Below are positions 1-64,000 of a stretch of DNA of 64,000 bases, in pieces (within the stretch, counting starts at the first letter, position 1; the number at the start of each line of letters is the position of its first letter). The DNA is from Limnomonas spitsbergensis (Eukaryota > Chlorophyta > Chlorophyceae > Chlamydomonadales): positions 1,612,001 to 1,676,000 of the forward strand of contig JAYJMM010000028.1 in assembly GCA_037349105.1 (NCBI GenBank). The letters are read 5' to 3'. Under the pieces are notes generated by a model. The model did no database searches, had not been told where the DNA came from, and worked only from the letters and a program-made list of their open reading frames with translations. The translations under genes were made by a program, and so were the position numbers.

Positions 1-3000
1 ACAATCAAGGGAGGACAATCAAGGGAGGGCAATCAAGGGAGGACAATCAAGGGAGGACAATCAAGGGAGGGCAATCAAGGGAGGACAATCAAGGGAGGGC
101 AATCAAGGGAGGGCAATCAAGGGAGGACAATCAAGGGAGGACAATCAAGGGAGGACAATCAAGGGAGGACAATCAAGGGAGGACAATCAAGGGAGGGCAA
201 TCAAGGGAGGGCAATCAAGGGAGGGCAATCAAGGGAGGACAATCAAGGGAGGACAATCAAGGGAGGGCAATCAAGGGAGGACAATCAAGGGAGGACAATC
301 AAGGGAGGGCAATCAAGGGAGGGCAATCAAGGGAGGGCAATCAAGGGAGGGCAATCAAGGGAGGACAATCAAGAAAGGGCAATCAAGAAAGGGCAATCAA
401 GGGAGGGCAATCAAGGGAGGGCAATCAAGGGAGGACAATCAAGGGAGGGCAATCAAGGGAGGACAATCAAGGGAGGACAATCAAGGGAGGACAATCAAGG
501 GAGGGCAGTCAAGGGAGGACAATCAAGGGAGGGCAATCAAGGGAGGGCAATCAAGGGGGGGTAATCAAGGGAGGACAATCAAGGGAGGACAATCAAGGGA
601 GGACAATCAAGGGAGGACAATCAAGGGAGGACAATCAAGGGAGGACAATCAAGGGAGGGCAAGCAAGGGAGGACAATCAAGGGAGGGCAATCAAGGGAGG
701 GCAATCAAGGGAGGAAAATCAAGGGAGGACAATCAAGGGAGGACAATCAAGGGAGGACAATCAAGGGAGGACAATCAAGGGAGGGCAATCAAGGGAGGAC
801 AATCAAGGGAGGACAATCAAGGGAGGACAATCAAGGGAGGGCAATCAAGGGAGGACAATCAAGGGAGGACAATCAAGGGAGGGCAATCAAGGGAGGACAA
901 TCAAGGGAGGGCAATCAAGGGAGGACAATCAAGGGGGGACAATCAAGGGAGGACAATCAAGGGAGGGCAATCAAGGGAGGACAATCAAGGGAGGACAATC
1001 AAGGGATGACAATCAAGGGAGGACAATCAAGGGAGGGCAATCAAGGGAGGGCAATCAAGGGAGGACAATCAAGGGAGGACAATCAAGGGAGGACAATCAA
1101 GGGAGGGCAATCAAGGGAGGGCAATCAAGGGAGGGCAATCAAGGGAGGACAATCAAGGGAGGGCAATCAAGGGGGGATAATCAAGGGAGGGCAATCAAGG
1201 GAGGACAATCAAGGGAGGGCAGTCAAGGGAGGACAATCAAGGGAGGACAATCAAGGGAGGACAATCAAGGGAGGGCAATCAAGGGAGGACAATCAAGGGA
1301 GGACAATCAAGGGAGGGCAATCAAGGGAGGGCAATCAAGGGAGGACAATCAAGGGAGGACAATCAAGGGAGGACAATCAAGGGAGGGCAATCAAGGGAGG
1401 ACAATCAAGGGAGGGCAATCAAGGGAGGGCAATCAAGGGAGGACAATCAAGGGAGGACAATCAAGGGAGGACAATCAAGGGAGGACAATCAAGGGAGGAC
1501 AATCAAGGGAGGACAATCAAGGGAGGACAATCAAGGGAGGACAATCAAGGGAGGACAATCAAGGGAGGGCAATCAAGGGAGGAAAATCAAGGGAAGACAA
1601 TCAAGGGAGGACAATCAAGGGAGGGCAATCAAGGGAGGGCAATCAAGGGAGGACAATCAAGGGAGGACAATCAAGGGAGGACAATCAAGGGAGGACAATC
1701 AAGGGAGGGCAATCAAGGGAGGACAATCAAGGGAGGACAATCAAGGGATGACAATCAAGGGAGGGCAATCAAGGGAGGGCAATCAAGGGAGGGCAATCAA
1801 GAAAGGGCAATCAAGGGAGGACAATCAAGAAAGGACAATCAAGGGAGGGCAATCAAGGGAGGGCAATCAAGGGAGGGCAATCAAGGGAGGGCAATCAAGG
1901 GAGGGCAATCAAGGGAGGACAATCAAGGGAGGACAATCAAGGGAGGACAATCAAGGGAGGGCAATCAAGGGAGGGCAATCAAGGGAGGACAATCAAGGGA
2001 GGACAATCAAGGGAGGACAATCAAGGGAGGACAATCAAGGGAGGACAATCAAGGGAGGGCAGTCAAGGGAGGACAATCAAGGGAGGGCAATCAAGGGAGG
2101 GCAATCAAGGGGGGGTAATCAAGGGAGGACAATCAAGGGAGGACAATCAAGGGAGGACAATCAAGGGAGGACAATCAAGGGAGGACAATCAAGGGAGGAC
2201 AATCAAGGGAGGGCAAGCAAGGGAGGACAATCAAGGGAGGGCAATCAAGGGAGGGCAATCAAGGGAGGAAAATCAAGGGAGGACAATCAAGGGAGGACAA
2301 TCAAGGGAGGACAATCAAGGGAGGACAATCAAGGGAGGGCAATCAAGGGAGGACAATCAAGGGAGGACAATCAAGGGAGGACAATCAAGGGAGGACAATC
2401 AAGGGAGGACAATCAAGGGAGGACAATCAAGGGAGGGCAATCAAGGGAGGACAATCAAGGGAGGGCAATCAAGGGAGGACAATCAAGGGAGGACAATCAA
2501 GGGAGGACAATCAAGGGAGGACAATCAAGGGAGGACAATCAAGGGAGGACAATCAAGGGAGGACAATCAAGGGAGGGCAATCAAGGGAGGGCAATCAAGG
2601 GAGGCAATCAAGGGAGGGAAATCAAGGGAGGGAAATCAAGGGAGGGCAATCAAGGGAGGACAATCAAGGGAGGGCAATCAAGGGAGGGCAATCAAGGGAG
2701 GGCAATCAAGGGAGGGCAATCAAGGGAGGGCAATCAAGGGAGGGCAATCAAGGGAGGACAATCAAGGGAGGACAATCAAGGGAGGGCAATCAAGGGAGGG
2801 CAATCAAGGGAGGACAATCAAGGGAGGACAATCAAGGGAGGACAATCAAGGGAGGACAATCAAGGGAGGACAATCAAGGGAGGACAATCAAGGGAGGACA
2901 ATCAAGGGAGGGCAATCAAGGGAGGGCAATCAAGGGAGGACAATCAAGGGAGGGCAATCAAGGGAGGACAATCAAGGGAGGACAATCAAGGGAGGACAAT

Positions 3001-5488
3001 CAAGGGGGGACAATCAAGGGAGGGCAATCAAGGGAGGGCAATCAAGGGAGGGCAATCAAGGGAGGGCAATCAAGGGAGGACAATCAAGGGAGGGCAATCA
3101 AGGGAGGACAATCAAGGGAGGGCAATCAAGGGAGGGCAATCAAGGGAGGGCAATCAAGGGAGGGCAATCAAGGGAGGGCAATCAAGGGAGGGCAATCAAG
3201 GGAGGGCAATCAAGGGAGGGCAATCAAGGGAGGACAATCAAGAAAGGGCAATCAAGGGAGGACAATCAAGGGAGGGCAATCAAGGGAGGACAATCAAGGG
3301 AGGGCAATCAAGGGAGGGCAATCAAGGGAGGGCAATCAAGGGAGGAAAATCAAGGGAGGGCAATCAAGGGAGGACAATCAAGGGAGGACAATCAAGGGAG
3401 GGCAATCAAGGGAGGACAATCAAGGGAGGACAATCAAGGGAGGACAATCAAGGGAGGACAATCAAGGGAGGACAATCAAGGGAGGACAATCAAGGGAGGG
3501 CAATCAAGGGAGGGCAATCAAGGGAGGACAATCAAGGGAGGGCAATCAAGGGAGGACAATCAAGGGAGGACAATCAAGGGAGGACAATCAAGGGGGGACA
3601 ATCAAGGGAGGGCAATCTAGGGAGGGCAATCAGGGGAGGGCAATCAAGGGAGGGCAATCAAGGGAGGACAATCAAGGGAGGGCAATCAAGGGAGGACAAT
3701 CAAGGGAGGGCAATCAAGGGAGGGCAATCAAGGGAGGGCAATCAAGGGAGGGCAATCAAGGGAGGGCAATCAAGGGAGGGCAATCAAGGGAGGGCAATCA
3801 AGGGAGGACAATCAAGAAAGGGCAATCAAGGGAGGACAATCAAGGGAGGGCAATCAAGGGAGGACAATCAAGGGAGGGCAATCAAGGGAGGGCAATCAAG
3901 GGAGGACAATCAAGGGAGGACAATCAAGGGAGGACAATCAAGGGAAGACAATCAAGGGGGGACAATCAAGGGAGGGCAATCAAGGGAGGACAATCAAGGG
4001 AGGACAATCAAGGGAGGGCAATCAAGGGAGGACAATCAAGGGAGGACAATCAAGGTAGGACAATCAAGGGAGGGCAATCAAGGGAGGACAATCAAGGGAG
4101 GACAATCAAGGGAGGACAATCAAGGGAGGGCAATCAAGGGAGGGCAATCAAGGGAGGGCAATCAAGGGAGGACAATCAAGGGAGGGCAATCAAGGGAGGG
4201 CAATCAAGGGAGGGCAATCAAGGGAGGACAATCAAGGGAGGGCAATCAAGGGAGGGAAATCAAGGGAGGGCAATCAAGGGAGGGCAATCAAGGGAGGGCA
4301 ATCAAGGGAGGGCAATCAAGGGAGGACAATCAAGGGAGGGCAATCAAGGGAGGGCAATCAAGGGAGGGCAATCAAGGGAGGACAATCAAGGGAGGACAAT
4401 CAAGGGAGGACAATCAAGGGAGGACAATCAAGGGAGGGCAATCAAGGGAGGACAATCAAGGGAGGACAATCAAGGGAGGGCAATCAAGGGAGGGCAATCA
4501 AGGGAGGACAATCAAGGGAGGACAATCAAGGGAGGACAATCAAGGGAGGACAATCAAGGGAGGACAATCAAGGGGGGACAATCAAGGGAGGGCAATCAAG
4601 GGAGGGCAATCAAGGGAGGGCAATCAAGGGAGGGCAATCAAGGGAGGGCAATCAAGGGAGGACAATCAAGGGAGGGCAATCAAGGGAGGACAATCAAGGG
4701 AGGGCAATCAAGGGAGGGCAATCAAGGGAGGGCAATCAAGGGAGGGCAATCAAGGGAGGGCAATCAAGGGAGGGCAATCAAGGGAGGACAATCAAGGGAG
4801 GACAATCAAGAAAGGGCAATCAAGGGAGGGCAATCAAGGGAGGGCAATCAAGGGAGGGCAATCAAGGGAGGACAATCAAGGGAGGACAATCAAGGGAGGA
4901 CAATCAAGGGAGGGCAATCAAGGGAGGACAATCAAGGGAGGACAATCAAGGGAGGGCAATCAAGGGAGGACAATCAAGGGAGGACAATCAAGGGAGGGCA
5001 ATCAAGGGAGGACAATCAAGGGAGGGCAATCAAGGGAGGGCAATCAAGGGAGGACAATCAAGGGAGGACAATCAAGGGAGGACAATCAAGGGAGGACAAT
5101 CAAGGGAGGACAATCAAGGGAGGGCAATCAAGGGAGGGCAATCAAGGGAGGGCAATCAAGGGAGGACAATCAAGGGAGGACAATCAAGGGAGGGCAATCA
5201 AGGGAGGACAATCAAGGGAGGACAATCAAGGGAGGGCAATCAAGGGAGGGCAATCAAGGGAGGGCAATCAAGGGAGGGCAATCAAGGGAGGACAATCAAG
5301 AAAGGGCAATCAAGAAAGGGCAATCAAGGGAGGGCAATCAAGGGAGGGCAATCAAGGGAGGACAATCAAGGGAGGGCAATCAAGGGAGGACAATCAAGGG
5401 AGGACAATCAAGGGAGGACAATCAAGGGAGGGCAGTCAAGGGAGGACAATCAAGGGAGGGCAATCAAGGGAGGGCAATCAAGGGGGGG

Positions 5489-8079
5489 TAATCAAGGGAG
5501 GACAATCAAGGGAGGACAATCAAGGGAGGACAATCAAGGGAGGACAATCAAGGGAGGACAATCAAGGGAGGACAATCAAGGGAGGGCAAGCAAGGGAGGA
5601 CAATCAAGGGAGGGCAATCAAGGGAGGGCAATCAAGGGAGGAAAATCAAGGGAGGACAATCAAGGGAGGACAATCAAGGGAGGACAATCAAGGGAGGACA
5701 ATCAAGGGAGGGCAATCAAGGGAGGACAATCAAGGGAGGACAATCAAGGGAGGACAATCAAGGGAGGGCAATCAAGGGAGGACAATCAAGGGAGGACAAT
5801 CAAGGGAGGGCAATCAAGGGAGGACAATCAAGGGAGGGCAATCAAGGGAGGACAATCAAGGGAGGACAATCAAGGGAGGACAATCAAGGGAGGGCAATCA
5901 AGGGAGGACAATCAAGGGAGGACAATCAAGGGAGGACAATCAAGGGAGGACAATCAAGGGAGGGCAATCAAGGGAGGGCAATCAAGGGAGGGAAATCAAG
6001 GGAGGGCAATCAAGGGAGGGCAATCAAGGGAGGGCAATCAAGGGAGGACAATCAAGGGAGGGCAATCAAGGGAGGGCAATCAAGGGAGGGCAATCAAGGG
6101 AGGGCAATCAAGGGAGGGCAATAAAGGGAGGACAATCAAGGGAGGACAATCAAGGGAGGGCAATCAAGGGAGGGCAATCAAGGGAGGACAATCAAGGGAG
6201 GACAATCAAGGGAGGACAATCAAGGGAGGACAATCAAGGGAGGACAATCAAGGGAGGACAATCAAGGGAGGACAATCAAGGGAGGGCAATCAAGGGAGGG
6301 CAATCAAGGGAGGACAATCAAGGGAGGGCAATCAAGGGAGGACAATCAAGGGAGGACAATCAAGGGAGGACAATCAAGGGGGGACAATCAAGGGAGGGCA
6401 ATCAAGGGAGGGCAATCAAGGGAGGGCAATCAAGGGAGGGCAATCAAGGGAGGACAATCAAGGGAGGGCAATCAAGGGAGGACAATCAAGGGAGGGCAAT
6501 CAAGGGAGGGCAATCAAGGGAGGGCAATCAAGGGAGGGCAATCAAGGGAGGGCAATCAAGGGAGGACAATCAAGGGAGGGCAATCAAGGGAGGACAATCA
6601 AGGGAGGGCAATCAAGGGAGGGCAATCAAGGGAGGACAATCAAGGGAGGGCAATCAAGGGGGGATAATCAAGGGAGGGCAATCAAGGGAGGACAATCAAG
6701 GGAGGGCAGTCAAGGGAGGACAATCAAGGGAGGACAATCAAGGGAGGACAATCAAGGGAGGGCAATCAAGGGAGGACAATCAAGGGAGGATAATCAAGGG
6801 AGGGCAATCAAGGGAGGGCAATCAAGGGAGGACAATCAAGGGAGGACAATCAAGGGAGGACAATCAAGGGAGGGCAATCAAGGGAGGACAATCAAGGGAG
6901 GGCAATCAAGGGAGGGCAATCAAGGGAGGACAATCAAGGGAGGACAATCAAGGGAGGACAATCAAGGGAGGACAATCAAGGGAGGACAATCAAGGGAGGA
7001 CAATCAAGGGAGGACAATCAAGGGAGGACAATCAAGGGAGGACAATCAAGGGAGGGCAATCAAGGGAGGAAAATCAAGGGAAGACAATCAAGGGAGGACA
7101 ATCAAGGGAGGGCAATCAAGGGAGGGCAATCAAGGGAGGACAATCAAGGGAGGACAATCAAGGGAGGACAATCAAGGGAGGACAATCAAGGGAGGGCAAT
7201 CAAGGGAGGACAATCAAGGGATGACAATCAAGGGAGGGCAATCAAGGGAGGGCAATCAAGGGAGGACAATCAAGAAAGGGCAATCAAGGGAGGACAATCA
7301 AGAAAGGACAATCAAGGGAGGGCAATCAAGGGAGGGCAATCAAGGGAGGGCAATCAAGGGAGGGCAATCAAGGGAGGGCAATCAAGGGAGGACAATCAAG
7401 GGAGGACAATCAAGGGAGGACAATCAAGGGAGGGCAATCAAGGGAGGGCAATCAAGGGAGGACAATCAAGGGAGGGCAATCAAGGGAGGACAATCAAGGG
7501 AGGACAATCAAGGGAGGACAATCAAGGGAGGACAATCAAGGGAGGACAATCAAGGGAGGACAATCAAGGGAGGACAATCAAGGGAGGGCAATCAAGGGAG
7601 GACAATCAAGGGAGGGCAATCAAGGGAGGGCAATCAAGGGAGGACAATCAAGGGAGGACAATCAAGGGAGGACAATCAAGGGAGGACAATCAAGGGAGGA
7701 CAATCAAGGGAGGGCAATCAAGGGAGGGCAATCAAGGGAGGGCAATCAAGGGAGGACAATCAAGGGAGGACAATCAAGGGAGGGCAATCAAGGGAGGACA
7801 ATCAAGGGAGGACAATCAAGGGAGGGCAATCAAGGGAGGGCAATCAAGGGAGGGCAATCAAGGGAGGGCAATCAAGGGAGGACAATCAAGAAAGGGCAAT
7901 CAAGAAAGGGCAATCAAGGGAGGGCAATCAAGGGAGGGCAATCAAGGGAGGACAATCAAGGGAGGGCAATCAAGGGAGGACAATCAAGGGAGGACAATCA
8001 AGGGAGGACAATCAAGGGAGGGCAGTCAAGGGAGGACAATCAAGGGAGGGCAATCAAGGGAGGGCAATCAAGGGGGGGT
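5489..8079. repeat. Higher-order block of the minisatellite, copy 1
   Basis: Bounded by two units of the rare GGGGGGGTAATC type. Inside, measured from the left marker, an AATAAAGG variant lies at +633, a GGATAATC variant at +1176 and a GATGAC variant at +1732. The same markers occur at the same offsets in 12208-14784. The offsets show the two blocks descend from a recent segmental duplication of more than 180 units. Confidence 0.85.
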
Positions 8080-11000
8080 AATCAAGGGAGGACAATCAAG
8101 GGAGGACAATCAAGGGAGGACAATCAAGGGAGGACAATCAAGGGAGGACAATCAAGGGAGGACAATCAAGGGAGGGCAAGCAAGGGAGGACAATCAAGGG
8201 AGGGCAATCAAGGGAGGGCAATCAAGGGAGGAAAATCAAGGGAGGACAATCAAGGGAGGACAATCAAGGGAGGACAATCAAGGGAGGACAATCAAGGGAG
8301 GGCAATCAAGGGAGGACAATCAAGGGAGGACAATCAAGGGAGGACAATCAAGGGAGGACAATCAAGGGAGGACAATCAAGGGAGGACAATCAAGGGAGGG
8401 CAATCAAGGGAGGACAATCAAGGGAGGGCAATCAAGGGAGGACAATCAAGGGAGGACAATCAAGGGAGGACAATCAAGGGAGGACAATCAAGGGAGGACA
8501 ATCAAGGGAGGACAATCAAGGGAGGGCAATCAAGGGAGGGCAATCAAGGGAGGGCAATCAAGGGAGGCAATCAAGGGAGGGAAATCAAGGGAGGGAAATC
8601 AAGGGAGGGCAATCAAGGGAGGACAATCAAGGGAGGGCAATCAAGGGAGGGCAATCAAGGGAGGGCAATCAAGGGAGGGCAATCAAGGGAGGGCAATCAA
8701 GGGAGGGCAATCAAGGGAGGACAATCAAGGGAGGACAATCAAGGGAGGGCAATCAAGGGAGGGCAATCAAGGGAGGACAATCAAGGGAGGACAATCAAGG
8801 GAGGACAATCAAGGGAGGACAATCAAGGGAGGACAATCAAGGGAGGACAATCAAGGGAGGACAATCAAGGGAGGGCAATCAAGGGAGGGCAATCAAGGGA
8901 GGACAATCAAGGGAGGGCAATCAAGGGAGGACAATCAAGGGAGGACAATCAAGGGAGGACAATCAAGGGGGGACAATCAAGGGAGGGCAATCAAGGGAGG
9001 GCAATCAAGGGAGGGCAATCAAGGGAGGGCAATCAAGGGAGGACAATCAAGGGAGGGCAATCAAGGGAGGACAATCAAGGGAGGGCAATCAAGGGAGGGC
9101 AATCAAGGGAGGGCAATCAAGGGAGGGCAATCAAGGGAGGGCAATCAAGGGAGGGCAATCAAGGGAGGGCAATCAAGGGAGGGCAATCAAGGGAGGACAA
9201 TCAAGAAAGGGCAATCAAGGGAGGACAATCAAGGGAGGGCAATCAAGGGAGGACAATCAAGGGAGGGCAATCAAGGGAGGGCAATCAAGGGAGGACAATC
9301 AAGGGAGGACAATCAAGGGAGGACAATCAAGGGAAGACAATCAAGGGGGGACAATCAAGGGAGGGCAATCAAGGGAGGACAATCAAGGGAGGACAATCAA
9401 GGGAGGGCAATCAAGGGAGGACAATCAAGGGAGGACAATCAAGGTAGGACAATCAAGGGAGGGCAATCAAGGGAGGACAATCAAGGGAGGACAATCAAGG
9501 GAGGACAATCAAGGGAGGGCAATCAAGGGAGGGCAATCAAGGGAGGGCAATCAAGGGAGGACAATCAAGGGAGGGCAATCAAGGGAGGGCAATCAAGGGA
9601 GGGCAATCAAGGGAGGACAATCAAGGGAGGGCAATCAAGGGAGGGCAATCAAGGGAGGGCAATCAAGGGAGGGCAATCAAGGGAGGGCAATCAAGGGAGG
9701 GCAATCAAGGGAGGACAATCAAGGGAGGGCAATCAAGGGAGGGCAATCAAGGGAGGGCAATCAAGGGAGGACAATCAAGGGAGGACAATCAAGGGAGGAC
9801 AATCAAGGGAGGACAATCAAGGGAGGGCAATCAAGGGAGGACAATCAAGGGAGGACAATCAAGGGAGGGCAATCAAGGGAGGGCAATCAAGGGAGGACAA
9901 TCAAGGGAGGACAATCAAGGGAGGACAATCAAGGGAGGACAATCAAGGGAGGACAATCAAGGGAGGACAATCAAGGGAGGGCAATCAAGGGAGGGCAATC
10001 AAGGGAGGGCAATCAAGGGAGGGCAATCAAGGGAGGGCAATCAAGGGAGGACAATCAAGAAAGGGCAATCAAGGGGGGACAATCAAGGGAGGGCAATCAA
10101 GGGAGGGCAATCAAGGGAGGGCAATCAAGGGAGGGCAATCAAGGGAGGGCAATCAAGGGAGGGCAATCAAGGGAGGACAATCAAGGGAGGACAATCAAGG
10201 GAGGGCAATCAAGGGAGGGCAATCAAGGGAGGGCAATCAAGGGAGGGCAATCAAGGGAGGACAATCAAGGGAGGACAATCAAGGGAGGACAATCAAGGGA
10301 GGGCAATCAAGGGAGGACAATCAAGGGGGGACAATCAAGGGAGGGCAATCAAGGGAGGGCAATCAGGGGAGGGCAATCAAGGGAGGGCAATCAAGGGAGG
10401 ACAATCAAGGGAGGGCAATCAAGGGAGGACAATCAAGGGAGGGCAATCAAGGGAGGGCAATCAAGGGAGGGCAATCAAGGGAGGGCAATCAAGGGAGGGC
10501 AATCAAGGGAGGGCAATCAAGGGAGGGCAATCAAGGGAGGACAATCAAGAAAGGGCAATCAAGGGAGGACAATCAAGGGAGGGCAATCAAGGGAGGACAA
10601 TCAAGGGAGGGCAATCAAGGGAGGGCAATCAAGGGAGGACAATCAAGGGAGGACAATCAAGGGAGGACAATCAAGGGAAGACAATCAAGGGGGGACAATC
10701 AAGGGAGGGCAATCAAGGGAGGACAATCAAGGGAGGACAATCAAGGGAGGGCAATCAAGGGAGGACAATCAAGGGAGGACAATCAAGGGAGGACAATCAA
10801 GGGAGGGCAATCAAGGGAGGACAATCAAGGGAGGACAATCAAGGGAGGACAATCAAGGGAGGGCAATCAAGGGAGGGCAATCAAGGGAGGGCAATCAAGG
10901 GAGGACAATCAAGGGAGGGCAATCAAGGGAGGGCAATCAAGGGAGGGCAATCAAGGGAGGACAATCAAGGGAGGGCAATCAAGGGAGGGCAATCAAGGGA

Positions 11001-12207
11001 GGGCAATCAAGGGAGGGCAATCAAGGGAGGGCAATCAAGGGAGGGCAATCAAGGGAGGACAATCAAGGGAGGGCAATCAAGGGAGGGCAATCAAGGGAGG
11101 GCAATCAAGGGAGGACAATCAAGGGAGGACAATCAAGGGAGGACAATCAAGGGAGGACAATCAAGGGAGGGCAATCAAGGGAGGACAATCAAGGGAGGAC
11201 AATCAAGGGAGGGCAATCAAGGGAGGGCAATCAAGGGAGGACAATCAAGGGAGGACAATCAAGGGAGGACAATCAAGGGAGGACAATCAAGGGGGGACAA
11301 TCAAGGGAGGGCAATCAAGGGAGGGCAATCAAGGGAGGGCAATCAAGGGAGGGCAATCAAGGGAGGGCAATCAAGGGAGGACAATCAAGAAAGGGCAATC
11401 AAGGGAGGACAATCAAGGGAGGGCAATCAAGGGAGGGCAATCAAGGGAGGGCAATCAAGGGAGGGCAATCAAGGGAGGGCAATCAAGGGAGGGCAATCAA
11501 GGGAGGACAATCAAGGGAGGACAATCAAGAAAGGGCAATCAAGGGAGGGCAATCAAGGGAGGGCAATGAAGGGAGGGCAATCAAGGGAGGACAATCAAGG
11601 GAGGACAATCAAGGGAGGACAATCAAGGGAGGGCAATCAAGGGAGGACAATCAAGGGAGGACAATCAAGGGAGGGCAATCAAGGGAGGACAATCAAGGGA
11701 GGACAATCAAGGGAGGGCAATCAAGGGAGGACAATCAAGGGAGGGCAATCAAGGGAGGGCAATCAAGGGAGGACAATCAAGGGAGGACAATCAAGGGAGG
11801 ACAATCAAGGGAGGACAATCAAGGGAGGACAATCAAGGGAGGGCAATCAAGGGAGGGCAATCAAGGGAGGGCAATCAAGGGAGGACAATCAAGGGAGGAC
11901 AATCAAGGGAGGGCAATCAAGGGAGGACAATCAAGGGAGGACAATCAAGGGAGGGCAATCAAGGGAGGGCAATCAAGGGAGGGCAATCAAGGGAGGGCAA
12001 TCAAGGGAGGACAATCAAGAAAGGGCAATCAAGAAAGGGCAATCAAGGGAGGGCAATCAAGGGAGGGCAATCAAGGGAGGACAATCAAGGGAGGGCAATC
12101 AAGGGAGGACAATCAAGGGAGGACAATCAAGGGAGGACAATCAAGGGAGGGCAGTCAAGGGAGGACAATCAAGGGAGGGCAATCAAGGGAGGGCAATCAA
12201 GGGGGGG

Positions 12208-14784
12208 TAATCAAGGGAGGACAATCAAGGGAGGACAATCAAGGGAGGACAATCAAGGGAGGACAATCAAGGGAGGACAATCAAGGGAGGACAATCAAGG
12301 GAGGGCAAGCAAGGGAGGACAATCAAGGGAGGGCAATCAAGGGAGGGCAATCAAGGGAGGAAAATCAAGGGAGGACAATCAAGGGAGGACAATCAAGGGA
12401 GGACAATCAAGGGAGGACAATCAAGGGAGGGCAATCAAGGGAGGACAATCAAGGGAGGACAATCAAGGGAGGACAATCAAGGGAGGGCAATCAAGGGAGG
12501 ACAATCAAGGGAGGACAATCAAGGGAGGGCAATCAAGGGAGGACAATCAAGGGAGGGCAATCAAGGGAGGACAATCAAGGGAGGACAATCAAGGGAGGAC
12601 AATCAAGGGAGGGCAATCAAGGGAGGACAATCAAGGGAGGACAATCAAGGGAGGACAATCAAGGGAGGACAATCAAGGGAGGGCAATCAAGGGAGGGCAA
12701 TCAAGGGAGGGAAATCAAGGGAGGGCAATCAAGGGAGGGCAATCAAGGGAGGGCAATCAAGGGAGGACAATCAAGGGAGGGCAATCAAGGGAGGGCAATC
12801 AAGGGAGGGCAATCAAGGGAGGGCAATCAAGGGAGGGCAATAAAGGGAGGACAATCAAGGGAGGACAATCAAGGGAGGGCAATCAAGGGAGGGCAATCAA
12901 GGGAGGACAATCAAGGGAGGACAATCAAGGGAGGACAATCAAGGGAGGACAATCAAGGGAGGACAATCAAGGGAGGACAATCAAGGGAGGACAATCAAGG
13001 GAGGGCAATCAAGGGAGGGCAATCAAGGGAGGACAATCAAGGGAGGGCAATCAAGGGAGGACAATCAAGGGAGGACAATCAAGGGAGGACAATCAAGGGG
13101 GGACAATCAAGGGAGGGCAATCAAGGGAGGGCAATCAAGGGAGGGCAATCAAGGGAGGGCAATCAAGGGAGGACAATCAAGGGAGGGCAATCAAGGGAGG
13201 ACAATCAAGGGAGGGCAATCAAGGGAGGGCAATCAAGGGAGGGCAATCAAGGGAGGGCAATCAAGGGAGGGCAATCAAGGGAGGACAATCAAGGGAGGGC
13301 AATCAAGGGAGGACAATCAAGGGAGGGCAATCAAGGGAGGGCAATCAAGGGAGGACAATCAAGGGAGGGCAATCAAGGGGGGATAATCAAGGGAGGGCAA
13401 TCAAGGGAGGACAATCAAGGGAGGGCAATCAAGGGAGGACAATCAAGGGAGGACAATCAAGGGAGGACAATCAAGGGAGGGCAATCAAGGGAGGACAATC
13501 AAGGGAGGACAATCAAGGGAGGGCAATCAAGGGAGGGCAATCAAGGGAGGACAATCAAGGGAGGACAATCAAGGGAGGACAATCAAGGGAGGGCAATCAA
13601 GGGAGGACAATCAAGGGAGGGCAATCAAGGGAGGGCAATCAAGGGAGGACAATCAAGGGAGGACAATCAAGGGAGGACAATCAAGGGAGGACAATCAAGG
13701 GAGGACAATCAAGGGAGGACAATCAAGGGAGGACAATCAAGGGAGGACAATCAAGGGAGGACAATCAAGGGAGGGCAATCAAGGGAGGAAAATCAAGGGA
13801 AGACAATCAAGGGAGGACAATCAAGGGAGGGCAATCAAGGGAGGGCAATCAAGGGAGGACAATCAAGGGAGGACAATCAAGGGAGGACAATCAAGGGAGG
13901 ACAATCAAGGGAGGGCAATCAAGGGAGGACAATCAAGGGATGACAATCAAGGGAGGGCAATCAAGGGAGGGCAATCAAGGGAGGGCAATCAAGAAAGGGC
14001 AATCAAGGGAGGACAATCAAGAAAGGACAATCAAGGGAGGGCAATCAAGGGAGGGCAATCAAGGGAGGGCAATCAAGGGAGGGCAATCAAGGGAGGGCAA
14101 TCAAGGGAGGACAATCAAGGGAGGACAATCAAGGGAGGACAATCAAGGGAGGGCAATCAAGGGAGGGCAATCAAGGGAGGACAATCAAGGGAGGGCAATC
14201 AAGGGAGGACAATCAAGGGAGGACAATCAAGGGAGGACAATCAAGGGAGGACAATCAAGGGAGGACAATCAAGGGAGGACAATCAAGGGAGGGCAATCAA
14301 GGGAGGACAATCAAGGGAGGGCAATCAAGGGAGGGCAATCAAGGGAGGACAATCAAGGGAGGACAATCAAGGGAGGACAATCAAGGGAGGACAATCAAGG
14401 GAGGACAATCAAGGGAGGGCAATCAAGGGAGGGCAATCAAGGGAGGGCAATCAAGGGAGGACAATCAAGGGAGGACAATCAAGGGAGGGCAATCAAGGGA
14501 GGACAATCAAGGGAGGACAATCAAGGGAGGGCAATCAAGGGAGGGCAATCAAGGGAGGGCAATCAAGGGAGGGCAATCAAGGGAGGACAATCAAGAAAGG
14601 GCAATCAAGAAAGGGCAATCAAGGGAGGGCAATCAAGGGAGGGCAATCAAGGGAGGACAATCAAGGGAGGGCAATCAAGGGAGGACAATCAAGGGAGGAC
14701 AATCAAGGGAGGACAATCAAGGGAGGGCAGTCAAGGGAGGACAATCAAGGGAGGGCAATCAAGGGAGGGCAATCAAGGGGGGGT
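12208..14784. repeat. Higher-order block of the minisatellite, copy 2
   Basis: Second copy of the block at 5489-8079, displaced by 6,719 bp. The marker offsets (+633, +1176, +1732) are identical. The part after the GATGAC marker is 844 bp here against 858 bp in copy 1 and in the related segment 22072-22930, a difference of exactly one 14-bp unit. This is what unit-by-unit gain or loss would leave. Confidence 0.85.
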
Positions 14785-17700
14785 AATCAAGGGAGGACAA
14801 TCAAGGGAGGACAATCAAGGGAGGACAATCAAGGGAGGACAATCAAGGGAGGACAATCAAGGGAGGACAATCAAGGGAGGGCAAGCAAGGGAGGACAATC
14901 AAGGGAGGGCAATCAAGGGAGGGCAATCAAGGGAGGAAAATCAAGGGAGGACAATCAAGGGAGGACAATCAAGGGAGGACAATCAAGGGAGGACAATCAA
15001 GGGAGGGCAATCAAGGGAGGACAATCAAGGGAGGACAATCAAGGGAGGACAATCAAGGGAGGACAATCAAGGGAGGACAATCAAGGGAGGACAATCAAGG
15101 GAGGGCAATCAAGGGAGGACAATCAAGGGAGGGCAATCAAGGGAGGACAATCAAGGGAGGACAATCAAGGGAGGACAATCAAGGGAGGACAATCAAGGGA
15201 GGACAATCAAGGGAGGACAATCAAGGGAGGACAATCAAGGGAGGGCAATCAAGGGAGGGCAATCAAGGGAGGCAATCAAGGGAGGGAAATCAAGGGAGGG
15301 AAATCAAGGGAGGGCAATCAAGGGAGGACAATCAAGGGAGGGCAATCAAGGGAGGGCAATCAAGGGAGGGCAATCAAGGGAGGGCAATCAAGGGAGGGCA
15401 ATCAAGGGAGGGCAATCAAGGGAGGACAATCAAGGGAGGACAATCAAGGGAGGGCAATCAAGGGAGGGCAATCAAGGGAGGACAATCAAGGGAGGACAAT
15501 CAAGGGAGGACAATCAAGGGAGGACAATCAAGGGAGGACAATCAAGGGAGGACAATCAAGGGAGGACAATCAAGGGAGGACAATCAAGGGAGGGCAATCA
15601 AGGGAGGGCAATCAAGGGAGGACAATCAAGGGAGGGCAATCAAGGGAGGACAATCAAGGGAGGACAATCAAGGGAGGACAATCAAGGGGGGACAATCAAG
15701 GGAGGGCAATCAAGGGAGGGCAATCAAGGGAGGGCAATCAAGGGAGGGCAATCAAGGGAGGACAATCAAGGGAGGGCAATCAAGGGAGGACAATCAAGGG
15801 AGGGCAATCAAGGGAGGGCAATCAAGGGAGGGCAATCAAGGGAGGGCAATCAAGGGAGGGCAATCAAGGGAGGGCAATCAAGGGAGGGCAATCAAGGGAG
15901 GGCAATCAAGGGAGGACAATCAAGGAAGGGCAATCAAGGGAGGACAATCAAGGGAGGGCAATCAAGGGAGGACAATCAAGGGAGGGCAATCAAGGGAGGG
16001 CAATCAAGGGAGGACAATCAAGGGAGGACAATCAAGGGAGGACAATCAAGGGAAGACAATCAAGGGGGGACAATCAAGGGAGGGCAATCAAGGGAGGACA
16101 ATCAAGGGAGGACAATCAAGGGAGGGCAATCAAGGGAGGACAATCAAGGGAGGACAATCAAGGGAGGACAATCAAGGGAGGGCAATCAAGGGAGGACAAT
16201 CAAGGGAGGACAATCAAGGGAGGACAATCAAGGGAGGGCAATCAAGGGAGGGCAATCAAGGGAGGGCAATCAAGGGAGGACAATCAAGGGAGGGCAATCA
16301 AGGGAGGGCAATCAAGGGAGGGCAATCAAGGGAGGACAATCAAGGGAGGGCAATCAAGGGAGGGCAATCAAGGGAGGGCAATCAAGGGAGGGCAATCAAG
16401 GGAGGGCAATCAAGGGAGGGCAATCAAGGGAGGACAATCAAGGGAGGGCAATCAAGGGAGGGCAATCAAGGGAGGGCAATCAAGGGAGGACAATCAAGGG
16501 AGGACAATCAAGGGAGGACAATCAAGGGAGGACAATCAAGGGAGGGCAATCAAGGGAGGACAATCAAGGGAGGACAATCAAGGGAGGGCAATCAAGGGAG
16601 GGCAATCAAGGGAGGACAATCAAGGGAGGACAATCAAGGGAGGACAATCAAGGGAGGACAATCAAGGGAGGACAATCAAGGGGGGACAATCAAGGGAGGG
16701 CAATCAAGGGAGGGCAATCAAGGGAGGGCAATCAAGGGAGGGCAATCAAGGGAGGGCAATCAAGGGAGGACAATCAAGAAAGGGCAATCAAGGGGGGACA
16801 ATCAAGGGAGGGCAATCAAGGGAGGGCAATCAAGGGAGGGCAATCAAGGGAGGGCAATCAAGGGAGGGCAATCAAGGGAGGGCAATCAAGGGAGGACAAT
16901 CAAGGGAGGACAATCAAGAAAGGGCAATCAAGGGAGGGCAATCAAGGGAGGGCAATCAAGGGAGGGCAATCAAGGGAGGACAATCAAGGGAGGACAATCA
17001 AGGGAGGACAATCAAGGGAGGGCAATCAAGGGAGGACAATCAAGGGAGGACAATCAAGGGAGGGCAATCAAGGGAGGAAAATCAAGGGAGGGCAATCAAG
17101 GGAGGACAATCAAGGGAGGACAATCAAGGGAGGGCAATCAAGGGAGGACAATCAAGGGAGGACAATCAAGGGAGGACAATCAAGGGAGGACAATCAAGGG
17201 AGGACAATCAAGGGAGGACAATCAAGGGAGGGCAATCAAGGGAGGGCAATCAAGGGAGGACAATCAAGGGAGGGCAATCAAGGGAGGACAATCAAGGGAG
17301 GACAATCAAGGGAGGACAATCAAGGGGGGACAATCAAGGGAGGGCAATCAAGGGAGGGCCATCAAGGGAGGGCAATCAAGGGAGGGCAATCAAGGGAGGA
17401 CAATCAAGGGAGGGCAATCAAGGGAGGACAATCAAGGGGGGACAATCAAGGGAGGGCAATCAAGGGAGGGCAATCAAGGGAGGGCAATCAAGGGAGGGCA
17501 ATCAAGGGAGGGCAATCAAGGGAGGGCAATCAAGGGAGGACAATCAAGAAAGGGCAATCAAGGGAGGACAATCAAGGGAGGGCAATCAAGGGAGGACAAT
17601 CAAGGGAGGGCAATCAAGGGAGGGCAATCAAGGGAGGACAATCAAGGGAGGACAATCAAGGGAGGACAATCAAGGGAAGACAATCAAGGGGGGACAATCA

Positions 17701-20700
17701 AGGGAGGGCAATCAAGGGGGGACAATCAAGGGAGGACAATCAAGGGAGGGCAATCAAGGGAGGACAATCAAGGGAGGACAATCAAGGGAGGACAATCAAG
17801 GGAGGGCAATCAAGGGAGGACAATCAAGGGAGGACAATCAAGGGAGGACAATCAAGGGAGGGCAATCAAGGGAGGGCAATCAAGGGAGGGCAATCAAGGG
17901 AGGACAATCAAGGGAGGGCAATCAAGGGAGGGCAATCAAGGGAGGGCAATCAAGGGAGGACAATCAAGGGAGGGCAATCAAGGGAGGGCAATCAAGGGAG
18001 GGCAATCAAGGGAGGACAATCAAGAAAGGGCAATCAAGGGAGGACAATCAAGGGAGGGCAATCAAGGGAGGGCAATCAAGGGAGGGCAATCAAGGGAGGG
18101 CAATCAAGGGAGGGCAATCAAGGGAGGACAATCAAGGGAGGACAATCAAGGGAGGGCAATCAAGGGAGGACAATCAAGGGAGGACAATCAAGGGAGGGCA
18201 ATCAAGGGAGGGCAATCAAGGGAGGGCAATCAAGAAAGGGCAATCAAGGGAGGACAATCAAGAAAGGACAATCAAGGGAGGGCAATCAAGGGAGGGCAAT
18301 CAAGGGAGGGCAATCAAGGGAGGGCAATCAAGGGAGGGCAATCAAGGGAGGACAATCAAGGGAGGACAATCAAGGGAGGACAATCAAGGGAGGGCAATCA
18401 AGGGAGGGCAATCAAGGGAGGACAATCAAGGGAGGGCAATCAAGGGAGGACAATCAAGGGAGGACAATCAAGGGAGGACAATCAAGGGAGGACAATCAAG
18501 GGAGGACAATCAAGGGAGGACAATCAAGGGAGGACAATCAAGGGAGGGCAATCAAGGGAGGACAATCAAGGGAGGGCAATCAAGGGAGGGCAATCAAGGG
18601 AGGACAATCAAGGGAGGACAATCAAGGGAGGACAATCAAGGGAGGACAATCAAGGGAGGACAATCAAGGGAGGGCAATCAAGGGAGGGCAATCAAGGGAG
18701 GGCAATCAAGGGAGGACAATCAAGGGAGGACAATCAAGGGAGGGCAATCAAGGGAGGACAATCAAGGGAGGACAATCAAGGGAGGGCAATCAAGGGAGGG
18801 CAATCAAGGGAGGGCAATCAAGGGAGGGCAATCAAGGGAGGACAATCAAGAAAGGGCAATCAAGAAAGGGCAATCAAGGGAGGGCAATCAAGGGAGGGCA
18901 ATCAAGGGAGGACAATCAAGGGAGGACAATCAAGGGAGGGCAATCAAGGGAGGACAATCAAGGGAGGACAATCAAGGGAGGACAATCAAGGGAGGGCAGT
19001 CAAGGGAGGACAATCAAGGGAGGGCAATCAAGGGAGGGCAATCAAGGGGGGGTAATCAAGGGAGGACAATCAAGGGAGGACAATCAAGGGAGGACAATCA
19101 AGGGAGGACAATCAAGGGAGGACAATCAAGGGAGGACAATCAAGGGAGGGCAAGCAAGGGAGGACAATCAAGGGAGGGCAATCAAGGGAGGGCAATCAAG
19201 GGAGGAAAATCAAGGGAGGACAATCAAGGGAGGACAATCAAGGGAGGACAATCAAGGGAGGACAATCAAGGGAGGGCAATCAAGGGAGGACAATCAAGGG
19301 AGGACAATCAAGGGTGGACAATCAAGGGAGGACAATCAAGGGAGGACAATCAAGGGAGGACAATCAAGGGAGGGCAATCAAGGGAGGACAATCAAGGGAG
19401 GGCAATCAAGGGAGGACAATCAAGGGAGGACAATCAAGGGAGGACAATCAAGGGAGGACAATCAAGGGAGGACAATCAAGGGAGGACAATCAAGGGAGGA
19501 CAATCAAGGGAGGGCAATCAAGGGAGGGCAATCAAGGGAGGCAATCAAGGGAGGGAAATCAAGGGAGGGAAATCAAGGGAGGGCAATCAAGGGAGGACAA
19601 TCAAGGGAGGGCAATCAAGGGAGGGCAATCAAGGGAGGGCAATCAAGGGAGGGCAATCAAGGGAGGGCAATCAAGGGAGGGCAATCAAGGGAGGACAATC
19701 AAGGGAGGACAATCAAGGGAGGGCAATCAAGGGAGGGCAATCAAGGGAGGACAATCAAGGGAGGACAATCAAGGGAGGACAATCAAGGGAGGACAATCAA
19801 GGGAGGACAATCAAGGGAGGACAATCAAGGGAGGACAATCAAGGGAGGGCAATCAAGGGAGGGCAATCAAGGGAGGACAATCAAGGGAGGGCAATCAAGG
19901 GAGGACAATCAAGGGAGGACAATCAAGGGAGGACAATCAAGGGGGGACAATCAAGGGAGGGCAATCAAGGGAGGGCAATCAAGGGAGGGCAATCAAGGGA
20001 GGGCAATCAAGGGAGGACAATCAAGGGAGGGCAATCAAGGGAGGACAATCAAGGGAGGGCAATCAAGGGAGGGCAATCAAGGGAGGGCAATCAAGGGAGG
20101 GCAATCAAGGGAGGGCAATCAAGGGAGGGCAATCAAGGGAGGGCAATCAAGGGAGGGCAATCAAGGGAGGACAATCAAGGGAGGGCAATCAAGGGAGGAC
20201 AATCAAGGGAGGGCAATCAAGGGAGGACAATCAAGGGAGGGCAATCAATGGAGGGCAATCAAGGGAGGACAATCAAGGGAGGACAATCAAGGGAGGACAA
20301 TCAAGGGAAGACAATCAAGGGGGGACAATCAAGGGAGGGCAATCAAGGGAGGACAATCAAGGGAGGACAATCAAGGGAGGGCAATCAAGGGAGGACAATC
20401 AAGGGAGGACAATCAAGGGAGGACAATCAAGGGAGGACAATCAAGAAAGGGCAATCAAGGGAGGGCAATCAAGGGAGGGCAATCAAGGGAGGGCAATCAA
20501 GGGAGGACAATCAAGGGAGGACAATCAAGGGAGGACAATCAAGGGAGGGCAATCAAGGGAGGACAATCAAGGGAGGACAATCAAGGGAGGGCAATCAAGG
20601 GAGGAAAATCAAGGGAGGGCAATCGAGGGAGGACAATCAAGGGAGGACAATCAAGGGAGGGCAATCAAGGGAGGACAATCAAGGGAGGACAATCAAGGGA

Positions 20701-23700
20701 GGACAATCAAGGGAGGGCAATCAAGGGAGGGCAATCAAGGGAGGGCAATCAAGGGAGGACAATCAAGGGAGGAAAATCAAGGGAGGGCAATCAAGGGAGG
20801 GCAATCAAGAAAGGGCAATCAAGGGAGGACAATCAAGAAAGGACAATCAAGGGAGGGCAATCAAGGGAGGACAATCAAGGGAGGACAATCAAGGGAGGAC
20901 AATCAAGGGAGGGCAATCAAGGGAGGACAATCAAGGGAGGACAATCAAGGGAGGGCAATCAAGGGAGGACAATCAAGGGAGGACAATCAAGGGAGGACAA
21001 TCAAGGGAGGGCAATCAAGGGAGGACAATCAAGGGAGGACAATCAAGGGAGGGCAATCAAGGGAGGGCAATCAAGGGAGGGCAATCAAGGGAGGGCAATC
21101 AAGGGAGGGCAATCAAGGGAGGGCAATCAAGGGAGGGCAATCAAGGGAGGACAATCAAGAAAGGGCAATCAAGGGAGGACAATCAAGGGAGGGCAATCAA
21201 GGGAGGGCAATCAAGGGAGGGCAATCAAGGGAGGGCAATCAAGGGAGGGCAATCAAGGGAGGGCAATCAAGGGAGGACAATCAAGGGAGGACAATCAAGA
21301 AAGGGCAATCAAGGGAGGGCAATCAAGGGAGGGCAATCAAGGGAGGGCAATCAAGGGAGGACAATCAAGGGAGGACAATCAAGGGAGGACAATCAAGGGA
21401 GGGCAATCAAGGGAGGGCAATCAAGGGAGGACAATCAAGGGAGGACAATCAAGGGAGGACAATCAAGGGAGGACAATCAAGGGAGGGCAATCAAGGGAGG
21501 GCAATCAAGGGAGGGCAATCAAGGGAGGGCAATCAAGGGAGGACAATCAAGGGAGGGCAGTCAAGGGAGGACAATCAAGGGAGGACAATCAAGGGAGGAC
21601 AATCAAGGGAGGGCAATCAAGGGAGGACAATCAAGGGAGGACAATCAAGGGAGGGCAATCAAGGGAGGGCAATCAAGGGAGGACAATCAAGGGAGGACAA
21701 TCAAGGGAGGACAATCAAGGGAGGGCAATCAAGGGAGGACAATCAAGGGAGGGCAATCAAGGGAGGGCAATCAAGGGAGGACAATCAAGGGAGGACAATC
21801 AAGGGAGGACAATCAAGGGAGGACAATCAAGGGAGGACAATCAAGGGAGGACAATCAAGGGAGGACAATCAAGGGAGGACAATCAAGGGAGGACAATCAA
21901 GGGAGGGCAATCAAGGGAGGAAAATCAAGGGAAGACAATCAAGGGAGGACAATCAAGGGAGGGCAATCAAGGGAGGGCAATCAAGGGAGGACAATCAAGG
22001 GAGGACAATCAAGGGAGGACAATCAAGGGAGGACAATCAAGGGAGGGCAATCAAGGGAGGACAATCAAGGGATGACAATCAAGGGAGGGCAATCAAGGGA
22101 GGGCAATCAAGGGAGGGCAATCAAGAAAGGGCAATCAAGGGAGGACAATCAAGAAAGGACAATCAAGGGAGGGCAATCAAGGGAGGGCAATCAAGGGAGG
22201 GCAATCAAGGGAGGGCAATCAAGGGAGGGCAATCAAGGGAGGACAATCAAGGGAGGACAATCAAGGGAGGACAATCAAGGGAGGGCAATCAAGGGAGGGC
22301 AATCAAGGGAGGACAATCAAGGGAGGGCAATCAAGGGAGGACAATCAAGGGAGGACAATCAAGGGAGGACAATCAAGGGAGGACAATCAAGGGAGGACAA
22401 TCAAGGGAGGACAATCAAGGGAGGACAATCAAGGGAGGGCAATCAAGGGAGGACAATCAAGGGAGGGCAATCAAGGGAGGGCAATCAAGGGAGGACAATC
22501 AAGGGAGGACAATCAAGGGAGGACAATCAAGGGAGGACAATCAAGGGAGGACAATCAAGGGAGGGCAATCAAGGGAGGGCAATCAAGGGAGGGCAATCAA
22601 GGGAGGACAATCAAGGGAGGACAATCAAGGGAGGGCAATCAAGGGAGGACAATCAAGGGAGGACAATCAAGGGAGGGCAATCAAGGGAGGGCAATCAAGG
22701 GAGGGCAATCAAGGGAGGGCAATCAAGGGAGGACAATCAAGAAAGGGCAATCAAGAAAGGGCAATCAAGGGAGGGCAATCAAGGGAGGGCAATCAAGGGA
22801 GGACAATCAAGGGAGGGCAATCAAGGGAGGACAATCAAGGGAGGACAATCAAGGGAGGACAATCAAGGGAGGGCAATCAAGGGAGGACAATCAAGGGAGG
22901 GCAATCAAGGGAGGGCAATCAAGGGGGGGTAATCAAGGGAGGACAATCAAGGGAGGACAATCAAGGGAGGACAATCAAGGGAGGACAATCAAGGGAGGAC
23001 AATCAAGGGAGGACAATCAAGGGAGGGCAAGCAAGGGAGGACAATCAAGGGAGGGCAATCAAGGGAGGGCAATCAAGGGAGGACAATCAAGGGAGGACAA
23101 TCAAGGGAGGACAATCAAGGGAGGACAATCAAGGGAGGACAATCAAGGGAGGACAATCAAGGGAGGACAATCAAGGGAGGACAATCAAGGGAGGGCAATC
23201 AAGGGAGGGCAATCAAGGGAGGACAATCAAGGGAGGGCAATCAAGGGAGGACAATCAAGGGAGGACAATCAAGGGAGGACAATCAAGGGGGGACAATCAA
23301 GGGAGGGCAATCAAGGGAGGGCAATCAAGGGAGGGCAATCAAGGGAGGGCAATCAAGGGAGGACAATCAAGGGAGGGCAATCAAGGGAGGACAATCAAGG
23401 GAGGGCAATCAAGGGAGGGCAATCAAGGGAGGGCAATCAAGGGAGGGCAATCAAGGGAGGGCAATCAAGGGAGGGCAATCAAGGGAGGGCAATCAAGGGA
23501 GGGCAATCAAGGGAGGACAATCAAGAAAGGGCAATCAAGGGAGGACAATCAAGGGAGGGCAATCAAGGGAGGACAATCAAGGGAGGGCAATCAAGGGAGG
23601 GCAATCAAGGGAGGACAATCAAGGGAGGACAATCAAGGGAGGACAATCAAGGGAAGACAATCAAGGGGGGACAATCAAGGGAGGGCAATCAAGGGAGGAC

Positions 23701-24873
23701 AATCAAGGGAGGACAATCAAGGGAGGGCAATCAAGGGAGGACAATCAAGGGAGGACAATCAAGGGAGGACAATCAAGGGAGGACAATCAAGAAAGGGCAA
23801 TCAAGGGAGGGCAATCAAGGGAGGGCAATCAAGGGAGGGCAATCAAGGGAGGACAATCAAGGGAGGACAATCAAGGGAGGACAATCAAGGGAGGGCAATC
23901 AAGGGAGGACAATCAAGGGAGGACAATCAAGGGAGGGCAATCAAGGGAGGAAAATCAAGGGAGGGCAATCGAGGGAGGACAATCAAGGGAGGACAATCAA
24001 GGGAGGGCAATCAAGGGAGGACAATCAAGGGAGGACAATCAAGGGAGGACAATCAAGGGAGGGCAATCAAGGGAGGGCAATCAAGGGAGGGCAATCAAGG
24101 GAGGACAATCAAGGGAGGAAAATCAAGGGAGGGCAATCAAGGGAGGGCAATCATAGGAGGACAATCAAGAAAGGGCAATCAAGGGAGGACAATCAAGGGA
24201 GGACAATCAAGGGAGGACAATCAAGGGAGGACAATCAAGGGAGGACAATCAAGGGAGGGCAATCAAGGGAGGACAATCAAGGGAGGACAATCAAGGGAGG
24301 GCAATCAAGGGAGGACAATCAAGGGAGGACAATCAAGGGAGGACAATCAAGGGAGGGCAATCAAGGGAGGACAATCAAGGGAGGACAATCAAGGGAGGGC
24401 AATCAAGGGAGGGCAATCAAGGGAGGGCAATCAAGGGAGGGCAATCAAGGGAGGGCAATCAAGGGAGGGCAATCAAGGGAGGGCAATCAAGGGAGGACAA
24501 TCAAGAAAGGGCAATCAAGGGAGGACAATCAAGGGAGGGCAATCAAGGGAGGGCAATCAAGGGAGGGCAATCAAGGGAGGGCAATCAAGGGAGGGCAATC
24601 AAGGGAGGGCAATCAAGGGAGGACAATCAAGGGAGGACAATCAAGAAAGGGCAATCAAGGGAGGGCAATCAAGGGAGGGCAATCAAGGGAGGGCAATCAA
24701 GGGAGGACAATCAAGGGAGGACAATCAAGGGAGGACAATCAAGGGAGGGCAATCAAGGGAGGGCAATCAAGGGAGGACAATCAAGGGAGGACAATCAAGG
24801 GAGGGCAATCAAGGGAGGGCAATCAAGGGAGGGCAATCAAGGGAGGGCAATCAAGGGAGGGCAATCAAGGGAG

Positions 24874-24953
24874 GTCGCCCACCCTCCCTCTCTCTTCCGT
24901 ACCCCTTGGTCTCTACTTTGCCCACCCTCCTTCCCTCTGTCTCTCTCAGGCAC
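24874..24953 (-). other. Short unique junction between array and last visible VPS13-like exon
   Basis: On the minus strand this 80-bp stretch starts with GTGCCT directly after the exon end AAG, a usable donor, and is purine-rich until the array begins. It is the only unique sequence between the exon and the minisatellite. Reading through without splicing gives about 40 more codons, the last ones made of minus-strand repeat, before a TGA supplied by the repeat. Confidence 0.6.
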
Positions 24954-25460
24954 CTTGATAAAGCCGATGTCGGGCCGGTCGGGCGTCAGCTTCGGCTTGC
25001 TCGATGCCATACTTCCGGACGGCTTGCCGATCAGGGTGTCGGCCGGACCGCCGCCGTTTGCCCTAGGGTTGAGTAAATCAACCGGCGTGGCTATCGAGAA
25101 GCCGGCTATCCTAGGCGAGCGAGGGCTGGTGGTGGCGCTGGCACTGCCGTGCTCGTCGTTATTCGTGGCGTGGTAGTGGCTTGACAGCATGTGGCGCCAT
25201 GAGGCGTTCGGCGCCGCCGCCACCTCGTCCGCAGTGTGGCGCGCCGCTGCCCTGCGCTGCGCCGGCACTGCTGCTGCCGCCGTTGCGTGCGGCTTGATAG
25301 ACATGCGCGACAAAAGTCGGCTGACGGGCGTCAGCGTAGTTGCTGTGGACGGCGGAGGCGGCAGAGGAGGATCCGGAGCTGCCTGGGTCAGGTCCACGGA
25401 ATTCTGGGAGCCGGCATGAGAGTTGCGAGACCCTCGGTGGTTCAAGTCAGTTTGGGCGGC
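24954..25460 (-). CDS. VPS13: VPS13-like gene, last visible exon (low complexity)
   Basis: A 507-bp exon of 169 codons, starting after CCCCCGTAG and ending ATCAAG/GTGCCT. The peptide is rich in Ala, Ser and Pro (stretches such as PPLPPPPS and ATAAAAVPAQRRAAAR) with no recognisable fold, and closes with LTPDRPDIGFIK. It is in phase with the upstream exons. It is the nearest coding sequence to the minisatellite, 80 bp from its edge. No next exon can be found inside the array, so the following exon must lie beyond base 1 of the window, or the gene stops shortly after read-through. Confidence 0.6.
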
Positions 25461-28400
25461 CTACGGGGGAGGAAAGCACAGGTGGGTGTAGGACTTGAGG
25501 ACAGATTTAGGTGCCTGGCAGGATGTCCACATTTAGGAGTTGCGGACTTCCTGCCAAGGCAGTGCACACACACCTCCACCCCAAACAGATCTGCAAGCAA
25601 TGTTCCGTTTAAAATCTTCCATAGATGGTGGAGAGCACAGCGCACAAGGTAGGGCGGCACTGGACGATGGACTGCTCATCACCTTGCACTCATCAGCAGC
25701 AAGAAAACCAGGAGTGGGGAGCAGAGCAGGGTGAGGGGGCAAAAGATATAAACATTCATACATTGAACAAGATGATTGCAAGATCTCCAGCAGGTTGAAC
25801 CTCATCAGGCCTGCAAACAAAAAAGTATAGCTCCTCCCCCTGCCCATCTCCTCCTCCTCTCTGCCCTCCACCCTCGCCCCAATCATTTCAACAAACAGCA
25901 GACCTGGTGCACGATCTGCGCCGTGAGCTCAGAAGCCACCCTATTCCCCATGAGCATCTGCGCAACCGACGACTGTCGGCGGACATGGAGCGAGGGGAGG
26001 CTCGTTCGGCTGAAAGAGCCCTGGGATGACACATCTGGAGAAAAGGTGGGGGGGGCGCCGATGCCGCCGTCGCTCCTGTTTGAGTGGGCGGTTCCAAGAC
26101 CCATGACAGACACCAGCGCTGCTGCCGTGTCGGCCTGAGCAGGGAGCGGGGAGGTAAGGCAAAAGGTGGTGGGACAGGTTGGGGGGTGAAGGGAGCGGAG
26201 GACGACGCAAGGGCAACTGGACAGCCAAACCATCCATCGCCAAACAGCAAGACGCAATTCTGCACGATTGGGACCCGGTCACCCAAACTCGTATTAAACT
26301 CAGCCAGTAGACCCTAAGCCACTAAAACCCAGATAATAACATTTGGGGCATTCGATGATGGATGCGCCATAGGCACCGCCCACACATACTGGCACGCACC
26401 AGTACCGCCTGCAGGCACATGCATGCATGGGCGAGCTCGCATGCCCCATGCCTACCGCCAGGTTTGAGGCTGCTGTAGAGCTCGCATTCCTTTGTGCCGT
26501 GTTGCGGAAGAGCGCCATGTAGAGCTGGAAGGGCTGGGTGCCAGGGGCTGCCAGGTCGTGTGTCCGCTTGTCAAGGCCCGTCAGCAGGAAGAAGGCAAAG
26601 TCAGAGGCGCGCATCAAAACCTGCAACGGAGGGTGAGGGGTGAGGGCCGGGGGTGGAGAGGTCAGGTTCTAGGGCAAAAGAGCCCGTCTGCCCGCACTCC
26701 TCGCCAGCTACTTCATCAGCAACAGAAGCAGAATGCAAGGATGTGCAACCAATGGGCAATGTTGGTATCTAAGCACGACATACGTCCTTGCCCCGCCCTA
26801 CCCACCTTCAGCAGCGGCAACTCTGACCAGCAATTGGCCATTCTTAGAACAAGCTCCCCTTGAGCCCTTAACAAGGCAGTGCTGAAGATGACAGCACGCA
26901 TGGTCCCCAACCCAGCCACACCACGCCCTAACTCCACCTGCAGATCTAGGACGCGGCGCCAGATCTGCCGGGTCATCTGTCGGCGGCTGTCCGGATCCTT
27001 CTGCAGCAAGAGGTCCAGACCCATCATCACGCGACGCTGGGCGCTGGCGAACCTTCAGGGGTAACAGGCAAAGGGGGGACCTTGTAAGTTCATCCCGCAT
27101 ACACCTTGCCTTTGCATCAAAGTGCTTCCGGCATGAGAATAAGGCTCTATCATGCATTTAGAGGGGCTTTTGTTAGAGCGCAGGCACTGCCTGGGTTTTT
27201 TGCTATTTTCAGTGGTTCTGGAGCAAAACACGAACCAGTGATCAGGAATTGTTCCTGATTGAGTAAACTGCGTGACTGGGATTTCATAGGGTATTCAGAT
27301 GGAATGTACGCTACTCTCAGTAGAATATAGTGTAATTTATATTTGGTTCCACGTCCTGGCCTTGAAACATCATAACTTTCCCCATCGTTGATTGTCTTAT
27401 GAGAATCTCAATCTCAATTGATGTTGTCACATGTAGACATCTCAATCAAACGGACCACGCAAGCTGTTGTGCACTACTTATTTTGAAGCTGCGGCGGCCT
27501 CATAGCCCCAGCCTGGCGATTCTAGCCAGCTGGATGTTGCTATCACTCAGGCTTGTGGCATGTATCTAAACTGCGGCTATCCCATCGGCGTTTGAAGCCT
27601 CCGCGTGCATGTCCCTCAACCCTTCTGCCCTAACGAGATGGACGATGCCTAGTCAGACTTAAGAGAGGATGTTTGACCCGCGTGGACGCATCCACCCTAT
27701 CAGTCACGATGTTGCCCAGTGCCCGGCGGCCCCCGCAGCTGCCCTCCCCCCAGCTCACCTCTGACCCCTCCGCCCTCCCAGCCCTCCTGGCGGCCCCTGC
27801 TCACCTGTCCGCCGCGATGGTCCTCGCATCGCTGGACTTCAACACATACGAGAACGGGGAGTGTGCGGGGCGTACGGGGGATCCCATCAGGGGACCGAAG
27901 TGGGATGAGTTGGCATCCCATGTGCTGCGAGGCGGGGGACGGTGCAGGGGAGTGGATCACCTGGAGGCCTAGGTGGAGGCGCTGTCAGGCCACCCTTTGC
28001 AGGGGCAGGCAATCCACACAGCATCGGCAATCCAGCCATCATCCGCGCTTCACCCATACCTAGCTAGCTCAGCCACATTGGGGGATTCAGACACCAACAG
28101 CAACATCCTTCCACGGTGCTCTGTGAGCAGCCAGCCAAACAGGGCTGCATGCAGCTCATCACATGGCCTTCGCTCCTGTCCATGCCTGTGCCCCCTCATC
28201 GCGCACCACCCAGGGCATACGCCTGCAACCCCAAATAACTGCACCTCTCAGCCCCCGCCCAGTTCCCTCTGTACCTGAGGTTTTGGATCCTCAGCTGGTG
28301 GTTCTCCGAATGCACCGCGGCGACTCGGACGTGGCACTCTTGGGTGGTGTCGGACAGCTTCCCGCCCAACCTCAGATTGATCAGATTCACCGTGGCGAGC

Positions 28401-31400
28401 GGGATCAGCTGTCGGGCCTGGTCCTCGGCCAACCCACCAGGCGCCAGGTCACGCACCCACTGGGGGACCCTCAGCCGTTGCCTATGGGATACAAGGAGTG
28501 CCCATGAGTGATCAGGAACGGGACCAGGAGTAACCAGTCGTGACCCAGCTCCAGCTCATGGTCCATCTGAGGCACATTCTCAGCTGCTGTCTGGGGGATG
28601 AAAGAGCCGGCGTGTGGACAGCACGGGGACCCTGCGTGTGACTGGGAGTGTCCCGGAGCACAGTGCAGCGCTGTCATGTCAACACTATGACTGGCCGCAG
28701 GATCGTCTTATGTGCACCTTAGCTCCCCTTCTAGGTCCCGGCAGGCACTCCAGGGTGCCTAGTGAAGCAGGCCCTGCTGCCTAGGCTGCAGGTCGCAGGC
28801 CGATGAAGGTCAGGTTCCCACTGGCCCAGCAATGGCCAACCAGCTACCAGTCCCCCAAAGGCATCCTGGTGTTTGTTTACAACACGTCCTGGCTCTAGAA
28901 CAGATTGGGCAGGGCATCCAGCAAAATAATAAATGGGGAAGGCGGCTCAGTGCTAATATAAAGGCGCTCAGTGCTAATATAAAGGGGCGGGCCGCTTGAA
29001 AAAATGCCGCTAGGCGGGATCCGCCACGGTACCATTAGCTACGCTCACCCAACTGGGCGCGTGGATGAGCTTCACTCACCCGTGCATTGGGTCTGAGGGA
29101 TCCAGCTTTGATGCTGCGGGGTCCGCCCACCAGTAGGCAATCCAGCTCAGTAGCGGCACGTCAATAAGGAAGGAGGTTTTGGAGCTGCTGCCACACGGGC
29201 TGACCTTGGGCTCGCCCAGCCGTGACCGATCCAAATGCTCCTCCTGATGCTTCCAGGCGGGTCTGCCATTAGGGAGCTCCCGGGTGCTACCTCCCAGCCC
29301 AGGCCCTTCCGGCTTGAGATTGACCGAGCCCACTTTCATGATCGGGTGCTCCGTGACGGACTCAACGATAGCCAGGACGGTGTCCATCTGAAGCGGGGTG
29401 GGCGGTAGCGGAGTGTGATTAGGCGCCTGTCATAGGATGAAAACTGGACCGTTTTCCTACGCCCCAGGATGGGCTTAAGCACAACCACGGCCAGACCCAA
29501 GCCAGGGCACTCAGGATCAAGGGTTTACAGGTTTCCTTCTGGATTTTGTAACAAAGGCTTCAGTTAAGGGATAAGGCTGCAGGCAGATCCAAACCAGGTC
29601 ACCGAGGTCCGTCGGGAAAGTGTGGAAGATGAAGGGTAATACAGCTTTTAGGGATTTGGGTTTCTGCGCACTCACCGACCAAGGGCGTATCCAGGCCAGT
29701 GCTCCAAACATGGCCACTGTGTGGTGTGCCACCTTCTGGTCCGGCACCGTGGGCTCACAGGGCACTCGGGTGGTGCTCGAGATCATGAGGCCCTTGATCT
29801 TAAGCAGCGGCGCAAAGGGCGAGGAGGGACGCAGGCGACGGGGCGCGGATGATGACTGGCTGCTGGTGCGCGGACAGGGGGGTGTACGAATAAGCAGTTT
29901 GCATTCAGGGTTTTGATTCAGGGTTGAAGGTGAAGGATTCAGGGAGAAGAGTGCTAGGAATCTTTGAACTGTTTATTTGGACTGGTGTAAGGCACTTGTT
30001 GCTTTATTTCATGGTGTTACATTAAGGCAGGAATGAGGCACAGTGAGCAGCCGAACTGTGGCCTTATTGGCCCCAAACGTGCATGGCGCATGGTGCCATG
30101 CAAAATGCTCTGTGTGTTCTTCGTGATATCACACCACAATACAGGGCTTGGTTTTGAGCATGTGCATGGGAGTTATGTCCCCAAACATGCACCTATTCCT
30201 GGAGGTGCATTTGTGGATCTGAGAGCCATGAGGGTTGAGGGTTGAAGATTGAGGGTTGAGGGCCATGAGGGTTGAGGTTGAGAGTTGAGTTTTTATCATT
30301 GCCCCGTCCAGCACCCTGCAGGGAGCCTGAGTCGAACCGCTTCTGCCATCAACCCAAACTCATACCCCAATATAAGGGAACACAACTGACCTGTGCTTAG
30401 GGCTCCTCCCCATGGACACCTGGAGGGGAGTGCCCAGCCTGCTGCCCTTACGTGCCCGGCCCAAACCGGGCAAATGCATGGCGCTGCCCGCAGCGCTGTG
30501 GCAGAAGAGGTCCACGTCATCGGGGTGCAACCACATCTTGGTGTTGATCAGCCTGGGGCCAGGGTGACGGGTGTAGGGTTCAGGATTCAGGGTTTAGGAT
30601 GCACTCATGAAGCCCAGGCTGCTCGACCACCAGTGGCGGGGGAAGGAGTGAAGGCCAGGAGCTGTGTGCAGGGATGGGTACGCGACAGGGAAGAGAAGGT
30701 GGCTTGTGAGCCAGAAAAGCAAAGCACTGGACAGGCAGCACGACAGAGCAAAGGACAGCAGAGCACAGGGGACCCAGGGCATAACAAGAGCCAGGAGGCA
30801 CACATTATTCAGCAGTAGTGCAACACGGGACTCAGCGGGATCTACGAAACCAAGGAGATAGACGAATTAATCCCATGAAGGACCATGGCATCATCCGTGT
30901 ATTCAGTCCATCAAGGAATCTTGTTTCCGTCCATTATTCTAGTGGCTGAATATGGTACACGAGATAATTTCAGCACAAAATTCCTCCACGATCAGAGAGC
31001 CTCCAGTCCCCTGCGCGTCCCCTTTCCCTCCCGCATGACCCCCCGCACCCCTGCAATAACATGGCACCCTAAACAACCCAGTTCTCATGAAGCTGCAATG
31101 TAAGGCCCTCGCTGACGCCCCGTGAGGGTCTCCAGCGCAGGCCTGTGGCGCTTCTCCCTGGTGCTCCCCTCCCCTTATAAACTTCTTGCATGCACCCTTA
31201 CCCTTGCGCTCCCCCTGCCCCCTCCCCCACTCACTTCTCGTCCATAAAGGCCTCCACCTCAGTTCCGCGCCGCTTCTTCATGGCGCTCTTCCTCTGCAGC
31301 TCCAGCACCATTTCCATGTCCATGATTGTGTAGGCGCTCTGAGCCAGCTCCCCGTAGGCGCTGGCGGTGTATCGCACCACGGAGCGCAGGCGCGAGATGT

Positions 31401-34400
31401 TGATGACGAGGTTGATGTGCCGGTCCCCCAGGTACTCAGGCTCAAAGATCCCGTGGGAGTTATTGTCAGGGACAGTGGCACAGATAACCACCTGTAGGGA
31501 CAAGTATGGGCGGGGCATCCTAATCAGGGCAGGCAGGGGTGTCCAGATTCAAGAGCAGGGAGGCAAAGCACATTTTGGCAACAAAGACAGGCGGGTGTGT
31601 GATTTTGCAACCTATCACGCACCCCCTGGAAACATTGTACTTCAATAACCCAATCATAACATACCGTCTATCAATAACGCCAAATCCTCAAATCAACAAT
31701 AAATTCAGCGTTTGTGATTCTGAACCCTTTACCCTAAATCTTGCCAACTCCCACCCACCCACCCTTGGACAGACCGCCTGCAACTTGGGCAGCAGCTGCG
31801 CCAGTGACGATGGGACCTCCACACCATTGCGCACGTACGCGTCCAGGATGAGCCGCTTGAGCGACGTGGCCTCCTCGCAATGGATCAGCCGTATCTCAGG
31901 GCCCTGCTTATCTCCCACCGCGGCCTCACTCCGGCTTTTGGACACAGCGAGCGCAAAGGCTTCAAAGAAGCGCATGAGGTTCAGTGTAACCTCCTGCCCC
32001 AGGTTGATCTCCACAGGGGCAAAAGACACCTAAGGAGCAGGAGAAGCAGGAGAGAAATAGGGATGGGGCAGGTGGAAAGGTAGGAGGAGGAGCAGAGGAG
32101 CAAGAGCAGGTGGAGGAAGTGGTGGAGGTGCAGGTGGATCGCTAGAAATTAGAGTTTAGGTTTGAAAAATTCCCTTACAGTGGAACAGGCACTTGGCACA
32201 TCAGTATGAGATTAGAGTTGGGGTTGAGGGATTGGGCCATACCAGGAAGTGCAGCAAATACTTTGAGATCAGTGCATCTGTGTATAGCAATAAGGGTTCG
32301 GGTTTTAGCATTTAGGGCCTAGACTGCAGGATTGAGGGTTCACCTTGCAGCGTGGCAGGTACTCTGAAATCGGCGCATCCATGTACAGTGAACCCCGCAG
32401 CAAGCTCGAGTCAGAGGACGACACAAACGGCGGCATCGGGTAGCGGCCCTCCCAAGTGCCGAGCGGCGGCGGATCCTTCCTCTCAGACCCACTGGCGTCA
32501 GGTGCATTGGCGGGCGCCTCTGCAGTGCCCCCTGCTGCCCCCGCCATGGGCTCGCAGTCGTCATACTTGGGTGCAGTGAGGTCCAGGTGGCGGAGGCTAG
32601 CCGGGATCCGCAGCAGAGCGCCCAGGCGAGTCGCCTCGGAGGCAATCTCAATGTGCTCTGTCTGCGAGGGGAAGTGTGAGAAGGGGAGGGCAGGAAGCTT
32701 GCTAGCCAGCACAGCACAGCACTGGAAGTGGCTTGCCAGTATTTGGAGCGCATGCCGGGCAACAATTACATCAATGATTGATGCAGTTTGGCAGAACAGC
32801 ACACCAGCAAAGCTGTGGTAGCTGCCATTTGGCAATATCACACTCGTAAATATAAGGTTACTGTTGTTAGGCAGTGCGACAGGGGTGTACATCCTAGGTT
32901 GCAGCGGCTTGGCAGTGCAACATACGAGAACACCCGAGGTTTGGCAATAAACACGGGTGTACATCACAGGTTGCTGTCGTTAGGCAGTACAACACATGTG
33001 TACCTCAGGGGTCGCCTCCACTTGGCAGTACAACACAGGAGGACAACTGAGGTTATTGCCTTCTGCACTTGAACACACCAGAACGTCGAGTTTGTTGCCG
33101 TTAGGTATCCGGATGTTGAGGCCCTCGATCATCAGCTTGACGACCGATGGGCCCTGCTGGCTTGCAGTGGTACCCGCTGGCGGCTTGCGCAGTGGCGGAG
33201 GGGGCGGCAAGCAGAACTGGGTGGTGGTGGGCACGGCCTGAGGGTGGCGGCCCGGTGGTCCTCTGGCGGATGAGTTGCCGACCTGGCAGGAGGGCGTGAC
33301 CAGGGAGACCCGGATGCGTGGACAAGTGACCTTGACGCTCACCACTGGGAGAGGGGGGGGGGACAACAAAGATAGGGGAATGGCCTAGTGCACTGTGGCC
33401 TAGTTCAGATGATTATGAGATACATAGATGGAATCCTCATGCGCAAAAGATCACCTTGACACACACCCCTGAGGGAATCACAAAGCTGATTGTTAGATGT
33501 GTTGGTTCACGACTAGTTAGACACTTACTAAATGCTTGTGAATAAGCACTCATATTACAGGGGCTTGCTGAAAACATGCGGGGAGGCTGCTGGCGCTCAG
33601 CCTCATCTTTAATCGCATCTGCACATCGCCATTTTTCAAAGGATCAGGCTGTGCAAGAACATGACCAACCGTGAAAAAAACTGAAAACACTAAACAGCCA
33701 TCGGCCATCCCCACCCCCCCACACACACACATTCTCTCCACCTCCCTCCCTTTCCCCCAATCCACACACACTTCAGACCTTCCCTGAGGCTCTCACCTGA
33801 CTTGCTGGGCTGCACGGCCTCTGGATCTGCCATGTGAATATCTTGCTCGTCGTCCTCCTCCAGGTTGGGATGTGCGTCCACGAAGATGTTCATCACGTCA
33901 ATGAAGCCCTTCCAATCACGCCCTAGCCAGCTGGGCCCGTCATTCTGACCCTGGAGGAAGCTGCGGGGGGGAGCGCGTGAACGAGGATCAGGGTTGGGGG
34001 GTTAATGTTGAGGGAGGGCTGGAGGTGAGGGTAAAAGGGAAACACCTACATACAGCTCTACCTAGTGACGCAGCCAGGGAATACAGCAGTCAGAGACATA
34101 GCCAGTCAGCTGTGCCATGGCGGCGACACTGAATTCCGATTAGAATCCGGTTGTATGCCATTTTCTGCCCGGAAGTAGCTGGAAAACGCACGCAAGACGT
34201 CTGCACCATCGCAGCATAGATGATTAGACAAATCCGTGTCATTGGGCAGGCGATGGTCACACTTTTCAACCGGGCGGCCAGCTGCAAGATGCCTTCAAGG
34301 TATCAAGTGACGGGTTCCATGCTTTTCAGCTGAGCAAAAGTCTTGCTTTGCATTCTACCTCTTCATCCAAACCCAAAAACCTTTCCACCAGGACCCTCAA

Positions 34401-37400
34401 TAACCTCCACATAAGGCTATGTGTCAGGCCAGGGGTAGCCCTTGGACATGCTGTCAGCAGAAGGGCAGAGGCACAGCCAGCACAGTTTCAGAATTTAGTG
34501 GTCAGGAATCCATCCTCTGGGATGCATACTTTTATCGCGTTAGTTGCGCTGCCCTGATCTGCAATTTGTGCAGTGGTCTCTGTGCCTATGGAGATCAGCC
34601 AAGGGCTTCATTTCGTAGCCTCTGCCTTAAAGCTCTGACAAGAAGACCATAAGCAAATCAAGGCCGCGCTGATGCATTGTAGCGCATTTACGTTCTTGTA
34701 CCCACTTTTCCAACATCAGCCTGCCTGCCAGTCTGACTGATTTCCAGCTGAACCTCTGCAGCTCAAAGACATAATCTTTGGGCTCAGGCTGGTTGACTGC
34801 TATAAAAAGTTAAGAAATGCACTGAAAGCATTACGTTGTAGCACACCAAGTCCGCAGGGACGGATGGGAAGACTGACACGGGGTGACCAAAGGCGGGCCC
34901 GCTTCGAAAAGGCTCAGCCACATTTTATTGTATTGAATGTCCTGGAAAGGAAGGCCCCAATGCCAGTACCCATTAAACGCTAAACACCAACCAGCTGATG
35001 AAAAGTTGTGCGTTTTTGTTAGCCTATGGCCCAGAAAACCATTTGAGACTGATACTGCAAAGCGTATATGCCGGTGTGTGGGGGTAGATTCTTGCAGCCC
35101 CTTTCCCCACCTTGAGTGCTTGAGAGCGACACACGTCCTGAAAGTGATGACCTGCGCCAGGGTGAGCTTGCTCTCCAACAGCTTCAGCTGAGCAGCCAGC
35201 GCATCGTCTTCAGAAGCAGGCAGGAACAGCAGGGGGGGGGCATAAGCGAGAGCGGGTAGGAGCGGCACGGGGAAGACGGGCCAGCAACAGGAGTGCAGGC
35301 AAAGCGGCAGGAGTGGGGGGCCCTAACAGGTATTCAGCCTGCCCCTGAACTTGGTAAGTCCTAGGAGGGCAGTCAGGTCCAGTCAACCCATCGTGAAAAT
35401 GGTAAACGTGGCATTTTTAGATTGAACCCACATGTTTTGGAACCTTTCAACAAGTTGAAGGGCTCCCAAAACATAATGAGGGGAAGCAGCCATCACAGCC
35501 TACCAGCAGGTGTGATACTGTGATGTTAAGATTCTTCCCCCAAGTACCATCATATTTGGTTCAACCAGGCAAAGAGCTGAAAACAAGTTGTATAAATCAG
35601 GTTCAAAAAGCATCACCAGCGGAAATGTAACAAATCCCTAAAAGATGTGGGTAAGATACTGGATTTGAAGCATAACATTCACCTGCTGCTTTGGACCAGA
35701 AGAGCCTGAGACTGCCCTTGGCACCCTTGGTACCACTGCTGCGCTGCGACCAGGGCATGTGCCTGCTTGCGCAACGCTCCTTCTCCCTCTTGATAAAATC
35801 GGCAAGCTTCTCCTCCTCCTCGAGCAGGCGCTTTTCCCGCCGCTGCTGCCCCAGTGCGACGCCCTTGGCCCGCCGCTGCTGCTTCCACAGGCGCAGCCGC
35901 TCGTCATAGACGGCGTCGTGGCACAGACGGACAGCCTCGGCAAAGTGCTGGCGCTTGCGGCGCCGAAGCTCAGTGTACACAGCCGTGTACTGCCGCCGCA
36001 GGTCCACTAGGTGGCTGAGCTTGCGGATCGGGAAACGATCCCTGCGTCCATCGCCGGCAGGGGGGGGAGGGTATATTTTAGCGTGCAAAATACCACCTTT
36101 GGCGGACCGCCGTGCCTCCACTAGGCCGAAGGGAACCACATTTTGACTGGCCTGTGGCTGGTGGCCCAAGCTGCAGGCACCTAGCAGCAGCAGGCCCTCT
36201 AAACCGTAGGCTATAATGCAGCTGAATAGAGGCCGAAGTGCGCGTACATGAGCAAGGGTGGGATTTAGAGCTAGCCTGCCGGGAGGAGCTCAGACATGGC
36301 CCGATATGCTTCTGTAGTCCCACTCTCGTTTCGTTATCCCTTTATTTTTATGGGCTGACGAGTAACGAGTGCATTAAAGATTGGCTGCTTTAAGGGGAAA
36401 TGATCCGGAGTTTTAGTAGTATTGCGGCATTTTATCTAAAAAAATGCGCGCAAGCCCGCAACGCGCAGGTGGTTTAAAACCCTGTCGGTAGTACCAACTA
36501 CCAAAAATGTGTTAAAACACCCTGTCATACGCTAGCGCACGATCTTGGTTGCATCCTTACACAAGATGAGGTATCGAATTCGCCAAATGATCATCTCCCT
36601 CCCCCCTGTCTAGATCGCCGGGTTTCATATTCCTTCCCCTTCACATAATAGATGGCATGGCTGCACCATGGCCCAGGCTGTGCATGCATTGTAGCTGGAA
36701 TTGAGCTTCGTCATTCCCTACCATCCCCCCAAGGCCTAGTGTTCAGCAGGGCCCAACGGGTAAGCACTGTTCTAAACCAACTCCTGGTACTGTACAGTGG
36801 CAATATTCAACCATGCAACAGTCTCAAGCTGCCCAGCCATGGATATCAAGTAGACTACCTAAGAGAGGGCAAGGAGGGCGACAAGGGCAGGGCCGTGGGG
36901 AGGGGGCGAGATGATGGGGCAGCAACACGGGCCCATTCCCAACAGTGCCTGCAGCAAAGTGGGGCCGGGGCAGGCCACCGGGGACTGGCAGGGGGGGGGA
37001 CAGGGGTGCAGAGGTGGTGCATGTTGAGGCTGTTGAGTCTGAGGCTGAGGCATGCAGTAGATTCTGAGGCTGATGAGGAGGGAGGCGAGGCGAGGGATGA
37101 GGAGGGGGGCGAATATGAAAGGGAGAGGCCTGCCAAGATGAGACGCGCATGCTGGGCACTCAGGCGGTCGAACACAGAGCAGTAACACTGCGGCAGTGGT
37201 GGCAGATGCGAACTGTCGTTTCAATGGCAGATTTGCTTCTTTTGGCCTGTTTGTTTTTCGGGCTTTGAAGGGCTAATGAATAAAATAGAACGAATTGGTG
37301 CATTTAAATAATTCGATGTGTGCATTTCAATCATTCAATGTTATAGCCCTAACGGACTTCTACGGTGCTGGTATGAGACTGCGGTATTTAAAAATGACAA

Positions 37401-39902
37401 AAGTGTTCAAAGACCTCGTAAAATAGTAAGTCCCTGATGCTTCACCACACAGGCAACACAATTTGTTCAATGGAGCACTGAAGCTTGAAGTCAGCATCTT
37501 AGCGGCTTAAGGCCAGGATGGCCTGGTTTAGCAAGCCCTGCTACTTGTACCCGAGGCCGGAGGCTGATACAGGTCCGCATTGGCCCCGTGGTAGCTGTCA
37601 ATTGACTTGCCTGTTGCCTTATTCCTCTTAACACAGCACATTTCACCCTGATCCTTCAGCCCAACATAAGACACTGACCTGCACGTATTGATAATGGATT
37701 GGCTAGCATGCTGCCACCACACTGCTGGCGACGCGGATATAGGTAGCACCGGCCGCCGAGCCCAGTACTGTTCATATTGCGAGTAAGTGAGGGAGCGGTC
37801 TGCGATCCGCAGCGCCACCAGCGCCGAGTCGGGGCTCAGCTCTGTGAGCACCGCCTTCAGCGAGATCGTGATCTTGACCCGTAAGGCGGCCGCAGCAGGC
37901 GCGGTGGTGGGCGCAGCAGTACCCTGCGTCCTGCTCTTCAGCCCAAAGGTGAGCGACATGCGAAGCGCAGGCGGCGCCACCGCGTAGCGTGTCGGCACTG
38001 CAGCGGAGGCACCGCTGGTGCTTCCGTCTACCTTGCTCGGCCGCCTCCCGTCAGACTCCGGGACCATTTGCGGGTTGTTTGCCGTACTGCTGACCTCCAC
38101 GCTCCTCTGCATGTTGCAGCCTAGCTCCACCTCCATACCCCATTGCTGCAGGAGCACGTGCGTCACATCCCACTGAGGCTCCTCGGTGTGGAGCACCGCA
38201 GTGGGAGGCGCAGCCTCCTGCCGGCCACCGCCGCCCCCACGGTCCCCGCGCATCAGATTAGCATCCCCAGCAACGCGAAACCTTTTCCGGGCCGGCACTG
38301 CCTCAAACCCAGTGCTGATGCTCCCCGCAACAAAGACAGGGACCTGCTGTGCTATGGGGAATGTCGGCTCTTGTGTAGCCAAGGATCTTGCAGGAGCTTT
38401 AGACAGCAGTCGAACTGTGACGCCTGCAACGGTCAGCTTGCTGCTCACGCCCCGGCCTATCAGCTCAGCCGCCGCAGCAGCCCCATGCCGGCCTTGACGC
38501 TGAGCCATCAGCAATAGGCGCAGCACCTTTCTCCAGCGGCTTGGTCCAGGGCCCTCGTGAGCGTCGACGCCGTCCATGTTGTCCATGTTGTACTTGCTGG
38601 CAAGCGGGGCGTCTGTTTGCGAGTGCTCGACGGGCTGCGTCTGCAAACCTGTCCATGCTGGCCCAGCGACGCTCTCCGAGCTGCACAGAACGCCCCCCCG
38701 ACCTGCAGATGCTCCCTTGACCCGTTCCGACACGGACGCCTTAAGGTTAAGCAAGCCCGATCTGTGTTGCGGAGACGGGCAGGCCACTGTGCCCAAGTGT
38801 ACTGTCCGTACATCAACCTGCACACCATCCCGCCAGCCCCAGGCATGCGGTACGATTAACGAAGGTGAGTTGGACACAGACCCCATGCCCCTCGGCGGCC
38901 CCAGCTCCCCATCCTGGACGTAAAGCATTGAACTTCTGTGGCACTCGATGACCAGGTTTCGGAATACCAGCGCACTAATGGCATGCACGGCGTGGTGCGA
39001 TAGCCACTGGGAGATGCCAGAGCTGCCGCCGGTCTGCCCGCCCGGCTTGGTCCACAGCAGCGTCTCCAGCAGCCTGAGCTTACCGTACTCCTTCTCGCTC
39101 CATGGCGCCATGTGGATGCTGGCCTGCGGGATGAGAGCGGGTATGCAAATATAATTGATGGGCTGGACGCCTCTTGCGTGGATGCTGGCCTTCAGGGCAA
39201 ACGGGAGAGCCAGTGTGGGGTTGAAATGGATGGGCTTTAAAAGCCCCACGTGATTTGCGCTTGGTTCTCGTGGGAAATTGTGCTGGCCAGGGGTGCATAT
39301 ATAGCAGGGTTTGACGCCATGCAACAGTGCAAGCATGCCATGCCCTGCCAACTTCTGGGACCCGACAAATAGCATGATGGAAGCTAGGCAGCAGCGCATG
39401 CATGGGAGAAGATGATGCCCACCTTGGGAAGGCAGCGCTGCTCCAGCTCACATCTAAAGCCCACTATCCGAAGCTGAGCGGGAGACCTCCATGTCGGCCA
39501 CTGCCATGTCGCACTCTTTAATTCGACACGTTTCAAAACGACGGGGCCATGGACCCGCTGCAGCACATTCTCACTTAGGGAGAAATCGCTGAGGCTCAAA
39601 CCTGAAAATGGGGAGGCATCACGCATGACACATGGTACCGGTGTTGGAGGGAACGTAACGACCTCAGAGAAAAATCGGGTAGAGGACATTTGTAACACTC
39701 TACCTCCAGAGCATCTGCTGACAACGCCTTGTGATGATGTGGCTGATTCGCCAGCCCGGAGCCGGTCTTGTGAGGCAGGTGCATCGAACTTCCCTTTCAA
39801 AAATCGAATAACAATATCTGTGAAGGTGTATGTCCTTGTCACTGTATACACGATCAACAGCGACAAGGCGACACAGACAAGTGACACAGTAGACACCAGC
39901 AT
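24954..39902 (-). CDS. VPS13: VPS13-family bridge-like lipid transfer protein, multi-exon, 3' part outside window
   Basis: VPS13 proteins are rod-shaped lipid channels at membrane contact sites. My exon model (minus strand, 5' to 3'): 39902-39704, 39601-39423, 39123-37679, 36041-35683, 35207-35111, 33960-33797, 33344-33079, 32661-32344, 32029-31763, 31491-31235, 30552-30391, 29862-29676, 29387-29080, 28481-28275, 27924-27805, 27052-26806, 26620-26456, 26134-25904, 25800-25762 (weak, 39 bp), 25460-24954. Every junction is GT-AG and every phase matches, giving about 1,908 codons. Family evidence: a leucine-rich stretch ending in a helical repeat like the VPS13 N-terminal region (EYGKLRLLETLLWTK, then a helix before HAISALVFRNLVIE), the signature SPAVWWQHASQSI near residues 590-605, a following basic coil with YTAVYTELRRRK, and LESKLTLAQVITFR. 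The family is usually over 3,000 residues, so the C-terminal half is missing here. The N-terminus and exon 19 are the least certain parts. Confidence 0.75.
28946..28987. repeat. Short direct repeat in an intron
   Basis: Two adjacent copies of a 21-bp unit built on GCTCAGTGCTAATATAAAGG, in the intron between exons 13 and 14 of the VPS13-like gene. Confidence 0.7.
30231..30293. repeat. Intronic GAGGGTTGA simple repeat
   Basis: Irregular iterations of GAGGGTTGA, GATTGAGGGTTGAG and GAGGTTGAGAG in the intron between exons 11 and 12 of the VPS13-like gene. Similar isolated motifs occur near 29930, 30580 and 32300, all in introns. The unit is not regular enough to call telomeric. Confidence 0.5.
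32787..33070. repeat. Intronic ~40-bp degenerate tandem repeat
   Basis: About seven units, each with a TTRGCAGTRCAACAY core followed by a GTGTACATC-type and AGGTTGCTG-type stretch. Core starts near 32787, 32828, 32868, 32908, 32940, 32980 and 33020, with a further half-unit at 33060. Spacing is 40-41 bp except one 32-bp step. It fills almost the whole intron between exons 7 and 8 of the VPS13-like gene. Confidence 0.75.
35111..36041 (-). CDS. VPS13: VPS13-like gene, exons 4-5 (basic helical coil)
   Basis: Exon 4 (35683-36041) completes the arginine codon split by the previous intron and continues DRFPIRKLSHLVDLRRQY, TAVYTELRRRK and a long charged coil with EEEEKLADFIKREKERC. Exon 5 (35111-35207) gives DDALAAQLKLLESKLTLAQV and ends at a donor GTGGGG. 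In VPS13 proteins the same order is seen: tryptophan pair, tyrosine-rich helix, then an E/L-rich helix ending in a LxxxI..R pattern. The intron before exon 4 is the longest internal one (1.64 kb). Confidence 0.75.
36042..37678 (-). other. Long VPS13-like intron, no recognised content
   Basis: This 1.64-kb interval lies between exons 3 and 4. Short open frames on both strands (for example 36652-37185 plus) are low-complexity or GC-driven, and none has recognisable domains. I see no repeat family or RNA gene in it. Confidence 0.5.
37679..39123 (-). CDS. VPS13: VPS13-like gene, exon 3 with the WW signature
   Basis: A single 1,445-bp exon of 481 codons. It starts after ATCCCGCAG and ends at TGCAG/GTCAGTG. 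Early residues (SEKEYGKLRLLETLLW, then a helix and VFRNLVIECHRSS) match the pattern of the VPS13 N-terminal domain. The middle is Gly/Ala-rich low complexity and probably a lineage-specific insertion. The end, ALRIADRSLTYSQYEQYW followed by RRPVLPISASPAVWWQHA, corresponds to the VPS13 segment that precedes the conserved tryptophan pair. This exon is the strongest single piece of family evidence. Confidence 0.8.
39423..39902 (-). CDS. VPS13: VPS13-like gene, exons 1-2 (N-terminal segment)
   Basis: Exon 1 (39704-39902) opens at an ATG and encodes a hydrophobic stretch at about residues 2-20 (VSLVCVALSLLIVYTV), then TDIVIRFLKGKF. A GGAG/GTAGAG donor and a TTTTCAG acceptor define a 102-bp intron whose phase fits, although the frame is also open across it. 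Exon 2 (39423-39601) reads like the second half of a chorein N-terminal domain: SLSDFSLSENVLQRV, a short beta-rich stretch, a WQWPTW segment where the family often has IPW, then AQLRIVGFRCELE. I do not see the usual YVEGL-type opening, so the true start could lie elsewhere. Confidence 0.55.
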
Positions 39903-40599
39903 CGGCTGTCGATCCTATTTCAAAATCATGGGGGTAGAAAGGCAGACAGGAAGAAATTAAACGCCGGATCGTGTCTTAGGACAAGTAAGGAAACAAACGA
40001 TCGGCATTTTGTGTGGGTACATACGGTATCAGCTTCACACTTATGCAGCTTCACGCTTAATCCGAGTCGGTTGGGTCGGGAATCGCCAGTGGAAACACGG
40101 TCTAAGGCTGTGTTTCCATTGGAGTTTGAGGTGAGCAGTCGGACAGGTCGGTTTTGTTCGGTCCGCGCCAAAGTTTAAGCCCGAGGTAGAGACCATAGAA
40201 AAATCCGGCCTTCGTTTCCATTGCATGTCCGGGGTGGCCGATTCGCATTCAAGAACCTCGCAGGCTAAGATTTTCGAAATGTCACAGCATTCCTTGGTAG
40301 TTATTAAGTTGCGTTTGTTGTGCTGCTGCAAAACGAATCGCGCTATCGGCTTGTCCATGCGTAGTGGCATTGGGCGCAGCTGGCAACGCTCTTTCGAAAT
40401 TTCTGCACCTATGTAGCTTGAACACGTAGATCAAAGCAACCAGTGGTGCTTACGTATACTATTGCTTTATTTCGGTTCAGTCGCGCATGCTGCAACGCAA
40501 CGACGGGGTAGAAATCGTCACGTGAGGTTCCGTGGGCCGGGACAGCCAGTCGACTTCCATCGAACCAGCAGAGTTTATCAGCGGTATGAATACAGGAGA
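39903..40599. promoter_or_regulatory. Intergenic region between divergent genes
   Basis: About 700 bp separate the VPS13-like start (minus) from the ORF at 40600 (plus), so any promoters here would be divergent. No clear TATA box stands out. It contains the hairpin at 40086-40122 and a leader-like stretch (40426-40520) that resembles the inside of the element at 55361-55795. Confidence 0.35.
40086..40122. repeat. 13-bp stem hairpin
   Basis: CCAGTGGAAACAC is followed by an 11-nt spacer and then GTGTTTCCATTGG, a 13-bp stem with one wobble pair. A third partial copy of the arm (CGTTTCCATTG) lies near 40208. The arrangement is typical of a small foldback-element remnant. Confidence 0.5.
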
Positions 40600-41700
40600 A
40601 TGAGCACAGTGCTCAAAAAAACAAGGCTGCGAAGTATTGTCCAGCTGGCGTTTGGGGTGGATGTCACCCAAACTCACTTCGGGTCTCGGACCGCCATGCA
40701 GTATCCTGTAAGCGCGTCTCATGATGTTCTGACACATAAAGAGTTTAAGGGTGTGCCAGCCAATGATGCTGAGATTGCTTGCTCGTGGTCAAGACTCAAG
40801 CTGATTAGTAACCTTGAGAGGTTTACGCTAGAGTTCGCACAACCACAAACTGAGGGTTACTATATGCTTCTTCGTCAAGAGGAGCACATTCTCAAGGCTC
40901 TCATGGACATTCCGGACCAAAGTAGGGTGAGAAGCAATAAACTTGCATTCTTCTGGTTAAACAAATTAATGGCAGTCCACGAGTTCCTGGACGATAGCTT
41001 AAAGAGTACTTTGTTTATAGCCATGCACAGCAATGAAGAGCTGCCTTCCGCCATGAAACCGCATGAGCAATGGCAAGATGAAATTGCCATGCACAGTCAT
41101 GCAGAGCTGCCTTCCGCTATCATGGCGCACGAGGTGATTTACTCAGAAACTCCCTTGTCCACACATCCCCCAACGCATGACAGCATCAATGTGTGCTCCT
41201 CCAAAGCCAAGCCCATGCAGGAAACTGATTCCGTTGAGAAGTACAAGACCACACGAGGTGGAGAGGGCAACCGTATGCCGCGTTCCTCCGGGCCCATCCT
41301 GATTGACAGTGCTCCACGAATTTGGTCATTCACGACTTCAAAGGTGAAGGATTTGTTTGGGGAAGGCCTAGACAAACACACTGATGTTCCTAAGATTCAA
41401 GACAGATTAGACAGATACATCCGTCCTGATGACATGGGTGGGGGTATGCAACCTAAGGGGCATAGAGCTGAGACTTCCATGGACAGTTACCCGGTCAGTC
41501 AAGAGCATGTCATTGAAACAGAAGAGCTCAGTGAGTTTTCCTCAGGCCTAGAGACTCCGGTGCGCATGGTGCATGAGGTACACCGACAGAGTGGGAATTT
41601 CATAATGGAATCATGGGGGCCTAGAAGACAGGTTTTAATGGCTTCTGAGCTATGCTTTGAGCAAGGCAAACCTTCATTTGAGATTAAAATTCCTATCTGA
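40600..41700 (+). CDS. Orphan 366-residue protein with an internal duplication
   Basis: I do not recognise this protein. The in-frame ATG at 40600 gives 366 codons ending in TGA at 41700; the frame is open further upstream but without an ATG. The N-terminal part is basic and mixed alpha/beta in character. Around residues 145-190 a segment of about 21 residues is repeated: IAMHSNEELPSAM and then IAMHSHAELPSAI. The C-terminal half is polar and probably disordered. No signal peptide, membrane segment or nuclease motif is visible. It could be a real gene, a retrogene or the coding part of a mobile element: it lacks obvious introns, unlike the two certain genes here, and is followed at once by long hairpins. 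Confidence 0.45.
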   Translation: MSTVLKKTRLRSIVQLAFGVDVTQTHFGSRTAMQYPVSASHDVLTHKEFKGVPANDAEIACSWSRLKLISNLERFTLEFAQPQTEGYYMLLRQEEHILKALMDIPDQSRVRSNKLAFFWLNKLMAVHEFLDDSLKSTLFIAMHSNEELPSAMKPHEQWQDEIAMHSHAELPSAIMAHEVIYSETPLSTHPPTHDSINVCSSKAKPMQETDSVEKYKTTRGGEGNRMPRSSGPILIDSAPRIWSFTTSKVKDLFGEGLDKHTDVPKIQDRLDRYIRPDDMGGGMQPKGHRAETSMDSYPVSQEHVIETEELSEFSSGLETPVRMVHEVHRQSGNFIMESWGPRRQVLMASELCFEQGKPSFEIKIPI

Positions 41701-41715
41701 TAGTCGTTTCTGATA

Positions 41716-41788
41716 GTCGTTTCTGTGCTTGAAACAGAAGCACAGAAACAAGTCGTTTCTGTGCTTCTGTTTCAAGCACAGAAACGAC
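41716..41788. repeat. Perfect 34-bp inverted repeat (hairpin 1)
   Basis: Left arm 41716-41749 and right arm 41755-41788 are exact reverse complements with a 5-nt loop. Each arm contains the near-palindromic core GTTTCTGTGCTT...AGCACAGAAAC, so several alternative folds exist. It starts 15 bp after the stop codon of the 40600-41700 ORF and follows a direct repeat of GATAGTCGTTTCTG. Confidence 0.95.
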
Positions 41789-41866
41789 TTGTTTCTGTGC
41801 TTGGATCCATGGGGCACTGGTCAGTCGCCAGTGCCCCATGGATCCAAGCACAGAAACAAGTCGTTT
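41782..41866. repeat. Perfect 39-bp inverted repeat (hairpin 2)
   Basis: Left arm 41782-41820 and right arm 41828-41866 are exact reverse complements around a 7-nt loop. The distal part of each arm repeats the CACAGAAAC core of hairpin 1; the loop-proximal part is GGATCCATGGGGCACTGG. The two hairpins overlap by 7 bp, so they form either two stems or one larger compound structure. Confidence 0.95.
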
Positions 41867-42923
41867 GAAAATGTGGACCATGCAGAGTGTGATCCGAACC
41901 AGTTCACACTTTCATCCGCACAGAGCATTGCGAAGTCGGAGCTTAGCCAGATGTGAATTGACACCCGTCAGGGTGTGAGTGAGTGTGTACAGTTTGTACC
42001 CGTCTCTACCCCATTTGTGATGCATGATCACTGCCAGATGCTTGTCCACTGCGAGATGCTTGACCGCTTCGAGACGCTTGCTCCCTCCCTTTCTACCCAA
42101 AGCCAGGGTGTACACCTTCTTCGTGCGGCCCTGGATAAACCAACGGTTAAGGGTTTCCACAGCCCCCACCTTCGGTAGCGTGGCAGCGTCATGGTGATGT
42201 TCGGTTGACCTGTCCTTGGTCAATGTTAGTTTAATAACTTCTTTTGTTTCCTTCTCGCATGGTGACCCATGCAATTAATGTAGCACTGCCCGTTATAGCA
42301 GTTGGATGGTGCCTCTAGAGGCTAGTTGTAATGCCGCTGCTGTTCTTGCCTTCTCAACTTTGATTGACTCTCTAAGAGCCAGATATGTACGATGTGTATT
42401 GCAATCTGCTATGCTGTACATCCTGTTGATACGAACAACGTGTTCATACCTGCTGGTTACTACCTGCTTGTTCACACTGATGGTACGCCCCCGAATGTTC
42501 ACACATACAACAATTGCATCATCTGGTGGTACACACCTGTTCATACTTGCGTGTTCACACCTAGTTGTACGTACTCCCGGTTCACACTTGGATGTTGACC
42601 ATAAATGTTACAACTACCGTGATGTGCTGTCTTTTTCAGTAGACATATTCGCAAACACTAACTCCTAATTCCTGATAGGACTGTTCTAAATGCAGTCTCC
42701 TGCAGGACTGCTAAGCATGCCTATTGTCCAGCTCAAAGCTGGTTTATGATCACAGCTCAGAGCTGGGGGGGGCTGTCTGTACATAAGCATGCTTTATTTT
42801 TCTTTGCTTAAAACTTTTCCCTACCCATGGTTCCTCCCATGTGCAGAATGGTCCAGTGAGTTATCAATCGCCAACCGAATGCAGCGCACACCGCAGCGCA
42901 CACCGTATTGAGCAAGCTTCAAC
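41867..42923. other. Intergenic stretch with scattered GTTCAYAC motifs
   Basis: No convincing gene. GTTCACAC or GTTCATAC appears about six times between 42440 and 42590, and once each near 41900 and 46090. A run of eight G follows AGCT at 42761-42772. A minus-strand frame at 41912-42274 has no recognisable domain. Confidence 0.4.
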
Positions 42924-45360
42924 ATGATACTACTGCATGCCTGCAGAGTACTACTTCAGACTCCTCAAACCGGTGTAGTTAACCCTTGTCGCGTAATGTC
43001 TCAAATGCATTGTAGATGTGCTATGTCTGACGATACTGTTAAGGCAACCGAAAGAGTACTCAGGCTAGTAGAACGCCATGTACTGCAGTTCTATCAGAGC
43101 TGGGGATGTACTGGGACTTATAATGGGGGACTCTGATGACCCTGATGTGCAGCAACATCACCTATTCCAGCAGCAGCAGCAGCATCTTGCTGAAAAGAAG
43201 AAAATCAATAACTAAGAAAGCGACAGGTTAGCTAAGTGGGACCAGGCAAATATTAGAGAGTTCGCTGGTTATGAGTTTCGTTCTGGTCCCGCGTGGTCCC
43301 CATCTTTAGGGGGACCCGGGATGCGCTCTGGGCTCCCACGTGTCGGGGGCCCCGGGCCAAGCCGTGAGTCTCCACCTGTCGGAAACTCCGGCAGAACAGC
43401 TACTGTGCCTCCATTTGTCGGAGGCCAGAGCCCTATGAATCCTCCACCTGTCGGAGGTTCCAGAAGAGTTGAAGGGCCCCCATATGTCGGGGGCCCCATC
43501 TTCATTGGTGAGCCTCTTAATGTCGGAGGCTCCCTTAGCAACCGTGGGCCCTCACATGTCGAGGGCCCCGGACATAGCATTAGGCTTCCAATTGCCGGAA
43601 GCTCTAGCAGTGGCCCAGCTGGTGGCTATTCGCAATTCTTTAGCGTTGGAGAGCTGGGATTTTCAGTGTGAACCTCTGTTGAATGGGATCTAATTCCCTC
43701 CCACCTTCTCCACCTCTATGGAGTAGCTCAGGATGCGGAGGCCGTGATTGAGTTCAGGCATGAGCAGTCGACCCGTTTCGGAGAGGACTGCGTTGCTATT
43801 CAGCAAAGGCGCCTAATTTGGCGGCTGCTCTGCAAATTGTCCCCGGGCCATGTTTTCGATGAGGAAATGGAGGTTTTCAGAGTTGTCCTTAGCTTTGTGA
43901 AAGGTCGCCACACTGACTATGCCTTTATGTCAGATCTGGTGGTTGCGCAGTCTGAAGCTGACAGCCTCATGAACGTTGACCGTCGCTGGAAATTTTCGCA
44001 GTTCAAATGACTGTTACGTAATGGAATTAAAATCAACCGCTACTTTTATTGCGATTCAGACTCTTCTGCTAGAAAGATAGCAATGTATAGAGTAAGGTTA
44101 TTTCACCTACAATGTCCTACACTTTTGGATACAGATGTGTGCCTCAATTCCTTCACTAACCCTCCGCAGGATGTATACAAGATCCAAGAGTCAAGTCTTC
44201 TTAACATCGGCTTTTTAGACGGGTGTCAATGGCTGCTGTGTGCAGGATTTATGTGTTCTGACCTTTCTTCTGCTGGGTTAAAAACTGGATTACATGGTAC
44301 TAAAAGTTCTGCTTTCTTCCCACTTCTCAAGATATTGGGTACGACTCAAGCTCTACAAGTTAATCAAGCTCCTGTGATTTATTTTATAGAGAACACAGCA
44401 ATACAATTCGCCAAGGGTCAATCTGCTGACATGCGTTAATCATTTACTAAATTATGTGAGCGTCTGGACATCTCTGTTACATTTGACGTTGTTGCTGTTG
44501 GTGTTTTTGCTCACTGGTTAATGAATTATTGGTGCAACATCTGTGCGCCTACTGCCTTGCAATTGATCTGAATTCCTTTGTCAGGGATCCTGATCTTAGA
44601 CTTGCAGATGTTCTGGAGCCCAACCGTCAAGCGCAACTGTGCAAATTGGAGCACCGCTATCCGGGCCTTACCACGCTGTCAACAAAAAAGGCCACCTACT
44701 TCAAGTGTTACCTACTCTGGTTGCATGAGTTCACTCATGGGCCTTCAGCAGAGACGGTGCGGGGCTAGTTTGGGAAGACAACAAACTGTTTGACCTAACT
44801 AATTTAAAAAGAGAACGGATTCTTGGCTATGCAGATCACTGCACTTCAGGCAATGGTGCTTCTTTCGATGCTAGACACAAAGTCAATGGAGGAGCTTTTG
44901 ATGTAAACGTCAGAAGTCATCTTATTGCTGCCAGCTTTGCATATAAAGCTGCTGATTTCTTGCAGCCCTCACAACAGAATTTAGTTGCTGCAGTTTCTTG
45001 CCTAGAGCTGGGGGGGAACGAAATCCTGATCAAAATTTGACAAATTTATTTGCATGAGTAGCTGACATGATTTTTCGTGCAGCTCAGGCAGAAGCTGCAG
45101 AATTGTCTGAGGCAGACATTCAACCTGTTAATGAGGAGATGATGTTAACATTAATGCAAAGGGTGCCACTCATGAGGGTGCAATTCATCGTGCTGCTGCA
45201 CCCAAAATTGCTGTTGCACCCAAAATTATTGCTGCACCAAACCATCCTAAATTAACCTTGATTCCGGTACCACTGAGAATGGGGGCAAGGGATAGGCAAC
45301 CTGTTCGTTCATTTAATGCGCTGTCCTCTTTGTCCTCATGTCCTATTGCTGTGTGCTGAC
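42924..45360 (+). pseudogene. Decayed coding stretch, probably from a mobile element
   Basis: On the plus strand a series of frames can be read with interruptions: a Gln-rich segment before a TAA near 43212, then LAKWDQANIREFAGYEF and the Pro/Gly repeat, a frame at 43744-44010, one at 44083-44439 (with PVIYFIENTAIQFAKG), one at 44529-44768, and further pieces to about 45357. The order (Gln/Pro-rich start, then enzyme-like segments, then a G-run at 45006-45016) suggests a retroelement, and the FIENTAIQ segment is loosely like the catalytic region of retroelement RNase H. I could not assign a family. At least four stops or frameshifts break it. Confidence 0.35.
43295..43604 (+). repeat. 36-bp-period array of self-complementary hairpins
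   Basis: Nine stem-loops follow one another. Loops of the last eight begin at 43338, 43374, 43413, 43446, 43482, 43518, 43554 and 43590, that is steps of 36, 39, 33, 36, 36, 36 and 36 nt. Loops are 7 nt, of the form ANNTGTC (ACGTGTC, ACCTGTC, ATTTGTC, ATATGTC, ACATGTC; the last is AATTGCC). Stems are 5-8 bp and differ between units yet pair internally: GGGCCCCC with GGGGGCCC, GAGCCTCT with GGAGGCTC, GGGCCCTC with GAGGGCCC, GCCTCC with GGAGGC. All steps are multiples of 3, and the plus frame reads PxVGG-type repeats of 12 residues. Two rows have a single mismatch or wobble. Confidence 0.85.
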
Positions 45361-46861
45361 TTGATTTTGCATACAACTCAAACATTAGCTGCTGAGTTGA
45401 TATATGTAGTTGTGTTGCATAAGCACCCTGTTCGGCCGGTGAAAAGTGCGTAAGTGCGGTACCTACATAAAACGTTAGATTTAAAAATAAATTAGATATG
45501 GACCTGCGTTGGAGTGATATGTGTACTGGGTAACTACATAGGGGTAATGGTGCTAATTTGAGTTCTGCTAGCCACTCTGACCTTGAGACCCAGTGATGAT
45601 TCCAAATGCGGTGGGAGTACTGCCACTGCCCTGTGCTAAAATTACCTGGTCAGTGAAATTGTGGCTTAATTACGGCCAAAAGTCATAGATCCTGCATGGT
45701 AACCATTTTATGGTTGGAAGGAGCTATTTTGTTGTTTAGCATTGTGATACGCCGCTCTATTCTAAAACTGCGGCCTAGATCTTACCTCTATCTGATAGCT
45801 AGGTGTTGAAGGACTGCTTGTACTCTGCTGCCATACCTGTTGGGGTCATAATGTCAGGCCCAGTGTGGTCCTACCAGTGCCGCCGCAAGGATGTGATACC
45901 CAGAGATGGGACAGTTTTAAACCATGACCTGCTTCCCATGCCGCTTGTATGATCATGATGATCTGAGAATTTAAACTTCTGTTAGATTGTGATTTACACC
46001 CTGTGTCAATCATAATCCAACGAGTACAGATCAATTAATTGTATGAATCAATTAATTGTACTGTGACACAGGTTTGATTTTTAGTCCACACTTTTAAACG
46101 GGTTCACACTTATGCATGTTCCTGTTGATTTTGGCTATGTTGAGTCCCTTGCTGCATTGTGTACCCAAATTAAAGCTTTCTTACCGTAGCTGCTTTCGCC
46201 CGCAAGATCGGCTGTGGAGGATGTTACCTTGAAGACTAAGGCCCCAGCGCAACGGCGCCTGGGGACCGCAGCCCCATCCGGAATCAGTCCAAGGTCCTCG
46301 CCAATTACGGAGCTAGATGAAAATAGCATCAGCCACTGCCCTGGGATTTTTCTGGCAAGTCTTGAAACGTTTCTCCAGAGCTGGCTTAATTTGTGGAAGG
46401 TTCCTCAACTACAACTGATTGGCTATTGCAATTTAGAACTCTAGTTACCATAGGCCATTAACAATTGCTGTCAATTTGAAGATTTTGTCCCACGCACGGC
46501 TGTTGTGCGTTTAGCTTTTAGCGTTTGTTTTGACTTCAGCTTGCGACGGTTATTTTTGGCTAAAGACAGTCTCAAGGCTTTCATCAGTAATTTGCTGATC
46601 TGTTTCTGCAGTGACATTGAACCAAGGTAACAAATCTTGTTATTCAGCTGATTTACTTCTCAAAAGTTCTATGATTGAACTAAGTAAAATTCGTAACCCT
46701 TAATGAAGGTTAAGCTGTAGATTTTTAAGAATTTCCCCTGGGGATTTTTCACCCTTTTTGACAGTCCTCTATAAGTGTCTCCTTCGTATCTTATTTCGGA
46801 CTGGGGGGGAGTGAGATCGTCTCTTTGATACTTGCTTTATCTGTTTGCTGTACTTGCGCAG
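45361..46861. other. AT-richer interval without a recognised gene
   Basis: Only short frames. It contains a 14-bp direct repeat ATCAATTAATTGTA at 46030-46043 and 46047-46060, and a G-run (CTGGGGGGGAG) near 46801. Nothing else stands out. Confidence 0.4.
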
Positions 46862-47302
46862 TCATTTACTAGGCGCAGCGCTTAGCCCCGACAAATTTGC
46901 GACGAAGGGTCGGCCGACAGGAGGTGCATAGCCGGGGCAGCTGGAAAGCTCTCGCAACACCACAACATCAGGGGTCGCTTGGGTCGCTACATCCAAAGAT
47001 AGTAGCTGCTGCTGCGGGCTCTCGGGTGAAGCCTCAGCAGCAGGACCAGCAGCTGTTGCTAGAGCGAGAGGCTCTACGGCAGCCGCATGCTCGATAGCAG
47101 CAGCCGGAGCAAGAGCAGAAGGAGTAGCAGGAGTAGAAGAGTAATATAATAATGTGATTGTGCGCTGTCGCTTCGTCGATTGCTCCTTGGCCAGCCTCTC
47201 GGCTCCTCTCTTGCACTCCTTCCCCTGTTGGTGATTCTTTAAGGCCACTGGGTTGTCTGTGAATTTTAAGACCTTCAAACAATGCTCACAGCAGGTTGTC
47301 AT
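46862..47302 (-). CDS. Small C2HC zinc-finger protein, 146 residues
   Basis: The frame opens at ATG 47302 and runs 146 codons without an intron. The N-terminus MTTCCEHCLKVLKF continues to NHQQGKECKR, giving Cys-x2-Cys, then His-x5-Cys, a plausible zinc-binding finger. A basic stretch with TKRQRT follows, then an Ala/Pro/Gln-rich tail. BED-type fingers at the start of hAT transposases have a similar layout, but no transposase core follows. It could be a truncated element protein or a small DNA-binding protein; the low-complexity tail limits confidence. Confidence 0.4.
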   Translation of the reverse strand: MTTCCEHCLKVLKFTDNPVALKNHQQGKECKRGAERLAKEQSTKRQRTITLLYYSSTPATPSALAPAAAIEHAAAVEPLALATAAGPAAEASPESPQQQLLSLDVATQATPDVVVLRELSSCPGYAPPVGRPFVANLSGLSAAPSK

Positions 47303-47530
47303 TGCTTAATTCATAGCAACTACCAATGCAGCTACACCGTGTGAGTCCATAATGGGTGTACGCACAGCCGTGCATGTGGTTCCAGAGCCATGGCACCCCC
47401 CCATGCCAAAATTGCATGCCAGGAAGGGTCTGGTATTCGGTGTGGAATTTTTTATGACGCATATCTGTAGCAAATGACAGTAGGAATGCAACGGTGTAGC
47501 TATCGTCTCAATGTGATGTTAAAAAAAAAC

Positions 47531-48644
47531 GTGGGGATCTTTGACACCTTCCCCGGGTGTCTTTTGGTGTCTTTACTTTTCTTGAACCCTTCGCTCTTTT
47601 TCAGGGTTGTTTTCTTTCGGGTGCGAACCACCATCGGCGTGTTAGTGCGATAACGCACGGTCTGCAACAACTTTTTCTGCCACCGGCAGTAATCGAACTC
47701 GCGACCTCCGCTTGATTAGTATCGTCGGTGCTAGGCTGTAAGCGACTGACACCAGTACTGCATTAGTCACGGACGATTACGTTGGGTGGGTGGCGGGCGA
47801 GAGGTGTCATCGCCGCGCGGCCAAAGAGCTTTTCGAATACATATCGCCTACACCCGACGTTGGGTACAATGGAATCGCATTGCTTATGCGCTGCTTTTGA
47901 TCGAGGCCGCGCTTGCGGCAGAACACTTCGTGGCAACCCACCCCTGGCTTGGCCTGCGGGGCGTCGTCAGCCGTCGCTTCGGCATAGTAGGTTTGGTGTG
48001 CGTCTTTTTTTTTAGGGATCTCCTTCATGGAAGACTGTAAAAAAAGTGTGCCTAGAAAAAAAAAGTGACTAAAAAAACAAAAAGAAAAGAGAAAAGACGG
48101 TCACCAAACCTACTATGCCGAAGCGACGGCTCACGACGCTCCGCAGGCACAGGCCAGGGGTGGGTTGCGACGTAGTGTTCTGCCGCAAGCGCAGCCTCGA
48201 TCAAAAGAAGCGCATTAGCAATGCGATTCTATTGCACCCAACGTCGGCTGTAGGTGACATGAATTCGAAAAGCTTTTGGGCTGCGCGGCGATGACACCTC
48301 TCGCCCGCCACCCACCCAACGTAATCGTCCGTGACTAATGCCGTACTGGTGTCAGTCGCTTACAGCCTAGCACTGACAATACTGATGAAGCGGAGGTCGC
48401 GAGTTCGATACCTGCCGGTGGCAGAAAAGTTGTTGCAGACCGTGCGTTATCGCACTGACACGCTGATGGTTGTTCGCACCCGAAAGAAAACAACCCTGAA
48501 AAGAGCGAAGGGTTCAAGAGCAGAAAATACACCAAAAGAAACCCGGGTAAGGTGGCAAAGATCCCCACTATTTTTTTTATTTTTTGTAGTCACTTTTTTT
48601 TCTAGGCACACTTTTTTTACAGTCTCCCATGAAGGAGATCCCTA
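47531..48644. mobile_element. Large inverted-repeat element, ~467-bp arms
   Basis: Left arm 47531-47998 and right arm 48102-48568 are imperfect reverse complements along their whole length (ends GTGGGGATCTTTG... and ...CAAAGATCCCCAC). The 103-bp centre contains a segment (48013-48071, GGGATCTCCTTCATGG and A-runs) that recurs inverted at 48587-48644. The layout is therefore L, C, L', C'. The C to C' interval (48013-48644) looks like a 632-bp element with about 58-bp terminal inverted repeats, and L is an inverted copy of its inside. Each arm carries GAGTTCGATAC or GAGTTCGATTA, close to a Pol III B box. No transposase frame is present. Confidence 0.75.
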
Positions 48645-49412
48645 AAAATCCAAAATGCCTTTTGTTTTTACTCCCCTCCCCCCCCCCTCCACTTTGCCCC
48701 TCCGTATCTCCCAGCCCCCTGGGCCAAAAACAATTTTAAGACCAGATATGGAAAGCTCTCGTCAAGCTCTACAACTTTAGATGATGGGGTGCATAACTTT
48801 TGTTTTGCCCCCCCCTCGGGCCAGCCTACGTTCAAGAACTACCTTGAAAGTCAGAGCATGGCCCCTCAAAAGCCTGAAGCAGCTGGATGTTCTGCTCTCT
48901 TCCAGAGTAGCCTTTATCTCAGCATCTGGCATCCACATGCTAGCAGCACCCTTGAATGCACAAGGTCGCGCACGCTGAGACTTGGCTGCTTATACGCAGC
49001 CATGTGGCTACAATGTATTCATCTGCATACCTTACATGCTAGAGCTATCCACCAGCAGGAAGGGTAAAAGTGGTCCTTACAGCCAGATATAACTCCCGTC
49101 TGTTTCACAGCCCTCAGATGCCCCATGCAGCATGTTCTGACCATGCATTGTTTGCTTACTGCATGCTTGGCGTAACAAAAGGCTTGCTGACTCACAAGTA
49201 CCGGTATGATGTCATACTTTGGTTTCTGCATGTCGCATCATACCAGGCATTCCAGTTTCTATCATCCACGGATCTGGCAACACATAGCATCTAAGATATA
49301 ATGGCCTCAGACGCCCTCTCGCAACCTTGCTGCCATGTTAGCAGGGTGAGCTTGGCCTAACAAAAGTGATGATGGGATCCTGAAGAAGGAGCTTGACCAG
49401 GCCCGACAGCTA
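48645..49412. other. Interval without a recognised gene
   Basis: It begins with a C-run (CCCCTCCCCCCCCCCTCC near 48673). Two short plus frames (48781-48978, 48789-49067) overlap and have no recognisable domains. Confidence 0.4.
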
Positions 49413-49704
49413 GTTAATGACGTTACACCTCTGGGCCATGCTTAAATAAAGCTCGGCCACGTCAGCAAACAAAAAGTCTACTAGGAAACACAAGAGAGAA
49501 GGCACGAGAGGAAAGAAAGGAAAGCGTGTTTACCTTCGAAACAACATCAACAACACAGAAACACCAGGCAAGGAGGCAAAAAAAGGCAGGCCTTTTGTAT
49601 GTCCCTTTATCCCCCTCTTTTCCTTTTTATCCTGCCCCTATTAATTAGGCGCCCACGCGCCCTAGTTTTTTTTTGCGGGACCACAGAGGTGTAACGTCAT
49701 TGAC
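49413..49704. mobile_element. Small non-autonomous element with 24-bp terminal inverted repeats
   Basis: The left end GTTAATGACGTTACACCTCT at 49413 is matched by the right end AGAGGTGTAACGTCATTGAC finishing at 49704. The inside has no coding potential. Its left part (GGCCATGCTTAAATAAAGCT and onwards) is shared with the copies ending at 51892 and starting at 55796. Confidence 0.65.
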
Positions 49705-49861
49705 AAAAAGGTCAGGCAAATCATATCTCCTGCCCCTAAATAGACTAGCCTTCAACAAGCTCAACTACATCTACCACCAAAGCCAGAGCCTCCCACCCTT
49801 GCCTGCCCCTAGCTGCGTCAAGCAGCGGCTGACCTACAGCTTCTCCCTGTCGCAAAGGCGC

Positions 49862-50278
49862 CATCGCTAGTGGACGCTGCCTAGGAGCGGACGCAGATGG
49901 AGGTCGTCGGCTGGGAAGACCCTAGGGACCCTTCCACCAAACACAGGTCTGCGGCCTCCTACCACGCCTGGTTTTAGCATGCAGCAGGCTCAAGCCAGGA
50001 ACTGCACTAGCAAAAGGGCGTGCGCTCTAGTGTGCACTAACTGAAGGCTGCGACTCGGAGCGGCTAGCACAGCTGATAATAGAGGACGGCGCAGCGATCA
50101 GCAGCATGACACACGCTACTGCCAACGGTGCTGGGCTGAGGGACACGGCCGAAATGAGGAGGATGCGCTGCATGTGTGCTTTCAGTGTCCTAGCGTGAAA
50201 GAGTGGCTGAGGGCGAAAGGTTGGACAGGCCCCCCAAAGGGCGCCACGGACTTTCAGCAGCTGTACCAGGGCAGGCAT
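49862..50278 (+). pseudogene. Retroelement tail remnant with zinc-binding motif (plus copy)
   Basis: Translated fragments read DPRDPSTKHRSAASYHAWF, interrupted by stops, then YCQRCWAEGHGRNEE and DALHVCFQCPSVKEWLRAK. The spacing Cys-x2-Cys ... His-x4-Cys is that of the zinc-binding segment found at the C-terminus of many non-LTR reverse transcriptases. The minus-strand stretch 50673-51200 is a diverged inverted copy. It is broken by several stops and followed immediately by a CAATAACGTTACACC terminus. Confidence 0.45.
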
Positions 50279-50446
50279 GTCAATAACGTTACACCTCTGG
50301 GCCCGCTCAAAGCTCGGCCGCGTGGGCGCCCAACTGTTCAGAAGGGAGAAGAGAAGAAACTAAAAGGAAGAGGGGGGGGAGGAACAAAAGGAGAGGCCGG
50401 GAAGCAAAGAAGACCAAGTCCGACACCTGAGTTCCAGTAGAGAGCA
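50279..50446. repeat. Dispersed repeat copy (CAATAACGTTACACC family)
   Basis: Nearly the same sequence recurs at 56270-56442. Both begin CAATAACGTTACACCTCTGG, continue with CGCTCAAAGCTCGGCCGCGT and CGCCCAACTGTTCAGAAGGG, and end in CACCTGAGTTCCA. A third, shorter match (GGCCGCGAGGGCGCCCCACT) lies at 50507. Confidence 0.8.
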
Positions 50447-50562
50447 GCCCTGAACAAAGCCTCTCAAAAAAAATGCCACAAAAACAAGCGTATCCCACCC
50501 CTGCTTGGCCGCGAGGGCGCCCCACTGATCAGGAGGGAGAAGAGAAGAAACTAAAAAGGGGG

Positions 50563-50612
50563 CAAACAACAACAACAACAACAACAAAAACAACAACAAC
50601 AACAAACAAAAA
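50563..50612. repeat. (AAC)n microsatellite
   Basis: Mostly AAC triplets with one A-run interruption, following GGGGGCAA. The same GGGGGCAAACAACAA opening follows the repeat copy near 56440, so the tract is part of the dispersed family. Confidence 0.9.
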
Positions 50613-50672
50613 TAGGACCAAAAGAGAAGGCCGAAAAGGCAAACGACACCGGCGCCTCAGAATCCCTAGATA

Positions 50673-51200
50673 CTAACCCTCAAAGATGCACACAGCACAG
50701 TCCACAAAAGCAAGTGCATCCCACCCCTGCTCAGCCTGGTACAGCTGGTGGAAGTTAGTGGCAGCGCCCGGAGGACCTGCCCACCCCCGCTCCCGTAACT
50801 GCTCCCTGACAGTAGGGCACTGGAAGCACACATGTAGCGCATCCTCCACTTGCTCGCTATCCCCCCGTGCCCAACACCGCTGGCAGCAGCGTGCCTCTCG
50901 CCGCTGACCGTTGCGCCGTCCTCTGGTATCAGCCGTGCTGATCGCGCCGAGCCGCAGTCGCAAATTTATGCGCATACAAGCACACTCCCTCTGGCTAGTG
51001 CGGCTCTTGGCTTGCGCACGGCACCCGCCGTCGACTGGAACCAGGCGCGGTAGGTCGCCGCAGATCTGTGCTCGGTGGTAGGGTCCCTGGGGTCCCCACC
51101 GCCGCTTGCGTCCAGCCGTGCTTGCTCGTAGGCTGCGTCAACGAGTGCCAACACCTCTGTGACGGGTAGGCGCTGTAGGGCAGCTGCTGCCTCGCACAAG
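50673..51200 (-). pseudogene. Retroelement tail remnant with zinc-binding motif (minus copy)
   Basis: On the minus strand 51199-50966 reads LPVTEVLALVDAAYEQARL and then TEHRSAATYRAWFQSTAGA; 50975-50673, in another frame, reads LRLRLGAISTADTRGRRNGQ, CCQRCWARGD and DALHVCFQCPTVREQLRERG. The two frames overlap, so one frameshift separates them. The Cys-x2-Cys...His-x4-Cys pattern suggests the C-terminal zinc-binding part of a non-LTR reverse transcriptase; no catalytic YxDD core is visible in the window. Confidence 0.45.
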
Positions 51201-51461
51201 GTGGGGGTGGCTGCCCCCGCTCCAGCTCCTCTAATGCACCCAGCAGATCAGAGCACCAGGTGCGGCCGCCAGTGCCCTGGTTGACTGCAAGCTGCATATC
51301 TGCTGCCATGGCTTGAGCCATGAGAGGGCTGTATTGCTGTGCCGCAGGCATGTGTGGGAGGCTATGGCTTTTGTTGAGGACGTGGTAGACTTTGTTGAGG
51401 GCTAATACCAGTACCAGGGCAAGTCTGCTGTCTTGACTTTGTTGAGGGCTCATCTGCTGTC

Positions 51462-51892
51462 TTGTTTTTGCCTCCCTGGGGACTGGCTCTTTCCCTTTTG
51501 TCTCTCTCTTGCTTTCAGAGGCAGAGACAGGCTTCTGCTTTTCCGTTGCTTGGAGGGGTGTTTTCCTTAGCCATTTGTGCGCCTTTCTGTCTTTCCTCTA
51601 GCCTTTACTTCCTTTCATTTTTTCTCCCAATCAGACAGGACGTCGGAGAGCCGGCAGACAGGTGTGGGATGCCCTGGTTATTGTACTTTTCTATTAGCTT
51701 TGTGAAGGCTAGTCTCTTCAGAGGTAGGGGATATGGTTTGACCGACCCTTGTGTTATTGTTGTTTGGTGGGTGAACTTGCTATTTTTTCTTTCCTCTTGT
51801 GCCTGCTCCCTTGCCTTTCCTAGCTGTCTTTTCTTTTGCCGACGTGGCCGAGCTACATTTCAGCATGGCCTAGAGGCGTAACGTCATTAACC
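51462..51892. repeat. Dispersed repeat copy, inverted relative to 55796-56245
   Basis: Both copies translate to related peptides (FVKASLFRGRGYGL here and its counterpart LFRGRGYGLPELCV on the other strand) and both end in the GGCCATGCTGAAAT / CGTAACGTCATT terminus. The apparent 139-codon frame is hydrophobic and Cys-rich with no membrane-protein logic. I treat it as repeat DNA, not a gene. Confidence 0.7.
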
Positions 51893-53473
51893 CTTGCCCG
51901 CCCCCGTGTAGCTGGTGAACCGGACTTGAAAGTGAGTATGGTGTAGAGGTCTTGAGGGACATAGGTCAATGACATTACAGGTCTTCAGGGGCATATGTGT
52001 TTCAAGACGAGTCATTCACGCTCTTTCACATGCCTCAAAGTTGGACTCTTATTCCGGTGATACGTCATAGACTTGCTATGTGGACCAAAGCATTGACCCA
52101 TCCAAGAAGTAAAAGAAGCGGTACCACCTTGATGCTCAGTAAAACAGGTTTTAGAACGGTGCATACGGTAACCGCTTGGCCCTGCTGAACGCTCGGCCGC
52201 GTGGAGCTGGTAGGGAATGAATACCGGAACTCCGGAAGCTCAATTCTAGCTACCATGCAAAGCTAGCGAGGACTATGGTGCAGCCATGCCACCCTCCTAT
52301 GTAAGGTGCAGGAACATGGAGCCCGGCGATCTAGACAATCGAACTATTTTGCACCTACGTCATTTATGCCTGGGGCTTATCTTCTGCACTATGGGGTCCA
52401 TTCCCACGCCACTGGTGTGGTTGTGTGCCAGTTGCTTGCCCAGGGGGGTCGCTAGTTTTCGCTTACCGTACTGTCCTAGTATATGAAGTGCCTGTACCGG
52501 TTTACGGGCACGTGTCCCATGCATCAAATGTGATGCTCTGATGGACTGAAAAACTTCGTAGGCATGGGGAGAGAGAAGATCGTGTGGCGGATTCGATCTC
52601 TCAATCTTTGAGTATGGATGCCACTACGTTGCTCAGTACAACAGGTTTCGAGTTTCTTTGATGCAGAGAATTAACTTAGAGACAATATTCGACAGTTGCT
52701 TGAGGAAGATGACCTGTCTGCAGAAAAAGGCAGTTGATTGGACGCTTTTGTTGGTATTTGAATACTGAGGTATATATATATATATATATATATCCTCCTC
52801 TCATGAGAAGGTCCTGTAAGTTTATCGTAAGCTTGCTACTTGATATCATTTTAAAATATCTCCACGATAACACCATAAAGAGCCAACGAGGAAAGGTCTG
52901 GCAGAGACATGGTCTGAAGGAATGCCATGGGTGCTACAAGATACTTGTCAGAAACAGAGCCACAATATGATATCATGAGACATTGTCAGCACTCTTACAC
53001 TGACAAAGGATGGCCAATAAAACACTCTACGTGCTGCAAACTTACCGGTAAATAACAAGCGATGAGGGAAGCAGACGGAATTTACCCTGAAGAAGCCGAA
53101 ATACGAAAGGAACATAAACATACATACCACTCATGACGGGGCATCACGACCAGCAAAGGGAATCCCTAAAACAAAACATAAATGCCTACACAGCTTACAA
53201 ATAGCCAACGTACCAGGAGATGCAGTTTGACACTGAGGAATCAATGCAAGATGCCACCAATCATGACGAAGCATGGAGGTCCTCTATGGCCAAATGGTCA
53301 GTTTGGACACGAAATTACTGTACACAGCTTGTTGCTGCGACTCTGCCTTACTAGCACTGGCATATTCAGGCATTCAGATAAAATGAACAGGAACTGGCAG
53401 ACAATGAATGGCAATCTAAAACATGCGGGCTACAAGCTCTTGATGTGCACCAGGTTGAGGATTGTGGTCACCG
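51893..53473. other. Interval without a recognised gene, with a TA microsatellite
   Basis: It holds a short CAATGACATTACA motif near 51966, resembling the family terminus, and a (TA)11 tract at 52771-52792. Frames are short and unremarkable. Confidence 0.45.
52771..52792. repeat. (TA)11 microsatellite
   Basis: An uninterrupted run of eleven TA dinucleotides followed by TCCTCCTC. Confidence 0.95.
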
Positions 53474-55267
53474 CTATTTCATTACGTGACTGCATTGCCC
53501 CATCACTTGCTCCACCTCGTACCAGTCCCTTACCACAGTAATCAGAGGGTGCATCTTTCTGCATGGCACCCAAACAAAGACAAACAGTAAGGTGGATTGT
53601 CACACAGCGTTTCATCAAACAAATATGATACTGGTATTCAAAGCCAATAAAAGCCAAAGCATCTAGATTCTCAAGCGCATATTTTCATGATTTACTTACC
53701 CTGGCCCCAGCTTGCTCCAGGGGTAGCTGTGGTTCCAGTCGTACAGTAGCACGTTGATGCCGGCCTCGGCACACTCTATTGCATAACCTGGATTATCATC
53801 AATCAAGTAGCCAGCACCAATGCTCCTGTGAATGGATTGCAGAGTAGAGAAATCTTGAGGCCTCAACCTAAATAGTTGTCCTGAACCACAAAATAATACC
53901 AATGATCAGGAAGGCTACGTAGGCGTCAAGAGGTAGAAATGTGACGAGCTGATCCTGAGCACCCTCGCAAGTACAGAGCCACCTCATCAGCCCACCTGCA
54001 AATGTCGCTCTTCTTCCTTGATGCTCCCTCTAGGGCGAAATGGTTTCCAAAGTATACTTCTTGGAACAGACCAGGGTAATGCCGGTCAATCCACTGTAAC
54101 GTTGCATCCTGAATCACATGCTGCCGGCTCGTGACCACGACGAGGTCGTGGGTTGAGCCCAAACGGGTAAGCGCTTCCAGCGCACCTATTGGGAGCGTCC
54201 AAAATAAACTCTGCCTATCACAGGCAAGTAGTGTTTACAAATGTATAAAAGTAGAGGGCCGCAACACAGGGCTAGCTTAGTTGCTTGGCATGTTCACTGA
54301 ACCCCAGGTAGTTTCTTAACCTTAATCGATAACAGTCCACGATGCAGGGCTTTCCTTAATCAATGGCTCACTTCCAGAAGGTATCATTTCCAAATAGTAC
54401 TAAGGATGCATGCTACAATGAGAGATTGCCCCCGAGTAAGAGTAGCAGGACAGCATTAACACTCGTCTTAACCAAGCCCAATGCCCAGCAGGCCAGTCAA
54501 GAAGTCAGAAGCATTCACCAGCCAGCTGTATGCAAGCTGTCCATAAGACTGCTCAGGTAACATTCTTCACACACCTGGAATGACGGGAATGCCGCTGTTA
54601 AAATGTTGGGACTTGAAGAATTCGTGCACTATGTCGTTCGATTTTTCTTGCGAGCATTTCCAGATCTGATTGTCAAGCATCCATGCCAGCAATTTTTATT
54701 CAGAAACTGACAGTATATGCCTGGATGTTGGTTGCTAGCTCAGTGCAAATGGTCCCCAACAAGACCAGCATGCAAGCTGCCAGTCAGCATCTTGCTCAAC
54801 TCACTCACCTTAGCAAACTCATATACCCAGTAATCTTTCACGTCATAGTCCATGTTATATTGCTCCTTGCAGAAAAGGTTCAGTGTGTGCACAAATCGAC
54901 CCAGCACTGCATGAGAAGTGGGAAATTAACTAGTGTGTACATTTCAAAATATAATTGAAGGTGACTCACCCTCATCCACATCTACTGCCACTCGTATCCG
55001 AGGCTTCTGGTCTTCTCCTACTGTTGAAGAAGACCAGGACGACCGATCACTCTCCCTGAACCCTGTCGAAACTCGGAAAGTTTGAAGTCCTCGCCGGAAA
55101 GTAGGTGCTGGTGGGGCACGGGAGGTGGAAGGAGAGAGTAGCCATGATCCAGGAGGAGGAGCCTCCAAGGGTAGCCGAAGACCTTTTGAAGAAGAAACGC
55201 TGAAATCACGCTTTGAGATGAAACGGGCAGCATAATGCCCCGTATTGATTGCCAGACGGTGCATCAT
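53474..55267 (-). CDS. HAD-superfamily hydrolase, 5'-nucleotidase-like, six exons
   Basis: Exons on the minus strand: 55267-54970, 54906-54809, 54665-54575, 54185-53996, 53825-53700, 53528-53474. All junctions are GT-AG and the phases join to 285 codons ending in TAG. All HAD motifs are present: motif I VDVDEV near residues 95-100 (split by intron 1), motif II VVVTSR at 178-183, a lysine in SRKKSD just before residue 225, and motif IV LIDDNP at 233-238. The C-terminal NHSYPW and the cap segment FVHTLNLFCKEQYNMDYDV recall a conserved plant and algal HAD group related to 5'(3')-deoxyribonucleotidases, so phosphate-ester hydrolysis is likely; the substrate is unknown. The first 90 residues are Ser/Arg/Pro-rich and could be an organelle transit peptide. 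The ATG pair at 55267/55264 is the first in frame. Confidence 0.85.
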
Positions 55268-55360
55268 GGTAATTAAGCACCCTATTCTCCTCCTATAAAC
55301 TGGGCCGTCTCGTACTCTAAAAAGTCGGCATGCCGACACTCCCGTACTTACAGCCGTTCT

Positions 55361-55795
55361 CACTTATGTTTGCATTCGGGCCTGTCGGGAGCTGAGATTT
55401 CGAAAGTTGGGACAGGGGCTCCCGATTCGCCGATTCTGAGGATACAGAGCGCGCGCTGGATGCGCACAATCTAGATAAGCCAGGCATACTGGAAAGTCTT
55501 TGCTGCGAAGCTACGTAGCGAACGCGGGCTGAAGACTTGTACTGTCGTCAATGCGCAGTGCTGCGTTGGGCTGCCTGCTTTGGTATGAATTTTTTGCAGC
55601 GACATGACATTATCCGGTAGATCAAAGCAAAGGCGGTGGTGTTAGGCCCTGTGACTTCATTTCGATTCAATCTTACACGATGCAATGCAGCGACGATGCA
55701 GAACACGGCCGATTAGTGCTGAGCTGCATGGCATATTGGCATGTCCCAACTTTCGGAATCTCGGCTCCGGGCAGGCCCGGATGCAAACATAAGTG
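55361..55795. mobile_element. 435-bp element with 54-bp terminal inverted repeats
   Basis: Left end 55361-55414 (CACTTATGTTTGCATTCGGG...) and right end 55742-55795 (...GGATGCAAACATAAGTG) pair at 49 of 54 positions. The inside has no transposase frame, as in a MITE. It starts 94 bp upstream of the HAD gene's first ATG and so lies in its probable promoter. A further copy of the terminal 20 bp (GCCCGGATGCAAACATAAGT) occurs near 56250. Confidence 0.8.
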
Positions 55796-56245
55796 AATGA
55801 CATTACACCTATGGGCCATGCTGAAATGAAGCTCGGCCACGGCGGCAAACAGAAAGACAGCTAGGAAAGTTAAGGGAGCAGGCACAAAAGAGGAAAAAAA
55901 GGGGAGCAAGTTCATCCACCAAACAAAAAGAACACAAAGTTCGGGCAAACCATATCCCCTGCCTCTGAAGAGACCAGCCTTCAAAAAGCTCAACTAAAAG
56001 AACATAATCCAGGGCCTCCCACCCCTGCCTGCGGGCTCTCCGATGTCCTGTCTGGTTGGTAGGAAAAGGAGAGGAAGCAAATGCTAGAAGAAAGACAGAG
56101 AGGCGCACAATGGGCGAAGAAAAACACCCCTGGAGGAGCTCCAGAAAACGAAAAAGGCAGGCCGAAGGATCCCTGCCTCTGTAAGCAAGAGAGAGACAAA
56201 AAGGCAAAGAGCCAGTCCCCAGGGAGGCAAAAGACAAGACAGCAG
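55796..56245. repeat. Dispersed repeat copy directly abutting the TIR element
   Basis: It begins with AATGACATTACACCTATGGG immediately after the element's terminus and continues GCTGAAATGAAGCTCGGCCA. It is an inverted relative of 51462-51892. The minus-strand frames here are repeat-derived. Confidence 0.7.
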
Positions 56246-56269
56246 GCTAGCCCGGATGCAAACATAAGT

Positions 56270-56442
56270 CAATAACGTTACACCTCTGGGCCCGCTCAAA
56301 GCTCGGCCGCGTGGGCGCCCAACTGTTCAGAAGGGAGTAAAGAAGGGACTGAAAGGAAGAGAGGGGGAAAGGAACAAAAGGAGAGGCCGGGAAGGTAAAG
56401 AAGACCAAGTCCAACACCTGAGTTCCACTAGAGACTACATGG
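56270..56442. repeat. Dispersed repeat copy (CAATAACGTTACACC family)
   Basis: Close copy of 50279-50446. As at 55795, it directly follows a GATGCAAACATAAGT end, so the same two sequence types are joined twice within 500 bp. Confidence 0.8.
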
Positions 56443-56464
56443 GGGCAAACAACAAAAACAAAAA

Positions 56465-56592
56465 ATACCCCGGGGATCTTGTCACCTTACCCGGGTTTCT
56501 TTTGGTGTCTTTTCTTTTTCTTCAACCCCTCTTTTTCAGGGCTGTTTTCTTTCGGGTGCGAGCAACCATCGGCGGGTCAGTGCGATAACGCG
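56465..56592. repeat. Truncated copy of the 47531-48644 element
   Basis: GGGGATCTTGTCACCTTACC through CTTTCGGGTGCGAGCAACCA to GTGCGATAACGC aligns with 47533-47658 of the large inverted-repeat element's left arm. It ends abruptly at a small hairpin (56595-56630) whose arms are CGTGGTTTC and GAAACCACG. Confidence 0.7.
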
Positions 56593-58280
56593 TGGTTTCG
56601 CGTGGTTTCAGTTCGGTTCAGTACGACGAAACCACGCCAACTGAAACCGGCCTCGGACCACCAGTTTCAGATAAGTCTGTCACTCAAACTCTAATACCGT
56701 ACGTATACCAGATTTCTTTCAATCACAACGTGTAATGGTGGTTATAGGCCCCGGTTTATTCACAACTAATGGAATAAGGGGGGGACACTTTATATTGGTG
56801 AGTTCGACCTGGTATGAACTAAGTGTTTTTTGCGTTGCAGAGTTGGCTTCATTTAGAATACTCTCCTTTCAAACAGTTTACAAAGGAAAACCCAACCATT
56901 AGGGCTATTGAGGCCATAGTCAAAGTTCGTCGCATACTGTCATGCACACATCTCTGGTCATGGACTAACAGCCAGCACTACGTATGAAACGGGGAACTGC
57001 TACCCATCAGGGACTATGTTGGGGGTGGCGGGAACACCATGGGGGGGCCAACAAACGCAATTAGTGTTGCAGACATTGACATATGCGTGCTAGGCTATTC
57101 AGCATCAACAACCGGAGTGACACTCAAACTAGGCACGATTCCCGGCAGCCTTGTTTCTATCTGCCTTCTGCTTGAGCTGTGTTATCAGCTATGTAATCAG
57201 ACCCAGTTTACCCAAATGAACTAAGGGAAGTGCTTGCGTTGTTGCCTAACCCATAGGCAGCCTTGGCAGTGGAGGCACAAAGTATAACTTTTTCATTCGC
57301 TGTCGTGAGGGTACCGATTTCCAGTGCCACCAGGACCATGGATTCTATTGAGCCTCGGTAAAGCGGATTTTTTCGATGCGGCAGCGATCGCCTTCAAAGC
57401 TGCAGCCTGGTCAGGGGGACTTTAAAAGCAAATTAATATTAACAAAATTGAGAGCAACTGTATAAAAAGGTTTTGTAGGCAAGTACATGCGCTTGAGGAC
57501 AGGTTAATAAAAAATACTGAGTCAAGGGATTTAGTCAGAATGGTAGCATGCATGTCAACCCACACCACAACAGTGTTAGGGTCGGCTATGATATCTTTAG
57601 ACGCCTGAATGGAGCCCTGACTCTCGATATATGACTCAGCATGCATTTTTGACTTGCCACTCCTCCCACTGAAACCTCCTACCGTTTTAAATGTAGGCTT
57701 GTAACTCGGCATCAGTGTTCCACACCTTTTGCAAAACTGCAGACTCCTGCCAGCCCTTGATTTTATTAAAATTTTGAACTTCATCAACAATGGGGTTCAG
57801 CATGTCACGATGAGACAATAAGGGTTTAGAACGGACGAAGCAATTCATTGTACCAGAAATTCTTACCTAACTGGTGTAACGTCATTGACCTAACTGGGGG
57901 AAGTATGTAAGGATAACAAGGACAGTGGGTGTCAGAACATAAACTTCTGTCATGCCATTTTCATCGACAAGCTTGACACGTTCTTTATCCAAAATTTTGG
58001 CCGATGTAGCAGTGTGGACCTCGTAAAGACGGAAGTACTCTTCGATTTTCAATGCCACCAACTGTCATGTCGCACCATTCTGTCATGTCGCACCATAAAG
58101 CAGTAAACGTGCCATTATGGTAAACTCCGGAATCTCCGGTAAAGGCGCCTTAGAGAAGTGTCCTCTACTCACAAACACGGTACATTACCGTACACACAGG
58201 CTCCTTGTACTTCAGACAAGAGCTGTTAACTGGCTACTGTAAGGTTCAGCCCTAGCAGGAAGTCTCTCTGCCTAGGGGTA
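56593..58280. other. Interval without a confident gene
   Basis: A minus frame at 57422-57790 (122 codons, with FCKRCGTLMPSYKPTF and a hydrophobic tail) has no recognised family. A GGTGTAACGTCATTGACC family terminus lies at 57873-57890. Two tandem copies of CTGTCATGTCGCACCAT sit near 58070-58105. Confidence 0.4.
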
Positions 58281-58446
58281 ATGTCTGGGTGTCCCTGTCT
58301 TGTGGGTACCGCCCCTACTACTTCACTCGCCCCCCGCTCCTCAGCGTTAAGGGCATGCGCTGGGAGCCGGAAAAAGGGGTCGGTACTGAAAGAAAGAAAC
58401 TTCTGGCAATATGTACACTTCAGAAGATCAAAATATCAAAGCAAAT

Positions 58447-58518
58447 CTGCCTGGTTCAGGCCGTCCCCCGCATCTGCCTGGTTCAGGCTATATACACACA
58501 TCAGCCTGGTTCAGGCTG
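58447..58518. repeat. Three copies of the palindromic motif GCCTGGTTCAGGC
   Basis: Copies lie near 58450, 58477 and 58505, with a fourth at 58977. Each is a 5-bp stem with a 3-nt loop. The copies are spaced 27-28 bp apart, and the 58281-58928 frame that spans them is probably not a gene. Confidence 0.6.
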
Positions 58519-58840
58519 TTTTCAAAGCAAAATCTGTACGCCCAGAACTTGTCAGTTCCCTAACACTGAAGCCTCCTAAACATCTGACTGCAATCCAGCC
58601 AGTCGGTAAAAAAAATCCCCTGAAGAAAATCCACTGCAGGAAATGTGCTGCAGGACATCCACACAAGGAAATTCATCAAAGAAAAAATTCACTGAAACCC
58701 GTGGCGGACCCTAGGTCCACCCACGGTTCTGCACACTTGACAAAGGCCTCTGGGACCCTGATCTCTCTCCGGCCTGATCGGGGCACACAGAATCCGGTAC
58801 CGTCACCAGTGTCATGCTTGGTTGCAGGCAATAAAGGGTC

Positions 58841-58918
58841 AGAACCCATCAGAAACCCTCAGCAACCATCAGAAACCATCAGAAATCATCAGAAACCATC
58901 AGAAATCATCAGAAACCA
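58841..58918. repeat. 10-bp tandem repeat AGAAAYCATC
   Basis: About eight units of AGAAACCATC or AGAAATCATC; the first units are the most diverged and the last four alternate C and T at one position. Confidence 0.9.
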
Positions 58919-58928
58919 GAATCTTTAA

Positions 58929-59567
58929 ACTTCTGGAAAATATGTACGTAGAAGCTCAAATCGTCTTAGCAAATCTGCCTGGTTCAGGCCTTCTTCAAAA
59001 GAAAAAATCCACAGAGTCTCAGCTGATGCGCAATGCGCGGAATCCTACAAATCCAGGCTGTTCAGCCCACTACTGGCTAGCAAACAGGGAAATTTTCAAA
59101 GTTATCAGGTCAAGCTAAGAACAACCGCTGCTCTCGCCCCACTGCGCCATAGCCGCCTGGTCTTCAATGGCCACAGGAAATGTGCGCCGTAGCAGCGTGA
59201 TCCGCCCCCTGCTGTGTTATCATCGCCCGAGTTGACTAATTCTCCTCGCTCACTATCTTCATAACATATGTACTACCGTAGCCTTGCTGCTACGGTGTTT
59301 GAGAAACAAATTTTCACTATGTTGCTGCGATAGCTTTAACTCCAATCCTGCATCTTCCGTCTTCGGTCCGCTGGCTGCCGGCCCACTGCCTGCCGGGTAC
59401 TAGGACAAGCCGCTCTGCGTCTGCATTTTCTGCTCTGTAGGCGCCTGCCCGCTCCTTGCCAGTTACGGCGTGGGTAACGTCACGTGCTCAGCGGCCTTGC
59501 CGCTCTGGGCTCGGCCTCAGGTCTCGGTAAGCTCCGCAAGGGCTGACTCCTCCTCTTTGTTGGAAGC
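58929..59567. other. Interval without a recognised gene
   Basis: No substantial frame. It lies 3' of the Gag-like ORFs on their strand, where a retroelement would carry pol, but no pol-like sequence is visible here. Confidence 0.4.
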
Positions 59568-60482
59568 CTAGCGCCACCTTGGCCCATCTATGGACCGCTC
59601 GCTGGGTGACATTGGCTTCTCTTCATCCAAGGAATATCTTTCTCCAAAAAGTCTCTCCCTCCAAGAAGCCTCTCGCGCCTCCTCCTCCTCCTCCTCCTCT
59701 TCCTCCTCTTCCATCTCATTCTCCTCTTCTGCCTCTTCCATCTCATTCTCCTCTTCTGCCGTAGGCCTGTGATCTGTGACCATCAGGTCCCCCATTTCCA
59801 GGGCGAACTTCTCCCACAGCACCACCTGCTGCGTCAGCACAGTGATCTGCTCCTCATCGGTCATGCACAAGTACCCTGGCACAGTGATCACGAACTTGCT
59901 CAGCTTGACCCTGGTGGCCACAGGCAGCCCTTCATAGAACATGTGCGAGACCGAGTGCCTTCTGCCAAAGTAGTCCACTGCATCCCTGGAGATATGTAGC
60001 AACTCTGCTGTGGACAGGACTCTGTGCGCAAACGCCTCTACTGTCTCCTCTGGCTTGACCTCTGGATCCAAGGTTGTTTTGACTCCCAGCTTGAGGTTGG
60101 TGATCGCGGATCTCTCATCCGAGGTCGGCTTCCCCACCTCCTCCTTTACCACCCTGATCCACAGGGTAAGCAGGGAAACCGCACAGCACTGCTCCTCTGC
60201 TGGAGCGGCCCACTGCCCCCTGATCCTTTCCACCTCCTTGGTGGCCCTGTCCCCTGCATGGGGCGCTGCCCTGATGGCCACCATCAACGGCCCCACACTG
60301 GCAGGCTTGTTGTTCCACAACCTGGCCAGGGATCGCACGAGCATGGCCATGGCCGAGGGTGACTGGCAGGATCCAACAATTTCCCCTGCCACCACGGCCA
60401 GCGCCGGTGGTTCATCCGACAGCGCCAGTCTGTTGTGTGATCCCCAATAGCCACACGCTTGGCAATATATTCTTGGCTGCAA
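59568..60482 (-). CDS. Gag-like ORF, downstream frame
   Basis: About 300 codons. It opens with a Cys-x2-Cys...His cluster (IYCQACGYWGSHNRL) and contains a helical region typical of retrotransposon capsid proteins: PEETVEAFAHRVLSTAELLH, SHMFYEGLPVATRVKLSKF and DEEQITVLTQQVVLWEKFAL. The C-terminus has a Glu-rich run coded by a CTC/TCC microsatellite near 59675-59760. It has no clear ATG of its own near the start and overlaps the end of the upstream ORF by about 70 bp in another frame. It may be reached by frameshifting or splicing, or may be one gene broken by an indel. Confidence 0.5.
   Translation of the reverse strand: MQPRIYCQACGYWGSHNRLALSDEPPALAVVAGEIVGSCQSPSAMAMLVRSLARLWNNKPASVGPLMVAIRAAPHAGDRATKEVERIRGQWAAPAEEQCCAVSLLTLWIRVVKEEVGKPTSDERSAITNLKLGVKTTLDPEVKPEETVEAFAHRVLSTAELLHISRDAVDYFGRRHSVSHMFYEGLPVATRVKLSKFVITVPGYLCMTDEEQITVLTQQVVLWEKFALEMGDLMVTDHRPTAEEENEMEEAEEENEMEEEEEEEEEEEAREASWRERLFGERYSLDEEKPMSPSERSIDGPRWR
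59673..59760. repeat. (TCC)n / CTCTTC microsatellite coding a Glu-rich run
   Basis: Runs of TCC and TCTTCC, including a duplicated 33-bp segment (CATCTCATTCTCCTCTTCTG twice), which encode EEEEEE and ENEMEE on the minus strand. Confidence 0.9.
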
Positions 60483-63400
60483 CCGCGCCCGGGTGTGACA
60501 TATCCAACACCGGCACGTTGCCTTGGATAGCTGGGATTTTGGTATATTTGGCCACCCCTGCCAGCTGCAGGACCATCTGCTGCAGCAGCTGCATGTTCAT
60601 CCTTGTCTGCTCCCTATCGAGCCTCTTCATTTCCTGGTCGCTGGACTCCCGCCTGGCCCTTGGCCCGCGCCTGTCCGCTCCACCTGACCCCGACTCGTCT
60701 AAACTGGAGTCTGATCCAGATCCGCTACTGTCGCCCCCTGATGGGCTGCGACTGCGCTGGTACTGGCTGTTTCTGCGGCCAGCCCCATCCTGGGCTTGTC
60801 CGCCCCCGGACGACTGTCTGCCGGCCCCGCTCGCGGAGCCTCTGCTCCTCTCGGGTGGCGGCTGATCAGCCTCATCTCTGCTTTTTCTCTCCTCTGGGCT
60901 AGACTCCCGAGGCTGTGATCCTCTGCCGGATTCTGCCTGCCCCCTGGGCGGCTTCTGGCTTGGCTCGCCTGGCTGTGTCCTCCTGCCGTATTCTGCCGGC
61001 CCCCTGGGCGGCTCCTGGCTCTGCCAGTTTGGCTGTTTCCCTCCTGTGTAATTCCTGACGTAGGAATCAGATTGCGTTTCCCCTCTGGTTTCCTGCCTTC
61101 TTGGTCCACTGCTGCGCACACTGCCTGCAGGCTCGTCCTGTTGTGTTCCTCTTGCTGCGCCCTCTTGCCTTTTCCTCAGGAACTTCTCGATGTAATCCAC
61201 CTGGGTTTCCTGGCCTGTGTTCTCTTTGTCCTCGATTATGCGCAGGAGTGCATAAGACTCTTGCCTGTTTGCTCTGCGCGTTGCTACGCCTTGCTCAGCC
61301 ATCCTGGCCAGCGATCGGCTAGTCAACTCCGCCCTTTCGCTGGCGGCTGGGCTACTGGCCCTGGGCTCTTCCCTGCCCCTTGGCCGCCCCCTGAGGCTTG
61401 GCTCGCTGCTGACCTCAAAAACCTCAGATCTGAGTGTTGGGGTTGGCGCGGTTCTTGCTTGCTGCTGCCACCTTTGGACTTCCCTGAGCTCCTCAGGCCG
61501 CTGCCCCGCTGTTTTAAATCCTTCCCATGCCTGGTCCTCCTCATCTTCTGGCTCGGATCCCGGTTCCACCTGATTTCCTGTTACCTCATTGCACCACTCA
61601 TCTGCGAAGGCCTTAACAGCCAGGGCTGCTTCGCGTCCAGCCCTTCCCTTGGATACCTGTCCAAGGGCGCTTAACAGCGTCGCCCTGTCCTGCCCTGTGT
61701 GGGGGATACCCAGCATGGCCTTTGTTGCCCATCCCCTCAGATGATGGGCCTTGAACTCCTCAATGGCTGTGACCTGGTCCTGGAAATGCAAGAACGTCCT
61801 GGAGCAAACTTGCTTCCACAGGTCTGTTGCCCACTGCAAAATTCCTGCCCAACCGATCGGTCCTTCTGACTCCTCATTGCCGCACACTACTCCCCCAGTC
61901 CCGGAGCGCTCTGGCTCTCTAGGTCTGGTATCCTGCGCCTGTGCTGTACCTTGATAAAATCCGCGCAGGATTTCCTTGTGGCCGCCGCCTGCTCGCATCT
62001 GGCTGCTAGATCCCTCCTTGGGTGTCTGCACAGGTCTGCCCACACTGGGCGTAAACTTGGACAGCGGCGTCCCGTAAACTGTGGATCCCGCCCCTCTTTG
62101 AACCGGCACCCTGCGTGGTCGCATTGGCTGCCTTGGGCGCAGCCCTGTCACTGGCTGCCGCCCCTTCTCTTCTTGTATCGGATCAGGCAGCTCTTCCTCA
62201 GATATTAGGTCAGCCCACGGCTTTCCCACCGGTACAGCTGACTTTTCCTGTGGTTCTTTGCTGCTCTGCGGGGCCTGCCTGGTCACAGCAGGCTTGATCT
62301 CAGCTCCCTCGCGCTTGATCTCTGCATCACTGGCCTCAGCCGGGTCCTCACCCGGCTCCAGCCCCCTCTGGATGTTGGCATCCATGAGGTGCTCACATGC
62401 ACTGTCGCTGTGCTCGCACTCGAACCCGCAGAACATGCATACTCTTCCGGGGTAATACCTCATGGCCTGACGCATGGCATTGCGGGTGTCCATCTGCTGC
62501 TGACGGTCACCTGTTGCGCAATCCTCCCAGAGCCTGGCCAGCTCCACATCTGCAGGCACCGCAGCAGGGAATGCTACCAGGCACACATTCCTGCTGCTGC
62601 TGTTGTTCACGGGTGCTGGCACCGGAGACCTGCTGCTCCTAGCTTCATCCACGTCACTGTCAGCTGCCCTGTCTTGTGGCAACAGCGTCTGCAGTTTCTT
62701 TGCCAAGCGACGCTTCATCATCCTCAGCTGCCTGGTCATTCTCATCTGCCAGGCAATCCCTGGCTGCCTGGCCATCCACAGCTGCCTGGCCATTCCTTTG
62801 AGCTTCTGCTGGTACCAGTTCACCTTTTCCCTCAGCATGGGTATGGAGATCCCCTGCTCCTCTGACCCCTCAGGATTCTCTGCCGCCTCCAGCTGTTTGC
62901 TGGCCTGCTGGGCCGCACCTGGTTCTGATATTGGCACCTGGACCCCTCCTGGAGCTGCTGGCACTGGTGGTGTGACAGGCCCATCTTCTTCTGGCTGGTG
63001 CATCTGCACCAGCACCGGCGCCTGCCTGTGCTCGTGGTCCTCAACCTCACTTGGGCCAACTGGTTCCTCAGCCACCCTTTGGGTCAGCTTCTGCTCCCAC
63101 GGATGCAGTTGGTCCGGCTCGCAGCCGCCGGCCACCACAGGTGTCACATGGGCTGCCTCCCTCGACAAACACAAACGTGACGCCTGCACCTGCAGTTGGC
63201 CTGGCTCACAGCCACCGATCCCTACAGGTGTCACAGGAACGTCCTCCTTCTGCAAACACAGCCGTGATGCCTGCACCTGCAGTTGGTCTGGCTCACAGCC
63301 ACCGATCCCTACAGGTGTCACAGGAACTGCCTTTCTCTGCAAACAGAGCCGTGATGCCTGCACCTGCAGTTGGTCTGGCTCACAGCCACCGATACCTACA

Positions 63401-64000
63401 GGTGTCACAGGAACTGCCTTTCTCTGCAAACACAGCCGTGATGCCTGCACCTGCAGTTGGTCTGGCTCACAGCCACCGATCCCTACAGGTGTCACAGGAA
63501 CTGCCTTTCTCTGCAAACACAGCCGTGATGCCTGCACCTGCAGTTGGTCTGGCTCACAGCCACCGATCCCTACAGGTGTCACAGGAACTGCCTTTCTCTG
63601 CAAACACAGCCGTGATGCCTGCACCCGCAGTTGGTCTGGCTCACAGCCACCGGCCACCACAGGTGTCACAGGAACGTCCTCCATCTGAAAACACAGCCGT
63701 GACGCCTGCACCTGCAGTTGGCACGGCTCGTGGCCATCGGTCACCACAGGTGTCACATGAACTGCCTCTCTCTGCAAACACAGCCGTGACGCATGCACCT
63801 GCAGTTGGCCTGGCTCACAGCCAGCGGCCGCCACAGGTGTCACATGGGCTGCCTCCCTCGGCAAACACAGCCTTGACGCATGCACCTGCAGTTGACCTGG
63901 CTCACAGCCACCGATCCCTACAGGTGTCACAGGAACTGCCTCCATCTGCAAACACAGCCGTGACGCCTGCACCTGCAGTTGGCCTGGCTCACAGCCACCG
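60412..64000 (-). CDS. Gag-like polyprotein, N-terminal part outside window
   Basis: An open frame of more than 1,190 codons running from the window edge to a TGA at 60412. The visible N-terminal 300 residues are a 29-residue tandem repeat. Then come acidic linker, a basic helix (MARQLWMARQPGIAWQMRM), a Cys/His cluster (VCMFCGFECEHSDSACEHLM), a helical region with WAGILQWATDLWKQ and FADEWCNEV, and a long Arg/Ser/Gly/Pro-rich tail with SRSPSGGDSSGSGSDSS. The end, MSHPGAVAAKNILPSVWLLG, overlaps the downstream Gag-like frame. No protease or reverse transcriptase motif is present. I infer a retroelement structural protein or a domesticated derivative. Confidence 0.5.
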   Translation of the reverse strand, partial: GGCEPGQLQVQASRLCLQMEAVPVTPVGIGGCEPGQLQVHASRLCLPREAAHVTPVAAAGCEPGQLQVHASRLCLQREAVHVTPVVTDGHEPCQLQVQASRLCFQMEDVPVTPVVAGGCEPDQLRVQASRLCLQRKAVPVTPVGIGGCEPDQLQVQASRLCLQRKAVPVTPVGIGGCEPDQLQVQASRLCLQRKAVPVTPVGIGGCEPDQLQVQASRLCLQRKAVPVTPVGIGGCEPDQLQVQASRLCLQKEDVPVTPVGIGGCEPGQLQVQASRLCLSREAAHVTPVVAGGCEPDQLHPWEQKLTQRVAEEPVGPSEVEDHEHRQAPVLVQMHQPEEDGPVTPPVPAAPGGVQVPISEPGAAQQASKQLEAAENPEGSEEQGISIPMLREKVNWYQQKLKGMARQLWMARQPGIAWQMRMTRQLRMMKRRLAKKLQTLLPQDRAADSDVDEARSSRSPVPAPVNNSSSRNVCLVAFPAAVPADVELARLWEDCATGDRQQQMDTRNAMRQAMRYYPGRVCMFCGFECEHSDSACEHLMDANIQRGLEPGEDPAEASDAEIKREGAEIKPAVTRQAPQSSKEPQEKSAVPVGKPWADLISEEELPDPIQEEKGRQPVTGLRPRQPMRPRRVPVQRGAGSTVYGTPLSKFTPSVGRPVQTPKEGSSSQMRAGGGHKEILRGFYQGTAQAQDTRPREPERSGTGGVVCGNEESEGPIGWAGILQWATDLWKQVCSRTFLHFQDQVTAIEEFKAHHLRGWATKAMLGIPHTGQDRATLLSALGQVSKGRAGREAALAVKAFADEWCNEVTGNQVEPGSEPEDEEDQAWEGFKTAGQRPEELREVQRWQQQARTAPTPTLRSEVFEVSSEPSLRGRPRGREEPRASSPAASERAELTSRSLARMAEQGVATRRANRQESYALLRIIEDKENTGQETQVDYIEKFLRKRQEGAARGTQQDEPAGSVRSSGPRRQETRGETQSDSYVRNYTGGKQPNWQSQEPPRGPAEYGRRTQPGEPSQKPPRGQAESGRGSQPRESSPEERKSRDEADQPPPERSRGSASGAGRQSSGGGQAQDGAGRRNSQYQRSRSPSGGDSSGSGSDSSLDESGSGGADRRGPRARRESSDQEMKRLDREQTRMNMQLLQQMVLQLAGVAKYTKIPAIQGNVPVLDMSHPGAVAAKNILPSVWLLGITQQTGAVG
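63110..64000 (-). repeat. 87-bp coding tandem repeat, 29-residue unit
   Basis: About ten units of 87 bp continue to the window edge. Consensus peptide parts are ASRLCLQRKAVPVTPVGIGG followed by CEPDQLQVQ. TGCAGTTGG, for instance, recurs at 63191 and 63278. Four central units are almost identical while the outer ones are diverged, as expected from expansion in the middle. Each unit carries two cysteines. Confidence 0.95.

Follow-up and report, generated by a model that had tools for sequence, protein, structure and literature searches.

A remnant of a retrotransposon gag frame in Limnomonas spitsbergensis carries nine tandem hairpin units whose stems change from unit to unit and remain largely paired. 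The units lie in a stretch of 64,000 nucleotides (hereafter the window, in whose positions all window coordinates are given). The preliminary description of this DNA had proposed that a peptide and a nucleic-acid structure may share the sequence, and pairing, folding, arm-similarity and two-sided-change tests support this, with a structural constraint at the nucleic-acid level. As to function we infer, tentatively and at somewhat less than even confidence, that the array is a multivalent cis-acting hairpin element overlapping coding sequence in the gag of a Ty3/gypsy-type lineage with a putative DNMT, perhaps read by Gag itself.

The array has 30 matches in the 260-Mb genome, itself included, at identities of 84–100%, and 28 other loci were aligned to it. 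Besides the family of the window (family 1), a second family (family 2; L032, L033, L034 and L036) carries the same array, about 85% identical. The features are as follows.

40689–46893, plus strand: stretch with alignments to other element copies; a truncated version compared with locus L016, where terminal repeats are present
43216–43671, plus strand: open frame of 151 codons from one stop to the next, which spans the array; a remnant of gag containing PPxVGG-like repeats
43294–43604, plus strand: nine-unit hairpin array; each unit has 8-nt arms on either side of a 7-nt loop, and a spacer of about 13 nt follows
43294–43316, plus strand: unit 1, 6 of 8 pairs in this register, loop ATCTTTA
43330–43352, plus strand: unit 2, 8 of 8 pairs including one G-U, loop ACGTGTC
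43366–43388, plus strand: unit 3, 7 of 8 pairs, loop ACCTGTC; pair 4 is a covarying T-A
43405–43427, plus strand: unit 4, 6 of 8 pairs, loop ATTTGTC; displaced by 3 nt
43438–43460, plus strand: unit 5, 6 of 8 pairs, loop ACCTGTC
43474–43496, plus strand: unit 6, 8 of 8 pairs, loop ATATGTC; pair 3 is G-C, and A-T in family 2
43510–43532, plus strand: unit 7, 8 of 8 pairs including one G-U, loop TAATGTC, which reads AAATGTT in the majority of family-1 copies
43546–43568, plus strand: unit 8, 8 of 8 pairs, loop ACATGTC; pair 7 is a covarying T-A
43582–43604, plus strand: unit 9, 7 of 8 pairs including one G-U, loop AATTGCC; pair 5 is a covarying T-A
44011–44568, plus strand: methyltransferase-like segment, 85% identical to the frame at L012, with one TAA inside

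That nine consecutive units each fold on themselves was borne out for 43294–43604, where 64 of the 72 stem positions are paired, 60 of them as Watson-Crick pairs; units 1, 3, 4, 5 and 9 hold one or two mismatches each. The 36-bp period described earlier fits most steps and fails around unit 4, where the spacing is 39 and then 33. The fold of unit 1 favours a register shifted by one base with an 8-nt loop, the unit 3 stretch pairs differently when the whole array is folded, and in family 2 the pairing of unit 9 is mostly gone. The plus frame is open through the array, as had been stated, and a minus frame (43269–43580, 103 aa) is open as well.

Several known kinds of sequence were considered and rejected. 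An ordinary minisatellite was set aside because the array is absent from the Tandem Repeats Finder list and its spacers are 35% identical between units, with arms at 64% and loops at 65%; the spacer value still exceeds that of shuffled letters (25%; none of 2000 shuffles reaches it). Core sites of a tyrosine recombinase were rejected since the unit arms differ while their complementarity holds. Nor is a known RNA family represented: the Rfam 15 covariance models gave 16 matches at E ≤1 in window positions 40000–48000, none within 43294–43604 and none at gathering score. Sub-threshold microRNA matches in Rfam arise from long nested palindromes with CAAGCACAGAAAC units at 41697–41865, which lie partly in a stretch missing from other copies; about 120 bases at 41697–41817 are specific to the window. 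Elsewhere in the window, positions 1–24874 hold some 1777 copies of a 14-bp satellite (ACAATCAAGGGAGG), across which frames stay open for thousands of codons, and positions 63104–64000 an 87-bp tandem repeat. A tandem array whose spacing is also 87 bp directly follows the family-2 Pol frame at L049 (4149–5138).

The observed pairing was compared with 20,000 shuffles per control, the rows shuffled being the window, L012, L016, L033 and L032. When arms were permuted between units, the mean was 58.6 paired positions and 32 shuffles reached 64 (three on Watson-Crick pairs only); when codon columns were permuted, 48 reached the observed pairing (Watson-Crick, none); and when synonymous codons were shuffled across the array, the mean was 52.5 and none reached it by either count. 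The preliminary description had made its case depend on codon-preserving shuffles. The full shuffles uphold it, as does the mildest control, in which synonymous codons are shuffled within a codon column, on Watson-Crick pairs only (43 of 20,000 reach); with G-U pairs counted, this last control is not passed (1919 of 20,000).

Changes in one arm had also been said to be matched on the opposite arm, and this proved correct: five of the eight stem pairs change on both sides (2.3 in shuffles; 11 of 500 reach this), such changes occupy 10 cells (3.6 in shuffles; 0 of 500), the covariation score is 0.472 (0.309; 1 of 500) and 88.9% of cells are paired (81.3%; 2 of 500). The number of further pair types gave no signal (9 vs 9.6 in shuffles, 441 of 500 reaching it). 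Between units, the similarity of 5' arms tracks that of 3' arms (r 0.46, p 0.011) and arm similarity tracks neither spacers (0.07) nor loops (0.03); common ancestry of the units therefore does not explain the covariation. At the protein level, amino acids covary as pairing requires (Gly-Pro, Glu-Ser, Ser-Asn, Leu-Ser, Ser-Glu).

Folding gave a similar result in the three rows that were folded (window, L016 and L033). The window array has an energy of -162.8 kcal/mol vs -128.3 (sd 6.5) in codon-preserving shuffles, with 0 of 300 reaching it, and L016 and L033 likewise beat all 300 codon shuffles each. On the minus strand, too, folding is stronger than in codon shuffles (z -4.63 for the window). 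To calibrate the method, the same test, with 100 shuffles each, was applied to 18 312-nt stretches of the family-2 locus L037. The 14 stretches off the array gave z values from -3.55 to +0.10, three partly overlapping it gave -1.91, -1.67 and +1.08, and the array-centred stretch gave -4.13; the array is thus the most extreme and, as another gag stretch reaches -3.55, other structured stretches exist in this locus.

A constant ANNTGTC loop had been reported. Its T (the third position of the variable codon) is present in 252 of 252 loops and its A (which ends the preceding codon) in 249, counted over 28 rows of related copies that are not independent of one another; elsewhere in the L037 gag, T and A make up 123 and 91 of 482 third bases, respectively. 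The A and T of the motif are therefore held, and its GTC part varies: it departs from the motif in units 1 and 9 and in family-2 unit 8, and among the 24 family-1 copies read, 20 depart from it in unit 7. Hairpins with the loop motif and stems of at least five pairs were found nowhere outside the array on either strand of L037, L049, L014 and L048. The array thus shows a shared loop motif on paired stems, as a packaging-signal array would.

Variation among copies was counted in 21 of the 29 aligned rows (the window and L009–L028), leaving out L029, the partial rows L030, L031 and L035 and the family-2 rows L032, L033, L034 and L036; expected values were taken from base context in the upstream reference (42760–43289). 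The arms are variable at 14 of 144 sites vs 39.4 expected, and neither loops (12 of 63 vs 14.7) nor spacers (22 of 105 vs 26.8) are depleted. At third codon positions of the arms there are four variable sites vs 9.4 (P 0.026). In the 11 copies with a common upstream 1-nt deletion that breaks the frame, the arms have nine variable sites vs 16.0 (P 0.035), no codon position being significant alone (third positions, 2 vs 3.8, P 0.26); the remaining 10 copies have six vs 28.2. Variants found in at least two copies are scarce in arms (5 vs 20.7) and in loops (3 vs 7.5, P 0.048), while private variants number 9 vs 21.6 in arms and 10 vs 8.3 in loops. Part of the arm shortage can be an effect of the peptide, as the arms code for conserved Pro and Gly. 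Private variants occur at 69 of 529 upstream sites in the 21 copies, so most of them probably predate insertion and go back to a time when the element was active; selection could then have acted on them, and correction of one arm from the other fits equally. The shortage of private arm variants would accordingly fit selection or a copying mechanism alike. Among the arm changes in the 21 copies, eight remain paired as G-U, one adds a pair and five break one, with no clear preference. In family 1, G-U occupies 91 cells vs 88 for A-C, an equality that would not be expected were plus-strand RNA all that mattered and that leaves RNA not proven over DNA.

Between the families (L012 or L016 vs L033), the arms of units 1–7 differ in units 1 and 6 only. 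The single arm difference in unit 1 adds a pair; in unit 6 a G-C has become A-T by change on both sides, and one C-G has become T-G. The mismatches of units 3, 4 and 5 are present in both families. L033 has lost two pairs of unit 8 and three of unit 9, and L034, from the long-frame family-2 element, two of unit 7, indicating that not all nine units are strictly constrained.

Family 2, as seen at L037 and L049, is a Ty3/gypsy retrotransposon with reverse transcriptase, RNase H and a DDE integrase in Pol. Its gag-like frame, which exceeds 600 codons and contains the array, is followed by the Pol frame, which matches RVT_1 (E 9.9e-21), RT_RNaseH (E 4.4e-27) and, after the reverse transcriptase, rve (E 1.1e-10), and has in addition H2C2, a PHD finger and a methyltransferase-like domain below the Pfam cut-off. 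Homologues of Pol, up to 51% identical, are found in Chlamydomonas eustigma. None of 49 Pol homologues showed a PPxVGG-like array, only P0016 having at least two matches to the loose motif, and no gag homologue was found at E 0.001 among 2877 candidates in the protein collection. Assignment to the DIRS or tyrosine-recombinase class is not supported: no tyrosine recombinase was found in the six frames of L014 or in the family-2 frames, and family 2 has the DDE integrase instead.

The window family is probably a deletion derivative, as one window-family stretch aligns to each end of a family-2 segment. No reverse transcriptase, integrase or RNase H was found in L014 (six frames, Pfam at E 0.1, X at stops), in a search insensitive enough to miss the weak DNMT match given by the single L012 frame. 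That match, to PF00145, has E 0.0022 in L012 and 0.0052 in L049, neither of which clears the curated cut-off. In the genome 803 candidate places were found for the methyltransferase-like segment; of the 150 scored, many are 51–58% identical and lie in open frames as long as 2253 codons. The frames of the four methyltransferase loci inspected upstream (L044–L047) lack such an array.

This element is multi-copy and recently mobile and has split repeats. L016, of the window family, shows a DIRS-like arrangement A ... B A B, with A at both ends and a 68-bp B flanking the second A. Copies start with TG and end with CA, and six of the seven with both ends visible have matching 4-bp flanks. Two terminal repeats are present in 12 of 20 loci, and in nine of these the pair differs at 0–2 sites (10 in L023, 8 in L027 and 3 in L028), so the insertions are young. 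L011 and L017 stop after the first B, without the second A and B, yet have matching 4-bp flanks: one element occurs in two integrated forms. In the array region, 4-nt insertions are seen in L019, L021, L024, L028 and L029 and a 4-nt deletion in L020 and L023; this length equals the target duplication of the element, and the insertions in L024, L028 and L029 copy neighbouring bases.

Further sets of hairpins occur in the same lineage. Terminal repeat A (L016 8539–8668; also L039–L041) contains four with a constant loop AGCACAAACAC and differing stems, the second having a C-G in all three family-3 rows and a T-A in family 1; with four units, this covariation is suggestive only. Family 3 (L038–L043) has a 33-bp Pro/Gly unit in one to four copies at the corresponding place in gag, its stem being GGGCCCCC/GGGGGTTC and its loop 4 nt long. 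At least one unit is mismatched in L039, L040 and L041, and the two family-3 units that were folded did no better than dinucleotide shuffles (z -1.5 and -0.5). It is possible, though we regard it as doubtful, that the lineage repeatedly builds arrays with variable stems and fixed loops, comprising the 36-nt array shared by families 1 and 2, the 33-nt array of family 3 and the four AGCACAAACAC terminal-repeat hairpins; these would form a multivalent cis code, read through the loops, overlapping coding sequence and serve as a mobilisation ticket for derivatives devoid of reverse transcriptase and integrase.

For the array itself, we propose that each unit of about 36 nt would present a near-constant ANNTGTC loop on a GC-rich 8-bp stem, the stem being free to drift in sequence while it stays paired and the A and T of the loop being held. 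The functional form would be RNA: plus-strand element RNA may offer a row of loops to a protein, most likely the element's own Gag as first candidate, and this presentation may serve packaging or dimerisation of the RNA, a role suggested by analogy with Ty1 RNA and the packaging signals of RNA viruses. A mobilisation signal read through its loops would explain why the array has been kept in a derivative in which no reverse transcriptase or integrase was found.

Paired change between tandem copies had been taken to point to selection on structure or to a mechanism that writes one arm from the other. The paired change stands, and the two causes are not fully separable. Template switching between the arms, during replication or reverse transcription, might rewrite one from the other, and the hairpin would then need no function. 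Template switching is reported to generate and keep hairpins (PMC8794818) and to homogenise hairpin arms in coding sequence (PMC8604942), and the shortage of private variants in arms and not in loops would fit it. It does not account for the constant loop bases, however, and inverted loops, a by-product of switching, are absent among all 252. The mismatches of units 3, 4 and 5 are identical in both families, and the compensated change in unit 6 is accompanied by an uncorrected T-G. Together, the lack of inversions, the stable mismatches and this T-G disfavour frequent rewriting of arms, and we consider copying an unlikely source of the pattern. Distinctly unlikely, in our view, is that the PPxVGG Pro/Gly repeat of Gag is all that is selected and the hairpins merely follow from the complementarity of CCN and GGN codons. 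The arms do consist mostly of Pro and Gly codons, the sister family has a different Pro/Gly repeat at the same place, and the within-column control is unexceeded when G-U is counted; but full synonymous shuffles never attain the observed pairing or energy, the amino acids themselves covary as pairing requires, the third bases in the loop are constant, and the hairpins of the terminal repeat are not in the gag region.

The active form might also be a hairpin of single-stranded DNA or a cruciform, used in reverse transcription or integration, rather than RNA. G-U is not favoured over A-C, Watson-Crick-only tests are stronger than those with G-U, and the minus strand folds well too (z -4.63), all in favour of DNA; against this, the integrase of the family-2 relative is of the DDE type (rve, E 1e-10) and the array is far from the element ends. 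To our knowledge, such integrases do not use internal hairpins, and we hold this form to be quite improbable. Chance, or a palindromic repeat unit inherited without upkeep, could draw on the mildest codon control and on the relaxed pairing of family-2 units 8 and 9. Arm similarity is independent of spacers and loops, however, so joint inheritance gives no covariation, and arm variants are scarce; this explanation, already disfavoured, retains a very slight probability.

If the array is indeed a cis signal read through its loops, its nine natural variants show what the reader needs, namely a paired stem and a fixed A and T, and such a signal would help to explain the continued mobility of deletion derivatives. 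Covariation between tandem units, not between species, here reports nucleic-acid structure under coding constraint, and the array offers a case in which selection and template-switch correction could be distinguished.

Among green-algal elements, TOC1 of Chlamydomonas has unusually arranged repeats and, internally, 76-bp units in tandem; we know of no hairpin covariation in it. Matches in viral contigs to a loose two-loop pattern (at least 120 stretches, with one match each among the 80 listed) were taken as chance. The preliminary description held that no element of this layout had been described. This does not apply to the host element, which is of a described kind: KnitGypsy-Dnmt3 of Klebsormidium nitens has Gypsy domains, a cytosine methyltransferase in Pol and DIRS-like repeats (PMC5890265). 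It is matched here by the reverse transcriptase, RNase H and integrase of family 2 and by the split repeats of the window family, from which family those repeats are known; it differs in that the DNMT match here is below the Pfam cut-off and in that the main text on KnitGypsy-Dnmt3 mentions neither a hairpin nor a PHD finger (PMC5890265). For the array the statement is upheld within the titles and abstract openings listed, where no tandem hairpin array of this kind in a retrotransposon turned up. Coding palindromes in the mitochondria of Nematomorpha resemble it in that both arms of an inverted repeat encode protein, and differ in being perfect and up to 284 bp long; their abstract describes no tandem 36-nt units sharing a constant loop (PMC6649704). 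The RNA of Ty1 has cis-acting packaging and dimerisation hairpins with functional loops, and is in this respect similar; these comprise a pseudoknot and two kissing hairpins, and not a tandem array of nine variants of one hairpin (PMC5454406). The packaging signals of RNA viruses are dispersed over the genome rather than arranged in tandem; in both, many stem-loops offer a common loop motif, which in the viruses is presented to the capsid protein and here would perhaps be presented to Gag.
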